Assembly (NCBI GenBank): GCA_009773185.1
Contig: WPIF01000022.1
Location: 1 to 57,194 of the forward strand
Direction of reading: 5' to 3'
From: Nitrospirota bacterium
GTDB taxonomy: Bacteria > Nitrospirota > Thermodesulfovibrionia > Thermodesulfovibrionales > UBA1546
Length of the DNA: 57,194 nt
The position numbers and the translations under genes were made by a program. Below are positions 1-57,194 of the stretch, in pieces. The notes under the pieces were generated by a model. It was not told the DNA's origin. It made no database searches and saw only the letters and a list, made by a program, of their open reading frames with translations. The first letter of the stretch is position 1. The number at the start of each line of letters is the position of its first letter.

Positions 1-11
1 TCCTTTTACGC

Positions 12-33
12 GCATGTTTTTCCGGTAACATGC
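12..33. repeat. Short perfect stem-loop upstream of dgt
   Basis: GCATGTT and AACATGC form a perfect 7-bp stem around an 8-nt loop. No T-run follows, so it is not a clear terminator of whatever lies upstream of the window. The 1-178 stretch holds no other feature that I can support. Confidence 0.4.
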
Positions 34-178
34 ATTATGAGTCAACGATTCCTTTTTATCCTTTACTTCGGTAACATTTATTGTGAGGCAATTCGTAAGG
101 GAAGTCTTCAATGACTTTTTTGAACTTCTTTGATATACTTTTCTAAACTTTAGGCTTTTCAGAAGAGAAAACTTATCC

Positions 179-1216
179 ATGACAATTCGTGAGCAGACAG
201 AAGAGATAGAAAGAAAGACCCTTCATCCAGGGGCATGCCTGAGCGCTAAAAGCAAAGGCAGGGCAAGGCCTGAAAAGGAAGGTGAGATAAGGACCTGCTT
301 CCAGCGGGACAGGGACAGGATTATCCATTCAAAGGCGTTCAGAAGATTGAAACACAAGACACAGGTGTTTCTTGCGCCAAGAGGAGACCACTACAGAACA
401 CGGCTTACGCATGTGCTTGAGGTATCACAGATTGCAAGGACTATTGCAAGGGCCTTAAGGCTGAATGAAGACCTGACAGAGGCTATTGCACTCGGGCATG
501 ACCTTGGCCACACTCCGTTCGGGCATGCAGGCGAGGCAATATTAAGGGAGATACATCCGGGAGGATTTGACCATTTCAAGCAAAGCCTCAGGGTTGTTGA
601 TTTTCTTGAACAGAAAGGCAGAGGGTTGAATCTTACCTATGAAGTCAGGAACGGGATTGTAAAACACTCCAAAGGGAAGGGCATGATCATCCCTGAGCTG
701 AAGGCAGAGAGGGCAATTACGCTTGAAGGGCAGGTAGTGCGTGTATCAGATATCATAGCATACGTTAACCATGACCTTGACGATGCCCTGCGGGCGGGGG
801 TTGTAAGAAGGGCAGATATACCCAGGAAGATTACGAAGGTTCTTGGCGAGACACATTCAAAAAGAATAGATGTGATGGTGAAAGACTTTATATATCAATC
901 CCTGAAAACAGACCTTGAGGAATTATGTATGAGTGAGGATGTTTCAGCAGCAACATACAGGCTGAGGGACTTTCTTTATGATAGCGTATATGAGAGTGAC
1001 AAAATAATAAAAGAGTTTAGAAAGGCAAAAAAGATCCTCAGGGATTTATATGGCTATTACCTTGAGCATATTGAGGAACTTTTCCAGGACATTCCTGCAG
1101 GGGAAAAGCTCAACAAACACAGGATGGTCTGTGATTTTGTCGCCGGCATGACAGATGTATTTGCAATGATGACCTACGAAAGGCTTTTCCTCCCGCAGCA
1201 GTGGACAGTGGTTTAA
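179..1216 (+). CDS. dgt: Deoxyguanosinetriphosphate triphosphohydrolase-like protein (HD superfamily)
   Basis: This 345-aa cytosolic HD-domain dNTPase would hydrolyse dGTP or other dNTPs to the nucleoside and triphosphate. The N-terminal motif [20 protein letters not shown] is characteristic of bacterial dGTPase-like proteins. It is followed by [14 protein letters not shown] (the first His ligand) and the HD motif [14 protein letters not shown] at about residues 106-119. The length matches the short dGTPase-like family (about 330-350 aa) rather than the 500-aa E. coli Dgt. The ATG at 179 is preceded only by a weak purine stretch (AGAAGAGAAAA). It stands alone on the plus strand and converges with the kinase gene downstream. 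The family call is secure; substrate preference cannot be read from sequence. Confidence 0.93.
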
Positions 1217-1264
1217 AGCGGTTTTAGATTATAAGCAGGAGTGCAGATATGAATTCATCAGTCA

Positions 1265-3907
1265 TTACAATAAGGCATCTATCATGTCTTTTAACATATT
1301 CTGGTCATATGGTTTTGTCAGATATGCCTTAAACCCGCAGGATTTGGAATCCGACAGGACAGCGTCTTCAGAATAACCGCTTGATACAACGGCTTTTACG
1401 CCTGAATCCAATCTTAAAAGTTCCTTAATGGCATCCTGCCCTCCCATTCCGCCCCTGACAGTTAAATCCAAAATGACTATATCGAATGGCTCTCCTGAGT
1501 CTTGGGCCTTTCTGTATTTTTCTATGGCCTCTTCTCCGTGTTCTGCAGTCTCAACTTCATGCCCCAAATCTTTTATCATTTTTGTATTTACCATTCTCAC
1601 AATCTCTTCATCGTCCATAAGAAGGATTTTCCCTTTCCTCAGAATACGGGCAACAGCCGGGCGAACCTCTTCCTGCTGTTCTGCTTCGATAGCAGGCAAA
1701 TAGATATAAAAAGTGCTCCCCTTGCCCGGTTCTGATTTCACATGTATCATCCCACCGTGATTTTTTACGATTGAAAATGATGTTGCAAGCCCAAGGCCGC
1801 TTCCTTTTTGTTTGGTTGTGAAATAAGGGTCAAATATTTTGGGCATCAATTCTTCCGGAATTCCAATCCCGTTATCCTGTATGGCAACCTCTACATATCT
1901 TCCCCTGGCTAAAGGCAACATATTACTGTACCCCGGCATTTCTATATTTTTTGCCCTGAGCATTACAACCCCTCCCTGAGGCATTGCCTGGTCAGCATTA
2001 AGAACAATATTCTGAATTACCTGACTTATCTGGCCTTCATCAGCCTCAACCGAGAGCAGGCCTTTGTCTATATCTATTTTAAATTTAGTCCGGGAACCGC
2101 TTAAGGCAAACTTGACCGAATTATTTATTACAGAATGCAGTGCTATTATGTTTTTGACCGGCGTCCCGCCTTTTGAAAACGTAAGAAGCTGATGAGTAAG
2201 GTTTACTGACATTTTAAGCGCCTTTTCAGCATGCTCAAGCATGGAAATGGTCTCTTCCGGGTCATTGGTCTTTGTTTTAGCCATGGAGATATAGCCAAAC
2301 ACTCCCATCAGCAGGTTATTGAAATCATGAGCAATGCCTCCGGCCAGGGTCCCGATGGCCTCAAGCTTCTGCGTCTTGAGCCGTTCCTCCTCGAGCAGAT
2401 ATTTTTCAGTTATGTTGTTGATTGTCTCAATTACGGATGTGACGTTTCCTGATGTGTCCTTGATGGGGAATGCCTTTGTCTCCACATAGAGTATGTGTCC
2501 ATTCTGGCCCTGATGTTTATGGAGCACTGCATGAGGTTCCCCGCTCGCAAAGGCCTGCCGGACTGCACACTCCTCGCCTTCCTCATAACAAGGGCGGTTG
2601 GCCTTGTGCGATATCTCGTAGCAGTGATTGCCTATGACCTTGTCACAGGGGAGGCCTGTCTGGCTACAGTATGCCTTATTAGCCGTCAGTATACGGAAAT
2701 CCTTGTTAATAACGGTAAACCCCTCATCAACGGTGTCAAGGATGTTCTTTGTGAAGTTTTCGCTTTCCCTGAGACGTTCCTCCGCTAGTTTGCGATCGGT
2801 GATGTCGATGGTAGTTGCGAGCTCTAAAACGATATCTCCTTTTTCATTTCGCAGTGGTACGGCATGAGTATATAACCAGAGAGGACGCCCCTTTAGCCCA
2901 ATCATTTTGAATTCAAGTGTGCCTGATTTGCCTTTGAATACATCATTTGTCAGGGATTTAAAGGCTTCACGATATTCTTCGGACACCAGCGGATATACGC
3001 ATTTGCCCTGTACCTGATCGAGCGATTCTGCTTCGATCATTTCCAGCCCCGCGCGGTTCATTCTCTGCAGAGACCCGTCTGCAGTAATGAGCTTAACTCA
3101 GGTAGGTGCTGTCTCTATGATTGTCTCCAGGAAATTCCAGCTTTCACGCAGCGCCTCATCTGCCTTCTTGCGCTCGGTCATGTCCGATGCAATGCTCATA
3201 ATTACTTCGCGGTCATTCCATAAGCCTGTCTTTGCAGAGACCCTGAGCGGAAACTTTGTGCCGTCTTTCCTGTAGTGAGCAACTTCAAAAGAAGCCTCGC
3301 CTTTTTCCCTGAGTTCCTTCATCCTTTGGGCTATAAGTTCTTTACTCGCCGGCGCATCGATTTCATGAAGATTCTTTGAAAGAAACTCTTCTTTTGTAAA
3401 ACCATGAAGATCGAATGTCTTCTGGTTTGCATAGAGGAAATTTCCCTCAAAATCATGGACTGTTATTGATGCAGGAGATGTGTCTATAAGTTCTGTGAAA
3501 ATGCGCCTGTTCTCATTGCTCTTAATGCTTTCTGTTATATCTTCTGCAATTCCGACAAGGCCGATTTTACTGCCTTTCTTGTCGTATAGCAACGCCGAAG
3601 ACATATTTATGTATATCAGGGTTCCGTCTTTTCGTTTCCGCAGCAGGTTTTTACCTGAATATGGCTTGTCTTCTTCCACCTGACCCCTGAGGGAGAGATA
3701 CTCGTCCTGCTTGTCTTCAGGCACAATAGGATTTGGTTTCCCCATAATCTCTTTTTTGGCCCAGCCAAAGATGTGTTCAGCCGCAGGATTCCATTCGATG
3801 ACCTTGCCGCTCATATCGAGCATTATGATTGCCATCGGGCTGTTTTCGATGAGGGCATTAAGTATGGTCGGGTCTGTTTTTTTAAACATTTTTTCTCTGG
3901 ATGTCAT
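1265..3907 (-). CDS. Multi-PAS hybrid sensor histidine kinase with in-frame TGA at codon 270 (candidate selenoprotein or nonsense-interrupted gene)
   Basis: Two ORFs (3907-3098 and 3061-1265) lie in the same frame and are separated only by one TGA (3100-3098) and 12 sense codons, so together they make one 880-codon gene. Order: PAS1 (about 10-125), PAS2 (about 135-250), PAS3 (about 258-380), PAS4 (about 385-505, Cys-rich), a HisKA region with H-box GIAHDFNNLL, an HATPase with N-box QNIVLNADQA and G-box GSGLGLATSF, and a C-terminal receiver with phospho-acceptor Asp in VILDLTVRGG. The TGA lies in the PAS3 motif ETAPT-x-VKLI, where homologues usually carry Cys, as I recall. The mRNA after the TGA folds into a 7-bp hairpin. 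Either UGA is read as selenocysteine, or this is a recent Cys-to-stop mutation, or a base-call error. No other frame damage is seen in 2.6 kb. It would phosphorelay from an unknown signal; no dedicated response regulator is adjacent. Confidence 0.75.
3065..3084 (-). promoter_or_regulatory. SECIS-like hairpin downstream of the kinase in-frame UGA
   Basis: In the mRNA sense, CUGCAGA pairs perfectly with UCUGCAG (7 bp) around the loop CGGGUC. The loop begins 20 nt after the UGA at 3100-3098. Bacterial SECIS elements lie just downstream of the UGA with a short stem and a G among the first loop bases. The E. coli fdhF element also carries GGUCU at its loop, and GGUCU occurs here too. The bulged U seen in the E. 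coli element is not evident. The structure lies inside the coding sequence, so it could also be chance. Confidence 0.45.
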
Positions 3908-3930
3908 GACAGGTTTTTGTTCACATTAGA

Positions 3931-3959
3931 ATAATAACTTGAAATAATTACAAATGCAA
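3931..3959 (-). promoter_or_regulatory. Candidate sigma-70 promoter for the PAS kinase
   Basis: On the minus strand TTGCAT (3959-3954) is followed by a 17-nt spacer and TATTAT (3936-3931), about 25 bp upstream of the first ATG at 3907. The region is AT-rich and intergenic. Confidence 0.45.
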
Positions 3960-4025
3960 TATTTAAAAAGGATTCCAAATCTCCGGGATTTAAGGGGAAG
4001 GACTTACAGGTTTTCCTGTGAGATA

Positions 4026-5294
4026 TTATTCCTCTTTCTCATTTAACCCGTAAAGCCTTTTTATCGTCGCTATGAGAATGTCCTTGTCTTCGGCGTCTTC
4101 TTTGAGGGCGGCAGTCGGAGGATGTATCAGTTTATTGGTGATTGCATTTGCCATGTATTCAATGTCTTTTTTTTCTTTCTCTCCAAGGCCCGAAAGTTTA
4201 TTGAGCAGCCTGTCAAGTTCCTCTTTCCTGATTGCATCTGCCCTGTCACGCAATGCAATAATAGTAGGGACAGAGTCAAGGGATGACTGCCATTTCTGGA
4301 AGGTCTCTATCTCATCAGCTATTATTGCCTCGGCCTTTTCCGCTTCTTTCTGTCTTCCCTGTACGTTTGAATCAACGACGCCCTGAAGGTCGTCAACGTC
4401 ATAAAGATAAACATTGTCAATGTTATTAATCGCAGGGTCTATGTTGCGGGGGACTGATATGTCTATGATAAAGACGGGCTTATGCCTTCTTTCCTTCATG
4501 ACATGATGCATCTGCTCTTTCAGCAGGACGTATTTTGATGCGCCTGTTGAACATATAACAATATCCGTATTTGCTATCTCATGGACGAAACCCTCAAACT
4601 TTACGGCACGGCCGTTGAATTCTTTTGCGAGGCTGCATCCTGTTTCATAAGTCCTGTTTGCAACCAGCACCTCTTTTACTCCGCTGCTCATCAGATGTTT
4701 TGCTGCAAGCTCTGCCATTTCACCGGCTCCAAGGAGCATGACCGATTTTGTGGAAAGATCTGAGAATATCTTTTTTGCAAGCTCAACAGCAGCAAAGCTT
4801 ATTGATACGGCATTTTCAGCGATCTTTGTCTCTGTCCTTATGCGCTTGGCAACAGAGATTGCCTTTTTCATGAGCTTGTTCAGGAGAATGCCTGTTGTCT
4901 TTTTCCGGAGAGCAAATTCGAAGGCGTCTTTTATCTGGCCCAGTATCTGGGGCTCGCCGACAACCATTGAATCAAGGCTTGACGCGACCCTGAAGACATG
5001 CCTGACAGCCGTGAGATTTTCATGGGCGTAGAGTGATTTTTCGAGAGATCCCCTGTCAAGCCCATGGAATTCAGAGATGAAATCTTTTATTGATTCATAG
5101 GCCTTTGCAGTGTCTTTTACATTCGTGTACATTTCAACCCTGTTGCAGGTTGAAAGTATAACAGCCTCTTTTATCTCAGCAAGGGTTTTGAGCCTCATCA
5201 GCCCCTCTTCGAGTTTCTGGCCGTTAAATGCTAGTTTTTCTCTGACATCTACATCAGCAGTTTTATGATTAAGCCCTACAACAAAAATATTCAT
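4026..5294 (-). CDS. hemA: Glutamyl-tRNA reductase
   Basis: This 422-aa enzyme catalyses NADPH-dependent reduction of glutamyl-tRNA(Glu) to glutamate-1-semialdehyde, the first step of C5-pathway tetrapyrrole synthesis. Visible motifs: the N-terminal GLNHKTADVDVREKLAF, the catalytic Cys in LSTCNRVEMY near residue 50, VGEPQILGQIK near 115, the NADPH-binding LLGAGEMAELAA near 186, and a C-terminal helical dimerisation region. Length is normal. The ATG overlaps the stop of the upstream ccsA-like gene by ATGA, so the two are translationally coupled. Coupling haem-precursor synthesis to a cytochrome c haem-handling protein suits a cytochrome-rich organism. Confidence 0.97.
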   Translation of the reverse strand: MNIFVVGLNHKTADVDVREKLAFNGQKLEEGLMRLKTLAEIKEAVILSTCNRVEMYTNVKDTAKAYESIKDFISEFHGLDRGSLEKSLYAHENLTAVRHVFRVASSLDSMVVGEPQILGQIKDAFEFALRKKTTGILLNKLMKKAISVAKRIRTETKIAENAVSISFAAVELAKKIFSDLSTKSVMLLGAGEMAELAAKHLMSSGVKEVLVANRTYETGCSLAKEFNGRAVKFEGFVHEIANTDIVICSTGASKYVLLKEQMHHVMKERRHKPVFIIDISVPRNIDPAINNIDNVYLYDVDDLQGVVDSNVQGRQKEAEKAEAIIADEIETFQKWQSSLDSVPTIIALRDRADAIRKEELDRLLNKLSGLGEKEKKDIEYMANAITNKLIHPPTAALKEDAEDKDILIATIKRLYGLNEKEE

Positions 5295-6112
5295 AGGAAG
5301 ACATGAAGCCCTTTTCTTAGTAGTTTAATGCCGGCAAATGCAATGAGGATTGTAAGGAAACCGATTATGGACAATATGGCAGCCCTTTTACCTCTCCAGC
5401 CTGCCATGAGCCTTGCATGAAGCACAATGGCATATATAAGCCATGTTATGAGCGCCCATACCTCCCGCGGGTCTCCCCTCAGGTAGCCTCCCCATGCCTT
5501 GTCCGCCCACATGGCGCCTGATATTATTGCAAGCGTGAGCAGCGGGAAGCCGATTGTTATTAATCTGTAATTTATTTCATCAAGGCTTTGCAGGCTCGGA
5601 AGCCTCTGGAACAATCCGCTGGGGTGTTTTGATTTCAGGTAGCGTTCCTGGACAAGGTACATAATGCCTATTCCGAATGCCATGGCAAATGCAGCATTAC
5701 CCATAAATGCCAATACCGTATGTATGCCGAGCCAATAACTTTGAAGCACCGGGCTTAATGCCTTTATACCCCTCGAAAGCATTGAAGAAGAAAGCATCAG
5801 GACAAATATTATTGGCATTATGAATGAGCCGAGAAGCCCGATCTTGTATCGCAATTCAAGGATAAGGAATAAAAGCACGCTGCACCACGAAAAAAAAGAT
5901 GTTGCCTCATGGGGGGTTGTTATTGGTATGTACCCGGCAGTTGCGTAGCGGGATATGATGCTTAGTGTATGCAGGATAAAACCGAGCACTACAAGCAAGA
6001 GCATTGCCTTTTCCATTGTTTTCCCGCTTTTGAAAAACGCAATAATGCTTATAAGTGTTGCTGCAAAATAAAAAGTCAGGGACAGTTCAAAAAATATTGT
6101 GCTGGTATTCAT
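5291..6112 (-). CDS. CcsA/HemX-family cytochrome c assembly membrane protein
   Basis: This 273-aa polytopic inner-membrane protein has about eight predicted TM helices. The signature WGGYLRGDPREVWALITWL near residues 207-225 is the tryptophan-rich WWD-type haem-handling segment of the CcsA/CcmC/HemX superfamily. It sits directly upstream of hemA with an ATGA overlap, the arrangement usual for hemX/ccsA-like genes in many bacteria. Its start also overlaps the preceding 57-aa gene by ATGA. It could be a haem exporter or lyase for system II, or a HemX-type regulator of HemA abundance; sequence alone does not separate these. A paralogue lies at 53359-54183 next to resB, so this copy is more likely the hemA-linked one. 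Confidence 0.85.
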   Translation of the reverse strand: MNTSTIFFELSLTFYFAATLISIIAFFKSGKTMEKAMLLLVVLGFILHTLSIISRYATAGYIPITTPHEATSFFSWCSVLLFLILELRYKIGLLGSFIMPIIFVLMLSSSMLSRGIKALSPVLQSYWLGIHTVLAFMGNAAFAMAFGIGIMYLVQERYLKSKHPSGLFQRLPSLQSLDEINYRLITIGFPLLTLAIISGAMWADKAWGGYLRGDPREVWALITWLIYAIVLHARLMAGWRGKRAAILSIIGFLTILIAFAGIKLLRKGLHVFL

Positions 6113-6282
6113 TTAAAACAACCTAGCTGGCAGTTGATGATTTTTATTTTGAGCCTGTCAGCAGCCTTGCCGACTGTCCTGTACGATACCCCGAGATTTT
6201 CTGCAATCATCCTTGCAATGGCGCAGGGGAGACTGCCTTCAATAGCTTTTTTCCCCACTTCCTCTTCTACCCTGTCTTTCAT
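6109..6282 (-). CDS. Small HTH-like protein of unknown function (57 aa)
   Basis: This protein of about 57 aa begins MKDRVEEEVGKKAIEG. Residues 19-45 (PCAIARMIAENLGVSYRTVG and onward) look like a helix-turn-helix, and the C-terminus ends in CQLGCFK with two Cys. I chose the ATG at 6282 because it overlaps the stop of the upstream MobB-like gene (ATGA); a start at 6312 would lie deep inside that gene. The stop in turn overlaps the ccsA start. It is co-transcribed with a molybdopterin-type P-loop protein. I do not recognise a characterised family; the CQLGCF tail looks conserved rather than random, from memory of similar tails in other anaerobes. Confidence 0.6.
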   Translation of the reverse strand: MKDRVEEEVGKKAIEGSLPCAIARMIAENLGVSYRTVGKAADRLKIKIINCQLGCFK

Positions 6283-6848
6283 TTCAACAGCCCCTGTATG
6301 TAATCTATACATTCATCAAGCCCTGAGGGTGAGGAAAGGGCAATCTTGAACTTTTTTTTACGCACAGGCAATTTCACAGAGGGCTCCTCCTCAAATAAAA
6401 TTATGTCAGCCATGTCAAGAATTTTCACGGCGCTCTTTTTCAAAGTCCCTGTGTCTCTTCCCAATATAAATATTACAACATCAGGTTTTAAAAACTCAAT
6501 TGCACTGTTGCCCTCTATGATTATTCCGCTGAGATGCAAAAGCCTGGTGACTGCCAGGGGCATGACCTCTTGCAGCCCTTCAGCCGGAGACTGAACCCAT
6601 AACACATTTTCGGCCCCGGCTTTCAGGAGCCTCGCCGTGTCTTTATTTCCCTGTGCCAATATATCAGGGGTATCGGTTATCGAGGAGTAGATGGCTGTTT
6701 TGGTATATTTTATTGCGCCCCATTTGTTAGGATCAGAGTGACATAGTGTCATAGTATCGGACCCTTTGCCCCTTTTTGTTAAGTGTCTCAGCAGTGCTTC
6801 CGCTACCGTTGTTTTCCCTGCGTTGCTATGGCTGCCGCCAATGCCTAT
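6279..6848 (-). CDS. MobB-like P-loop protein (molybdopterin cofactor-type), no canonical start codon
   Basis: The first ATG (6752) would drop the P-loop. Upstream in the same frame the reading continues with GIGGSHSNAGKTTVAEALLR, a clear Walker A, and then KYTKTAIYSS, NKDTARLLKAGAENVLWVQS and SGIIIEGNSAIEFLKPDVVI, which resemble MobB-family GTP-binding proteins of molybdopterin-guanine dinucleotide synthesis. The frame is open back to a TAA at 6911-6909, but between that TAA and the P-loop there is no ATG, GTG or TTG. The candidate starts are ATA at 6848 or ATT at 6842. Either a rare start codon is used, or a small indel broke the link to an upstream start. It lies between topA and a small HTH gene in a minus-strand operon. 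Molybdopterin function is inferred from family resemblance only. Confidence 0.6.
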   Translation of the reverse strand: MGIGGSHSNAGKTTVAEALLRHLTKRGKGSDTMTLCHSDPNKWGAIKYTKTAIYSSITDTPDILAQGNKDTARLLKAGAENVLWVQSPAEGLQEVMPLAVTRLLHLSGIIIEGNSAIEFLKPDVVIFILGRDTGTLKKSAVKILDMADIILFEEEPSVKLPVRKKKFKIALSSPSGLDECIDYIQGLLK

Positions 6849-6926
6849 GGTAAGAGGGCTGTTTCTGCCGGTTAAGCCTTTGTCTCTTCTGATGGGTTGA
6901 CCTCTTCTTTATATCCGCAGTTTTTC

Positions 6927-9434
6927 TTATCCTGCCTTGCGGGTTTTGGCTTTTGTTTTTCCCTTTGCGCTTGCAGCTTTGGATTTTTTCTTTTCCTCGT
7001 TTAATCCCGATAGGGCAAGGCATTCATCCAGCGTAATATCCTGCGGCTTTTTGCTCGCAGGGATGCGGAAGAATTTTTTCCCGGACTGAATACATGGGCC
7101 GTATCTGCCGTTCACCACGCGCACCCGCGTATCCTCGTCCCACGATTTAATAATTTTATCCAGGTCTTTTTTCTCCTTCTCTGTCACCAGTTCGATGGCG
7201 CGCTCCAGCGTTATATCGAGCGGGTCTTCCCCTTTGCCGAGGGATGCAAAGATATTTTTATATTTTACATACGGGCCGAATCTTCCTTTGGCCGCGATGA
7301 TGTCTTCATCCCTAAACTTGCCCAATACCTTGGGCAGGCGGGGGCCGTTCAGAATTTCCTTCACCCTTTCCAGCGAAATCGTGTTAGGGTCTTCGTCTTT
7401 CGGGAGGGACACATATCCGCCCTGATATTTTATGTACGGGCCGAAACGGCCGATATTCACGATTACCTCATCGCCTTTATGCGTACCGAGGTTGCGGGGG
7501 AGCTTGAATATTTCCATTGCCTGCTCAAAGGTGATGGTATCCATGCGCTGATCCTTGCGAAGCGAAGCATAGCGCGGTTTCTCCTTGTCTTCCTGATGCC
7601 CGATTTGAACTATAGGGCCAAATTTTCCGAGCCGCACGATCACCTGTTTCCCGGTCACAGGGTCTTTCCCGAGCACGCGCTCGCCGCTCTGGCGCGCGGA
7701 TGTTTCCGCTGTATCCGCTACGGTTTTATGGAAAGGCTTGTAAAACTCCGCAAGCATCTTTGTCCACATTAATTTTCCTTCGGCAATTTCGTCAAACTCC
7801 TCCTCTACCTTTGCCGTGAAATTAAAATCCATAATGTCTTTAAAATTATCCATCAGAAAATCATTTACTACCATGCCGATGTCAGTGGGAAAGAGCTTTG
7901 ATTTTTCAGCGCCTGTGTTTTCGGATTTCTCTTCTGCAATAATATTCCCGTCCTTCAAGGTGAGGCGGCTGAAATTCCTCTTCACGCCGTCGCGGTCTTC
8001 TTTTACCACGTAATTTCTCTTTTGAATAGTGAAGACCGTCGGGGCATAGGTGGAAGGCCTTCCGATGCCGAGTTCCTCCAGCTTGCGCACCAGCGTGGCT
8101 TCGGTGTAGCGTGGCGGATGATAGGTGAACCGTTCCGTGGCAGTTATTTCCCTGCTTGAGAGCTTCTCGCCAACCTTCAAGGGAGGCAGGATGCCTTCTG
8201 CATTTTCCTCGTCTTCCTCGTCTTTTCCTTCGAGATACACCTTGAGAAATCCCTCGAACTTCAGAACCTCTCCCTGTGCAACGAACTTTTCTTCAGTTGT
8301 TGACACGCGGATGGTTGCTGTGGTTTTCTCCAGCAGCGCATCGCTCATCTGCGAGGCAATCGTTCTTTTCCATATCAGATCATAGATGCGCCGGTCCTGT
8401 GCATCGCCTTCAATTTTGTAAACGCTTAGATATGCCGGGCGAATGGCCTCGTGCGCCTCCTGCGCGCCTTTGCTCTTTGTTTTGTAACGGCGGATATTAA
8501 GGAAATCTTTTCCGTACAATTTTTCAATCTCGTTCTTTGCCTGTCCAAGCGCAGTGGCGGAGAGATTTACCGAGTCTGTACGCATATAGGTTATTTTTCC
8601 GCTCTCGTAAAGCCCCTGTGCGATCCGCATGGTTTGCGCAACCGAGTATCCGAATTTTCTTCCTGCCTCCTGCTGAAGCGTTGAAGTGGTAAAAGGAGCT
8701 GATGGAGATTTCTTTGCGGGTTTTGTCTCTATGGCGGCGATGGAGAATTCCGCACCTTTGCATTTTTTGAGGAACGATTTCGCTTCTTCTTTGGTTTGGA
8801 ACTTTTTGGGGAGTTCCGCTTTTACCATCTCGTTTTTCTCATTCAGAAAAACAGCCGACACTTTGTAAGATGAAACGGGCTTGAAGTTTTGTATCTCTCT
8901 TTCCCGCTCCACAATCAATCTCACGGCAACGCTCTGCACTCTTCCTGCCGACAGCGCAGGCTTCACTTTCTTCCAGAGGATTGGCGAAATCTCATAGCCG
9001 ACCAATCTGTCCAAAACTCTGCGCGCCTGTTGAGCGTCAACTAGATTTTTATCGATTGTTCTCGGATTTTTAATCGCTTTTTGAATTGCGTCTTTAGTAA
9101 TTTCCGAGTAAGTAATGCGTCTCGTTTTATTCTCGCTCAAATCCAGCGCTTCTGACAAATGCCACGCGATGGCCTCGCCTTCGCGGTCTTCATCTGTTGC
9201 AAGCCAGACCATATCCGCGCCTTTGGCAATCTTTTTCAATTCGGCCACCACTTTTTTTTTCTTGGCTGGAACCTCATACTTGGGCTGAAAATTGTTGTTC
9301 ACATCCACTCCAAGTTCTCCCTCCACCAAATCGCGGATATGGCCAATGGAAGATTTCACCGTGAAATCTTTTCCAAGAAATTTATTTATTGTCTTTGCCT
9401 TTGCTGGTGACTCAACAATAACTACCGAATTCAT
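6927..9434 (-). CDS. topA: DNA topoisomerase I (type IA)
   Basis: This 835-aa enzyme relaxes negatively supercoiled DNA. It starts with the TOPRIM motif SVVIVESPAKAKTINKFLG, followed by WLATDEDREGEAIAWHL. The active-site Tyr lies in GKITYMRTDSVNLS near residue 285, and LGIGRPSTYAPT is also present. The C-terminus carries tandem repeats of the GRFGPYIKYQGG type (about four) in place of Cys zinc ribbons, and a Lys-rich tail. It starts 38 bp after dprA and is probably co-transcribed with it. The dprA-topA order is frequent in bacteria. Confidence 0.97.
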   Translation of the reverse strand: MNSVVIVESPAKAKTINKFLGKDFTVKSSIGHIRDLVEGELGVDVNNNFQPKYEVPAKKKKVVAELKKIAKGADMVWLATDEDREGEAIAWHLSEALDLSENKTRRITYSEITKDAIQKAIKNPRTIDKNLVDAQQARRVLDRLVGYEISPILWKKVKPALSAGRVQSVAVRLIVEREREIQNFKPVSSYKVSAVFLNEKNEMVKAELPKKFQTKEEAKSFLKKCKGAEFSIAAIETKPAKKSPSAPFTTSTLQQEAGRKFGYSVAQTMRIAQGLYESGKITYMRTDSVNLSATALGQAKNEIEKLYGKDFLNIRRYKTKSKGAQEAHEAIRPAYLSVYKIEGDAQDRRIYDLIWKRTIASQMSDALLEKTTATIRVSTTEEKFVAQGEVLKFEGFLKVYLEGKDEEDEENAEGILPPLKVGEKLSSREITATERFTYHPPRYTEATLVRKLEELGIGRPSTYAPTVFTIQKRNYVVKEDRDGVKRNFSRLTLKDGNIIAEEKSENTGAEKSKLFPTDIGMVVNDFLMDNFKDIMDFNFTAKVEEEFDEIAEGKLMWTKMLAEFYKPFHKTVADTAETSARQSGERVLGKDPVTGKQVIVRLGKFGPIVQIGHQEDKEKPRYASLRKDQRMDTITFEQAMEIFKLPRNLGTHKGDEVIVNIGRFGPYIKYQGGYVSLPKDEDPNTISLERVKEILNGPRLPKVLGKFRDEDIIAAKGRFGPYVKYKNIFASLGKGEDPLDITLERAIELVTEKEKKDLDKIIKSWDEDTRVRVVNGRYGPCIQSGKKFFRIPASKKPQDITLDECLALSGLNEEKKKSKAASAKGKTKAKTRKAG

Positions 9435-9472
9435 TTATTCAATTACCTCCAAATCAATCCAAGCAATTTAGT

Positions 9473-10558
9473 TCATGCAAGAAAAAATTTCTTGCCTTCT
9501 GTTTGTTTTGCAACGCCTTTTAATTCAAGGCCGAGGAGAATTCCGAGCACCCTTGATGCGGGCATACTGCTTTCTCTTGAAAGCACATCAACATGCTTAG
9601 GTTCTGCTGTCATTATATCACAAAGCCTTTGTTCGTCAACTGTAAGCTCTGCCGCGGCCTTTACCTTTGTCTTTATAAAGCCTTTCAGGACAGGCGCGAG
9701 TTCTTCTATTATATCTTCTACGCTGCAGACAAGCTTTACGCCGTTCTTTATCAGCTCGTTAGTCCCTGCCGAGTTCGCAGAATTAATATTGCCGGGCACT
9801 GCAAAGACTTCTTTGCCCTGGTCTGCGGCACAGCTTGCGGTTATCAATGAGCCGCTGTCAGCAGTTGCTTCTATAACAAGCACTCCGAGGGACAGTGCGC
9901 TTATCAGCCTGTTTCTTCTTGGAAAATTTTCTCTTTCAGGTTGTGTGCCGGGGGGGAACTCGGTTATTACACATCCCGAGCAGGATATTTTTTCCATCAG
10001 CATCTTATTCTCAGGCGGATACGGCACATCAATGCCCGATCCTAAAACAGCAATGGTCCTGCCGCCGGAATTAACGGTAGCGGTATGCGCCAGTGTATCT
10101 ATTCCCCTCGCCATCCCGCTCACGATAGTAAACCCCAGCGAGGTGAGTTCGGATGATAACTTCTCAACGGCAAATCTTCCATAAGGGCTGTACTTTCTTG
10201 AGCCTACTACTGCAATGGCAAACCTGTCCTCTTTTTGCACGCTGCCCTTTGAGTAAAGAACTATTGGAGAATCTTCCATGTTTTTAAGCAGCTCAGGATA
10301 GCCTTTGTCGTCAAGTGTGACTACGTTTGCATTTTTGCTTTCAAGTTTTTTAAGCTGTATGTCTATCTTTTCCCACCCTTTGAATCCTTTTATGTTTTTT
10401 GCCTTTTTAGGGCCTATGCCCGGAATGCCGGCAAGCTCTTTGTATGAAGCGCTGAATATTTTTTCAGGCTTCCTGTAAAGGGCAAGAAGCTTCTTTGCTG
10501 TTACAGGGCCCACATCAGGCACATCCTTAAGCGCAATCCAGTATTTAGGGTCAGACAT
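9473..10558 (-). CDS. dprA: DNA-processing protein DprA
   Basis: This 361-aa protein loads RecA on incoming single-stranded DNA in natural transformation. Domain order: helix-hairpin-helix repeats at about 8-55 (DVGPVTAKKLL and GIPGIGPKKAKNI), the Rossmann-like core with VGSRKYSPYGR and IVSGMARGIDTLAH at about 112-158, and a C-terminal winged-helix DprA_WH domain (about 305-361). It is full length. Together with pilMNOPQ later in the window it allows, but does not prove, competence. It is followed after 38 bp by topA and preceded by argG, with an inverted repeat between. Confidence 0.95.
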   Translation of the reverse strand: MSDPKYWIALKDVPDVGPVTAKKLLALYRKPEKIFSASYKELAGIPGIGPKKAKNIKGFKGWEKIDIQLKKLESKNANVVTLDDKGYPELLKNMEDSPIVLYSKGSVQKEDRFAIAVVGSRKYSPYGRFAVEKLSSELTSLGFTIVSGMARGIDTLAHTATVNSGGRTIAVLGSGIDVPYPPENKMLMEKISCSGCVITEFPPGTQPERENFPRRNRLISALSLGVLVIEATADSGSLITASCAADQGKEVFAVPGNINSANSAGTNELIKNGVKLVCSVEDIIEELAPVLKGFIKTKVKAAAELTVDEQRLCDIMTAEPKHVDVLSRESSMPASRVLGILLGLELKGVAKQTEGKKFFLA

Positions 10559-10571
10559 GAATTCCTATTGC

Positions 10572-10665
10572 GGTGAATTGGTGAATCGGTTAATCGGTGA
10601 ATCTAAAAATAATTTATCAGTTTCCATTAATCCCTTTCACCTATTTGCCCATTGACCTATTCACC
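10572..10665. repeat. Inverted repeat with arms of degenerate tandem 8-mers
   Basis: The plus-strand left arm (10572-10603) is four 8-mers: GGTGAATT, GGTGAATC, GGTTAATC, GGTGAATC. The right arm, read on the minus strand from 10665 to 10626, is GGTGAATA, GGTCAATG, GGCAAATA, GGTGAAAG, GGATTAAT. The arms face each other across about 22 bp. The right arm encodes the last residues and stop of argG. Other loci in the window have the same design with different units. Confidence 0.7.
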
Positions 10666-11843
10666 AATCGTAGTATTTTCAGTCTTAATGCATTCAGTTT
10701 TATAAACCCCTCGGCATCTTTCTGGTTATAGACCTTTTCTGCCTCGAATGTTGCAAGCTCAGGGTGGTATAGAGATTTTTGAGATTTCCTTCCGACGACC
10801 TGGCAATTCCCCTTGTAAAGCCTGAGCCGGACAGTCCCTGTTACATCTTCCTGAATATTATCTATCGTATTTTGCAGTATCTTTCGCTCCGGCGAGAACC
10901 AGTACCCGTAATATATCAGTTCAGCATACTTTGGGATCAATGAATCCCTGAGATGCATGACTTCTCTGTCGAGGGTTATTGATTCGACGGCCCTGTGCGC
11001 AGCATGAAGGACTGTGCCGCCGGGTGTTTCATACACGCCTCTTGATTTTATGCCGACATATCTGTTCTCTACCATGTCAACTCTTCCGATCCCGTTTTTG
11101 CCGGCGATGTAATTCAGTTTTTCAAGAAGCCTTGCCGGGCTCAGGGCCTTCCCGTTTATTGCAGCAGGGTTCCCTTTTTTATAAGTTATTTCTATATAAG
11201 AAGCCTTATTGGGTGCCTTCTCCGGAGGGGTTAACATTGTGTACATATCTGAAGGAGGTTCTTTCCACGGGTCTTCAAGTATTCCGCCTTCGTAACTTAT
11301 ATGGAAAAGATTTCTGTCTGTGCTGTAAGGTTTCTTCTTTGTGACAGGGACAGGTATCCCGTTCTTTGCAGCATATCTGATTAAAGACTGCCTTGAATCA
11401 AACGGCCATTCGCGCCATGGCGCAATTACCCTGATATCGGGCTTGAGGGCGTAGTAGGTAAGTTCAAACCTTACCTGGTCATTGCCTTTCCCTGTAGCCC
11501 CATGGGAAACCGCATCTGCCTTTTCCTTTCTGGCAATCTCTATCTGTTTTTTTGCTATCAGGGGCCTTGCTATGGATGTGCCCAGGAGATACACTCCTTC
11601 ATAAACAGCGTTTGCCCTTAACATGGGAAAGATATAGTCCCTTACAAATTCTTCCCTCAGGTCCTCGACATATACCCTTGATGCGCCTGTCTTCAGCGCC
11701 TTTTTCTTTGCTGCCTGAAGGTCTTCCCCCTGCCCGAGGTCTGCACAAAAGGCTATGATTTCTGCCTTATAAGTCTCTTTGAGCCATTTAATCGCGATAG
11801 AGGTATCAAGTCCTCCTGAGTATGCAAGAACAATCTTATTCAT
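10641..11843 (-). CDS. argG: Argininosuccinate synthase
   Basis: This 400-aa enzyme joins citrulline and aspartate with ATP to form argininosuccinate in arginine synthesis. Its signatures are the ATP-pyrophosphatase loop [15 protein letters not shown] at the N-terminus, [15 protein letters not shown] near residue 115, and VEDREVMHL-type C-terminal segments ([14 protein letters not shown]). Length is typical. The C-terminal residues LVNRSMGK and the TAG stop lie within the period-8 repeat, so the original gene end seems to have been replaced or trimmed by repeat DNA. A small exported-protein gene lies 18 bp upstream and dprA downstream. Confidence 0.97.
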
Positions 11844-11861
11844 CCGTTAACCTCCATTCTT

Positions 11862-12122
11862 TTATTCTGCCTTTAAAAGTTTCCTGAGCCTTTTGTCAGC
11901 ACTGACCACTTCATCTACATCATCTCCTGTGAGTTCCCATGAATATTTGCCCTCAGCAGAGCGCTTGAGATGAACCTTTACGGGCTTCTTCGGCTTTGTC
12001 TGCTGTATCTCCGGCTGCTTTTTGATCTGAAGATTTCCTTTATCTTCAGAGGAAGCCGCGCTGATAAAAAGAATAAGGGATACTGCAATTAATAGAAAGA
12101 TATTTTTCTGCATAAGGGACAT
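11862..12122 (-). CDS. Small exported protein of unknown function
   Basis: This 86-aa protein has a hydrophobic N-terminal signal segment (about residues 7-24, NIFLLIAVSLILFISAASS). A Lys/Pro-rich linker (KQPEIQQTKPKKPVKVHLK) and a short C-terminal region with GKYSWELTGDDVDEVV follow. It is located 18 bp upstream of argG on the same strand. I do not recognise a family; a periplasmic or surface location is inferred from the signal peptide only. Confidence 0.6.
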   Translation of the reverse strand: MSLMQKNIFLLIAVSLILFISAASSEDKGNLQIKKQPEIQQTKPKKPVKVHLKRSAEGKYSWELTGDDVDEVVSADKRLRKLLKAE

Positions 12123-12180
12123 TATAGAAGTTAAAATAATAAGAGGTCAATAGTAAAACTCTCAATCCATACAAGGCTTG

Positions 12181-12210
12181 TTGACAGCGAGGCGAGCGTA
12201 GGTAGATAAT
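12181..12210 (+). promoter_or_regulatory. Candidate sigma-70 promoter for the two-CW gene
   Basis: TTGACA (12181-12186), an 18-nt spacer and GATAAT (12205-12210) lie 57 bp upstream of the ATG at 12267. A GGTAGGGGGG stretch precedes the start codon. Confidence 0.6.
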
Positions 12211-12266
12211 AAGGATAAATTTTGCTCAGGTTGTAAAAGGGTTAAAAGGTAGGGGGGTAATATAAA

Positions 12267-12575
12267 ATGAAAAAGAATTGCTGGGAGTTTAAGAAATGCG
12301 GGAGAGAGCCCGGAGGCGAAAAGGCCAAGGATTTAGGTGTATGTGCAGCAGCAACAGAAAAAAAACTTGATGGTATTCATGAAGGCAAGAATGCAGGAAG
12401 GACCTGCTGGGTTGTGGCAGGAACACTCTGCAAGGGCGAGGTGCAGGGAAGCTTTGCGCAGAAGTATAAAAATTGCGAGAAATGCGAGTTTTATCAGGAG
12501 GTCAGGAAAGAGGAGGCCGGGAAATTTATGCTGTCGGCTGTCCTTTTGAATAAGCTTAGCAAGCTGAAAGATTAG
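12267..12575 (+). CDS. Two-CW domain protein
   Basis: This 102-aa soluble protein starts MKKNCWEFKKCGREPGG, has a second CW at GRTCWVVAGTLC and ends in CEKCEFYQEVR. The Cys-Trp pairs and spaced Cys match the small two-CW domain found alone or attached to sensor proteins in anaerobes. The Cys set suggests a metal or Fe-S site, but that is inference. It has its own promoter and strong Shine-Dalgarno sequence and stands apart from its neighbours. Confidence 0.75.
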   Translation: MKKNCWEFKKCGREPGGEKAKDLGVCAAATEKKLDGIHEGKNAGRTCWVVAGTLCKGEVQGSFAQKYKNCEKCEFYQEVRKEEAGKFMLSAVLLNKLSKLKD

Positions 12576-12596
12576 AGAGGTAATTCCTTAAAGAGC

Positions 12597-12672
12597 TGGT
12601 GGACGGTAAGGGGATCGAACCCTCGGCCTCCACGTTGCGAACGTGGCGCTCTCCCAGCTGAGCTAACCGCCC
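12597..12672 (-). tRNA. tRNA-Ala (anticodon CGC)
   Basis: On the minus strand the acceptor stem GGGCGGT (12672-12666) pairs with ACCGTCC (12607-12601), including one G-U. The D arm contains TAGCTCAG. The anticodon stem CCACG/CGTGG holds the loop TTCGCAA (anticodon CGC, reading GCG). The T arm contains GGTTCGATCC. Discriminator A and an encoded CCA follow (12599-12597). All arms are intact. Confidence 0.96.
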
Positions 12673-12687
12673 TCATAAGAAGCCTTA

Positions 12688-12760
12688 CAGTGTCAAAGCA
12701 AAGTATCAAAGATTTTGACCTCTGATACCCTGATACTCTGATACTCTGATGCTTTAATAC
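12688..12760. repeat. Degenerate period-8 tandem repeat with partial inverted arm
   Basis: Around 12722-12760 the unit CTGATACY recurs with an 8-nt period (CTGATACC, CTGATACT, CTGATACT, CTGATGCT). The left part (12688-12711) carries GTGTCAAAG and GTATCAAAG, which are degenerate complements. The right arm supplies the last codon and stop of the 4-heme lipoprotein gene. Confidence 0.6.
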
Positions 12761-13143
12761 CCCTTGTGGCATTTCTTGCATAATTCTGTAAAATCCCGCG
12801 CCCTGAGAAGATTATCAAATCCCTTGCTGCCATGAGGGTCATGGCATGTGATGCAGGTTATTTTTCCGTCTGCATCTAACGGAAGTGCCTCCACAGGCAT
12901 TGAAGGTTTTATGCCGATTTTATGTTCACCTGCGCCGATTCTTGCTTGATGGCAGGACGAACATAGTTCTTCCAGCGGCTTGTTCAGAAGAATTTTTCCG
13001 CCCATCTGGTGGGGTTTGTGGCAGACATTGCAATCCGCATGCGCCTTGGTGCCCGTTGATGTGACCTCAGGTGTTTTGCCCTTAAGAACCGCACAGGATA
13101 CAGAAAATATAATGAGTATTAATATAAGCGTTATTTTTTTCAT
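12754..13143 (-). CDS. Four-heme c-type cytochrome lipoprotein
   Basis: This 129-aa protein has a signal peptide ending in a lipobox (FSVSC, Cys near residue 17). Four CXXCH motifs follow: CNVCH, CSSCH, CITCH and CKKCH. They are arranged as doubled CXXCH pairs with the NVCHKPH and ITCHDPHG signatures of the doubled-CXXCH family. It is probably an outer- or inner-membrane-anchored periplasmic electron carrier. The stop lies in a period-8 repeat. The neighbour upstream on the same strand is the 55-codon UGA-containing gene. Confidence 0.88.
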   Translation of the reverse strand: MKKITLILILIIFSVSCAVLKGKTPEVTSTGTKAHADCNVCHKPHQMGGKILLNKPLEELCSSCHQARIGAGEHKIGIKPSMPVEALPLDADGKITCITCHDPHGSKGFDNLLRARDFTELCKKCHKGY

Positions 13144-13205
13144 TGCAGGCCCTCCTTTGTATCAACCTTCAGAAACAGTCTTTAGTTTTAAATTTTAATT
13201 TATAG

Positions 13206-13373
13206 TCAGGCCCTGTTGCATGGACGAAGGGATATAGCCTTCCAGGTCTCTTCGTCTATCTCATCAATATAGTCTTTCAGGGCGAATACCTTGCCGCATT
13301 CCATGCAGCGAAAACTCACTGTCCTTCAGCCAAGCTGAAGTTTTAAACTGCCTCTGCATTCTCTGCACTTCAT
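13206..13373 (-). CDS. Dual-CXXC small protein with in-frame UGA (candidate selenoprotein)
   Basis: Reading from the ATG at 13373 gives 55 codons: MKCRECRGSLKLQLG, an in-frame TGA (13328-13326) as codon 16, then RTVSFRCMECGKVF and an acidic tail to a TGA at 13206. Two CXXC motifs (CREC and CMEC) flank the UGA, as in a zinc ribbon or redox pair. I recall a conserved family annotated as a dual CXXC motif small (seleno)protein, in which the central residue is Cys or Sec; that match is from memory. The frame stays open and protein-like on both sides of the UGA, and a 7-bp hairpin follows at a suitable distance. It is too short and interrupted for ordinary gene callers. Confidence 0.7.
13293..13309 (-). 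promoter_or_regulatory. SECIS-like hairpin in the dual-CXXC gene
   Basis: In the mRNA sense GCUGCAU pairs with AUGCGGC (7 bp, one U-G) around a GGA loop. The loop begins 23 nt after the UGA. G occupies the first loop positions, as expected for a bacterial SECIS. It overlaps codons for RCMECG. Confidence 0.45.
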
Positions 13374-13550
13374 TTTAAAATTATATAATAAATGGCTAAG
13401 ATTTTGTATATAATGAGATAAGGTTATCTCTTGCGGATAGATAACAGGATAGCGCCATGTTTAAAAAAAGAGACGAACTTTAGAGGCCAAACTAGAATGG
13501 CAGAAGATAAAAGAAATTTTACAAGGCGCAAAAAATAATGAGGAAAAATT

Positions 13551-14873
13551 ATGGACCCTGAGTCTTCGTTAAATAACCTTCAGTCTCAGCAATCACGGGA
13601 ACAGTCTCTGCAAAAAGATGATGCAGGGCATCCTGACATCAAGGTCATCAAGGAAAGATTCCTGAATGCCCTGAAAGAGATTGCACGGCTTGAAAGGATA
13701 ATTGAAGAGAAAAATACGCAGTTGGCCGTAACTGCGGAGGAAAAAGACAGGCTGCTGCATTCGATGGATAAGGCCTTTGAGAAAGAGAGACAGCTGCATA
13801 ACAAGATTGCTGACTTTGACATATTGAGAAATGTGGAACTGCTGGAAGCAAGAGAAGAGATTAAGCTTTTAACAAATGAGATAAACCGCCTGAATAAAGA
13901 AAGCGGGTCTCTGATTGAAGAGGTTTTTAAGAAAAACAAGGTCATCGAAGAACTGCGGCGTACACCTGAAGGAAAAGAACCTGAACGCGGGGAGGCTGAA
14001 GCTAAGCTGTATCTGTCTGGCAAGGATATGGAGGAGATTGAATCAGGATACAGGGACTCGGCAGGCTATAAGGCCATTGAGAAGGAAAGGGACGGCCTGA
14101 AGGAGAAGCTTATAATGGCGACCTCTGACCTTGCACAGAAGGCAGAAATAGAAAACGCATATCTCGGCAGGCTTGAGGAATTTAAAAAAGCAATAAGTGG
14201 CCTGACCATGAAAATGGATGAGAAGATAAAAGAAAACAGTTCTCTTAAAAATGAGATGACAGAACTAAGAGCATTATTAGATGAAAACAGGCAGGAAGTC
14301 AATAAGAACATTAATGAAAGGACAAGCGCCGGGGAAACCCTTCAAATGAAGGAACAGGAAATGGAAGCCCTTAAATCTTTATATGATACTGATACAAAAA
14401 GGCTTGAAACTGAGATAGAAAGGCTAAGCGCTGAGAAAAGTGGGCTTGAAAAAGCCATAAGGGACATGGAAAGCAGGAACAATGAATATCTTGGTGAGCT
14501 GTCTTTAAAAGACAGGCTTATCTCGGAACTGAAAGAACAGGCGGATAAAGATATATCAGGGTATCAGGCTGAACTAGAAAAGATGAAGGCAGAGAAGGAA
14601 GCTCTCAGCCCGAAACTGACAGAAGGTACAGAAGAGGTTGCTTCCCCGGAAGAAAGCAAGGAGGAAGATTCCGCTGCAGACAGCTATGCAATTGAGTTAA
14701 AGTCTCCGGCAGAAGAAAAAGAAGGCGTTGCCACTTATGACAAAGCAACAAGAGAGCAAAAGATGATATATTTGGAGTCTGCAGGATTCAATGGCATGAA
14801 AATGATGGCAATCGGAATTGCTGTTTTTGTTATTTTAGGCCTGGCCCTGGCCTGGTTTATCTTCAGAAGATAG
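13551..14873 (+). CDS. Long coiled-coil protein with C-terminal membrane anchor
   Basis: This 440-aa highly charged protein is almost entirely Glu/Lys/Leu heptad-rich from about residue 35 to 380, suggesting a long coiled coil. A short region with conserved look follows (TYDKATREQKMIYLESAGFN). A single C-terminal TM helix (about 416-437, MMAIGIAVFVILGLALAWFI) is followed by FRR, the topology of a tail-anchored inner-membrane protein facing the cytoplasm. There is no enzymatic motif. The ATG at 13551 is preceded by GAGGAAAAATT. The upstream gap (13374-13550) contains only tiny ORFs. Confidence 0.65.
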   Translation: MDPESSLNNLQSQQSREQSLQKDDAGHPDIKVIKERFLNALKEIARLERIIEEKNTQLAVTAEEKDRLLHSMDKAFEKERQLHNKIADFDILRNVELLEAREEIKLLTNEINRLNKESGSLIEEVFKKNKVIEELRRTPEGKEPERGEAEAKLYLSGKDMEEIESGYRDSAGYKAIEKERDGLKEKLIMATSDLAQKAEIENAYLGRLEEFKKAISGLTMKMDEKIKENSSLKNEMTELRALLDENRQEVNKNINERTSAGETLQMKEQEMEALKSLYDTDTKRLETEIERLSAEKSGLEKAIRDMESRNNEYLGELSLKDRLISELKEQADKDISGYQAELEKMKAEKEALSPKLTEGTEEVASPEESKEEDSAADSYAIELKSPAEEKEGVATYDKATREQKMIYLESAGFNGMKMMAIGIAVFVILGLALAWFIFRR

Positions 14874-14931
14874 ATTTAAAAAATCAAAATTAAAACCTCA
14901 AACGGGATTGCCTGCTGAACCCCTGTGATTT

Positions 14932-14960
14932 TTGACATCCCCGGCCTCATTATGTTAAAT
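14932..14960 (+). promoter_or_regulatory. Candidate sigma-70 promoter for the 11-heme cytochrome operon
   Basis: TTGACA (14932-14937), a 17-nt spacer and TTAAAT (14955-14960) give a leader of about 150 nt before the ATG at 15117. The leader is AT-rich and I see no riboswitch in it. Confidence 0.45.
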
Positions 14961-15116
14961 TATTTCTGTTAGGTAGCGGGAGGGCGCGAGGCACGACTTT
15001 CCTCTAAAATAAAAATATAATAAAATAATACTACCAACATCTCTTGCAGAACTTTATCGGAAATTAAAGGCTGAGTTGCGTGTATTTAAATATTACAGGT
15101 AAAGAGAGGTTTGCAA

Positions 15117-16121
15117 ATGTTAAATCCATTCAATCTGTTCGATAAGTCAATCAAATGGTACTCGGAGAAAGTTTCGCGCAGGGCAAAGATAATTCTTGCG
15201 GTGTTTTCCCTGTTATTTTTAATTGGCGTAGGCCTTATCGGTTATGAAATCAATGATTATTTTGAGAACAATCCCAATGCATGCATGATGTGCCATGTCC
15301 ATGATGCTGCAAATAAGGCATGGGCAACAAGCGTTCATCGTACGATAAACTGCCATGAATGCCATCACTCCACAAAGAAAGATCAGGTGGTGCAGATGTA
15401 CAGGTTTGCATTCCTCGGCCAGAAATCTGTTTCTCCCAGGCACGGCAAAATCATCGTGCCTTCCAGGTTATGCATGGAATGCCATTGGGACAGGAATGAA
15501 AAATATCCCAAAGCGCCGCAGGTTAACCGCTCCAGATATCACGCCAAGCATGTTTTTATGGAAAGGATAGAATGCACTAAATGTCATGGGTATGTGATAC
15601 ATAATTTTTTGCCGGAGGAAAGGTTCTGTTTTAAATGCCATTCTGACAGGGAGGTGCACGGGACCGGCATGGAGAACCTGGCCTGCCTTAACTGCCACAC
15701 AGACCGCACAAAGGATTTAAAGCCGGGACGCAAGAAATGTCTTTTCTGCCACGGCGATGAATCAGTCAGAAGGGAGCTGATTGCAGATAAAACAATAGAT
15801 GTAAGGTTTTTCCAGCCAGCGCCTGATATCATCAGAAAGGCGACAAAGATAAAAATCCCTGCTGATGCGCCGATGCAGTTTAACTGCTTTGAGTGTCATA
15901 AGCCTCATGCCCGGATAAGGCCCGATTATGGCAGGTGTCTTACATGCCACGGCTCTATACTGAATGTCGGGAAGCATGAATTGCATGTAAAGTCCATGTC
16001 TATGAAATGCAAGGACTGCCATAAACCTCATTCATGGCGGGTGACCCAGGAGAGCGCTAAAAAAGACTGTGTGAAGTGTCACGAATATAAGGACCCTAAA
16101 AAATTTATTGGCGCGCAATAA
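15117..16121 (+). CDS. Membrane-anchored 11-heme c-type cytochrome (NapC/NrfH-like N-terminus)
   Basis: This protein of about 334 aa has one N-terminal TM helix (about residues 24-46). The first heme motif is NACMMCH, then CHECH, CMECH, CTKCH, CFKCH, CLNCH, CLFCH, CFECH, CLTCH, CKDCH and CVKCH: 11 CXXCH in all. The start is the ATG at 15117, with GAGAGG 7 nt upstream, rather than the in-frame TTG at 15111. The anchored NapC/NrfH-like part suggests electron exchange at the quinone pool, and the extra hemes form a periplasmic relay. It is first in an operon with a 4-heme cytochrome, an FeS protein and an NrfD-type subunit. 11 hemes is far above the 4 of NapC/NrfH. Confidence 0.88.
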   Translation: MLNPFNLFDKSIKWYSEKVSRRAKIILAVFSLLFLIGVGLIGYEINDYFENNPNACMMCHVHDAANKAWATSVHRTINCHECHHSTKKDQVVQMYRFAFLGQKSVSPRHGKIIVPSRLCMECHWDRNEKYPKAPQVNRSRYHAKHVFMERIECTKCHGYVIHNFLPEERFCFKCHSDREVHGTGMENLACLNCHTDRTKDLKPGRKKCLFCHGDESVRRELIADKTIDVRFFQPAPDIIRKATKIKIPADAPMQFNCFECHKPHARIRPDYGRCLTCHGSILNVGKHELHVKSMSMKCKDCHKPHSWRVTQESAKKDCVKCHEYKDPKKFIGAQ

Positions 16122-16169
16122 AAAAAGGCCTATAATCTAATTAATGGTTGGAAGGCAAAGGGTAAACCC

Positions 16170-16646
16170 ATGATGAAGAGTCACGTGTGGCGGCCGCTGT
16201 ATGCAGTAATCGGCATCGTTGCCCTTATACTGATAGCCAGGGTTCTTGTTGTGCCGGATAGCTTTGGTGTGCACGAGAGAGGCTATATGTACGGATGGTA
16301 TAACAAGGCTGATGAAGGCTTCTGGAAAAAAGTCACAGTAAAATACAAATCCTCTGATTACTGCAAGGACTGCCATAGTGACAAATATTCCTCAATAATG
16401 CAGACCCCTCATGCTATTATCCAGTGCGAAAACTGCCATGGCCCTGCTATGGAGCATCCTGAAAACCCGGCCCGGCTTTCCATTGATAAAAGCAGGGAGC
16501 AGTGTCTCAGATGCCATTCACGCCTTCCATATCCTACAAGCGACAGGGCAAAGATACGGGGGATAGACCCTGATAAACATAATCCCGGCATAGAGTGTGT
16601 GGCGTGCCATAATCCTCACAAGCCTTCACTGGAGGGGGTAAAATGA
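16170..16646 (+). CDS. Four-heme membrane-anchored cytochrome c subunit
   Basis: This 158-aa protein has an N-terminal TM helix (about 9-28). Four CXXCH motifs follow: CKDCH, CENCH, CLRCH and CVACH. The last ends in CVACHNPHKP, typical of NrfB- or DmsE-like carriers. The start is at ATG 16170 (a second ATG follows directly) with AAAGGG 7 nt upstream. Its stop overlaps the ATG of the FeS subunit (ATGA). It is probably the electron entry or exit subunit between the 11-heme cytochrome and the FeS/NrfD module. Confidence 0.85.
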   Translation: MMKSHVWRPLYAVIGIVALILIARVLVVPDSFGVHERGYMYGWYNKADEGFWKKVTVKYKSSDYCKDCHSDKYSSIMQTPHAIIQCENCHGPAMEHPENPARLSIDKSREQCLRCHSRLPYPTSDRAKIRGIDPDKHNPGIECVACHNPHKPSLEGVK

Positions 16647-17425
16647 TTTCGAGGCGGGACTTCATTAAATATTCATTGCAGGGGATTGCGGCAATAGCTG
16701 TGCCGGTGACGGCAATCGAGATTATTAATCCATCGAAGCTTTTTGCCTCAAAGGATGCAAGGGAAATCCGCTGGGGTTTTCTTGTTGATACAGGAAAATG
16801 CGTTGGATGCGGTTTTTGCGTGAAGGCCTGCAAGAACGAAAATGAGATACCCTATGACATAAATGCCTCACGGACATGGGTTGAGAGATATGTCCTGACA
16901 AAGGATGGGAGGGTGCTTGCGGATTCACCCAGGGCAGGAAGGGACGGTTTTATCACCGGCAGGATTGAACTCGGGCAGGGGAAATATCAGGACATAAAAA
17001 ACGAAGATATAGAAAAGGCTTTTTTTGTTCCTAAACTCTGCAATCAGTGCGAGAACCCGCCATGTGTTCAGGTATGCCCTGTCGGCGCAACATATCAGAC
17101 AAAGGATGGGGTGGTCCTTGTAGACAGGAAATGGTGCATAGGATGCGGTTATTGCATAATGGCGTGCCCTTATGGGGTAAGATTTTTTCACCCTGTATAT
17201 CATACAGCTGAAAAATGCAATTTCTGTTATCACAGGATAACAAAGGGCCTGAAGACGGCCTGTGTGGAGGCATGCCCGTTTGGAGCAAGGCTTATCGGAA
17301 ATATAAACGACCCCAATGATGAGGTAGGCAGGATTATAAGGACTGAAAGAGTTTCTGTATTAAAAGACGAATTCGGCACAAAGCCGCAGGTCTATTACAG
17401 GGGTTTGAGCAAGGAGGTAAGATAG
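16643..17425 (+). CDS. NrfC/PsrB-type 4x[4Fe-4S] periplasmic ferredoxin subunit
   Basis: This 260-aa protein has a twin-arginine type N-terminus (MISRRDFIKYSLQG) and hydrophobic stretch, so it is probably Tat-exported. Four Cys groups follow: CVGCGFCVKACKN, CNQCENPPCVQVCP, CIGCGYCIMACPYG and CNFCYHRITKGLKTACVEACPFG. This is the DMSO-reductase-family electron-transfer subunit layout. It would pass electrons between the NrfD-like quinone-binding membrane subunit and the cytochromes. No molybdopterin catalytic subunit is adjacent, so the complex is better compared with Nrf-, Qrc- or Cbc-like quinone:cytochrome c modules. Confidence 0.9.
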   Translation: MISRRDFIKYSLQGIAAIAVPVTAIEIINPSKLFASKDAREIRWGFLVDTGKCVGCGFCVKACKNENEIPYDINASRTWVERYVLTKDGRVLADSPRAGRDGFITGRIELGQGKYQDIKNEDIEKAFFVPKLCNQCENPPCVQVCPVGATYQTKDGVVLVDRKWCIGCGYCIMACPYGVRFFHPVYHTAEKCNFCYHRITKGLKTACVEACPFGARLIGNINDPNDEVGRIIRTERVSVLKDEFGTKPQVYYRGLSKEVR

Positions 17426-18703
17426 ATGGTTCACGGCGAGCTGTGGACACTCAAGGAACTGTTTGTCTATCCTAATGAATACATTTACTGGAGCATCCAG
17501 ATCGTGATGTATCCTTTTATGACAGGCCTTGTTGCCGGAGCATTTGTGCTTTCTTCCCTGTATCATGTCTTTGGGATAAAAGAACTGAAGGAGATGGCAA
17601 GGTTTGCGCTCGTGTTTTCATTTGCGCTACTGTTTGCTGCTCCTATGCCGATAGTCCTGCACCTGCAGTACCCGTTCAGGGGTATAAATGTGTTTATGAC
17701 GCCTCATTTTACGTCTGCTATTGCTGCCTTTGGAATAGTATTTTTTTCTTACGGGGCTATTGTTGCTTCTGAACTCTGGTTTTTGTACAGAAAACACTTT
17801 GTTGAAGTGGCATTGCCGCTGAAAGAAAAAAAAGACAAGGGCCTTTTTGAGTGGATAAAATTCCTGATATTCTGCTCGCTCACACTCGGTGTATATGATT
17901 TAAGCCAGGAGTCGCTTAAGAGGGATGAAAAGGCCATAAAAATACTTGCCGGCATTGGCATCCCTGTTGCCTGCTTTCTGCACGGGTATGCAGGTTTCAT
18001 ATTCGGCTCGGTCAAGGCAAACGCGCTCTGGATGACTCCATTGATGCCTGTTATATTCATAATGTCCGCAATAGTGTCGGGCATTGCCCTTTGCATGCTG
18101 ACTTATATAATCGTCATGGAGGTAAGGAAGATAAAGATGAAATCACAGAGAAAGCCCTGGATGTCGTTGCGACTCGATTCCGAGATGAGCCTGGAAGAGG
18201 TTAAGGGCGCTGAGATCGGTGTTATAAAGATTACGGCAAAATATCTTATATTGTTTATGATATTTGCCATAACACTTGAACTCCTCGACCTTGTATTCAG
18301 GGGGTATACCGCTGTCAAACACTGGGATATACTGCGTACGGTTATTTACCAAAAGGATTTTACAAATATATTTTTACTCCAGTATACATTTGGCAACCTC
18401 ATACCTTTTGTGCTCTTTTTGATCCCCGGCCTTACTATAAGAAGGGCCACCATCGGCCTGGTTCTTGCCATGATGGGTGTGTTCATGATGAGATGGAACG
18501 TTGTTATCGGAGGGCAGGCTTTTTCATTGACACTCTCAGGATATATGGAATATATTATGCCGATAATCCCGCATGACTGGGAGACCTTCAAGGAAGGGCT
18601 CGGCGGCGCAGTCAGCATCTTTGTTATGCCTTTTGTGTTGTTCTGGGTAATAGCCAAAATATTCCCTGTGTTTAACGCAGAGGAAAAACCTTCGGTACAT
18701 TAA
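17426..18703 (+). CDS. NrfD/PsrC/HybB-family integral membrane quinone-interacting subunit
   Basis: This 425-aa polytopic protein has about ten hydrophobic segments, the size of the long NrfD form (HybB/ActC-like). It starts MVHGELWTLKELFVYPNEYIYW, matching the usual NrfD N-terminus. HLQYPFRGINVFMTPHFTSA in the region of TM3-TM4 resembles the conserved segment near the quinone site. It follows the FeS subunit with no spacing (stop, then ATG). Together with the two cytochromes it would form a membrane complex exchanging electrons between menaquinone and periplasmic cytochromes. Direction cannot be deduced. Confidence 0.9.
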   Translation: MVHGELWTLKELFVYPNEYIYWSIQIVMYPFMTGLVAGAFVLSSLYHVFGIKELKEMARFALVFSFALLFAAPMPIVLHLQYPFRGINVFMTPHFTSAIAAFGIVFFSYGAIVASELWFLYRKHFVEVALPLKEKKDKGLFEWIKFLIFCSLTLGVYDLSQESLKRDEKAIKILAGIGIPVACFLHGYAGFIFGSVKANALWMTPLMPVIFIMSAIVSGIALCMLTYIIVMEVRKIKMKSQRKPWMSLRLDSEMSLEEVKGAEIGVIKITAKYLILFMIFAITLELLDLVFRGYTAVKHWDILRTVIYQKDFTNIFLLQYTFGNLIPFVLFLIPGLTIRRATIGLVLAMMGVFMMRWNVVIGGQAFSLTLSGYMEYIMPIIPHDWETFKEGLGGAVSIFVMPFVLFWVIAKIFPVFNAEEKPSVH

Positions 18704-18844
18704 AGCAAAAAAGAGGGTTGGCTTGATTGTTTCCCCGGTCCTGCTTTCTGTATTTCAGCTGAATCAGCTTGTGAGATAGAGAAACTAATAAATTTCACTT
18801 GCATATTCATCCTAAAAATGATAAAAGATAATCAGGAGGTGCGT

Positions 18845-19387
18845 ATGAAGAAGATGATATTGCTGAGCGCTTTTGTCTTTCTTGTTTCTTCCTGCACACA
18901 TGTAATCTCAAGGCCGGTCAGGGAACAGGCGCGGACAGATATCCCGTTCAGCAGCATAAAAGGGAACATAGACAAATACAAGGGCACAATATTCCTGCTC
19001 GGCGGTGTTATCGCATCAACAAAAAATACAGAGGAAGGCTCAATAATAGAGGCAGTGCAGTCTCCTGTTGATAGATATGGGACTATAATAGACTCTGACA
19101 GGTCCTCCGGACGGTTCATGGCGATAGAAAAAGGTTATCTTGACCCATTAATTTATAAAAAGGGGCGGGAGATAACAATTGCCGGAGAACTGATAGGCAG
19201 CAGGAAAAAGAAGATAGGCGAGATTGAGTACACATACCCTTTGTTTGAAATAAAAGAAATCCATCTCTGGAAAGAGGAAAAGATATATAACAGCCCTGCG
19301 CCTTACCCGCCGTACATGTACAGGTACCCTTACTGGTGGTATGACCCATGGTGGTACGGGCCGTATAATTCGCCGCCGCACCTGTAA
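18845..19387 (+). CDS. Slp-family outer membrane lipoprotein
   Basis: This protein of about 180 aa begins MKKMILLSAFVFLVSSC, a lipoprotein signal with Cys near residue 17. PVREQ and the motif KGTIFLLGGVIASTKNTEEG match Slp-family (starvation lipoprotein) proteins, as does GREITIAGELIGSRKKKIGE. The C-terminus is Pro/Tyr/Trp-rich (PPYMYRYPYWWYDPWWYGPY). I chose ATG 18845 because AGGAGG lies 5 nt upstream; the in-frame ATG at 18818 precedes that Shine-Dalgarno. It stands alone and converges on the bactofilin gene. Confidence 0.85.
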   Translation: MKKMILLSAFVFLVSSCTHVISRPVREQARTDIPFSSIKGNIDKYKGTIFLLGGVIASTKNTEEGSIIEAVQSPVDRYGTIIDSDRSSGRFMAIEKGYLDPLIYKKGREITIAGELIGSRKKKIGEIEYTYPLFEIKEIHLWKEEKIYNSPAPYPPYMYRYPYWWYDPWWYGPYNSPPHL

Positions 19388-19423
19388 TAAAAAGGCCAAG
19401 AAGGTTAAAAAGGGGAAATAGGC

Positions 19424-19462
19424 GCAAAAGGATAAGAGTAAGGTTTAATCTTATCCTTTTGC
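19424..19462. terminator. Bidirectional hairpin between slp and the bactofilin gene
   Basis: GCAAAAGGATAAGA and TCTTATCCTTTTGC form a perfect 14-bp stem with an 11-nt loop. The right arm contains the bactofilin stop codon (19453-19451). T-rich sequence follows on the plus strand and A-rich sequence is in the stem, so it may serve both convergent genes. Confidence 0.6.
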
Positions 19463-19837
19463 TTTCTTTCTCTCTTCTGCCTGAAGTTCTACGACATTCG
19501 ATTCTGCTCTGTGCATTGTGGAACGCCCGTCAAATATTGCGCCTTCCGCAACAGAAAGTTTGGTTGTAGTCATCTCGCCGCGGACCTCGCCTTTTGCCTT
19601 TATCTCTATTATCTCTGTGGCCTTAATATTGCCTTCAACTTTGCCGCCTACAATAATGCCCCTTGCTGAAGCATCGCCCGTGAGCTGCGCTGTTTCTCCG
19701 AGTATAAGCCAGTCAACCTCGATATTGCCTTCGAGTGTGCCGTCGATCCTGAGCGTCCCCTTTGTTTTTATGTCACCTTTGAAATAACTGTTGACTCCAA
19801 CAAACGATTCAAGTTTTTCTGTGTTCTTTGAAAACAT
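19451..19837 (-). CDS. Bactofilin (polymer-forming cytoskeletal protein)
   Basis: This 128-aa protein is a single bactofilin domain: SYFKGDIKTKGTLRIDGTLEGNIEVD, then repeats such as ASARGIIVGGKVEGNIKATEII and AKGEVRGEMTTTKLSV, giving the right-handed beta-solenoid pattern. The tails are short and charged. It follows an M23 peptidase gene by 2 bp. That pairing is widespread and links bactofilin filaments to local peptidoglycan remodelling and cell shape (known from Caulobacter, Helicobacter and others). Confidence 0.95.
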   Translation of the reverse strand: MFSKNTEKLESFVGVNSYFKGDIKTKGTLRIDGTLEGNIEVDWLILGETAQLTGDASARGIIVGGKVEGNIKATEIIEIKAKGEVRGEMTTTKLSVAEGAIFDGRSTMHRAESNVVELQAEERKKAKG

Positions 19838-19839
19838 AG

Positions 19840-20676
19840 CTAACTCCTTCCTTCGATAAAAGTTTTAGGGTTAACAGGGCTCCCGTTTTTCCACACCTCG
19901 TAATGCAGGTGCGGGCCTGTTGAGTTCCCTGTTGAGCCGGCATAGGATATTATGTCGCCTTTTTTTATCCGCTGCCCGACCTTAACTGCAAGCATCTTAT
20001 TATGGGCATAAAATGTAGAAAATCCAAAGCCATGTTCCAGTACTACGAGGTTGCCGCTTCCGCCATTCCATCCCGCAAAACTTACAATTCCATTTGCTGT
20101 GGCTGTAACAGGGTTGCCCGGAGCGGCGCTGATATCTATCCCTGCATGAAAATCTTCCTCTCCTGTCCTGGGATGTTGTCTTCTGCCATACTGCGAAGTT
20201 ATATTCCCTCTAATAGGCCAGCCTTTGGGAGTTGCCATGTAGAGGTCTCTTTGCTGGCTCAAATATTCTCTTATGTCTCCAACTGTCTCCATGGTCTTTC
20301 TTATCTGCAGCTTCAGGGCCTCCATATCAAGCGCGCCATTGTCTGAGGTGTCCATGTTTTCAAGTACTTTCTGCTTGGAATTAAGCGCAAAGAGCTTACT
20401 GAACTCGCCCTCAGCTTTTTTAAGCGCTGACATGGTTGCCTTCATCTCTATGAACTGGCCTGAATAATAACCGACCTTTTCTTTCATCCTGTTATATTCG
20501 AATGTGTCAATGGCTATTGAAAATACATATGCCGTTCCTATCCCGCATAGGATTATGGAGACGAATATGCCTGCATAAGGCATCTTAAGGTTGAACGGTT
20601 TTCTGTTGCTGTGAGGTATCAGCATTATTGTTATAGGAGTGAATGATTTTCTAATCAAAGTTTTTATCCTATGCAT
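19840..20676 (-). CDS. M23 family metallopeptidase, membrane-anchored
   Basis: This protein of about 278 aa starts MHRIKTLIRKSFTPITI. It has one TM helix (about 35-57), a coiled-coil linker and a C-terminal LytM/M23 domain with HAGIDISAAPGNPV near residue 175 and GNSTGPHLHYEVW near 258. These supply the Zn ligands H-x-G-x-D and H-x-H, so it looks catalytically intact. ATG 20676 overlaps the purM stop region (GTATGCATAG). An upstream ATG at 20712 would lie wholly inside purM. It is a probable peptidoglycan endopeptidase partner of the adjacent bactofilin. Confidence 0.9.
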   Translation of the reverse strand: MHRIKTLIRKSFTPITIMLIPHSNRKPFNLKMPYAGIFVSIILCGIGTAYVFSIAIDTFEYNRMKEKVGYYSGQFIEMKATMSALKKAEGEFSKLFALNSKQKVLENMDTSDNGALDMEALKLQIRKTMETVGDIREYLSQQRDLYMATPKGWPIRGNITSQYGRRQHPRTGEEDFHAGIDISAAPGNPVTATANGIVSFAGWNGGSGNLVVLEHGFGFSTFYAHNKMLAVKVGQRIKKGDIISYAGSTGNSTGPHLHYEVWKNGSPVNPKTFIEGRS

Positions 20677-21700
20677 ACCTTGTCCCCTGCCCTCCTTTTT
20701 CAATATTCCCAATCACAAATGAATCGTATCCCGCTTTCTTTAAGATAGAGATTGCCTTGCCTGCTTCGGTTTCCGGGATGACGATAATATACCCTATTCC
20801 CATATTAAAAGTCATCCTCATATCAGCAACCGGCACCTTGCCCATCTTCCTTATCACCTGAAATACCGGAGATGCAGGCCACGAGCCTTCATTTATAACG
20901 GCGGATATCCCCTTTGGGAATATCCGCGGCAGGTTTCCTGGAATCCCTCCGCCTGTAATGTGGGCCATGCCCTTTACCCTGACCTTATCCCTGATTGCAT
21001 TGAATGCCTTAACATAAATCTTTGTCGGCTTAAGAAGTTCCTCCCCCAGTGATGTTCCAAGCTCTGCAATTCTGGCAGAGGCCTTCATTTTCTTAATATC
21101 AAAAAACAGCTTTCTGGCCAGTGAATATCCGTTGCTGTGAAGACCGCTCGATGAGATGCCTATAAGCGCATCCCCTTTTTTTATTTTGGAACCGCTTATT
21201 ATCCTGTCTTTCTCAACTACTCCGACAGCAAACCCCGCAAGGTCGTATTCCCCGTCAGAATAAAACCCCGGCATCTCTGCTGTTTCTCCGCCTATCAATG
21301 AACATCCTGCCTGTTTGCAGCCTTCAACAATCCCTTTTATGACCTCTGCTGCCCTTTCAGGTTTAAGTTTGCCTGATGCAAAATAATCTAAAAAAAACAG
21401 GGGCTCAGAGCCGCTTGTGAGGATATCATTCACGCACATGCCAACAAGGTCAATGCCGACTGTGTCATGCCTGTCAGTCAGAAAAGCTATCTTCAACTTT
21501 GTGCCAACCCCGTCTGTTCCGCTCACAAGCACAGGTTTTTTGTATTTTCTTGTATTAACTTTAAAAAGCGCATTAAATGAACCTATGCCTGTCATGACCT
21601 CGGGCCTGAATGTTTTTCTGGCGAGAGGAGAGATAAGGCCTATAAATCTGTCTCCCTCATCAATATCAACCCCAGCCTTTTTATAGGTAAGTCCGGCCAT
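20669..21700 (-). CDS. purM: Phosphoribosylformylglycinamidine cyclo-ligase (AIR synthetase)
   Basis: This 343-aa enzyme closes the imidazole ring of purines using ATP. Signatures: VSGTDGVGTKLKIAF near residue 60, VGMCVNDILTSGSEPLFFLDY near 85, GGETAEMPGFY near 140 and GMAHITGGGIPGNLPRIF near 245. Length and order are normal. It overlaps the M23 gene by 8 bp. Upstream, 21701-21845 holds AAAGGA just ahead of the ATG and no clear additional gene. Confidence 0.97.
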   Translation of the reverse strand: MAGLTYKKAGVDIDEGDRFIGLISPLARKTFRPEVMTGIGSFNALFKVNTRKYKKPVLVSGTDGVGTKLKIAFLTDRHDTVGIDLVGMCVNDILTSGSEPLFFLDYFASGKLKPERAAEVIKGIVEGCKQAGCSLIGGETAEMPGFYSDGEYDLAGFAVGVVEKDRIISGSKIKKGDALIGISSSGLHSNGYSLARKLFFDIKKMKASARIAELGTSLGEELLKPTKIYVKAFNAIRDKVRVKGMAHITGGGIPGNLPRIFPKGISAVINEGSWPASPVFQVIRKMGKVPVADMRMTFNMGIGYIIVIPETEAGKAISILKKAGYDSFVIGNIEKGGQGTRYA

Positions 21701-21845
21701 TCAAGACGCATCCTTTCAGGGTTTTTAATTAAACCCCGTTAAAGTGTTAACTCTAAACGGAGTAAACAGGTCTACGACCCATAGGGGAAAAAGTATTGTT
21801 ATGCTATCACATTTGTACTGATTTTTCCAGGAAAAGCATTATTTT

Positions 21846-23483
21846 TTATATCTTCCCGAACTCCCTCATCTTCAGTTCTTTTCTTTTTATCTTGCCGCTT
21901 ATTGTTTTTGGAAGGTCATCAACGAACTCTATTTTTCTGGGATACTTATACGGCGCTGTATGCCTTTTAACAAATTCCTGAAGCTCTTTAATCAGGGCAT
22001 CCGACGGTTTATAATCGTGTGTCAGGACAACGAACGCCTTTACAACTTCGCCTCTTACCTCATCAGGGCTCGCAACAACTGCGGATTCTTTTACGGCAGG
22101 GTGTTCTATAAGAACGCTCTCTATCTCAAACGGCCCGATCCGGTATCCTGATGTAAGAATCACATCGTCAACCCTTCCAACAAACCAGAAATAACCTTTT
22201 TCATCCTTATAAGCCCGGTCTCCTGTCATATACCAATCGCCCTTCATAGTTCTCTCTGTTGCATCAGGGTTTCCGAGATATTCCTTAAATAACCCTGCGG
22301 GCCTTCCCGGTTTTATTGCTATTGCAATGTCTCCTTCGGTATTCGGGAGGACCGGCTTCCCGTTCTCATCAATGATATCCACATTAAACCCTGGAGCCGG
22401 AACCCCCATGGAACCCGGTTTCACGGGAAGGCACCTGTAGTTTGCCAGGACATTTACTGTCTCTGTCTGGCCGTATCCGTCATAGATGTACATCCCAGTT
22501 CTTTCTTCCCATGTTTCAATTATATCTTTATTCAGAGGTTCCCCTGCTGCAACAAAATGCCGCATCGAGTGAAAATTGAAATCCCCTGAGGCCGGGATAT
22601 CCTTGACCATCATCCTGTAAGCCGTGGGCGGGCCGCATAATGTTGTGACTGGATACCTCTTCAATGTCTCTATAATCAGAGACGGTGAAAACTTTCCTTT
22701 TTTAAAAAGAGAAAAGATTGTTGCCCCCATGTGCCATGGCCCGAAAAAACTTGACCAGGCTGCCTTGGCCCAGCCTGTATCAGAAAGATTCCAGTGGATA
22801 TCACCCGGCCTGAGGTCAAGCCAATACCTGCCTGTTATAATATGCGCCAACGGATAAGATGCCTGAGTGTGAAGCACCATTTTTGGCGGGCCTGTTGTGC
22901 CTGACGTAAAATATATTAAGGCAGGTTCATCTGAAGCAGCCTTTTCACCTTCAAAGGCATCGGCTGTGTTGCGCTCTTTTATATAATCCTGCCACCCCCT
23001 TCTTTTGCCGGTAATTACTAACAGCGGATTAGTTTTAGAACCATTTACTGCCTCTTCAACCTTTGATGCATCTTCATCTGTTGCGATAATTGCTTTTATA
23101 TCTGTTGCGGACAGCCTGTATTCAATATCCTTTGCGGTGAGGAGAGTTGTTGCCGGGATTGGAATTGCGTTAATCCGTATAAGGCCAAGCATGACTTCCC
23201 ACCACTCAGGGATATTAGGAAGCAGCACAATAACCTTGTCGCCCTTATTGAACCCCATTTTTTTAAAGGCGCCGGCGCCTTTTGATGAGAGTTTCTTTAA
23301 TGCGCTGAATGAAAATTTTTTTTCAATAATACCGTCTGTCCAGAACAGCGCAAGCCCTTCGCCCCATTTATCAAAGACATCCAGAGGGAATGAGAATCTG
23401 TCAGGGACCGGCAGGGTAAATTCCCTGTATTCTTTGCTGTAATCCTGCATATTGGGTACAGATTGCATCAGACATGCTATCAT
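21846..23483 (-). CDS. AMP-forming acyl-CoA synthetase (ACSM/acetyl-CoA synthetase-like)
   Basis: This 545-aa ANL-superfamily ligase activates a carboxylate as acyl-AMP and then acyl-CoA. The P-loop-like motif is YFTSGTTGPPKMVLHT near residue 190, A5 is YDGYGQTET near 335, A7 is YMTGDRAYKDEKGYFWFVGR near 420, and A8 is DDVILTSGYRIGPFEIES. The C-terminal catalytic Lys lies in KTISGKIKRKELK. Overall it resembles medium-chain/ACSM-type enzymes more than canonical acetyl-CoA synthetase; the substrate is not predictable. The start is uncertain: ATG 23483 or ATG 23450 (MQDYSKEYREF), and no strong Shine-Dalgarno decides it. Confidence 0.9.
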   Translation of the reverse strand: MIACLMQSVPNMQDYSKEYREFTLPVPDRFSFPLDVFDKWGEGLALFWTDGIIEKKFSFSALKKLSSKGAGAFKKMGFNKGDKVIVLLPNIPEWWEVMLGLIRINAIPIPATTLLTAKDIEYRLSATDIKAIIATDEDASKVEEAVNGSKTNPLLVITGKRRGWQDYIKERNTADAFEGEKAASDEPALIYFTSGTTGPPKMVLHTQASYPLAHIITGRYWLDLRPGDIHWNLSDTGWAKAAWSSFFGPWHMGATIFSLFKKGKFSPSLIIETLKRYPVTTLCGPPTAYRMMVKDIPASGDFNFHSMRHFVAAGEPLNKDIIETWEERTGMYIYDGYGQTETVNVLANYRCLPVKPGSMGVPAPGFNVDIIDENGKPVLPNTEGDIAIAIKPGRPAGLFKEYLGNPDATERTMKGDWYMTGDRAYKDEKGYFWFVGRVDDVILTSGYRIGPFEIESVLIEHPAVKESAVVASPDEVRGEVVKAFVVLTHDYKPSDALIKELQEFVKRHTAPYKYPRKIEFVDDLPKTISGKIKRKELKMREFGKI

Positions 23484-23619
23484 ATTTTCATCAGAAAATT
23501 ACCACAAAATCCTTCAAATGCACTAAATAGAAGCGCAATATCAGGCTATGCAGGCTTTTACAATGTGTTTGTTACTGTCTGTTCCAATCAATTCCGGGAA
23601 TGGCAAATACAAATAAACC

Positions 23620-23648
23620 TTGACATTTTAAGCAGTAACGGCTATATT
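23620..23648 (+). promoter_or_regulatory. Strong sigma-70 promoter of the pil operon
   Basis: TTGACA (23620-23625), a 17-nt spacer and TATATT (23643-23648) are followed by GAGAGGAGG at 23666-23674 and the ATG at 23683. It probably drives the small membrane protein and pilM-Q. Confidence 0.75.
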
Positions 23649-23682
23649 TTTAAAGTAGAACTTTAGAGAGGAGGACAAACTT

Positions 23683-23910
23683 ATGTCACTTATTACCTTT
23701 TGTATATTAATTGGGGCTATTGCATTTGCACTTGGATTCCTCTTGTTACTTGCCCCGAATTCCGTAAAGAAGCTAAATGAACTGTCTGCAAAAATGATAG
23801 CTAAAATTGACTCTCTTACTTTTTCCTACAGGGTTGGGGTCGGCGTTTCGCTTATAATTGCTTCGTTATTCATGTTCTTTATGGCATATTATTTTACGAA
23901 GAGGCATTAA
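23683..23910 (+). CDS. Small two-TM membrane protein at the head of the pil operon
   Basis: This 75-aa protein has TM segments at about 4-24 and 50-71, joined by a basic helix (NSVKKLNELSAKMIAKIDSL). It is preceded by a strong AGGAGG and a near-consensus promoter. Its stop (TAA at 23908-23910) overlaps the pilM ATG by one base, so it is the first gene of the pilus operon. I do not recognise a named family. Function in pilus assembly is guilt by association. Confidence 0.75.
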   Translation: MSLITFCILIGAIAFALGFLLLLAPNSVKKLNELSAKMIAKIDSLTFSYRVGVGVSLIIASLFMFFMAYYFTKRH

Positions 23911-24863
23911 TGTTGGGACTGTTTCGACCTGCTCCTCTGGGGGTAGATCTGGGCAGTGGCTCTTTAAAAGTCATTGAACTCAAAGCTAAAAAAATCTCTA
24001 TTGCTGCCTTTATTGACATCCCTCCCTCTGAGAGAGAAGAAGAAACTCTTCTGGTAAACAGGCTGCGCAGTTTTTTTAAAGAACTGAATATTCTTGGGAG
24101 AGAAGTTGCAGTTCATGTGCCCGGAAATCTCTCTTTTATAAGGACCATAACCCTGCCCCCAATGCCTAAAAGTGAATTAAAAGAAGCGGTAAAATGGGAG
24201 ATAAAAAGGCAATTGCCTTATCCTCCTGAAGAGGCTGTTTATGACTATGTTGCAACGGAGCTTGCTGACGGCATTGCTGTTACATTTGCCTCTGTTGAAA
24301 GGAAAAATATCCAGCGCCATTTATTACCATTCAAAGAGGCTGGCCTCAACGTTATCGCTGTTGATGCAACCCCGCTTTGCCTGATAAGGACACTCTCTCT
24401 CAATGGTTCCGGCAATGTAATAGTCCTTGATATAGGCTCGAGAAATATGGAGATAAACATCGTAAAATCAGGCTCCCTGCGCCTGACAAGGTCGGTAGAA
24501 ATGGGCGGAGAGCATATAAAGAGCCATTTGCTTAATGAAGGTTTTTCGGAAGCTGAGGCAACTGACATACTGATGGAAGGCCCCGCGGAGAAAATGAAGG
24601 AGATATTGAACCAGTTCCTGAAAGAAATTTTCAGGTCCATAGATTATTATAAGGCAACCTTTAAAGAGAAGACATTTTCTGAGGTGATTCTGACAGGCGG
24701 CGTTGCAATTAATAATGCGGCAAGAGATTATTTTTCCCATATGTTTGATATCCCTGTCAGCGTTCCAAATCCCTTTGACAACCTGATTATGAAAAATGAG
24801 GGTCTTAGGCCCCTGGGCCCAAGGTTTTCTGTAGCAATCGGCCTTGCAAGGAGGGCTGTTTGA
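23910..24863 (+). CDS. pilM: Type IV pilus assembly protein PilM (actin-like)
   Basis: This 317-aa cytoplasmic actin-like ATPase forms the inner ring of the alignment complex by binding the PilN N-terminus. Motifs: the phosphate-1-like GVDLGSGSLKVIEL at residues 9-22, MPKSELKEAVKWEIKRQLPY (PilM signature) near 83, IVLDIGSRNMEINIV (phosphate-2) and EVILTGGVAINN (adenosine). Length is at the short end of normal (about 350). It overlaps the 75-aa gene and pilN. Confidence 0.95.
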   Translation: MLGLFRPAPLGVDLGSGSLKVIELKAKKISIAAFIDIPPSEREEETLLVNRLRSFFKELNILGREVAVHVPGNLSFIRTITLPPMPKSELKEAVKWEIKRQLPYPPEEAVYDYVATELADGIAVTFASVERKNIQRHLLPFKEAGLNVIAVDATPLCLIRTLSLNGSGNVIVLDIGSRNMEINIVKSGSLRLTRSVEMGGEHIKSHLLNEGFSEAEATDILMEGPAEKMKEILNQFLKEIFRSIDYYKATFKEKTFSEVILTGGVAINNAARDYFSHMFDIPVSVPNPFDNLIMKNEGLRPLGPRFSVAIGLARRAV

Positions 24864-25393
24864 AAGAAACACTCAATCTTTTGCCAATAGAGGTAAGGGC
24901 AGGCGCTCCTGAAAAAAAAGGCAAGTTTAATTATCTCTTCCTGGGGGTTGCAGGTTACAGCCTTATAATTATAATCCTGTGGCTCTCGAATCTTGTTCAA
25001 ATCAGGAAGATTAATGCCGAGATAATCCGTTTGAATAAAGAGAGAGCAGCTCTTCAGCAAAAAATACTGCCTCCTGTTGTTGTACCCGCTGTTCCAAGCA
25101 TAGACAAGGATATATTAAATGCGATGGGGAAAGCGCCGAAGTGGAGTGCAATAATCAGCGACCTCTCAATCATTGTTCCTGAAGAGGTATGGCTTTCTTC
25201 CATTGAATCGAAAGAAGAAAAGGGGTTAAGGCAGATGGGCATAAAGGGTTTTTCAAAAACACAGCTTGGAGTTGCAAATCTTATATCAGCGATCGAGAGT
25301 TCAGAGTATTTTTATGACGTTGAGATAGTTTTTGCACAGAAGGGCGAGAAAGAAATTTCTTTTGAGTTGAAGACAAAGGTGCGATGGACCTAA
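24860..25393 (+). CDS. pilN: Type IV pilus assembly protein PilN
   Basis: This 177-aa bitopic inner-membrane protein begins KETLNLLPIEVRAG, the conserved INLLP peptide that docks into PilM. One TM helix (about 27-47) and a periplasmic coiled coil plus ferredoxin-like domain follow. It starts with TTG (24860) overlapping the pilM TGA, with AGGAGG about 6 nt upstream. It overlaps pilO by 10 bp. Confidence 0.92.
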   Translation: MKETLNLLPIEVRAGAPEKKGKFNYLFLGVAGYSLIIIILWLSNLVQIRKINAEIIRLNKERAALQQKILPPVVVPAVPSIDKDILNAMGKAPKWSAIISDLSIIVPEEVWLSSIESKEEKGLRQMGIKGFSKTQLGVANLISAIESSEYFYDVEIVFAQKGEKEISFELKTKVRWT

Positions 25394-25944
25394 AGGCCCT
25401 TAAAAAAACTGTTACAGAGAAAATAACAGCCCTTTCCCTGAGGGAGAAGATTATCTTTGCGATAACGCTTACAACGGCAGTCTTTGTCGTTTTACATATG
25501 ATGTTGTATTCGCCTGCCTTAAAAAAAGTAAAGCTGAAGAGGCAGATGCTGCAGAATATCCAAAAGGAGGTCGAGGCTATAAATCTTATATTGTCGTCAC
25601 AGGCTGCCGTGCAGAAGGTGCAGCCTCCTGAAAAAATAACGCTCCCGGATGCAGAAGACCTGTCAGGCATGCTGGCAGCCATAAGCAGAGAGGCGAACAT
25701 AGCAAGCGTTGATTTCATTTCGATATCTCCCGAAGGTTTTGAATACAGGGATAAATTCATAGAGATGAAGGTAAAGATAGAGCTGAGGGTCAGGTCCAGG
25801 GAGCTGTATGATTTCCTTAAAAACATTGAAACAAGGCACAAACTGTTCCTGATTCAGGACCTGAAATTCGAGACAAATAATGTCCTGTACCCCACAGGCA
25901 TTGCCATTTTAAAGGCAGGGACATATTTGAGGAAAAAACAATGA
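25384..25944 (+). CDS. pilO: Type IV pilus assembly protein PilO
   Basis: This 186-aa bitopic protein has a short cytoplasmic N-terminus, a TM helix (about 21-40), a coiled coil (about 45-75) and a periplasmic ferredoxin-like domain (about 80-186) with SRELYDFLKNIETRHKLFLI, the usual PilO motif. It heterodimerises with PilN to link PilM to PilP/PilQ. Its stop overlaps the pilP ATG (ATGA). Confidence 0.92.
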   Translation: MDLKALKKTVTEKITALSLREKIIFAITLTTAVFVVLHMMLYSPALKKVKLKRQMLQNIQKEVEAINLILSSQAAVQKVQPPEKITLPDAEDLSGMLAAISREANIASVDFISISPEGFEYRDKFIEMKVKIELRVRSRELYDFLKNIETRHKLFLIQDLKFETNNVLYPTGIAILKAGTYLRKKQ

Positions 25945-26423
25945 AGAATGCACGATGCCTGATACACGATACACGGTACACGATACAAAGATTTATTGGA
26001 TTATCGGTTATGTTTCTTTTAACATGTATCGCATCTTGCATCTTGTATCTTGCATCTGTTGATGCAGAGAGCCTCTCGGACATAAAACTTGCCTCCTTAC
26101 AGGCCCCGATAAAAGTTGTGCCTGAGAAATGGGGCAGAGACCCGTTTGTGAGATATGAAGACAAGGCATTTAAAAAGGCAAAAGAAGAACCCTCAAAAGA
26201 CGATATTCTTTTCGACCTGAAGCTTGATGGTATAATAGCTGACGGGAAAAAAGCAGTGGCTATAATAAATGGCGGATTTTACAGGAAGAATGAAAGGGTT
26301 AACGGCTTTTTGATAGTTGCAATAGGGAAAGACGAGGTTTTACTCGAGAAAGACGGCAAAAGGTTTCCTTTTGGCATAAAAAAGTTTGCTGTTACAGGGA
26401 CCCCCAGGGGAGGGAAGAAATGA
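25941..26423 (+). CDS. pilP: PilP-like pilus assembly protein
   Basis: This 160-aa exported protein has a C-terminal PilP-like small beta domain (about 90-155, FDLKLDGIIADGKKAVAIIN and EVLLEKDGKRFPFG) preceded by the linker KWGRDPFVRYED. This WGRDPF motif is typical of PilP or of its GspC-like homologues. The N-terminal 45 residues, including the signal segment (SVMFLLTCIASCILYLASV), are encoded mostly by an inverted period-7 repeat, so the export signal seems to be repeat-derived. It would link PilNO to the PilQ secretin. Confidence 0.85.
   Translation: MKNARCLIHDTRYTIQRFIGLSVMFLLTCIASCILYLASVDAESLSDIKLASLQAPIKVVPEKWGRDPFVRYEDKAFKKAKEEPSKDDILFDLKLDGIIADGKKAVAIINGGFYRKNERVNGFLIVAIGKDEVLLEKDGKRFPFGIKKFAVTGTPRGGKK
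25951..26058. repeat. Inverted repeat with arms of degenerate tandem 7-mers, inside pilP
   Basis: The left arm (25951-25990) is a period-7 array close to CACGATA (CACGATG, CCTGATA, CACGATA, CACGGTA, CACGATA). The right arm (26024-26058) is a period-7 array of its complement type (TGTATCG, CATCTTG, CATCTTG, TATCTTG, CATCTG). The arms flank 33 bp. The element encodes the N-terminal and signal region of PilP. Confidence 0.7.
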
Positions 26424-27769
26424 AAATTCAAAATTTAAAATTTAAAATTCAAAATGTAAGAATATTTTCGCTATGCGCTATGCGCTATGCGTTGCACGCC
26501 GTATTTTTTTTGCTATTCACTATTCACTATCCACTATCTGCTGCTTGCGCTGATGACAAAGGTCCTCTTGTTTCAATAGAGCTCAGGGACGTGGATTTGA
26601 GTGATGTTCTGAGGGCATTGGGGCAGGAGCACGGCATAAACATAATCGTTGATGAAAAAGTTACAGGCAAGGTAACAGTCAGCCTCAGGAATGTCCCCCT
26701 GTGGGATGCTATTGATTCCATATTAAAGGGCAAGGGATTTGTATACATAAAGGATGGGAATGTTGTGAGCGTGATTTCTGCAGGAGCAGACGAAGACCTT
26801 ATGACCTATACAGCAACTGTTAAATACGTTAATGCTAAAGATATTGAGGGGGTTATTACAAAGGTCTTAAGCAAAAGGGGTTCCATTGCTTCTGATCTGA
26901 AGAGCAACATGATAGTTATAAGGGATATCCCGTCTGCAATAGAGAGAGTAACGCAGCTTTTAAAACAGGTGGATGCAAAGACAAAACAGATAATGATAGA
27001 GGCAAAGATTGTTGAGGTCAGCACAAATGCAAGCCAGGAATTGGGCATACAATGGGGCGCGCAATATACAAGAGGAGATTTGTTGGTGCACGGCGGCGGC
27101 ACCAAGGCAAAATCCACTGATACAACTGCAACTGCATTAACCGGGGGGATAGGTGTTGGAGGGAACCCGTTTAGCGTAAATCTTCCCGCAACCACCGGCA
27201 CTCCCGGACTTGGAAGCGCTATCGGTATCGCTGTAGTGTCAAGCCGGTTTGCATTGGATTTACAGCTTTCTGCTCTTGAGTCGCAGGGCAATGCAAAAAC
27301 GCTGTCAAGCCCCAAGGTGATGGTTCTTGATAACCAGGAGGCTTATATAAAGAGCGGCATAGGCATACTTATTCCTACATCTACGACTACAGCAGGGACA
27401 ACTACTACGGCGAGTGTTACTGAAAAGGAAGCTCTTCTGCAGTTAAAAGTTACTCCGAGGGTCATAAATGACGATCAGATATCTCTTAAGATTTTGACAT
27501 CGAGGGACAGCTTTGATTTTAGCCGCAGTGTTCTGGGGACTCCACCCAAAAATACCCGTGAAACACAGACAAACCTTATTATCAAAAATGGCGAGACAAT
27601 AGTAATCGGCGGTATTTATATCGAGGATGGCTCAGACAGTGAAACCGGTGTGCCTCTGCTTTCAAAGATTCCCCTGCTCGGATGGCTTTTTAAGAAGGAG
27701 ATTAAAAAGAATGATAAGACAGAACTCCTCATATTTATAACCCCGCGCATCAAAACAGAAGAGATTTGA
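26420..27769 (+). CDS. pilQ: Type IV pilus secretin PilQ (short form)
   Basis: This 449-aa outer-membrane secretin subunit has an N-terminal STN-like domain (about 48-110, VDLSDVLRALGQEHGINIIV) and a NolW-like N-domain (about 118-185, TATVKYVNAKDIEGVITKVL). The secretin domain (about 190-449) contains KQIMIEAKIVEVSTNASQEL and the C-terminal VPLLSKIPLLGWLFKKE and ELLIFITPRI. The AMIN domains of long PilQ are absent. The first 40 codons contain AT-rich and period-7 tandem repeats. ATG 26420 overlaps the pilP stop. Confidence 0.95.
   Translation: MKIQNLKFKIQNVRIFSLCAMRYALHAVFFLLFTIHYPLSAACADDKGPLVSIELRDVDLSDVLRALGQEHGINIIVDEKVTGKVTVSLRNVPLWDAIDSILKGKGFVYIKDGNVVSVISAGADEDLMTYTATVKYVNAKDIEGVITKVLSKRGSIASDLKSNMIVIRDIPSAIERVTQLLKQVDAKTKQIMIEAKIVEVSTNASQELGIQWGAQYTRGDLLVHGGGTKAKSTDTTATALTGGIGVGGNPFSVNLPATTGTPGLGSAIGIAVVSSRFALDLQLSALESQGNAKTLSSPKVMVLDNQEAYIKSGIGILIPTSTTTAGTTTTASVTEKEALLQLKVTPRVINDDQISLKILTSRDSFDFSRSVLGTPPKNTRETQTNLIIKNGETIVIGGIYIEDGSDSETGVPLLSKIPLLGWLFKKEIKKNDKTELLIFITPRIKTEEI
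26424..26540. repeat. Tandem simple repeats encoding the PilQ N-terminus
   Basis: There are three blocks. ATTCAAAATTTAAAAT-type repeats span 26424-26455. CGCTATG occurs three times from 26469 (7-nt period). CTATTCA-type units (CTATTCA, CTATTCA, CTATCCA, CTATCTG) follow from 26513. Together they encode the signal peptide region of PilQ. Confidence 0.7.
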
Positions 27770-28908
27770 TAACAAGGGCCATAAGGAACATATTCAGGGT
27801 TAATCTCAACATCAAAAAATCCGAAAACGTTTTTGTATTTACAGACAGGCCGTTTGAGGGAGAGGTTATTGAAGAAGCGGACATCTGCAGGAGGGAGAGG
27901 CTGCGGGATATAGCCATCCTCACTGCTGAGACAGGAAGAGGCTTCTGCAAAAATATTTTTTACCATGAATATCCGGCTACCGGAAACCACGGCGCCGAGC
28001 CGCCGCAGGAACTCTGGGCCATGGCCTTTGGAGAAAAAACATTCAGGAAACTGAAAACACAAAAGCTGCTCGTTCCCCTTATAAATAAAAGCGCCAAGGG
28101 TCCTGACATAAAAAAAGCCGAGGAGATTATATCAGGGCATAGAAGATATGCCGTGAATGCTGTTGTTGCGCTTTCAAATTATTCAACGAGCCACACAAGA
28201 TTCAGGGACCTGCTGACACGGATCTGCGGGGTGCGGTATGCCAGCATGCCTTTATTTGAGGCTCCCATGCTTGAAGGCGCTATGAATGTGGACTGGAAAG
28301 CGCTTGCCAGAAAGACGCGGGATATTGCAATGATTGTAAATAAGGCTGAACAGATAGAGATAAAAACTCCGAATGGCACCTATGTCTCATTCTCGAAAAA
28401 AGGCAGAAAAGCAGAGTCTGATACGGGACTGCTCACGAAGCCCGGTTCGTTTGGGAATCTTCCGGCAGGTGAAGTATATCTTGCGCCTCTGGAAGGCACG
28501 GCAAACGGGAAGCTTGTCCTTGAATGGGCCCCGACAAGGGCATTGGAATCACCTGTGACAGTAATAATAAAGCACGGGCTTGTTAAGGAAGTGTCAGGGG
28601 ATGAAGAATATGCCGCTTATCTTAAAGCAAAGATTTCTGAACGCAAAGAAAACGCAAATATTGCCGAACTCGGGATAGGCACAAATGATATGGCAAAAAG
28701 GCCTGACAATATCCTTGAATCAGAAAAAATATCCGGTACAATACATATCGCGTTCGGAGACAACAGTTCATTCGGAGGAAAGGTCAGCACTCCGTTTCAT
28801 CAGGACTTTGTGTTTTTCAGGCCGACCGTGACACTGATTGATAAAAATGGCAAAAAAGCTTTGCTTATGAAGGATGGAAGATTCACTATTTCGTCATTCC
28901 GCACTTGA
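27766..28908 (+). CDS. M29-family metallo-aminopeptidase
   Basis: This protein of about 380 aa resembles thermophilic aminopeptidases of MEROPS M29 (AmpS/PepS type). Diagnostic segments are EAPMLEGAMNVDWKALARK near residue 165, GNLPAGEVYLAPLEGTANG near 229 with Glu ligands, and ELGIGTND and HIAFGDNSSFGGKVSTPFHQ at about 299 and 328, giving His/Asp ligands. It starts with TTG 27766 overlapping the pilQ TGA, so it is coupled to the pil operon, although a pilus role is unlikely. The last five residues and the stop (28893-28908) come from a dispersed palindromic repeat. Confidence 0.85.
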   Translation: MITRAIRNIFRVNLNIKKSENVFVFTDRPFEGEVIEEADICRRERLRDIAILTAETGRGFCKNIFYHEYPATGNHGAEPPQELWAMAFGEKTFRKLKTQKLLVPLINKSAKGPDIKKAEEIISGHRRYAVNAVVALSNYSTSHTRFRDLLTRICGVRYASMPLFEAPMLEGAMNVDWKALARKTRDIAMIVNKAEQIEIKTPNGTYVSFSKKGRKAESDTGLLTKPGSFGNLPAGEVYLAPLEGTANGKLVLEWAPTRALESPVTVIIKHGLVKEVSGDEEYAAYLKAKISERKENANIAELGIGTNDMAKRPDNILESEKISGTIHIAFGDNSSFGGKVSTPFHQDFVFFRPTVTLIDKNGKKALLMKDGRFTISSFRT

Positions 28909-28948
28909 TGCGGAATCTCAAGAGATGCTGAAATGAATTCAGCATGAC
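28893..28948. repeat. Paired-hairpin palindromic repeat, copy 1
   Basis: The element runs from GTCAT to ATGAC. It has two 8-bp hairpins with 5-nt loops: ATTCCGCA/TGCGGAAT and ATGCTGAA/TTCAGCAT. It provides the stop codon of the M29 gene. The design matches the copies at 33368 and 54219. Confidence 0.8.
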
Positions 28949-28985
28949 AGGCAAAAGGGATATTTTTTAGAAGGGAATCAGCGTT

Positions 28986-29300
28986 ATGGAAAATATAGTT
29001 GTCTTCATAACTGCTTCTAATGAAGATGAGGCTTCCAGTATCGCAAGAGCACTTGTTGAAGGAAGGCTTGCCGGCTGTGTAAATATTATAAAGGGTATAA
29101 GGTCTATCTATGCCTGGCAGGGGAAGATAGAGGACGAGGCAGAGGTCTTGATGGTTGCCAAGACACAGCGCAGCCTCTTTGCCAAACTTTGTAAAAGAGT
29201 CAAAGAGCTTCATAGTTACACAGTGCCGGAAATTATTGCGATGCCTGTTGTTGAGGGTTCTGAAGATTATCTGAAGTGGCTGAAAGAAGTTACGGGATAG
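28986..29300 (+). CDS. cutA: CutA-family divalent cation tolerance protein
   Basis: This 104-aa cytosolic trimeric protein has VVFITASNEDEASSIARALVEGRLAGCVNI at the N-terminus, then GIRSIYAWQGKIEDEAEVLMVAKT and HSYTVPEIIAMPVVEGSEDYLKWL. All conserved CutA1 features are present, including the Cys of AGCVNI and the Tyr/Trp of the core. Its role in metal tolerance is known only loosely. It has no operon partner apart from the downstream NlpC gene 15 bp away. Confidence 0.95.
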   Translation: MENIVVFITASNEDEASSIARALVEGRLAGCVNIIKGIRSIYAWQGKIEDEAEVLMVAKTQRSLFAKLCKRVKELHSYTVPEIIAMPVVEGSEDYLKWLKEVTG

Positions 29301-29315
29301 AAAAAGAGACTTGGG

Positions 29316-30413
29316 ATGTTATGGCTGTTTTTCGGCAAGATTAAACTATCTTTCTTATATGCAATGCTTAACACTATAGCTATTCTTTTTAGTAAATGCA
29401 TTTCCCGTGACAGTCTTCAGGGCTGTCACTCATTACGGAAGACCCGTGAATCTTGCCTCTCTCCTCGGCGAGTCGCCCGGGGCGACAATCCAGTCATAAC
29501 CTCCTATGCATTTTCGAAGCTGATTAATTCATTTATTCTGATAGGTTTAATTTTGTTGCAGCCTGCCTGCGGGAAGAAGGTTCAGGAAAAACATGCTGTT
29601 CAAAATAAAGCCGCAACCTATGCAGTTGCAGTCCTGCCCACGCCTGTTTTAAAAACCCCTGATTTTTATTCCGTATTTGGCGGCAAAGACGGCAGGACAC
29701 TCAGGCTCACCCAAAAAAATATGGTTGAGGAAGTTGAATTTGTTGCCTTGCGGGATACAGTATTTACTATAGAAAAAACAATCAGGAAGGACGCTTATGA
29801 AATACTTAAAGTAAAGACGGAAGATTATCCGTATCCAACCCAAAGAGGTTATTATATTGACAGCAGGTTTGTTGAAAAGAAAAATGAAAAACCACACGGG
29901 CGCGCAAGGGCACTGCCTGATAAAAATGCAATAATCAATAAGCTTGTCTCTGCGAAAGGGGCGATATATGTATGGGGAGGGAATTACGTTAAAGGCATAC
30001 CGGAGATGGTTGAGTTTTATAAGCCGGCAGGCAAGCTGTCTGAAGAAGTGCAGGACAGGTGGATTCTTAAAGGGGTTGACTGCTCAGGGCTTTTGTATGA
30101 AGCAACAGACGGCTATATACCGAGGAACGTTGAATCTCTTTTTAATTTTGGCTCTCCTGTTGATATAAAAGGCCTGAACCCTGATGAAATAGCAAAAAAA
30201 CTCAAGCCCCTCGACCTCATTGTCTATAAAAGGCATGTTGTTATAGTCCTTGACAACAGGCAGGCAATCCAGAGCACTATTGCAGAAGGCGTACATTTAA
30301 GAAGCCTTGCTGGCATTATCAGAACCATCAGCGAAACTATGACGCCTGTAACTGATCCACGGGAAGAAGGCATTGCGGATAAGTTTGTAGTCAGGAGATG
30401 GTATTTTAATTAA
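29316..30413 (+). CDS. SH3-like/NlpC-P60 cysteine peptidase, probable lipoprotein; start uncertain
   Basis: This is a 365-aa ORF. The C-terminal NlpC/P60 domain has the catalytic Cys in GVDCSGLLYEA near residue 251 and the His in KRHVVIVLDN near 307. An SH3-like region lies at about 120-190. It probably cleaves peptidoglycan stem peptides. A hydrophobic segment with a poor lipobox (ILLQPAC) sits at about residues 72-84. The DNA before it (29407-29486) is hairpin repeat, and no ATG, GTG or convincing Shine-Dalgarno lies just upstream of the signal. The first ATG is at 29316, giving an odd basic N-terminus. A repeat insertion may have split the original start from the signal peptide. It converges with the 9-heme gene with an 8-bp stop overlap (TTAATTAA). 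Confidence 0.75.
   Translation: MLWLFFGKIKLSFLYAMLNTIAILFSKCISRDSLQGCHSLRKTRESCLSPRRVARGDNPVITSYAFSKLINSFILIGLILLQPACGKKVQEKHAVQNKAATYAVAVLPTPVLKTPDFYSVFGGKDGRTLRLTQKNMVEEVEFVALRDTVFTIEKTIRKDAYEILKVKTEDYPYPTQRGYYIDSRFVEKKNEKPHGRARALPDKNAIINKLVSAKGAIYVWGGNYVKGIPEMVEFYKPAGKLSEEVQDRWILKGVDCSGLLYEATDGYIPRNVESLFNFGSPVDIKGLNPDEIAKKLKPLDLIVYKRHVVIVLDNRQAIQSTIAEGVHLRSLAGIIRTISETMTPVTDPREEGIADKFVVRRWYFN
29407..29486. repeat. Hairpin-rich insertion in the 5' part of the NlpC gene
   Basis: GTGACAG/CTGTCAC forms a 7-bp stem with a 9-nt loop at 29407-29429. GTCGCC/GGCGAC forms a 6-bp stem at 29472-29486. The stretch is more GC-rich than its flanks. Confidence 0.5.
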
Positions 30414-31173
30414 TCTTCTTGTGGCACACCTGACACGCCCCTTTCTGAGGCCTGAGCCTGGGGAAATCAGAGGCATGCGGGTCATGACAGCTTGCGCAAG
30501 TCATTTCCTTCCCCGGCCTGGAAGGGTCGGGTTTTTTCCACATCGGATGATTACCCATAAACCCTCTCAGCACATGCGTGCCTACCGCATGTTTTCTGTG
30601 ACAGCTTACGCATAGGTCGTTTAAGTGCAGTGTCATTAATAGTGATGTAGTATTGCTGGCGTGTGCGTTATGGCATAAAGTGCACTGCCCTTTTGCTGTT
30701 GGAGCATGGACATGTTTTTTGCCTGTTTTATTCTCATGACAGTTATAACAGAGGTTAGGCACATCAAGCACAAGTATCCTGCTGAAATCAGACTGGTGAA
30801 CATTATGACAGCTTGAGCACATGCCTCCTGAAACAGGCGAGTGTACAAACTTGCCCTTGAACCTGGCTTCGTCGTGGCAGATATAGCAGAGGGCAGGGAC
30901 CTCATGGATGAGCTTTATGCTTCCTTTCTGCTGCGGGTGTTTCATCCCTTTCACAGGCTGGTGGCATGTATCGCACCCCATCTCAAGAGCTGCATGAACA
31001 ACCTTTGCGGTTTTACTGTACTGGCTGTGGCATGAAAGGCAGGGGTTCTCCTCAGCAAAAGCAGAACTAATTGACAGCAGAGAGCAGAGAGCAGAGAGCA
31101 GAGAGATTAATCTCTTGATTTTAGCCTTAACCTCAGACTCAACCTTAACCTCAACCCTTCTTTTGATCTTCAT
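30406..31173 (-). CDS. Nine-heme periplasmic c-type cytochrome (doubled CXXCH/DmsE type)
   Basis: This protein of about 255 aa has a signal peptide (RLISLLSALCSLLSISSAFA) and nine CXXCH motifs: CLSCH, CDTCH, CYICH, CSSCH, CYNCH, CTLCH, CVSCH, CASCH and CQVCH. Recurrent CHNVH/CHNAH/CHDPH spacing is typical of doubled-CXXCH/DmsE-like decaheme carriers. I chose ATG 31173, which overlaps the pcm stop (ATGA), over ATG 31185. The basic N-terminus (KRRVEVKVESEVKAK) and the signal peptide are encoded by period-6 and period-7 tandem repeats. Confidence 0.88.
   Translation of the reverse strand: MKIKRRVEVKVESEVKAKIKRLISLLSALCSLLSISSAFAEENPCLSCHSQYSKTAKVVHAALEMGCDTCHQPVKGMKHPQQKGSIKLIHEVPALCYICHDEARFKGKFVHSPVSGGMCSSCHNVHQSDFSRILVLDVPNLCYNCHENKTGKKHVHAPTAKGQCTLCHNAHASNTTSLLMTLHLNDLCVSCHRKHAVGTHVLRGFMGNHPMWKKPDPSRPGKEMTCASCHDPHASDFPRLRPQKGACQVCHKKIN
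31073..31157. repeat. Tandem short repeats encoding the signal peptide of the 9-heme cytochrome
   Basis: On the plus strand GCAGAGA is repeated about four times with a 7-nt period at 31077-31105. A CTTAAC/CTCAAC-type period-6 array follows at 31123-31157. On the coding strand they read CTCTCTG and GGTTGA/GGTTAA units. Confidence 0.65.
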
Positions 31174-31817
31174 CCCTTCTCCCATCCGTATTCACCAATC
31201 AAAGGCACGAAGATGCAGGGTGTGTGCAATTGCTCAGACAAAGCGCCTTTGAGCTTTTTTATAACTACAAGCTGCTGTGAAAACCGGTCTCCAACAGGAG
31301 CTACAATTATCCCCCCGTCAGACAATTGTTCTATCAGAGGCTGGGGCAGCTGAGGAGAACCTGCAGTTATTATTATCCTGTCAAACGGTGATTCTTCCGG
31401 CCATCCGAGTGTCCCGTCTCCAACCTTTACCTTAATATTGGCATACCCAAGCGCACGGATTCTTTCTTCTGCCTTCTTTGCAAGAACAGCTTTGCGCTCT
31501 ATTGTAAAAACTGCGAGGGAAAGTTCTGCAAGAACCGCGGCCTGATAACCGGAACCTGTGCCTATTTCAAGGATCTTTTCATCTCCTTTCATCTGAAGGA
31601 GTTCTGTCATAATCGCAACCATATAAGGCTGGGAAATTGTCTGGTCTTCGCCAATCGGAAGCGCCATGTCATCATAGGCCTTATGCTGCATGGGCTCATC
31701 AACAAAAAGATGCCTTGGAACTTTTCTCATTGCGGTGAGCACACGTTCATCCTTTATCCCCCGCGGGATAAGCTGGGCATCAACCATCAGATTCCTTAGT
31801 TCTTTAAAATTTTCCAT
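31170..31817 (-). CDS. pcm: Protein-L-isoaspartate O-methyltransferase
   Basis: This 215-aa SAM-dependent enzyme repairs isoaspartyl residues in damaged proteins. Motifs: AYDDMALPIGEDQTISQPYM near residue 63, SAM motif I EKILEIGTGSGYQAAVLAE near 98, and DRIIITAGSPQLPQPLIEQL near 162. Length is typical. It lies 146 bp downstream of the FAD dehydrogenase, with a structured inverted-repeat element between. pcm and surE often sit near each other in bacteria, and surE is about 2.4 kb away here. Confidence 0.96.
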   Translation of the reverse strand: MENFKELRNLMVDAQLIPRGIKDERVLTAMRKVPRHLFVDEPMQHKAYDDMALPIGEDQTISQPYMVAIMTELLQMKGDEKILEIGTGSGYQAAVLAELSLAVFTIERKAVLAKKAEERIRALGYANIKVKVGDGTLGWPEESPFDRIIITAGSPQLPQPLIEQLSDGGIIVAPVGDRFSQQLVVIKKLKGALSEQLHTPCIFVPLIGEYGWEKG

Positions 31818-31829
31818 AGCTACCCGCTA

Positions 31830-31956
31830 AAGACAGGGCATAGTATTCGAGCGGTTTATTTTGACGATAGACAGACAGTATGGTCATTAAAATAAAGAGG
31901 CAAAATCCTCGGAGGGCGATAGCCCGAGAATGAGCGAGGATATTATGCCCTGTCTT
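31830..31956. other. Structured 127-bp element with 13-bp terminal inverted repeats
   Basis: The ends are AAGACAGGGCATA and TATGCCCTGTCTT, perfect 13-bp inverted repeats. Inside are TTTATTTT/AAAATAAA with an adjoining GAC/GTC, then ATCCTCG/CGAGGAT enclosing GGGC-GATA-GCCC. Drawn as RNA, this is one closing stem with two side arms. It lies between the FAD dehydrogenase stop and the pcm start, both on the minus strand. It has no ORF. It could be a small mobile palindrome or a structured RNA. Confidence 0.6.
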
Positions 31957-31963
31957 ATGCATT

Positions 31964-33343
31964 TTACATCCTCCTCGCTATTTCCCTTGCTGCTATGACC
32001 CCTGAGGCAGATGCCTGGATCAAACCCCTGCTTACTCCTGCCCCGTCGCCCACAGCAAAAAGATTCTCCTTCTCTGTCTCGAGTGTATTGGTCAATTTCA
32101 ACTGCATTGAATAAAACTTCACTTCAACCCCGTAAAGCAGGGTGTGCTTTGAGTTCACCCCCGGCGCAACCTTGTCAAGGGCGTCTATCATCTCAAGGAT
32201 ATCGGACAGGTAGCGGTATGGGATGACAAAACTCAGGTCTCCCGGCGTTGCATCTTTTAAAGTTGGTTTTACTATTCCCTTTGCTATCCTCTCATGAGTT
32301 GAACGCCTTCCCATCTGCAAGTCCCCGAGCCTCTGGACAATAACTCCCTGCCCGAGAAAATTAGCCAGCCTTGCGATATATCTGCCATAAGATATCGGCT
32401 CATCAAACGGCTCTGTAAAAAAGGTGCTGACCAATAATGCAAAGTTGGTATTCCCTGTCTTCCTGCCTGCGTAACTGTGGCCGTTGACGGTCCATATGCC
32501 CTTCAGGTATTCCTTGACAACCTCTCCGTAGGGATTAACGCAGAAGGTCCTGATCTTATCATCAAATTTTTTTGAATAAAACAGGAGTTTGGGTTCGTAT
32601 GTAATCTTTGTGAGATGTTCAAATACAGAGGCAGGGATTTCAACGCGCACACCTATATCAACAGGGTTCTGCAAAAGGGTAAGGCGCAGGCGCTTTGATT
32701 CTTTTTCAAGCCAGCGTGAGCCTTCTCTTCCGGGCGCCAGTATCACAAAATCGGAAAAAACCCTGTCGCCGTTCTTAAGCCTGATGCCCCTGACCTTTCC
32801 TTTTTCCATCATGACATCTTCGGCCTCTGACCCAAATAATGTCTCTACCTTTGCATTCAAAGACTTCTTAATCTTTTTCAACAGAACCTTGCACCTGTCA
32901 GTGCCTATGTGCCTTACCCTTGACGGCACAAATACAATATCGTTTTTAGACGCAAGCCTTTCTATCTCCTGTATCTCTTCCCTGTTCCCTCCATAGGCCT
33001 TTTTGGGAGCGCCGTATTTTACGTATATCCTGTCCACATAATCTATAAGAGACTGAAGCGTGTCCCTGTCTATGTACCTCGAAAGAAATCCTCCGACTTC
33101 AGGTGACAGATTGAGCTTGCCGTCGCTGAAGGCCCCGGCGCCTCCCCAGCCGCTCAGGAGAGCGCACTCAGGACAGGTCCTGCAGGATATATCCCCCGAC
33201 ATCATGGGGCATTTTCTCTGGTCTATGTCCTTGCCTTTTTCGATGATAAGTATCTTTGCGTCTTTCTTTTTATCGAGAAGTTCCAGCGCTGAAAAGATGC
33301 CGGCCGGCCCGGCCCCAACTATTATGACGTCATATTTTTTCAC
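31964..33343 (-). CDS. FAD-dependent dehydrogenase (uncharacterised NAD(P)/FAD oxidoreductase family)
   Basis: This 459-aa protein has the N-terminal Rossmann FAD motif DVIIVGAGPAGIFSALELL. A Cys-rich segment follows at about residues 44-62 (CPMMSGDISCRTCPEC), then GWGGAGAFSDGKLNLSPEVGG, and a C-terminal FAD segment LFAVGDGAGVSRGLIQASASG. This layout matches the family of uncharacterised FAD-dependent dehydrogenases (COG2509 type); the reaction is unknown. The Cys cluster is typical of the family. It starts with GTG 33343. It sits between surE and pcm on the same strand. Confidence 0.88.
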   Translation of the reverse strand: MKKYDVIIVGAGPAGIFSALELLDKKKDAKILIIEKGKDIDQRKCPMMSGDISCRTCPECALLSGWGGAGAFSDGKLNLSPEVGGFLSRYIDRDTLQSLIDYVDRIYVKYGAPKKAYGGNREEIQEIERLASKNDIVFVPSRVRHIGTDRCKVLLKKIKKSLNAKVETLFGSEAEDVMMEKGKVRGIRLKNGDRVFSDFVILAPGREGSRWLEKESKRLRLTLLQNPVDIGVRVEIPASVFEHLTKITYEPKLLFYSKKFDDKIRTFCVNPYGEVVKEYLKGIWTVNGHSYAGRKTGNTNFALLVSTFFTEPFDEPISYGRYIARLANFLGQGVIVQRLGDLQMGRRSTHERIAKGIVKPTLKDATPGDLSFVIPYRYLSDILEMIDALDKVAPGVNSKHTLLYGVEVKFYSMQLKLTNTLETEKENLFAVGDGAGVSRGLIQASASGVIAAREIARRM

Positions 33344-33367
33344 TTGAACCTACCATAATTATTTGTT

Positions 33368-33441
33368 GTCATGCTGAACCTGATTCAGCATCTCCTGTTT
33401 TATATTTTCCGGTTGAGACCCCGAAACGAGTTCGGGGTGAC
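33368..33441. repeat. Paired-hairpin palindromic repeat, copy 2
   Basis: The element starts GTCAT and ends GTGAC. Its hairpins are ATGCTGAA/TTCAGCAT and ACCCCGAA/TTCGGGGT, each 8 bp with a 5-nt loop, separated by about 28 bp. It encodes about the last 24 residues of SurE. Confidence 0.8.
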
Positions 33442-34190
33442 ATAGTAGACCCCCAGCTTTTCCTCAAAAACCCCAGTGCATCATAATTTGTCAGGTCCAG
33501 ATGTACCGGCGTTATGGACACGTATCCCTGCTGAACTGCATGGATGTCTGTATCTTCTCCATGCTCCCAGTACGGCGTGCCCCCTCCTATCCAGAAGTGT
33601 TTTTCCCCTCTCGGGTCCAGTATCTCCTGTATCGCATTATCATAAACCCTCTTGCCCTGCCTTGTAAATTTTATGCCTGCAATGTTTTCTTTTTTGACGT
33701 TTGGCAGATTGACATTAAGAAGCGTGTCATAGGGCAATGATTTTTCAAGTATATATCTGGCAACCTCCAATGAATAATAAGCTGCCGTGTCAAAGTGGAA
33801 GTTTTTGCCTCCAACTATAGAGACTGCAAATGACGGAATCCCCATTATCGTTCCCTCGATTGCTGCTGAGACAGTGCCTGAATAAGTAATATCATCACCG
33901 ACATTTCCGCCCTTGTTAATGCCTGAGACAATAAGCGAAGGTTTTTCAGGCAATATCTTATTTACCCCGATTGCCACGCAGTCTGTCGGCATTCCGTTGA
34001 CAGCATAAACATGCTCTCTGATTTCTTCTGCCTTCAAAGGCCTGTGCAATGTTAATGCGTGGCCTACTGCGCTCCTTTCCCTGTCAGGCGCAACAATATA
34101 CACATCGCCAATCTCTTTCATTGCCCTGGATAGTGCGGCAATGCCCTGAGAGTGGACTCCATCATCATTTGTAACAAGGATAATTGCCAT
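33369..34190 (-). CDS. surE: 5'/3'-nucleotidase SurE with repeat-derived C-terminus
   Basis: This protein of about 273 aa begins MAIILVTNDDGVHSQGI, with the Asp-Asp metal site. SAVGHALTLHRPL and VSGINKGGNVGDDITYSGTV follow. These are the canonical SurE motifs of a stationary-phase survival nucleotidase or exopolyphosphatase. I chose ATG 34190; the TTG at 34193 is less likely. The family fold ends near YDALGFLRK. The remaining residues (MSPRTRFGVSTGKYKTGDAE) and the stop are translated from a dispersed palindromic repeat, so the native C-terminus appears replaced. The enzyme core looks intact. Confidence 0.93.
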   Translation of the reverse strand: MAIILVTNDDGVHSQGIAALSRAMKEIGDVYIVAPDRERSAVGHALTLHRPLKAEEIREHVYAVNGMPTDCVAIGVNKILPEKPSLIVSGINKGGNVGDDITYSGTVSAAIEGTIMGIPSFAVSIVGGKNFHFDTAAYYSLEVARYILEKSLPYDTLLNVNLPNVKKENIAGIKFTRQGKRVYDNAIQEILDPRGEKHFWIGGGTPYWEHGEDTDIHAVQQGYVSITPVHLDLTNYDALGFLRKSWGSTMSPRTRFGVSTGKYKTGDAESGSA

Positions 34191-34296
34191 CAAGGTTATT
34201 GTAGCAGAAGGATGGGTTTATTGGGAGAGGGGGAAAATAGATATGGAAACAATAATGCCTTGATTTACTAATTCCAAGCAGCTTCCAAGCTGACAC

Positions 34297-34338
34297 CTTA
34301 CCACCCCTTAATCCCCTCCTAAAATAGGCGGGGAGCTT
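34297..34338 (-). repeat. Relic of the GC-rich repeat family
   Basis: Read on the minus strand it is AAGCTCCCC...AGGAGGGGATTAAGGGGTGGTAAG. It differs by two bases over 42 from the corresponding part of the copy at 48595-48793. Confidence 0.75.
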
Positions 34339-34674
34339 CACACAAATCCGCATAGTTTCGATATTGTGAATATTATTTATATTTCAGTAAGTTATAACAT
34401 TATCGAATTTCAGCAAAAAGACTTTTTCAGCAGTCTCAACTTAAACACAAAAGGCACCAAAAAACGGCTGCAACCCCTAAATTTTTAATTTTAGGGTTCT
34501 GTGTGATTTCCCCTAAGCTTCCTGTAAAATGCGCCATATCACGCAAAAGGGGGGGGGTGAATTCAGGGCAATATCTTTATGGCCGGCAGCATGCTAATTG
34601 CTAAAAATCAACAAAAATCAAGGTGTTATGGGGCAAGTTCTATTAGATTTTATAAAGATTAAATTATTACTATC

Positions 34675-34690
34675 AGGCACTGTTTTTGCT
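34675..34690 (+). promoter_or_regulatory. Candidate sigma-54 promoter of the cytochrome cluster
   Basis: AGGCAC-N5-TTGCT is present. GG (34676-34677) and GC (34688-34689) are separated by exactly ten bases, the invariant -24/-12 spacing. This predicts a start near 34702 and a leader of about 100 nt to the ATG at 34805. No enhancer site was identified. Confidence 0.5.
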
Positions 34691-34804
34691 TTAAATATGT
34701 TGCGAGGCTTAAAGATAGAGCTTGACTAAGGTTTTTGGGATATTTTAAAATTTCGATTGCAGGACGTATTTTGAAAAGGATGAGGTAAAGCTAAGGTAAA
34801 ACTT

Positions 34805-35536
34805 ATGTGCAGCAAAACTAAAAAAATTATTTTATTGGCAATCATCATAGCAGCCCTTCAATTATTAATCTTCTCAGGGACTTCATCCGGTATTATTGCA
34901 GACAGCGTTCATAATTTATCGGTATCAGGGCCTGGTCCCCTTAAAGCTGCACTTGGAAGTGAGGATGAGATATGCATCTTCTGCCATACCCCTCATGGCG
35001 CAATTGTTGTGGATGCTAATAGTAATCGTCTTCCGCTCTGGAACAGAAGCATAGCAGGAATTGATGCAGCAACATTCACTCTTTATAGCAGTTCTACATT
35101 TAATGCTGGGGTGCTTGAGACTAACGCTCAGCGTCAGCCACAAGGCATGTCTCTTCTCTGCCTGAGCTGTCATGACGGCGTGTCGGCAATAAATGTCCTG
35201 CAGAATTATGGACAATATAACCCGATTGTGATGGAATTTGGTTATGATCAATTATCAGATCCTCCGGGTCCGCAGCCGGGGAATCTTGGTATGGACCTCT
35301 CAGACGACCATCCTATTTCATTTACATACGATTCCACCCTTAGAGCCGCTGACAACGGCGGCTTGGGACTGAAGGACCCAGCAACCATCGCTCCCCTGAG
35401 GCTTTTTAACAACAGGCTTGAATGCGCCACGTGCCATAATCCGCATGAGCAAGGGAATGCGGTAGAAGGAACTGAACCCTTTCTCAGGATGACCAATCTC
35501 AACAGCGAAATGTGCATTAAGTGTCATAATAAATAA
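34805..35536 (+). CDS. Four-heme exported c-type cytochrome
   Basis: This 243-aa protein has a signal peptide (about 8-30) and four CXXCH motifs: CIFCHTPHG, CLSCHDG, CATCHNPH and CIKCH. Long heme-poor loops lie between motifs 1-2 and 2-3. CHTPHG and CHNPH are the doubled-CXXCH signatures also found in other proteins of this window. It is the first gene of the large cytochrome cluster, behind a possible sigma-54 promoter. A terminator follows immediately, so the downstream genes may be expressed separately or by read-through. Confidence 0.88.
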   Translation: MCSKTKKIILLAIIIAALQLLIFSGTSSGIIADSVHNLSVSGPGPLKAALGSEDEICIFCHTPHGAIVVDANSNRLPLWNRSIAGIDAATFTLYSSSTFNAGVLETNAQRQPQGMSLLCLSCHDGVSAINVLQNYGQYNPIVMEFGYDQLSDPPGPQPGNLGMDLSDDHPISFTYDSTLRAADNGGLGLKDPATIAPLRLFNNRLECATCHNPHEQGNAVEGTEPFLRMTNLNSEMCIKCHNK

Positions 35537-35553
35537 ATAAGCAAAGAATTTTG

Positions 35554-35575
35554 AGCGGCTAAAGCCGCTTTTTTT
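35554..35575 (+). terminator. Rho-independent terminator after the 4-heme cytochrome
   Basis: AGCGGC-TAAA-GCCGCT forms a 6-bp GC-rich stem followed by seven T, 18 bp after the stop codon. Confidence 0.85.
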
Positions 35576-35604
35576 AATAATGTCCGGCAGTTGAGGAGGA
35601 AAGA

Positions 35605-38367
35605 ATGGCTCAAAAAACAATAAGCAAAAATTTCCTTTTAGCAGTCATTTTTTTATTTATTTTAGCAGGCAATGCATTTGCGTCTTCAACATGGTTATCT
35701 TCAATCATAGGCGCGTCAAATGATGTTCCGACCAGGATAGCAATAGACAAAGAAGGCAACCTCTATGTAACCCAGCCCCGGACTAAAAACAACCTGCTTG
35801 TATATAACAGGCATGGGAAACTCATAAGGACGATGTACGGGCTGAACGGGCCTATAGGAGTAGCCATCGGCAGTGATGCGAAGATATACATAGGCAATAA
35901 CACAACCGACAGCGTAGACGTATATAATGCCGACTTCAGTTTTTCCCACCAGTTGGGCTCAGGCAATGGAGAGGTCCAGACCCCCAATTCAATAGCCATA
36001 AGCAGCAGCGGATTAATATACGTAGTTGACAGCAAGGGCCATCTTATAAAGGCATATAACCCTGATGGCAGCAAGGCATTTACATTTGGCGGATGGGGAA
36101 AAGGCAATGGACAATTCAACGTGCCATTGGATATAGCCATAGATGAAAACGCAGGAGAACTCTATATAACAGACCTTGGGATATATACAGACCCTGCAAA
36201 TGGACAGACAGCAGGCGCAAGAGTTCAGGTCTTTAACCTCAACGGCACATTCATAAGAAGCTTTGGGCAGTACGGCTTGGGAGAGGGTAGACTGCTTAGG
36301 CCGCTTGGGATAGCTTTTAAAGACGGAAGGGTATATGTTTCAGACGGATTTCAGGCATTAATAAATGTATACGACGGCAATGGTAATTTTATAGAGTCCA
36401 TATACGATACAGCCCATCAATTAAAAACACCCATAGGCGTGGCAGTGGGAAAGGATAAGCGTGTATTTGTTTCTTCTTCAAATGAACCGTCAATAGAAGT
36501 CTTTGGCCTTCCGGGATATACAACAATGACAGTTTCGCCTCTGGCCCTTTCTTTTGAAGCAGAAGAAGGCGGCACAACTCCTCCTATGCAAGACCTAACA
36601 ATAACAAACAGCGGAGAAGGCATACTTAACTGGATAGCGACTTCAGACAGCAACTGGCTGACCCTCTCCCAAACAACCGGCGTAACAGACAACATAACTC
36701 CGTCAATCCTTTCATTAGGGATAAAAATGGCAGGACTTGCAGCAGGCACATACAGCGGCGCAGTAAAGATAACAGCAGACTCAGGAGCAACCGATACAAT
36801 AACAGTAACACTTACAGTCATAGCCCCGCCAAAGATACTCAGAATAAAACCCTCATCACTAAGCTTCAAGGCACAAAAAGGCGGACCAATACCATTATCA
36901 CAGACCATAACCATAGAAAACGCAGGCCAGGGAGAAATGAACTGGACAGCGACAGCAGACCAGCCTGCATGGCTTGCAATAAATACAACCTCAGGCACAG
37001 CGCCGTCAACAGTTTCAGTCAATGCAGCATCCTCATTAATGGATGCCGGAACATACACAGGCACAATAACAATCGCCGCTCCCGGCGCCCAGGGCAGCCC
37101 TGCAAGCGTAAACGTAAACCTGAGGGTAATATATGCAGGGACAGTAAAAGTAATAACAAATCTTGATAGCGCAGGATTCGACATCACAGGGCCTTCAGCC
37201 TACAGCGGCACAGGCACAGAATGGGCCAACGACGAAATAACACCCGGAGACTACACCATAACCTTCAGACACATAACAGGCTACATAAAACCATATACAA
37301 GGACTTTCACCGTACAGACCGGCAAAGAAACAACAATAGACGGGCAGTACAGGGCCAAAACAGTGGCAACCCACATAATAGCAGGCTCAGGCGGGACCAA
37401 AGGAAAGACAGTAGAAGTGCTGACACTTGCCGGAGAACCTGTAACCTCATTTAAGCCGTTCAAAGCGCCTGAAACCATAAGGGTTGCAGCCGGAGACCTT
37501 GACGGAAGCGGCACAGACAAAATAGTTGTGACAGACAGAAAAAGGAGAGTTAAAGTTTACACCTCTGAAGGGATAGAACTTGCATCATTAGAATTGCCTG
37601 AATGGTATAAAAACACAGAGGTTGCGCTCGGAGATATAGACAATGATGGAAAGGCAGACATAATAGTCGGCGCAGAAAATGACCGTCACAGCGAAAAAGG
37701 CGAGAGGAGAATAATAAAACTCCTGAGCTATAGCTATACAGATGGAAAAGGAGAACTGAAAGAAAAAGAGACCCTGTTCACAGAAGACAAAGATGAAGAA
37801 TTTACAATAGCCGCCGGAGACATAGACGGAGACGGTATAATTGAACTTATGACGGCAGATGAAAAAAGCGTGAGGGCGTTCAAGATTGACCTGTCGGCAA
37901 AAGACAACAAACTGACTGAGATATGGGCTATTAAGGGAGATTATGAAGAAATACCTGAGATAGCAACGGGAGACCTCAATGATGATGGAATAGCGGAGAT
38001 AGCCTTAAGCGTAGCAATAGAAGATCAAGAAGGTGAAAAAGAGCACAGTAACAAAGGTGAAAAAGGGCAAAAAGGTGAAGAAGGTAAAGAAGAAAAGGCA
38101 ATAATAAAGATACTTAAAGGCACAGGAGAAGAATACGGGCTTGAGATAAATGCCTATGGAGACCTTGGATATGAAAAGCCGTCCACAGTGGCGTTTGGAG
38201 ACATAGACGGAGACGGAGCGGACGAGATAATAGCAGGGGCGGGACAGGATGAGCGCAATGAAGGCTTAATAAGGATATTCGAAAATAACGGGACCTTCAC
38301 AAACACAACAATAAAGACAACTGTAAGCAAGTTCGGTGTGAATGTGAGTCCCGGAAGGTTTAGATAA
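35605..38367 (+). CDS. Exported NHL / BACON / FG-GAP repeat protein
   Basis: This 920-aa protein has a signal peptide (MAQKTISKNFLLAVIFLFIL, cleavage near AFA-SS). An NHL-type beta-propeller spans about 35-310 (IAIDKEGNLYVTQP, GVAIGSDAKIYIG, DIAIDENAGELYITD, GIAFKDGRVYVSD). Two BACON-like domains follow at about 318-410 (LSFEAEEGGTTPPMQDLTI) and 413-510, then a PEGA-like segment at about 515-585. FG-GAP/VCBS Ca-binding repeats run from about 590 to 915 (GDLDGSGTDKIVV, GDIDNDGKADIIVGA, GDIDGDGADEIIAGAG). A Lys/Glu/Gly-rich loop (about 810-833) is encoded by short tandem repeats. It has no heme motif. AGGAGG lies just upstream of the ATG. It is probably a surface scaffold or adhesin for the neighbouring cytochromes. 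Confidence 0.85.
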   Translation: MAQKTISKNFLLAVIFLFILAGNAFASSTWLSSIIGASNDVPTRIAIDKEGNLYVTQPRTKNNLLVYNRHGKLIRTMYGLNGPIGVAIGSDAKIYIGNNTTDSVDVYNADFSFSHQLGSGNGEVQTPNSIAISSSGLIYVVDSKGHLIKAYNPDGSKAFTFGGWGKGNGQFNVPLDIAIDENAGELYITDLGIYTDPANGQTAGARVQVFNLNGTFIRSFGQYGLGEGRLLRPLGIAFKDGRVYVSDGFQALINVYDGNGNFIESIYDTAHQLKTPIGVAVGKDKRVFVSSSNEPSIEVFGLPGYTTMTVSPLALSFEAEEGGTTPPMQDLTITNSGEGILNWIATSDSNWLTLSQTTGVTDNITPSILSLGIKMAGLAAGTYSGAVKITADSGATDTITVTLTVIAPPKILRIKPSSLSFKAQKGGPIPLSQTITIENAGQGEMNWTATADQPAWLAINTTSGTAPSTVSVNAASSLMDAGTYTGTITIAAPGAQGSPASVNVNLRVIYAGTVKVITNLDSAGFDITGPSAYSGTGTEWANDEITPGDYTITFRHITGYIKPYTRTFTVQTGKETTIDGQYRAKTVATHIIAGSGGTKGKTVEVLTLAGEPVTSFKPFKAPETIRVAAGDLDGSGTDKIVVTDRKRRVKVYTSEGIELASLELPEWYKNTEVALGDIDNDGKADIIVGAENDRHSEKGERRIIKLLSYSYTDGKGELKEKETLFTEDKDEEFTIAAGDIDGDGIIELMTADEKSVRAFKIDLSAKDNKLTEIWAIKGDYEEIPEIATGDLNDDGIAEIALSVAIEDQEGEKEHSNKGEKGQKGEEGKEEKAIIKILKGTGEEYGLEINAYGDLGYEKPSTVAFGDIDGDGADEIIAGAGQDERNEGLIRIFENNGTFTNTTIKTTVSKFGVNVSPGRFR

Positions 38368-38419
38368 AATGGGCAAGGACCGGCTATTAAAATACGAACT
38401 ATCATCTAAGAGGTGCAAA

Positions 38420-41400
38420 ATGAAAAAGGGCATCATCTTTTTACCATTTATCCTGTGCTTTCTGTTATCAGCCTTTAATGCCGATATAGCGGAGGCATTA
38501 GAAAACCCTCATAACATAAACAACTCGATTAATTGCGGCAACTGCCACACGACAAGCCTGCCGGGTTCGACACTTCCCGGCTGGTGGACAAGCCAGAGTG
38601 AGACAACAGGCGTTTGCGGCCAGTGCCATAACGCAACAGCAGCAGCAGGCGCAGATGTAAAAGGACATTCAAGCGCCAACACCTCAACTCAATACGGCAT
38701 GTGGGATACAAAGTGTACAAACTGCCATAATCCGCATACTCAGAGACAGAACTGGAGATATAAGACCGCAAGTTATTTATATACAGGCGCGTCAACAGAC
38801 GTGACAACATCAACCCTGACAACGATAGTGGCAGGCGCAACAAACTGGACAACTGACCAGTGGAAGGGCATGATACTTATTCCCAATGTAGCTTATCAGG
38901 CATTTAACTACAGGATACTCGGCAATACTGCCGCTGCTGTCGGCGCTCCCAGCACAATCACAATAAGCACAACAGGCAGCGATGCAATCCCCCTTAAATA
39001 TGTAAAACCGGGACAAACCTTTGGGATAGTATACGGGAAGCTGGTTAAAGATGTAGTTAACGCGAAGTGGGTAAGGTTTTTCAGGCAGACCGGCGCAAAC
39101 TCTTTTGCAGATGGAGGCGCAACAATAGACGGAATATGCGAGGTATGCCATACACAGACAAAGAATGCTGATTCTACACCCAGATGGAGAAACACGGGTA
39201 ATACAGGAGACCACTACGCAGGACAGAAGTGTGGAGGCTGCCATAATCATGTAGAAGGATTTAAGGCAACATGCGGTTCATGTCACGGCAATCCGCCTGT
39301 TAATACAAGCACGCTGGTATCAAGTCCCGGCGCTACTGGTTCAACAACGCCAGGGGCACATAATACCCATGTAACAACAAAAAGCATTGCTTGTGCAAGT
39401 TGTCATCTGAACAGTGTCGGCAGCGGAAGCACTCACAATAACCTGCCCAGTCCTCCGCAGACGGTAACAATTGGTTTTTCACTCTTTAGCGGCACACACC
39501 TGGGCGGCACATATAATGGGCAGACAGGCGTCAGCTATGACACCAGCGAGATAAATACAACATATACAAACAACAACTCAAAGACATGCAACAATATTTA
39601 TTGCCACAGCACAGGCCAGTCCTTAACTAACGGCAACAGCGCCACACCAACAACCTATGCAGCTCCGGTATGGGACGGGACAGCGGCATGCGGAACCTGT
39701 CATGCAGCCACAAAGGCAGCAGTGTCAACAGCCAACAGCGGCAGCCACGCAGACCATGTTAATAACGCAGGAGTCAGCGGCTGCGACGCCTGTCATACAA
39801 ATGCAACTTCAGGCGGCACGCAGTACAACTCAACAGCACACGTAGACAATAAGATAAACGTAGCAGCAGGGCTGTCTTACTCACTTGGAGCAGCAGGCAA
39901 TCCCGGCGACGGCTACGGCACATGTACAACAACCTGCCACTCGGCGACAACCGCAGCAGGCACCACGCCAACATGGGGTGCGGCAGGCGATTGCTCAACA
40001 TGCCATCCGTTAGAGCCTGCGACAGGTTCGCATACAGATCATATAGCAGCTTCAGCGGCCTGCGGCAACTGTCATAACGGCGCAGTAGAGGGTTCAAATG
40101 CAGGTACAGCTCATTTAGATACCGACATAGATGTTACCAATGGCTATCCAGCCAACGTAGCAAAACATGCCTCAGGCTCAGGCTACAGCACCTGTTCAGC
40201 AGCGTCATGCCATATCAATCCGGCCCTAACAGTTACAACATATGTAACAACCCCAACATGGGGCTCGACAGGCAACGGCTGTACAGCTTGCCATGCAGGA
40301 GCAAACGCAATAACACCAAACGGCCCTGCAACAGGCAGCCATGCGCTTCATAACGACCCGACCTGTACGGATTGCCATAATGCCGGCACAACAGCATCAA
40401 CCAAACCAACAACAGAGCATGCCGACAACGACATAGACACAGCCAATGTAAACTATCTAGACAACAAGGCAAGGGGCAGTGTTTATACAACCTGTTCAAC
40501 TACCAACTGCCACGGAACAGTATCTCCGACATGGGGCAACAATACAGGCACAACTACGTGCGAAAAATGCCATGGCTCGGCAAACACTGCCACTGGTAGC
40601 GGACTATTCAAGATCACAGACCAGACTACCGTTTCAGGACCATCAGTCATACATGTCAGCCACCTTGCATCAAGCCATAACTATTCAAGTGATATAACGT
40701 GTGATCAGTGCCATACTGTACCTGGCGCGGCCAATTCAATCGGCCACATTGACACTGCGCTTCCTGCTGAGGTGCCGATGGACGGCGCACTGGCCAGGTC
40801 AGGAGGGCTTACACCGAACTATACTTCAGGAACACATACCTGTTCAACCATGTACTGTCATGGCTATTCGCTTTCGAGCAATACGCCGACACTGCCAAGC
40901 AGCGTAGATGTAGATCCGCCATGGACGATAACGTTCCTTACCGGGTCTTCCGCAGTTGGCAATGGAAATGATAGTCCTGGCAGCGGCGACTGCGCGAAGT
41001 GTCATGCCTATCCTCCGATGAATGGCGCAAGCGGCACACATACAGGCAAAGCAGCAACTGACTGTACAACATGCCACACGCATGTTAACACTCAGGGCAC
41101 GGGCTTCGCTGATGTGACCAAGCATATAAACGGCACTGTTGAAGGCGGCACGTGTGACTCATGCCACAGCTATGATACAGTGGCCGGCACCAGCTGGGGC
41201 AAGAATTCCAAATCAATACAAGGATATGGAGCGCATGCAAAACATATAGACCATATCAAGGCAAGGTTTGCGCCCTTAACGCTCAATCCGAGCACAGACA
41301 CCTTCGGAACAGGCGCGGCAGCGAAAGTCTGCGGAACATGCCATACAAATCAATCGGTTGACCATTCAACAGGCGGAGGCGGAACGCGCACCATTAACTT

Positions 41401-41578
41401 TGGAAATGCGAGATACAAAGAAGGCAGCACAAACGGCACAGACGGTTTCAGCTTCATATTCGGCGCTACAAATCCGACATATAACGGTGTTGTGGACAAC
41501 TCATCGGAATCGAATCCAAAGTCCTGCTCGGCAGTGGGCTGCCACTATGACACTACGCCGGTCTGGCAGTCATATTGA
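38420..41578 (+). CDS. Giant multiheme cytochrome c (19 CXXCH, 5 CX4CH, 1 CX3CH)
   Basis: This protein of about 1052 aa has a signal peptide (MKKGIIFLPFILCFLLSAF). The start is ATG 38420 with AGAGG upstream; the in-frame ATG at 38369 is less likely. I count 19 CXXCH motifs from CGNCH to CGTCH. Five CX4CH (CNNIYCH, CSAASCH, CSTTNCH, CSTMYCH, CSAVGCH) and one CX3CH (CTTTCH) alternate with them, so up to 25 hemes. The CX4CH...CXXCH alternation is the Geobacter-type repeat domain I know as TIGR01904. The protein is Thr/Ser/Ala/Gly-rich with few Lys, like surface cytochromes. A role in long-range extracellular electron transfer is likely but inferred. Confidence 0.88.
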   Translation: MKKGIIFLPFILCFLLSAFNADIAEALENPHNINNSINCGNCHTTSLPGSTLPGWWTSQSETTGVCGQCHNATAAAGADVKGHSSANTSTQYGMWDTKCTNCHNPHTQRQNWRYKTASYLYTGASTDVTTSTLTTIVAGATNWTTDQWKGMILIPNVAYQAFNYRILGNTAAAVGAPSTITISTTGSDAIPLKYVKPGQTFGIVYGKLVKDVVNAKWVRFFRQTGANSFADGGATIDGICEVCHTQTKNADSTPRWRNTGNTGDHYAGQKCGGCHNHVEGFKATCGSCHGNPPVNTSTLVSSPGATGSTTPGAHNTHVTTKSIACASCHLNSVGSGSTHNNLPSPPQTVTIGFSLFSGTHLGGTYNGQTGVSYDTSEINTTYTNNNSKTCNNIYCHSTGQSLTNGNSATPTTYAAPVWDGTAACGTCHAATKAAVSTANSGSHADHVNNAGVSGCDACHTNATSGGTQYNSTAHVDNKINVAAGLSYSLGAAGNPGDGYGTCTTTCHSATTAAGTTPTWGAAGDCSTCHPLEPATGSHTDHIAASAACGNCHNGAVEGSNAGTAHLDTDIDVTNGYPANVAKHASGSGYSTCSAASCHINPALTVTTYVTTPTWGSTGNGCTACHAGANAITPNGPATGSHALHNDPTCTDCHNAGTTASTKPTTEHADNDIDTANVNYLDNKARGSVYTTCSTTNCHGTVSPTWGNNTGTTTCEKCHGSANTATGSGLFKITDQTTVSGPSVIHVSHLASSHNYSSDITCDQCHTVPGAANSIGHIDTALPAEVPMDGALARSGGLTPNYTSGTHTCSTMYCHGYSLSSNTPTLPSSVDVDPPWTITFLTGSSAVGNGNDSPGSGDCAKCHAYPPMNGASGTHTGKAATDCTTCHTHVNTQGTGFADVTKHINGTVEGGTCDSCHSYDTVAGTSWGKNSKSIQGYGAHAKHIDHIKARFAPLTLNPSTDTFGTGAAAKVCGTCHTNQSVDHSTGGGGTRTINFGNARYKEGSTNGTDGFSFIFGATNPTYNGVVDNSSESNPKSCSAVGCHYDTTPVWQSY

Positions 41579-41654
41579 TGGCGGTGTGGATTATGGAAAA
41601 AAAAGAGGGTTATAAGTTAAAATTTAATATAAAGGAAAGCGAGGTGAGATCAGC

Positions 41655-44600
41655 GTGGGAGAGATAATCATAAGAAAGGTAAGAGGCATGAACTGGAAGG
41701 CCAGGATTAGTCTCATGCTGGTCTTCGCCATGCTGTTCAGCGCGTTTATGTATCAGGGATGGTATAAGCCGAAATTTACAGAAGCAACAGGCACCACCAA
41801 CGGAAGAGTTGTGCACAGTCAAAATACGGCAACACCTCTGGATAAAGGATATACTGCTTCAACCAATACATTTGCCGCAGGGGCAGCGATGACTGCAGGG
41901 GCTGCTGCTCCAACGTTTATGGTCAATCGGTCATGTCCGGCGAGAACGGAAAATATGGCCGGTTTTGTTACAACCGGAGGGGATTTGCACATTTATAAAT
42001 TTGACGGCACAAACTGGATTGAGGTTACGAATACTGCGGCGCCCTCAGGCTGGGGCGTCGGAACACGTCCAAATGTCGGCGGCAACGGCGTTAACGGCAG
42101 AAGATTTGACATTGCATACGAGCAGACATCCGGCAAAGCCATGGTCGTCTATTCTACCAACGCAACTGGAGCCGCAGGCAATGAAATGGCATACAGGATA
42201 TGGGACGGCGTCAACTGGACGGCGGTCGCATATATAAATTCTACAAATCTGACGCGGAGTGTTGCCAACAATGCGGTGACCTGGATCAAGATGGCTTCCC
42301 GTCCGGGCTCGAATGACCTCGCGCTAACGGCAGTTGACAATGGAAATGCTGCAGTAAACACAGCTACGCTTACTTCATTTATATGGAACAGTAGTACAAC
42401 TACATGGGGCAATGAGCCTGGTACTGCGCATGATGCAACTTATACCTGCAGCGCCACAATAACAACCGGCGTGCAGTATGACAACTTCGATCTGGCGTAT
42501 GAGAGCTTGGCCGGTCAACTTGTTGTTGTGTTTTCACGGCAGGCAGGCACGATACTTAATGCCTATAGGGTATATAACCCCAGCACCGGATGGGGCGGCG
42601 TTACAGCGTTGCCTGGAGGAACACAACGATTAGCGCAGCAGACATACGCGGTTGCGAACCCGAGGACAAACCAGATTATGGCGTTTTGGGTCAGATCAGG
42701 AACTGCGGGGATATTTGGGCATATCTGGAATGGAAGCGCCTGGACTAACCAGGTAAGTCTTGGGATTACGATGCTTGCTACTGCATCGGTTAATAAAAAG
42801 TGGATTACAGGCCAGTGGCTTACTGTTGGCGGAACAGAGTATGCTGTTGCGATTGCGCAAACCTCGACAATAGGCACGTTAGGCTATAGCCGTTCTACAG
42901 ATGGAATAACATGGACAGCAGCCACACTGACCGGTGTTGGAGCTGGAGCTATTCTCTCGTGGGTTGATTCTGATGTTGACCCATGGGTGCCCGATACACT
43001 GATGTTTACAGGGTCATATTTAAACGGCACCAATATCCTTCTGGCGAGAAGGCTGGTTCTCACCGCCGGGCCGACGTTTACATGGACTACCCCTACCGGC
43101 TCTCCGATGGGAAGCGCGCTTACTAATGTTACAACCCAGAACTTTGCCTTTGCCTATGACAGAAAAGACACTACCCCACCGACTGCCGGGACAGTAACAG
43201 TATCGCCCGACACAGGCACTTATACGTCAGGCTCACCGACTATCACTACAGTATTTACTGATGCCCAAAGCGCTGTAACATCGTGCGAATATACGACTAA
43301 CGGTTCCACTTGGAATCCAGGTAACATGAGCGGTTCATCTCCGAATTATACCTGCACAGGCTTGCCATTAGGACTTTCAGGGGCTTTGACGATCAATATG
43401 CGAGCAACCTCAGGAGGCGGCACCACGACTGCAACGGCAATTAATCGCACCGTTGATGCCGCAGGTCCTACAGACGGCGCTCTTACCGTTGCACTCGCGG
43501 ATCCGACCTCTCTATTCCTCTCATGGACAGCAGCCACTGATGGCGCAAGCGGCCTCAGGACAACTAACACTTATGATCTCCGTTTCCTTGCCGGTGCAAC
43601 GCCTCCGACTTGCTCGACAGGCACGTCAATCTATACCGGCACCGGGCTGTCATATACTCATACAGGCCTGTCCACCGGTCAACAGTATTCATATAGCGTC
43701 TGCGCCTATGATAATGTAAACAATCCATCAGCAGGCGCAACAGGGAGCGGAGCGCCGAAGTGGTCTTCAACCATCTCCTCCTGCTCCGGCTGCCATGGGT
43801 ATTTATCATTATTTCCCGACGGCACAACCCGGAACACTCCGGAGGGTCGGTTCGTAGGTTCACACAATAAACATGTCATTTCTGCCGGCAAGGTCTGCAA
43901 TGTCTGCCATGTGACGCCGGCGACAGAGACGAGCGTGGACTATGGTCACAGAGACAGCAATATCAAGATGAAGGCCGGAGCAACTGTAATAGACGGCGGT
44001 TATTACGACAAGAATAATAGCACCTTATACGAAACGCCGGCCGACGATACCTTTGCGCAGACAAATGCTCCTGTGATGCAGACATGCCGCACTGTATACT
44101 GCCACAGCCTGGGAACCAGCAATACAACAAACCTCGGCGAAACCCGCACTATTATTTCTGTGCCGCTTGTCAACCTTAATTGGGGCAGCGCAGGCACATG
44201 CGCCTCTTGCCACGGCAACCCGCCGAACTATGCGAACCAAGCAGCGACATGGGGGGCGGCAAAGGCAAACAGCCACGGTAAACATACGACACAATGCTCA
44301 ACGTGTCATTATAATACCACTACCAACAGCACATCAATCACAGGGCCGGCCAATCACGCCAACAAGGGCTACACTGTCGTGAATGGCAACGGAGCCACAT
44401 TCACATCGTATACGTATGATGTGGGTGGCGGGTCTTGCACTGTTATCTCATGCCACAGCACCGGTGGGGTGAGCGATACGACGAGACAGTGGGGCGGCGC
44501 TGCTCTTCCTATAGCAACTTTTGATTGCGTCCAGTGCCACAAGGTGACGCAGGCCATTACGGTCGGTCCTTTGGCCGGGACGTCAGCGCGCCGTGCGGTG

Positions 44601-45743
44601 TCTCTGGAGTTTGCAAATACGTGGTCTCATAAGCGTTCAGCAACTCCAACCGGAGCTGTTACAAAATATGACTGCTGTGTGTGTCACATGGAAGGAGTTA
44701 CCGCGACCGGCGTCATTGATGCGGCATATCACGGAGATGGATATATAAACCTGCGCGATCCTGATTTGGGCACAAACATCAAGGGCGTAAACTGGGATGG
44801 ATTGACGCCGGGCAGCTATACAAGCACTGCCAGCAACCTGACGTTTGCACGATTCAGCCGCAACCTGAGCAGCAACACCCTTGAGCCTGAAGTCGCGGCA
44901 ATTCAGATAAACCACTGTTTAAAATGCCATGACACGGGTGGCGCTGCAAGCACATTGGCACAGGTGACTGGCGGAGTGGCGCTTAAGCCTTTCAACACGA
45001 CGATTACAGGTCACGTAGCTCCTTATGACAGCAACGGCAATGGAAACCTTGTTGACGTCAATAAATCTTTTAATACGACAAATGCGTCTTACCATCCAGT
45101 CAGGGGCAAAGCAAACAACAGCTATGCGCAGGGCACGAAGATGATTGCGCCGTGGAATATGACGAAGACAAACGGCAATACCACAAGCTGGGGTTACCTG
45201 ATATCCTGCTGGGATTGTCATGCGCTATCCACCGATGCGGGCACAATAACCAAGACAGTGACTGCGCACGGCGCTACGGCCACCCTGCGTGGTTCTATTC
45301 GGGTAGCGGGAACTACAGCAGCGACGAATCTCTGTATAAACTGCCATGCTACTTCATATTCCAGCATAGCCCATGTCAGCGCCGGTTCAGCGGTGGCTTC
45401 AGGCCCGGACACTGGTGCTATGGGAAATACTTATTGGTCAAACTGCTCCTATTGCCATGCCAACGGACCTGCCAACGCAGCAGCGGGCTATGAAACCAGT
45501 ACTGCCCGACCGTTGCGCGCAGAAGATGTCCATGGATTCAACGATAGGACCGCGGGCACCGTTGGCTCCGTATTTGCGACTTATGGCACCAAACCGTATG
45601 CATTCTTTAGAGGCTCGCTGGAATCCTGGAGACCTGCATCCTCTCCAGAAGTAGCGACCCAAACTAACGGCAATTGCGTCGGTACTGGCGGCGTATGTAA
45701 CAATAATATGAGCACTACGTATACACCTGGAGGAGCATATTAA
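41655..45743 (+). CDS. Giant surface multiheme protein: propeller-like + FN3 + cytochrome (10 CXXCH, 2 CX4CH)
   Basis: This is a 1362-aa protein. It starts with GTG 41655 (GAGGTGAG upstream) or ATG 41688; the signal peptide is RISLMLVFAMLFSAF. Residues of about 60-490 are a Trp/Gly/Asn-rich repeat region of beta-propeller appearance (WNGSAWTNQV, IWDGVNWTAV). About 500-700 are Ig/FN3-like (DTTPPTAGTVTVSPD, SLFLSWTAATDGASGL). About 705 to the C-terminus is cytochrome: CSGCH, CNVCH, CRTVYCH, CASCH, CSTCH, CTVISCH, CVQCH, CCVCH, CLKCH, CWDCH, CINCH and CSYCH. The fusion joins a presumed ligand- or surface-binding part to a heme chain. It is adjacent to the 25-heme protein and probably in the same extracellular complex. 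Confidence 0.85.
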   Translation: MGEIIIRKVRGMNWKARISLMLVFAMLFSAFMYQGWYKPKFTEATGTTNGRVVHSQNTATPLDKGYTASTNTFAAGAAMTAGAAAPTFMVNRSCPARTENMAGFVTTGGDLHIYKFDGTNWIEVTNTAAPSGWGVGTRPNVGGNGVNGRRFDIAYEQTSGKAMVVYSTNATGAAGNEMAYRIWDGVNWTAVAYINSTNLTRSVANNAVTWIKMASRPGSNDLALTAVDNGNAAVNTATLTSFIWNSSTTTWGNEPGTAHDATYTCSATITTGVQYDNFDLAYESLAGQLVVVFSRQAGTILNAYRVYNPSTGWGGVTALPGGTQRLAQQTYAVANPRTNQIMAFWVRSGTAGIFGHIWNGSAWTNQVSLGITMLATASVNKKWITGQWLTVGGTEYAVAIAQTSTIGTLGYSRSTDGITWTAATLTGVGAGAILSWVDSDVDPWVPDTLMFTGSYLNGTNILLARRLVLTAGPTFTWTTPTGSPMGSALTNVTTQNFAFAYDRKDTTPPTAGTVTVSPDTGTYTSGSPTITTVFTDAQSAVTSCEYTTNGSTWNPGNMSGSSPNYTCTGLPLGLSGALTINMRATSGGGTTTATAINRTVDAAGPTDGALTVALADPTSLFLSWTAATDGASGLRTTNTYDLRFLAGATPPTCSTGTSIYTGTGLSYTHTGLSTGQQYSYSVCAYDNVNNPSAGATGSGAPKWSSTISSCSGCHGYLSLFPDGTTRNTPEGRFVGSHNKHVISAGKVCNVCHVTPATETSVDYGHRDSNIKMKAGATVIDGGYYDKNNSTLYETPADDTFAQTNAPVMQTCRTVYCHSLGTSNTTNLGETRTIISVPLVNLNWGSAGTCASCHGNPPNYANQAATWGAAKANSHGKHTTQCSTCHYNTTTNSTSITGPANHANKGYTVVNGNGATFTSYTYDVGGGSCTVISCHSTGGVSDTTRQWGGAALPIATFDCVQCHKVTQAITVGPLAGTSARRAVSLEFANTWSHKRSATPTGAVTKYDCCVCHMEGVTATGVIDAAYHGDGYINLRDPDLGTNIKGVNWDGLTPGSYTSTASNLTFARFSRNLSSNTLEPEVAAIQINHCLKCHDTGGAASTLAQVTGGVALKPFNTTITGHVAPYDSNGNGNLVDVNKSFNTTNASYHPVRGKANNSYAQGTKMIAPWNMTKTNGNTTSWGYLISCWDCHALSTDAGTITKTVTAHGATATLRGSIRVAGTTAATNLCINCHATSYSSIAHVSAGSAVASGPDTGAMGNTYWSNCSYCHANGPANAAAGYETSTARPLRAEDVHGFNDRTAGTVGSVFATYGTKPYAFFRGSLESWRPASSPEVATQTNGNCVGTGGVCNNNMSTTYTPGGAY

Positions 45744-45767
45744 TTATATCAACAGGGAGGAGAATTT

Positions 45768-47225
45768 ATGGCAAGGAGAATGATTCTTACGCTGGTGATG
45801 TTGCTACAGGTGGGGTTGACCGCATCCCTTGCGGGGGCTGCGACGTATTATGTGAATAATCAGATGCCTGGGGCCTCGGATGACAATCCCGGCACGATAG
45901 AAGAGCCGTGGCTGACTATTCAGCACGCGGCCGATGTGATGCAGCCGGGAGATACGGTAATCGCAAAGCCGGGGGTATACTCGGAGGCGGTGCTATTGTC
46001 GGTAAGCGGCGCCAAGGAAGCGCCGATCGTCTTCAAAGGTGAACCTGGAGCGGTGCTGGACGGCTCCGAGACCGGCGGCGACTACGGCTATGGGTTTTAT
46101 GGGTTTTCCAACCTGGACCCAAATCAGGGATGGGGATTTGCATTCGTAGACTTCATTCGTATCGAGGGGTTTGAAATAAGTAACTTCATGTTTGGTATCT
46201 ATGCGTACCCAGCTTACCTGAACTGGGAGACCGGGGAGTCGCTTGGGGCGAACGGCTGGTCTGTGGCGAACAACGTGGTCCACGACTGCAGCCACACAGG
46301 TATCAACCTGTGGGGCGGCGCAAGTGCTGACGCAGGCAATATCATTGTCGGCAATTTCCTCTACAACAATAGTTGGACCGATATTCACACCCATCATTAC
46401 AGCGTGGTGGAGAGAAACGTGGCCCTGTCGCACGCAGAAGTGGAGAACCTCAGGGCCTGCGATGCCTACTTCCAGCAGGGGGCCACCCACAAGGTGAACA
46501 ACAACATAGCGATGAACGGCGCCTACGGCATTCTGATTTCCTATCCGGGGAGCGAATACAAGAACAACGTGATCATGAACATCCAGCCCCGCTACAATGA
46601 GTGGGCCGACAGGTGGGAGGGCGGATTTGCCTTCAATAATAGGCTGTATATAAGGTTGTATGACCTGAGCACCGTCAACATCTCCTACAACAACCTCTTC
46701 AATGTTGCGGAACCTGTCGGTATCGGCGGCTACTACACTGAGCCGCAGCAGATGCCGGACAACGCCGTGGGCAACATCTCCGCGGATCCGCTTTTCGTCA
46801 ACAACACCGGCGATCATACCGGCGACTACCACCTGACCGCGGACTCTCCCTGCATTGATGCGGGGGACCCTGCCGACCCTGTTCCTGCCGGTGGTGGCAG
46901 CCGTATTGACATCGGCGTCTATGAGTTCGGCAAGGCCGATATTCCGTCCCTGATTGCCTCGAAGCACCTGTTCTATGACCAGGGGCTCATTGATAACAAG
47001 GGGATTCTGACCGCCCTCGACGCCAAGCTGAACGCGGCCATGGCGGCCCTAGGGCGCGGGCAGGTGAAGACCGCCCAGAACATTCTGACGGCATTCATCA
47101 ACCAGGCCGAGGCCCAAACAGGCAAGCATGTGGCTGTCGGCGCGTCCCAGTCCCTTATTGAGGATGCTAAGATGATCTTGAAATCCATTGAGATTATGGA
47201 GGCGAGAAAAGGGGCGAAGAAGTAG
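45768..47225 (+). CDS. Exported right-handed parallel beta-helix protein with FIMAH-like C-terminus
   Basis: This 485-aa protein has a signal peptide (MARRMILTLVMLLQVGLTAS). The DUF1565/pectate-lyase-like start is YYVNNQMPGASDDNPGTIEEPWLTIQHAADVM. Beta-helix coils (about 60-395) end with SPCIDAGDPADPVPAGGGSRIDIGVYEFG. A C-terminal helical domain of about 75 aa with KTAQNILTAFINQAEAQTGKHV resembles FIMAH. No catalytic set is evident, so it may bind or cleave polysaccharide. GGGAGGAG precedes the ATG. Its GC-rich codon use (GCC, GGC, AAC, CTG) differs from the flanking genes, suggesting transfer. A strong terminator follows, marking the cluster end. Confidence 0.85.
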   Translation: MARRMILTLVMLLQVGLTASLAGAATYYVNNQMPGASDDNPGTIEEPWLTIQHAADVMQPGDTVIAKPGVYSEAVLLSVSGAKEAPIVFKGEPGAVLDGSETGGDYGYGFYGFSNLDPNQGWGFAFVDFIRIEGFEISNFMFGIYAYPAYLNWETGESLGANGWSVANNVVHDCSHTGINLWGGASADAGNIIVGNFLYNNSWTDIHTHHYSVVERNVALSHAEVENLRACDAYFQQGATHKVNNNIAMNGAYGILISYPGSEYKNNVIMNIQPRYNEWADRWEGGFAFNNRLYIRLYDLSTVNISYNNLFNVAEPVGIGGYYTEPQQMPDNAVGNISADPLFVNNTGDHTGDYHLTADSPCIDAGDPADPVPAGGGSRIDIGVYEFGKADIPSLIASKHLFYDQGLIDNKGILTALDAKLNAAMAALGRGQVKTAQNILTAFINQAEAQTGKHVAVGASQSLIEDAKMILKSIEIMEARKGAKK

Positions 47226-47250
47226 TTTTCCTTGAAAATTGACAGGTTGG

Positions 47251-47286
47251 AATAGAAAGGCCGGGGAAATTCCCGGCCTTTCTATT
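47251..47286 (+). terminator. Strong terminator after the beta-helix gene
   Basis: AATAGAAAGGCCGGG and CCCGGCCTTTCTATT form a perfect 15-bp stem with a 6-nt loop, and TTTCTATT is in the 3' arm. It is about 26 bp after the stop codon. Confidence 0.85.
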
Positions 47287-47319
47287 CGGGACGGGGCTTT
47301 ATGATAGCGCTTGAAGGAC

Positions 47320-47338
47320 GGGGTGGTAAGTGGGAAGC
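47320..47338 (+). repeat. Fragment of the GC-rich repeat family
   Basis: GGGGTGGTAAGTGGGAAGC is identical to the 3' block of the repeats at 47855-48015 and 48595-48793. Confidence 0.8.
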
Positions 47339-47349
47339 GATCCTCTGTG

Positions 47350-47379
47350 TTGACAATAAGAATGTTTCCAAGATATATT
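47350..47379 (+). promoter_or_regulatory. Promoter of the two small-protein genes
   Basis: TTGACA (47350-47355), an 18-nt spacer and TATATT (47374-47379) lie only 7 bp before the ATG at 47387. A start site 6-7 nt downstream of the -10 box would give a nearly leaderless mRNA. Confidence 0.6.
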
Positions 47380-47386
47380 AATAAAA

Positions 47387-47578
47387 ATGGGGAAAAAGGA
47401 GTTTTTGAAGCAAATAAAAAGCTTGCAGGAGAGAACAGAAGAACATGAAGCTAAAATCAAAATAGAGCTTATGAAAACTATACCTGACGACAAAGTCATA
47501 AAATATTGGGGAAAAGAGATCGAGGCGTATAAAAATGCAATTGCGAAGGCGGAGAAAAGATTAAGGAGGAAAAGATGA
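47387..47578 (+). CDS. Small charged coiled-coil protein
   Basis: This 63-aa Lys/Glu-rich protein has helical heptads throughout (EFLKQIKSLQERTEEHEAKI; YWGKEIEAYKNAIAKAEKR). No Shine-Dalgarno precedes the ATG; the promoter -10 box ends 7 bp upstream, so the mRNA may be leaderless. Its stop overlaps the start of the next gene (AGATGA), indicating a two-gene unit. I do not recognise the family. It could be a partner of the following 75-aa protein. Confidence 0.6.
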   Translation: MGKKEFLKQIKSLQERTEEHEAKIKIELMKTIPDDKVIKYWGKEIEAYKNAIAKAEKRLRRKR

Positions 47579-47802
47579 ATACCTCGGTAATTCGGGTAAG
47601 CGAGAGTTTAGACGTATTGCTCAAAGAGCTGAGCGAAGAATGTGGCAGGACATTAAAGTTATTGTCGCAGATAGAGATTGAAGACTTGACTCAGGAACAA
47701 TTAGCAGGGATTCTTACGGAACTGGCTGTTTCGGTAGTGCATTTAAATGTCCACACAGAAGGTCTGCAGGAACTTATAAACGACGAAATTGAAAAACTGT
47801 AA
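47575..47802 (+). CDS. Small acidic helical protein
   Basis: This 75-aa, Leu/Glu-rich protein has no signal peptide, TM segment or Cys cluster (one Cys in EECGRTL). It is translationally coupled to the basic 63-aa gene by ATGA. The acidic/basic pairing suggests that the two proteins interact, resembling small complex-forming pairs such as toxin-antitoxin modules. However, neither shows a recognised toxin fold, so that remains speculation. Confidence 0.6.
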   Translation: MNTSVIRVSESLDVLLKELSEECGRTLKLLSQIEIEDLTQEQLAGILTELAVSVVHLNVHTEGLQELINDEIEKL

Positions 47803-47854
47803 GTAGAACCCCTTGTTCCCCTCCTTTTCTCCTCAGCGAATCCGCTGGGGCGGA

Positions 47855-48015
47855 AACCAAGGAGGGGAGTTAATACCAGCCCAACCAAAAGCTCCCCTCC
47901 TGTTTTAGGAGGGGATGAAGGGGTGGTAAGTGGGAAGCTGATTTTTGACATCCCAATATTTATGCAACTATCAAGGTTAATTGTAGCGCGTGCCCGCAAG
48001 GGCGGGGCTTTGTGT
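47855..48015. repeat. GC-rich dispersed repeat, copy A
   Basis: This 161-bp block matches copy B (48595-48793) almost perfectly, except for a 38-bp segment present only in B. It contains the palindrome CTCCCCTCCTGTTTTAGGAG, the GGGGTGGTAAGTGGGAA block and a GCCCGCAAGGGC hairpin. The ATG-starting frame inside it is shared by both copies but is not credible as a gene. Confidence 0.85.
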
Positions 48016-48043
48016 ATAAGATGCTTTAGGGTATATTTTTATC

Positions 48044-48442
48044 ATGAAGAATATAAAAGGGATTATACTATTAGCTATCCTGATCATATCATTCACAACA
48101 GTCAATGTCTTTGCAAAAAATGTCTCATTCACGCAGGATGACAGGGACAGACTTATAAGGGTTGAAGCAAGACTTGACGAAGGGATCAAGGCGGTCAATC
48201 AAAGGATTGATGATGTAAAAGGAGAAATTCAGGCATTAAGAGAACTTGTTTATGTTGTGGTAGCAGGCATTTTTGTTTTAATTGGCTTTGTAATCTGGGA
48301 CAGAAGAACTGCGCTTGCACCTGCCATAAGAAAAAATAAAGAGCTTGAAGAGAGAGAAGAACGTCTCGAAAAGGCGCTCCGAGAATATGCAAAGAAAGAG
48401 CCTGGACTTGCAGATATTTTAAAAAATCTTGGACTGATGTAA
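48044..48442 (+). CDS. Exported/membrane protein with coiled coil (unknown function)
   Basis: This 132-aa protein has a signal peptide or first TM helix (about 4-23, GIILLAILIISFTTVNVFA) and a coiled coil (about 30-67, DDRDRLIRVEARLDEGIKAV). A TM helix (about 70-87) with VIWDRR at the cytoplasmic edge is followed by a charged helical tail ending KEPGLADILKNLGLM. The layout resembles small membrane-anchored periplasmic coiled-coil proteins. I do not recognise a named family. It lies between repeat copies A and B and is followed by a strong terminator. Confidence 0.65.
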   Translation: MKNIKGIILLAILIISFTTVNVFAKNVSFTQDDRDRLIRVEARLDEGIKAVNQRIDDVKGEIQALRELVYVVVAGIFVLIGFVIWDRRTALAPAIRKNKELEEREERLEKALREYAKKEPGLADILKNLGLM

Positions 48443-48537
48443 TTTCTGGCAACTATTGAGAATTGTAAAAAGCCTTTTCCTTACAAGAAAGATTATTCGC
48501 ATTCTCATACTCTTTGTTCCTGGAATTCAGCAGCATT

Positions 48538-48567
48538 AAAGCCCCGCCCGAAAGGGCGGGGCTTTTT
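48538..48567 (+). terminator. Rho-independent terminator
   Basis: GCCCCGCCC-GAAA-GGGCGGGGC forms a 9-bp stem, extendable by AAA/TTT, and is followed by a T-run. It lies about 96 bp after the stop of the 132-aa gene. Confidence 0.9.
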
Positions 48568-48594
48568 GTTACAAACCACCCCTAACCCCTCCTT

Positions 48595-48793
48595 AACCAA
48601 GGAGGGGAGTTAATACCAGCCCAACCAAAAGCTCCCCTCCTATTTTAGGAGGGGATGAAGGGGTGGTAAGTGGGAAAATGAGGGGTGTCCAAAGGAAGGG
48701 GTGGTAAGTGGGAAGCTGATTTTTGACATCCCAATATTTATGCAACTATCAAGGTTAATTGTAGCGCGTGCCCGCAAGGGCGGGGCTTTGTGT
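48595..48793. repeat. GC-rich dispersed repeat, copy B
   Basis: This 199-bp block is the same element as copy A plus a 38-bp insertion that duplicates the GGGGTGGTAAGTGGGAA tail. The 457-bp gap from 48443 to 48899 holds only the terminator at 48538, this repeat and AT-rich sequence before the lipoprotein gene. The 68-codon frame starting at 48701 is repeat translation. Confidence 0.85.
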
Positions 48794-48899
48794 GAAAAGG
48801 GGGGTAGGGGTTGTTATTTATTTGCTCTTTCTCATATTGAGTGGGTAGTCTTGTCTCCCTCCTATTGTCTTGATTCACTGAAAGTTGTTATCATAAAAT

Positions 48900-50369
48900 A
48901 TGAATAGATTTTTAATCTTTTTTGTTTGTATGATGTTCCCGCTGGTTTTTGCCGGGTGCAGCAGAGAGCCTCAAAAACCCAAAGAGCCTTCTGCGTCTGC
49001 AAAGGCTGAATTTGCACAGGAAAAACAGAAACCTGGATCACTGCCTCCTGCCGGAAAAGAAATCTCAGCAAGGACAACTCTTCTGGCGACGATTGCAGAC
49101 GACGAAAAACCGCAGGCTGCTGTTGCCATTGCGGGGCATGGGATGCCGCCTGCGTCGTCTTCTCTTTTTCAGGTGATATTCAGCGAATCAGGAAGGGGCG
49201 TGGCCTATATCGCAGAGAAGGGCGGAAAGGTCTGCGTTGTTTATAACGGCAAGGCAGGCAAGCAATATGCGACTGTCGGAACAGTAGCGCTTAGTCCTGA
49301 CGGCAGGCGCATAGCTTATGGAGCTATTGTTGACGGCAAGTGGCGTATGGTTATAGATGGAAAAGAAGGGGAAAGTTATAATTCTGTTGGAACGCCCGTG
49401 TTCAGTCCGGACAGCGAGCATGTTGCATATAAGGCAATGCTGGGCGAGAGATGGTTCATTGTCGTGGACAACACGGTAAACTCAGGCACGAAGGCGAACT
49501 ACGCCAAACAGGAGTTTAACGCTGATTCAACCTTGATTGCCTATGTAGAAAACGCAAATGATAATAACAAAGGCCGTTTGATTGTCAGTGACCTGGCATT
49601 TAAGAAACAGAAGATTATGGAAGCAAGCGGCGCTCTCATGATTACGAACGCAGATAAGACGAGAATTGCGGCAGTCAGTATAAGCAATAACAAGCAAAGT
49701 GTTAGAGAATTCAGCTTTGATAGGCCCGATGATGTTAAAAAGGGGCAACTGTATGATTCTGTCGGCAATCTCGTCTTTGGCGATGATGGAAAAACATCGG
49801 CTTACATTGCGGAAAAAAACGGGAAACGCTATGTGATAATGAACGGCAGGGAGGAACTCCTTCCTGATGGCTCTCTTGTAGGCCCGCCTGTGATTCGGCC
49901 TGATTTGAAAGCGGTTGGCGCCATCATTGCCAAAATTGATCCGGCAAGCCAGCATGTCGCCATTAATTCTACGGATAATGCAAGCCTGCACCAGTTTTTT
50001 ATTAATGACACCAGGAAGGAAAAAGATTACGAGGAGGCCGCTACCCTTGTTTATAACCGCGATGGAAGTATTTATGCCTATGTTGCACGGACAGGACAGG
50101 GCTGGTTTGTGGTTGTCAACGGCGAGGAGGGGCCGGTGTTCGATCGTGTAGTATCCCCGGTCTTCAATCCCGACGGACAGAAGCTTGTCTATCGGGCGCG
50201 GAAAGACGGGAAACGTTTTGTTGTGGTTGCTGATACAAAGGGCAAAACGATAAGACGGCATACTGCATACGAGCAGGTATTTCAGCCTGTATTTACCGCT
50301 GACGGAAAAGCTGTCGCCTATGGCGTAAAGGACGGTAATAGGCTCATCTGGAAGGTGGAGGCTTTATGA
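48900..50369 (+). CDS. TolB/WD40-like beta-propeller lipoprotein
   Basis: This 489-aa protein begins with the lipoprotein signal MNRFLIFFVCMMFPLVFAGC (lipobox FAGC) and a Pro/Lys/Glu/Ala-rich linker. The rest is a series of about 45-60-residue repeats such as VALSPDGRRIAYGAIVDGKW, PVFSPDSEHVAYKAMLGERW, LVFGDDGKTSAYIAEKNGKR and PVFNPDGQKLVYRARKDGKR. These are PD40/TolB-type blades, probably seven or eight. It is probably a periplasmic or surface binding propeller. Its stop overlaps the ATG of the following secreted protein by ATGA. A relic of the same 3' end recurs at 50884. Confidence 0.8.
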   Translation: MNRFLIFFVCMMFPLVFAGCSREPQKPKEPSASAKAEFAQEKQKPGSLPPAGKEISARTTLLATIADDEKPQAAVAIAGHGMPPASSSLFQVIFSESGRGVAYIAEKGGKVCVVYNGKAGKQYATVGTVALSPDGRRIAYGAIVDGKWRMVIDGKEGESYNSVGTPVFSPDSEHVAYKAMLGERWFIVVDNTVNSGTKANYAKQEFNADSTLIAYVENANDNNKGRLIVSDLAFKKQKIMEASGALMITNADKTRIAAVSISNNKQSVREFSFDRPDDVKKGQLYDSVGNLVFGDDGKTSAYIAEKNGKRYVIMNGREELLPDGSLVGPPVIRPDLKAVGAIIAKIDPASQHVAINSTDNASLHQFFINDTRKEKDYEEAATLVYNRDGSIYAYVARTGQGWFVVVNGEEGPVFDRVVSPVFNPDGQKLVYRARKDGKRFVVVADTKGKTIRRHTAYEQVFQPVFTADGKAVAYGVKDGNRLIWKVEAL

Positions 50370-50842
50370 TTTACTTGCAAGTTTTGATATTTTTCTTGCT
50401 CTTGGTGTGTTCAGATCTGCAAATCTCACATGCCTTTGAGCTGCCTGTTTGCAGCAACCGCATTATCAACGAAGTGACGAAGCGGGTCGGATGCACCATC
50501 GGCGACTCTAAATGCTGGCTTTCAAAAGGCGGAATGTGTACTGACTATATACAGAAGATGATAGGGCAACCCGGCAAGGAGCTCCGGTTGAATAAGAAAA
50601 TCAATCCGGAAGACGTCAAAAAGGGTGATGTGGCCTTTTTTATTTCCCGAATACATTACGCGTATGTTGAAGGCGTGGTCAAAGATAAGAATGGAAAGCC
50701 GGTTGCGGTTAATGTATCCGAGTATAATTACGGCGACTGCTGGGTAGACCAAGCCACCATGGTCACAGACAAGTACAAAAAAATAAACAAAAGGTTCGAC
50801 ATACCCCTGAGCGACGTGGATGGAGGATTCCTGAGGCCCTGA
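50366..50842 (+). CDS. Small secreted CHAP-like protein
   Basis: This 158-aa protein has a signal peptide (about 1-24). Six Cys follow. The C-GMCTDYIQKMIG segment with a possible nucleophile Cys, PEDVKKGDVAFFISRIHYAYVE and NVSEYNYGDCWVDQ together resemble CHAP-type amidase domains (a Cys, then GD-x-x-x-F...H, then NYG). It is coupled to the upstream propeller lipoprotein, so the two probably act together in the envelope. The CHAP assignment is tentative because similarity is by pattern only. Confidence 0.6.
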   Translation: MIYLQVLIFFLLLVCSDLQISHAFELPVCSNRIINEVTKRVGCTIGDSKCWLSKGGMCTDYIQKMIGQPGKELRLNKKINPEDVKKGDVAFFISRIHYAYVEGVVKDKNGKPVAVNVSEYNYGDCWVDQATMVTDKYKKINKRFDIPLSDVDGGFLRP

Positions 50843-50883
50843 TAACGGGGGCTACGGATAATCTGTTGTCTCTGCGGTATCAA

Positions 50884-50946
50884 GAAGCTTATCTGGAAGG
50901 TGGAGAAGCTGTAGCTATGACTTTGCAAGTATTACTTGACAAATAG
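50884..50946 (+). pseudogene. Relic of a duplicated propeller / CHAP-like gene junction
   Basis: 50884-50913 reads KLIWKVEKL-stop, matching the RLIWKVEAL-stop end of the propeller gene. 50917-50946 reads MTLQVLLDK-stop, matching the MIYLQVLIFF start of the CHAP-like gene. The nucleotide match centres on ATCTGGAAGGTGGAG and TTGCAAGT. It is the leftover of a tandem duplication that was mostly deleted. Confidence 0.55.
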
Positions 50947-50959
50947 TAATACTATTTGT
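50939..50959. promoter_or_regulatory. Operator-like palindrome in front of the DUF4143 ATPase gene
   Basis: ACAAATAGT-AAT-ACTATTTGT has perfect 9-bp arms. It overlaps a TTGACA (50936-50941) and lies 11 bp before the ATG at 50971. The placement suggests repressor binding at the promoter. Confidence 0.5.
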
Positions 50960-50970
50960 AAGGTATAGGT

Positions 50971-52143
50971 ATGATAATTGAAAGGGCTGTTTATGCAAGG
51001 ATAAAGCCTCTTGTTGGTTCTTCGGAAGCAATTGTTATTACCGGCATGCGCCGTGTGGGGAAAACTACCCTGCTCCGGTACATAATGGAAAAAATCGAAT
51101 CAAAAAATAAAATATATATTGATCTGGAGAACCCGGCTAACAGAAAGTATTTTGAGGAAAACAACTACGACAAGATAGTGGACAGCCTGAGATTCCTCGG
51201 AATGAGCATTAAGGCAAGAGGGTATATTTTTCTGGATGAAATCCAGCTTGTCAAAAATATTTCCTCGATTGTCAAATATTTGCATGACCATTATAACATC
51301 AAATTTTTTCTTAGCGGTTCTTCAAGTTTTTATCTTAAAAATTTATTTTCGGAATCTCTTGCCGGGAGGAAGTATATCTTTGAACTTTTTCCGCTGACTT
51401 TTGGCGAGTTTTTGAGCATGAAAAATACAGGGCTGAATCTGAGTGTTTTGAAGGAAGGCGCTATTTCATCTGCGGTATTTGAACAGATAAGCAGGTATTA
51501 CAGGGAATATGTCTTGTTCGGCGGCTTTCCCGGCGTGGTTTTGAAAGAATCTATACAGGAGAAAAAAACTATGCTGGAAGAAGTTTTTTCTTCCTATTTT
51601 CAACTGGAAGTTATACAGCTTGGAGATTTTAGAAAAGCGAATGTTATAAGAGATTTGATACTTCTGCTTCTGGAAAGGACCGGCTCCAAATTGGATATTC
51701 AGAAACTGTCCAGGGAATTGCAGGTGTCGAGGGAAACAATCGCCAATTACATCGCATTTCTGGAAAGCACATATTTCATATTTTTGGTGCGGCCGTTCAG
51801 CCGCAACAGGGATTCGGAGATACGAAGCATGCCCAAGTTTTATCTGTGCGATACAGGGTTGGTAAATCAATTTGCCAGAGTAAGCGAAGGAGCGCTCTTT
51901 GAGAACGCGGTTTTTTCTGCTCTAAGAAATAAAGGCGAGGTCAACTATTTTCAGAAAAAAAGCGGGGTGGAAATAGATTTTATTGTGAATAAAAAACTTG
52001 CCTATGAGGTCAAGCTGAAGGCTTATGAACAGGATATGAGAAAGTTGGCTGTTCTTGCGGATGAACTTAAGCTGAAAGGCTATAAGATAATATCCCAAAA
52101 ATACAGTGGGCTTAAAAATGTTGCGTATGGATTTAATCTGTAA
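50971..52143 (+). CDS. AAA-type ATPase with DUF4143 (ATP-binding protein)
   Basis: This 390-aa protein has Walker A ITGMRRVGKTTLLRY at about 23-37 and Walker B GYIFLDEIQLV near 90. The sensor segment FFLSGSSSFYLKNLFSESLAGR and the LFPLTFGEFLSM motif are characteristic of the DUF4173/DUF4143 ATPase family. A winged-helix follows (LSRELQVSRETIANYIAFLE). The C-terminal DUF4143 has FENAVFSALRNKGEVNYF and SGVEIDFIVNKKLAYEVKL, a PD-(D/E)XK-like core. The function of the family is unknown; such genes are mobile and often solitary. The start is at ATG 50971, just after the palindrome. There is no adjacent partner. Confidence 0.88.
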   Translation: MIIERAVYARIKPLVGSSEAIVITGMRRVGKTTLLRYIMEKIESKNKIYIDLENPANRKYFEENNYDKIVDSLRFLGMSIKARGYIFLDEIQLVKNISSIVKYLHDHYNIKFFLSGSSSFYLKNLFSESLAGRKYIFELFPLTFGEFLSMKNTGLNLSVLKEGAISSAVFEQISRYYREYVLFGGFPGVVLKESIQEKKTMLEEVFSSYFQLEVIQLGDFRKANVIRDLILLLLERTGSKLDIQKLSRELQVSRETIANYIAFLESTYFIFLVRPFSRNRDSEIRSMPKFYLCDTGLVNQFARVSEGALFENAVFSALRNKGEVNYFQKKSGVEIDFIVNKKLAYEVKLKAYEQDMRKLAVLADELKLKGYKIISQKYSGLKNVAYGFNL

Positions 52144-52163
52144 TTACTAGGGAGTTCATAACT

Positions 52164-52199
52164 ATGAGGACATTGACGCTTGTTGCCGATTGCCGATGA
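52164..52199 (+). CDS. Possible 11-codon leader ORF coupled to resB
   Basis: ATG 52164, preceded by GGGAG, reads MRTLTLVADCR and stops at TGA 52197-52199. That stop overlaps the resB ATG at 52196 (ATGA). It may couple or attenuate translation of resB, or be chance. Confidence 0.3.
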   Translation: MRTLTLVADCR

Positions 52200-53248
52200 T
52201 ACGCAAGATATATAAATTTCTCTCTTCTACGAAGCTTGCCCTGATATTGCTGATCGCTATCTTTGCATGCTGCGTGATGGGTGTCACGATTTTACGCGGG
52301 GAGCGGGCGTGGAGACTGATCTTCAATACGCTCTGGTTCAACGGGCTTCTAATCTTTTTGGTAGCGAATGTGGCATTCTGCTTTTTCGGCAGGATATGGG
52401 GCAGAAAGCTTACTCTCATTTCCCTTGGCATGATACTTTTTCATCTCAGTTTCGTAGCGATATTAGGAGGCATTGTCTACAACAGCCTTTTCTATTTCAG
52501 GGGCGTAATCAGGCTTACCGAGGGAGAAACACTTCCCAATGGAGAACTGCAAAGCTATGATATTGTAGACAGAGGGCGTTTTTTCAGCTTTGCGAAGCTG
52601 AAAGGCGAAACAACGCTTATCAAAATGCATAAAGGTTACAAAGTAAACGGCGCGGATAAACAAGTGGCTTACGAGGTTGCCGTTGGTGAGGGGCGCTCCA
52701 AACAACAAGGGATTATCTATATCACGCACAAACTTGATCACAATGGCTTCGGTTATTTCCGCGACAAGGAAGGCTATTCAATCCTGATCGTCCTCTATGA
52801 TAAACTGGGCAGGGAACTCTATGGCGCATATGTTTCGCTCCAAAGCCTGAAGCAGAAGGATAACTTGTATCTCTACACAACCGGAACAAAGTACGCTCCT
52901 GGAAATTTTCCATTCCCTCAGCCCCCCTCGGAGCCTCTTTTCGCTCTTCAGGCAGCCTATAATCCAGACCCGAAAAAAGAGAGGGGAGGCGATACGATTT
53001 TTAAAGTCTGGAGTCTTGTCGAATCAGAAGCAGAATCTAAAGGAAAGCCATTTGCAGAGGGCAAGGCTGCAATCGGAGAAAAGATTCGGATTGGCGATTA
53101 TTATCTTTCAGCAAGAGAAGTGCGCTATTGGGTCGGAATGAATGTGCGCTACGAACCCGGCAAGCCGATTGTGCTTGCAAGCCTCTGGGTTGGGCTGGGA
53201 GGCATGGTTATCACTTTTATCGGCCGAATGAGGAAAGGCAAAAAGTAA
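52196..53248 (+). CDS. resB: ResB-family cytochrome c biogenesis protein
   Basis: This protein of about 350 aa begins MIRKIYKFLSSTKLALILL, a typical ResB/Ccs1 N-terminus, with TM helices at about 14-34, 48-66 and 74-94. A large periplasmic domain (about 100-320) is followed by a final TM (about 326-345, PIVLASLWVGLGGMVITFIG). With CcsA it makes the system II haem lyase that attaches haem to CXXCH cytochromes outside the membrane. It is the compact form of ResB. ATG 52196 is preferred over TTG 52190. ccsA follows 110 bp downstream, separated by a repeat. Confidence 0.9.
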   Translation: MIRKIYKFLSSTKLALILLIAIFACCVMGVTILRGERAWRLIFNTLWFNGLLIFLVANVAFCFFGRIWGRKLTLISLGMILFHLSFVAILGGIVYNSLFYFRGVIRLTEGETLPNGELQSYDIVDRGRFFSFAKLKGETTLIKMHKGYKVNGADKQVAYEVAVGEGRSKQQGIIYITHKLDHNGFGYFRDKEGYSILIVLYDKLGRELYGAYVSLQSLKQKDNLYLYTTGTKYAPGNFPFPQPPSEPLFALQAAYNPDPKKERGGDTIFKVWSLVESEAESKGKPFAEGKAAIGEKIRIGDYYLSAREVRYWVGMNVRYEPGKPIVLASLWVGLGGMVITFIGRMRKGKK

Positions 53249-53254
53249 GTCTTT

Positions 53255-53314
53255 CAGCGATTAGCGCTCAGTTTTCAGTTTAAGGCTTGGCTGGAAACTG
53301 ATGGCTGATAGCTG
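53255..53314. repeat. Inverted repeat with period-7 arms between resB and ccsA
   Basis: The left arm is CAGCGAT, TAGCGCT, CAGTTTT, CAGTT. The right arm read on the minus strand is CAGCTAT, CAGCCAT, CAGTTTC, CAGCC. The two 26-nt arms agree at 19 positions as inverted repeats. Downstream, ATGCT/AGCAT followed by a T-run (53322-53347) could be a weak terminator. Confidence 0.7.
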
Positions 53315-53358
53315 TTTGTTAATGCTATAATAAAGCATCCTTTTTTTGAGGTGATAAA

Positions 53359-54183
53359 ATGAAACCAGAATACGCATTTTTTTGGATTGCTGTAGGATTG
53401 TATGGCTTGAGCGCTTGCAGTTATATCTTCGGCATTATTGCCAGGAATGAAAAACTTTTTCTTTTCGGTTTGTATAGCGCATTAGCAGGGTATATCCCGC
53501 ATACTGCTGTTATAGCTATTCGCTGGTCAGAGACAGGCATCAGCCCTTTTTTTACAATTTCAGAGTCTATTGTTTTTGGTATTTTCTGCTCTGTTCTAAT
53601 TTTCGTGACTTTAGAATTTTCGAATAAAAAAGTACGGCCATTGGGTGTGCTTGTTATGCCGGTAGCCTTTGTCATGATGGGCTGGGCGGGAACGCTTACA
53701 AAGGATGCGGCATCACAAATTGCGCCTTCTCTTCAGAGCTGGTGGATATGGGTGCATATCATTGGTGCCGGAACAGGGTTTGGTTCAGTGCTTGTTGCAG
53801 CAGGTTTGGGCCTGATGTATCTGCTCAAAGAGAAATATTCCGGCGGGATATATGAAAAACTGCCTGACCTTCAGTCTATTGATAACCTTGGCTACAGGTT
53901 CGTTGCAGGCGGGTTCATAATGTATGGCTTGATGATTGTATCAGGAGCCTTCTGGGCGAATCAGGTGAAAGGCAATTACTGGAACTGGGATCCCGTGGAG
54001 GTCTGGTCGCTTATCTCCTGGCTCATTTACGGGATATACCTGCATTTGCGGATAACCATGGGCTGGCGCGGCAGAAGGCTTGCATGGTATGCGCTGATTG
54101 CCCTGGCAGCGATGATAATCAGCTACTGGGGTATTCCTTTTACTGTTGAAACGTTTCATGCTGGGTTCAGGATAGAACATTAG
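53359..54183 (+). CDS. ccsA: CcsA/ResC cytochrome c haem lyase subunit
   Basis: This 274-aa polytopic protein has about eight TM helices. The WWD signature WANQVKGNYWNWDPVEVWSL near residues 199-218, with flanking His in HIIGAGTGFG and HLRITMGWRG, marks the CcsA haem-handling protein. It pairs with the upstream ResB as a complete system II. It is distinct from the hemA-linked paralogue at 5291-6112, in which the NWDP core is replaced by RGDP. Position next to the cytochrome-rich part of the window suggests it matures these cytochromes. Confidence 0.92.
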   Translation: MKPEYAFFWIAVGLYGLSACSYIFGIIARNEKLFLFGLYSALAGYIPHTAVIAIRWSETGISPFFTISESIVFGIFCSVLIFVTLEFSNKKVRPLGVLVMPVAFVMMGWAGTLTKDAASQIAPSLQSWWIWVHIIGAGTGFGSVLVAAGLGLMYLLKEKYSGGIYEKLPDLQSIDNLGYRFVAGGFIMYGLMIVSGAFWANQVKGNYWNWDPVEVWSLISWLIYGIYLHLRITMGWRGRRLAWYALIALAAMIISYWGIPFTVETFHAGFRIEH

Positions 54184-54218
54184 CAGGATGCTGAAAAAGT
54201 ATTTTAGGGTTTTTCTCT

Positions 54219-54287
54219 GCCATTCCCGTGGAGACGGGAATCCAGTGGTTTCAAATGCCTCTGGATACCCGCTTTTGCGGGTATGAC
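54219..54287. repeat. Paired-hairpin palindromic repeat, copy 3
   Basis: The hairpins ATTCCCGT/ACGGGAAT and ATACCCGC/GCGGGTAT (8 bp, 4-nt loops) are joined by CCAG...CTGG, and the right end is ATGAC. An ORF running through it from 54228 is repeat translation fused in frame to the radical SAM gene. Confidence 0.8.
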
Positions 54288-54305
54288 AACCTTTATTTAT
54301 TGCAG

Positions 54306-55622
54306 ATGAAAGTTGCCGTTATTTCTCCTCGTTTCCCTTTTTCCGGCAGGGTGCCTATGGTCCCGCCGATTCTCGAATACCTTGGCGCTCTTACATTGAA
54401 GGCGCAACCTGATGCTGAAATCGAGCTTATTGATGCCAATGTAAGTGAATCGAGGCCGGAAGATATTGATGCCGACATTATCGGTATCAGTTCTATGACG
54501 GCTACGGTGACCTGGGCATACAGTTTAGCCGACGAGCTAAGGGCGCTCGGCAAGCGAGTCGTCCTCGGCGGTATTCATCCGACTGCGCTGCCGGAGGAAG
54601 CGAAGAAACATGCTGATGCTGTGGTCGTGGGAGAGGCGGAATCGGTATGGGGTAAGCTTCTTAAAGATGCTCTGCGAGGGCAACTCGAGCCGTTTTACTA
54701 TGGAGAGCGACTATGTCTCGATGATCTGCCTCTTCCTTTGGCAGGCCGGGTGAAAGGGCCGTATAAATTCAGGGCTGTATTTACTGCAAGGGGCTGTCCT
54801 TACAAATGTTCGTTTTGTTCGGTGAGGAAATTTTTTGGAGATACAATACGCTACCGGCCGGTAAGGAACGTGGTTGAAGAGGTAGAGAAATGCACCGGGA
54901 AAATTTACTTTAACGGAGATGACAATATCTGGGGCGGCGACGTGCAGAGAGCAATTGAACTCTTTACCGAACTTTCAAAAGGAACCCCAAAATACTGGTA
55001 TGGGTTCGGCGACCTGCGCGCCCCGCAGTCTCCGGCTGGCGATAGGCTTCTGGCCGCTGCCCAGGCGAGTGGCCTGTTTTCAGTATGGGCGGGATGGGAG
55101 ACGTCATCCGGTGAAGGTTTGAAGATTTATCATGCGTCGGCAAAGCAGGGAAGAGACCGGGAGGATGCGGTCAGGAGGATAAAAGACCACGGGATTGACG
55201 TTACGCTTTTTGTGGTGCTGGGGGGACGCACTGATGCTGCAGGGGATTTTGAGCGCGCTGTTGCTTTAGCAGGGAGGCTTGGCGTCAGCATTCACCCGGT
55301 GCTGCTTACCCCTCTGCCTGGAACAGAGCTTTATGATGAGTATAAACCGTATCTTCTGCCGGATAGAGGCTGGGAGTTTTTTACCGGTGTAAACGCGGTT
55401 TTTGAACACCCGACCATGAGCTCTATAGAGAGAGAAAAGATGTACTATGAGACATCTCTTAAGTTATTAGGCTCAGGGAGAATTATGAATCATTTGTGCG
55501 AAATCTCATGGAAGGGCTTTCCGATGACTCATCTCATGTCGCTGATGATGCAGCTCCCGATGAAAAGGGCGATGCACAAGGCATACGCGGAATGGAAGAG
55601 TTACATGAGGAGCGCTCTGTGA
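54306..55622 (+). CDS. B12-binding domain radical SAM protein (first of tandem pair)
   Basis: This protein of about 438 aa starts MKVAVISPRFPFSGRVPMVPP. The cobalamin-binding-like Rossmann domain (about 1-130) has IGISSMTATVTWAYSLADEL and VVLGGIHPTALPEE. The radical SAM motif ARGCPYKCSFCS gives the CX3CX2C cluster at about 164-171. The C-terminal part has HPVLLTPLPGTELYDEYKP. This is the BchE/methylthiotransferase-like B12-radical SAM family; the substrate is unknown. ATG 54306 follows a repeat without a good Shine-Dalgarno. Its stop overlaps the GTG start of the paralogue (GTGA). Confidence 0.88.
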   Translation: MKVAVISPRFPFSGRVPMVPPILEYLGALTLKAQPDAEIELIDANVSESRPEDIDADIIGISSMTATVTWAYSLADELRALGKRVVLGGIHPTALPEEAKKHADAVVVGEAESVWGKLLKDALRGQLEPFYYGERLCLDDLPLPLAGRVKGPYKFRAVFTARGCPYKCSFCSVRKFFGDTIRYRPVRNVVEEVEKCTGKIYFNGDDNIWGGDVQRAIELFTELSKGTPKYWYGFGDLRAPQSPAGDRLLAAAQASGLFSVWAGWETSSGEGLKIYHASAKQGRDREDAVRRIKDHGIDVTLFVVLGGRTDAAGDFERAVALAGRLGVSIHPVLLTPLPGTELYDEYKPYLLPDRGWEFFTGVNAVFEHPTMSSIEREKMYYETSLKLLGSGRIMNHLCEISWKGFPMTHLMSLMMQLPMKRAMHKAYAEWKSYMRSAL

Positions 55623-56986
55623 AACTCTGTATAATCTTTCCGCCTTTGCCGTTCGGCTGGGCGCCGATAGCTCCGCCGAGTCTTGAGTATCTTGCTGCGC
55701 TTACCCGGCGCGCAGACCCTGATATTGAAATCGAGTTGATAAGCGCCGGCGCCGACCCTGAGGCAATTGACAGGTTGGAATGTGACCTTGCGGCAATAAG
55801 CATTCTTACCCCCACAGCTGTGGCAGGCTACCAAATTGCAGAGAAACTGCGGGCGCGGGGAATCAAAATTGTTTTTGGCAATATGCATGCGTCTGCAATG
55901 CCTGAGGAGGCTAAGGCACATGGTGATGCAGTTGTGATAGGCGAGGCTGAATCAGTCTGGCCCGAGGCGCTGAAAGATTTTCGTAAGGGCGAACTGAAAC
56001 CATTTTATCGTGGAGAACAAATCTCTCTCGAAGACCTTCCAACGCCTCTTTATGGTTTTCTGAAGGGGAAACGCAAACATCAATTCAGAATTGTGAATAC
56101 CTCACGCGGCTGTCCGTATAACTGCACGTTCTGTTCAGTAAAGCCTTTTTACGGGCCGCGGATTCGTTTTCGGCCCATTGAACATGTGGTGCGTGATGTG
56201 GCGGCAATCCCTGAGAAGATGTATATAAACGGCGACGAAAACATCTGGTGGACGGGAAAGGCGGAGCGCGCTATTGAGCTCTTTACCGCGCTCAGGGGAA
56301 GCGGCAAGCGCTGGATGGGTTTTGGCAGCCTCGGCCCTGTGCTTTCGCCTGTTGGCCCCCGTATGCTGAAAGCGGCAAGGGAGAGCGGGCTGCTTTCACT
56401 CTGGGTAGGCTGGGAGTCAATCTCGGATGAAGGGTTGAGAATGTTTGCTGCAGACGGAAAGATAGGCGTTGACCGCGAGCGGGCAGTGAAGACGCTCAGG
56501 GATCACGGCATTGACGTCTCTTTATTCTACATGCTCGGCAGCCGCCATGATTCGCTCGATGATTTCAAGCGTTCTGTGGAAATTGCAGACAGACTTGGCG
56601 TTAGTATGCATCCCTCGCTGGTTGTTCCTTATCCCGGGACTAAGCTGCACGAGCAGTATGAACCATATATTTACAAGGGATTGGGCTGGGAATACTATAA
56701 CGGGGCATACGCGCTCTTTGAGCATCCGGATCCTGCCATGACGCCGGAAGTTCGCGAAGAGCTTTTTTTTGAGACTTCACTCGAACTGTTAAGTTTCGGA
56801 AGGGTGCTGCGGCATGTTATCAAGGTTCCAATGCAGGGTTTTCCGCATGCACACATTTTGTCGCTTATGGCGCAGATACCAGTGAGGCATGGCATGAAGA
56901 TAGCTTATGAGAAATGGAAAGCTGAGAGGGAGTCAGTGGCTCAAAAAAGGAAAAGGCGTAATCAATCCGGTCGGTCTGAGGAATGA
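55619..56986 (+). CDS. B12-binding domain radical SAM protein (second of tandem pair)
   Basis: This protein of about 455 aa starts at GTG 55619, overlapping the TGA of the first gene. The upstream in-frame ATG at 55496 would lie deep inside that gene. It has the same domains: the B12-like Rossmann (AISILTPTAVAGYQIAEKL, VFGNMHASAMPEE), the cluster motif SRGCPYNCTFCSVKPFYGPR near residues 161-180, then YINGDENIWW and HPSLVVPYPGTKLHEQYEP. The pair is clearly paralogous, sharing order and motifs, and may form a heterodimer or act in succession on one substrate. A terminator follows. Confidence 0.88.
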   Translation: MKLCIIFPPLPFGWAPIAPPSLEYLAALTRRADPDIEIELISAGADPEAIDRLECDLAAISILTPTAVAGYQIAEKLRARGIKIVFGNMHASAMPEEAKAHGDAVVIGEAESVWPEALKDFRKGELKPFYRGEQISLEDLPTPLYGFLKGKRKHQFRIVNTSRGCPYNCTFCSVKPFYGPRIRFRPIEHVVRDVAAIPEKMYINGDENIWWTGKAERAIELFTALRGSGKRWMGFGSLGPVLSPVGPRMLKAARESGLLSLWVGWESISDEGLRMFAADGKIGVDRERAVKTLRDHGIDVSLFYMLGSRHDSLDDFKRSVEIADRLGVSMHPSLVVPYPGTKLHEQYEPYIYKGLGWEYYNGAYALFEHPDPAMTPEVREELFFETSLELLSFGRVLRHVIKVPMQGFPHAHILSLMAQIPVRHGMKIAYEKWKAERESVAQKRKRRNQSGRSEE

Positions 56987-57017
56987 CTTAGACAATGGAA
57001 GCGAGTGCCTTAAATTT

Positions 57018-57038
57018 AGGCAGTCTTGCCTATTTTTT
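57018..57038 (+). terminator. Rho-independent terminator after the radical SAM pair
   Basis: AGGCA-GTCT-TGCCT is followed by ATTTTTT, about 32 bp after the stop codon. The rest of the window (57039-57194) has no gene that I can support. Confidence 0.75.
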
Positions 57039-57117
57039 GCGCATGATGTAATTTATTGGTATAGAGACAGTCATGGCGCTTGAATGAACCTCTTTAATCT
57101 AACACGTTATCAGAGTT

Positions 57118-57135
57118 CCACGGGCTTGCCCGTGG
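57118..57135. repeat. Short palindrome CCACGGGCTTGCCCGTGG
   Basis: Perfect 8-bp arms enclose a 2-nt centre, in intergenic DNA near the window end. Confidence 0.5.
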
Positions 57136-57194
57136 GTGAATGATGTCCGGAGATATTTTGGTATACTGATGCATTGTGGAGAACCGTTTATCAG

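Follow-up and report, generated by a model that had tools for sequence, protein, structure and literature searches.

A histidine kinase gene in the draft genome of a Nitrospirota bacterium is broken once by a TGA, and the question that this locus raises is whether the codon ends the protein or is read as selenocysteine (Sec). We analyzed the whole surrounding stretch of 57,194 nucleotides (contig WPIF01000022.1, assembly GCA_009773185.1), which is referred to as the window. Positions 3907 to 1265 of the minus strand form a single frame of 881 codons including the stop, and its sole break is the TGA at 3100-3098. Two minus-strand ORFs share this frame, one of 269 amino acids (3098-3907) and one of 598 amino acids (1265-3061). 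The original prediction of a single TGA in an otherwise intact multi-PAS hybrid kinase of 880 codons, with the frame unchanged on both sides, was thus confirmed. Readthrough of the TGA gives a protein of 880 residues in which U is residue 270, within the sequence ETAPT-U-VKLI.

Pfam analysis of the readthrough product detected four PAS domains, HATPase_c and a receiver domain; HisKA scored just below its cut-off (25 versus 26.9 bits), and its phospho-His motif is present. HisKA, HATPase_c and receiver are therefore joined in one chain after readthrough, which is the layout of a hybrid histidine kinase. In a confident structure model (pLDDT 95), strand A-beta of the third PAS domain, termed Sec-PAS here, begins with U270. 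Fold searches with Sec-PAS returned generic PAS matches only, corresponding to an ordinary PAS fold with no ligand indicated, and no cofactor motif was recognized in the domain. The features of the gene are summarized in Table 1.

Table 1 Features of the kinase gene in the window.
Feature	Position	Strand	Basis or remark
Hybrid histidine kinase gene, UGA read through	1265..3907	(-)	880 codons
First PAS domain, residues 16-124	3536..3862	(-)	Pfam
Second PAS domain, about residues 132-248	3164..3514	(-)	One of four Pfam PAS stretches; limits approximate, set by eye
Sec-PAS domain (third PAS)	2771..3145	(-)	Alignment and structure model, pLDDT 95.4
In-frame UGA, codon 270, predicted selenocysteine	3098..3100	(-)	Aligned to invariant Cys; UGA in 12 further distinct sequences
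SECIS-like hairpin	3065..3084	(-)	5' arm 3084-3078, loop CGGGUC 3077-3072, 3' arm 3071-3065
Fourth PAS domain, Cys-rich (CYEISHKANRPCYEEGEEC)	2402..2740	(-)	Pfam and sequence
HisKA domain, phospho-accepting His in AHDFNNLL	2165..2353	(-)	Pfam
HATPase_c domain	1691..2041	(-)	Pfam
Response regulator receiver domain	1280..1627	(-)	Pfam

TGA is a normal stop codon in the window, where it ends 17 of the 42 long ORFs. The kinase frame extends 610 codons past its TGA, and no other TGA-terminated long ORF extends for more than 20 codons. A general change of the code, with TGA as a sense codon, was rejected on these grounds. Elsewhere in the window, positions 47855-48818 hold two families of intergenic direct repeats of 124 and 87 nt, 90-97% identical and about 0.75 kb apart, which contain an inverted GGAGGGGAG/CTCCCCTCC element.

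The same gene is present in a second genome of the genus (G001), with 90% protein identity, a synonymous divergence of about 0.2 and the UGA kept. NG86 dN/dS between the two genes was 0.078/0.256 (about 0.3) before the UGA and 0.035/0.186 (about 0.2) after it, pointing to purifying selection on both sides of the codon. Of about 2,640 sites, 200 (7.6%) differ between the genes, yet none of the differences lies in the stretch that starts 12 nt upstream of the UGA and runs well beyond a hairpin that follows it. By simple arithmetic, a change-free stretch of about 60 nt has a probability of less than 1% at the overall rate of divergence. Just before the UGA, codons 243-264 (window 3116-3181) show a different pattern, with non-synonymous changes in 11 of 22 codons, followed by 22 codons that are almost the same in both genes. 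Recombination of domains at the PAS boundary, or gene conversion there, is perhaps the origin of this block.

To collect relatives, 396 genomes of the host phylum were searched with only the PAS domain as the query, and named genomes were scanned for a pattern; all compared sequences come from draft genomes or MAGs. The scan of genome contigs gave 20 stretches, of which seven were true Sec-PAS matches. The rest, from Acidimicrobiaceae/Ferrithrix, Actinobacteria, Selenomonadaceae, Desulfovibrio, Elusimicrobiales, Tissierellia and Fukatsuia, had short open frames only and were discarded. Altogether, 13 distinct sequences carry UGA at the same aligned position, 12 of them in addition to the window gene, and essentially all are from Nitrospirota. 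Eight belong to a first subfamily: the window gene, its counterpart in G001, L077 (a Thermodesulfovibrionia MAG), L080 (Nitrospirae GWC2_42_7), G044, G293, a second gene of the window's own genome (G000) and a near-copy of the latter, which occurs in G001 and in an 'Omnitrophota' MAG and was counted once. Among the 35 members of this subfamily compared, the position is Cys in 27 and UGA in eight, with no third residue. The original prediction stated that relatives usually carry Cys here; in the alignment at residue 270 this held for every non-UGA homologue of the subfamily (TGC or TGT in 27/27).

A weak match, G257, which is 32% identical and has UGA at the aligned position, led to a second subfamily when its own domain was used as the query. 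Its motif is S-P-[TSN]-U-I-M-[LIS]-F, and UGA is found in G257, G105, G391, G301 and G162. The ten members without UGA have Cys (8/10) or Gly (2/10) and, given these two Gly, the Sec-site residue is apparently dispensable in some PAS domains of this kind. The Sec site is common to both subfamilies, whose domains have only about 30% identity otherwise. On a tree built after masking of this site, about five changes of the UGA label are required, and well-supported branches force no fewer than four of these. In 395 genomes from the phylum to which Desulfovibrio piger belongs, the domain was matched strongly only twice, each time without the stop, and no UGA form was found outside Nitrospirota except on one contig of the Omnitrophota MAG. 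This contig (L084) carries the near-copy of the second Nitrospirota gene; the MAG is 0.7 Mb in size and lacks SelB, and misbinning is likelier than transfer.

The hairpin behind the UGA was found exactly as originally described, with a perfect 7-bp stem (CUGCAGA/UCUGCAG) beginning 13 nt and a loop beginning 20 nt after the codon. Chance does not account for it, since an equally good hairpin at the right distance arises in only about 1% of recodings of the peptide with synonymous codons. The published model of the bacterial SECIS calls for a loop of 3-9 nt, a stem of 4-16 bp, a G at loop nucleotide 1 or 2, a spacing of 16-37 nt and an MFE of at most -7.5 kcal/mol (PMC13188914), and the window hairpin satisfies every constraint (loop 6, stem 7, loop start CG, 20 nt, -13.4 kcal/mol). 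When the criterion was a perfect stem of at least 6 bp and a distance of 17-25 nt from codon to loop, 12 of 13 UGA forms had such a hairpin versus 4 of 38 other sequences (Fisher p 1.3e-7, a guide only, as the rows are related). The perfect stem of L111 has only 5 bp, and the loop of L077, a UGA form, begins with AC and so lacks the early G that the model requires. After shuffling of synonymous codons, the hairpins of most UGA forms ranked in the best 1-5%. The hairpin is CUGCAGA/UCUGCAG around CGGGAC in the first subfamily and CAGGCAG/CUGCCUG around GGGCG or GGUCA in the second; the stem letters differ, and the position and G-rich loop are kept. In these comparisons, the hairpin tracks UGA and not family membership. 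The Cys form of G077 (TGT; L071:4289-4672, G077:C38) is nested among UGA forms and retains a perfect hairpin, an apparent case of a recent Sec-to-Cys change with a fossil SECIS. Such fossils have a precedent in the Cys forms of FdhA and a HesB-like protein (PMC1794560); G077 is alike in the kept hairpin but differs in that it is a PAS kinase.

A search of the window's own genome for selA, selB, selC and selD recovered all four. The tRNA-Sec has a UCA anticodon, a G73 discriminator and an encoded CCA, SelA and SelB are encoded, and SelD itself contains UGA. SelB was also found in all other tested genomes with UGA forms except the 0.7-Mb fragment that holds L084; that of G105 is partial, at a contig end. 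Because many genomes with Cys forms also carry SelB, it is necessary but does not discriminate between the forms. The absence of selA and selB from G077 was considered as loss of the Sec trait, and this was dropped since the draft still contains tRNA-Sec and a UGA-containing SelD; the two genes may merely be missing from the assembly. The own genome also encodes a tRNA-Cys (GCA) of long, tRNA-Sec-like shape (L002, G000:C18:32735-32827), which scored above the tRNA-Sec cut-off (51.7 bits) and looks like the selC* tRNA-Cys described previously (PMC7609411). Similar tRNA-Sec-shaped tRNA-Cys genes are present in G018 (L103) and G401 (L105).

Several readings of the locus other than Sec insertion have to be weighed. 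A pseudogene ended by a real stop, or a TGA introduced by a sequencing error, would agree with the two ORFs that a default gene caller gives and with the draft state of the assembly. However, the UGA is kept in the independently assembled congener together with purifying selection downstream, and 11 more distinct sequences have UGA exactly at the Cys position, each followed at SECIS distance by a hairpin with 5 bp or more. The recurrence in independent assemblies disposes of the fresh nonsense mutation or sequencing error named as alternatives in the original prediction, and the chance left to this reading is negligible. The UGA could also terminate the first protein of a split two-protein system, whose second half would be a separate kinase starting from the in-frame ATG at 3061. 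The 598-residue ORF fits such a start, and selection downstream would look identical, but the cut would fall within the first strand of a PAS domain, and the codons from the UGA to the ATG encode conserved PAS residues common to the Cys relatives. As UGA always replaces Cys and a SECIS-like hairpin accompanies the UGA forms, we consider a split system very improbable.

A different amino acid at the UGA is hard to reconcile with the tRNAs. The tRNA-Sec-shaped tRNA-Cys could suggest that the codon is read as Cys (or another amino acid) by a tRNA of the selC* type, and selC* tRNAs are known in Nitrospirae, some elsewhere having a UCA anticodon (PMC7609411). The selC*-like tRNA of this genome, however, carries GCA as its anticodon, which does not allow it to read UGA. 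A single tRNA with UCA scored over the cut-off, the tRNA-Sec with G73, and SelD of the same genome uses UGA as well. Such decoding is thus highly improbable. The remaining alternative accepts Sec and concerns its purpose: the main role of the codon might be to make the level of full-length kinase depend on the selenium supply, low selenium leaving a PAS-only fragment of 269 residues. Any Sec protein is truncated without selenium, and the UGA precedes the kinase domains in the UGA kinases. On the other side, most relatives have Cys at this site, which suggests a chemical role, and truncation comes with any early Sec codon, so selection for it is not needed. We regard supply control as the main role as unlikely.

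Considering these data together, Sec is almost certainly inserted at the UGA of the window kinase, and it is very probable, as judged from sequence comparison, that the product is a functional PAS sensor kinase with Sec encoded by the UGA. SelB carrying Sec-tRNA-Sec would bind the hairpin and decode the UGA. Sec270 would then stand in for the Cys with which the first beta strand of this PAS subfamily otherwise invariably begins. An invariant Cys with repeated Cys/Sec exchange is typical of a reactive or metal-binding residue, and the selenol would most likely be the reactive or the metal- or cofactor-binding group of the sensor. Selenols are more acidic than thiols and are oxidized more readily and reversibly. 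Compared with Cys, the selenol would sense oxidation faster and reversibly or bind soft metals more strongly, and the Cys-rich PAS domain that comes next may relay the state of the selenol to the kinase and receiver. A redox- or metal-sensing role of the selenol has, in our estimate, an even chance of being correct. In a broader and slightly more doubtful proposal, Sec would be the signal-sensing atom of Nitrospirota PAS sensors, occupying a single structural site in both subfamilies and having repeatedly switched with Cys, and selenium chemistry (perhaps also selenium supply, via truncation at the UGA) would directly control two-component signaling.

Sec-PAS occurs in hybrid HisKA kinases (the window and G044), in a HisKA kinase (G105) and in a HisKA_2 kinase with membrane segments (G257). 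The second Sec-PAS gene of the own genome (G000:C1:39864-40238; L067:3544-4482) encodes a small membrane protein with membrane segments, Sec-PAS and a C-terminal CxxC...CxxC tail. Since these architectures are unrelated, Sec-PAS behaves as a module. This second gene adjoins an RseC-like gene and is also present in G001 (L093). A Cys-rich PAS domain follows Sec-PAS in the proteins of the window, G105 and G162. The C/H-rich motif CYEISHKANRPCYEEGEEC of the fourth PAS domain in the window is common to the UGA kinases of G105 and G162, and this domain may bind a metal or an Fe-S cluster.

A 2026 inventory lists 119 prokaryotic selenoprotein families, most of which are thiol oxidoreductases or metal enzymes, and its entire table has no entry for a PAS protein, histidine kinase or other signal-transduction sensor (PMC13188914). 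The deep-Sep list contains no PAS or sensor-kinase family (PMC12013277), and our text searches of the literature, subscription papers excluded, found no PAS or kinase selenoprotein. Within these searches, Sec in a kinase input domain would, if true, be the first case in signal transduction. Such a Sec also points to chemical reactivity of the conserved Cys in the PAS subfamily, providing a handle on what these orphan sensors detect. Sec and Cys have switched naturally in these proteins, in one case with a fossil SECIS left behind, and the switches are matched pairs for asking why Sec is used. Sec-PAS proteins are probably misannotated wherever they are found, because gene callers split them in two.

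The window protein resembles the SelB- and SECIS-dependent bacterial selenoproteins (PMC13188914) in its UGA at a Cys position, bSECIS-type hairpin, Sec machinery and Cys homologues, but differs from them in being a PAS sensor kinase. It shares with PAS hybrid histidine kinases (Pfam PAS_4/PAS_9, HisKA, HATPase_c and Response_reg) the complete domain order and the ordinary PAS fold (pLDDT 95), and has a predicted Sec instead of the conserved Cys in the P-x-C-V-K motif. By analogy with LOV domains (Cys-flavin adduct), NifL (FAD) and heme PAS domains, which have the same fold, it would place a reactive center within the PAS domain of a signaling protein. The adduct-forming Cys of LOV is located elsewhere in the PAS fold, whereas the Cys or Sec described here opens strand A-beta. 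We conclude that the putative Sec-containing PAS sensors represent a new, unlisted selenoprotein family, in which the decoding mechanism is already known and the class of protein is new.
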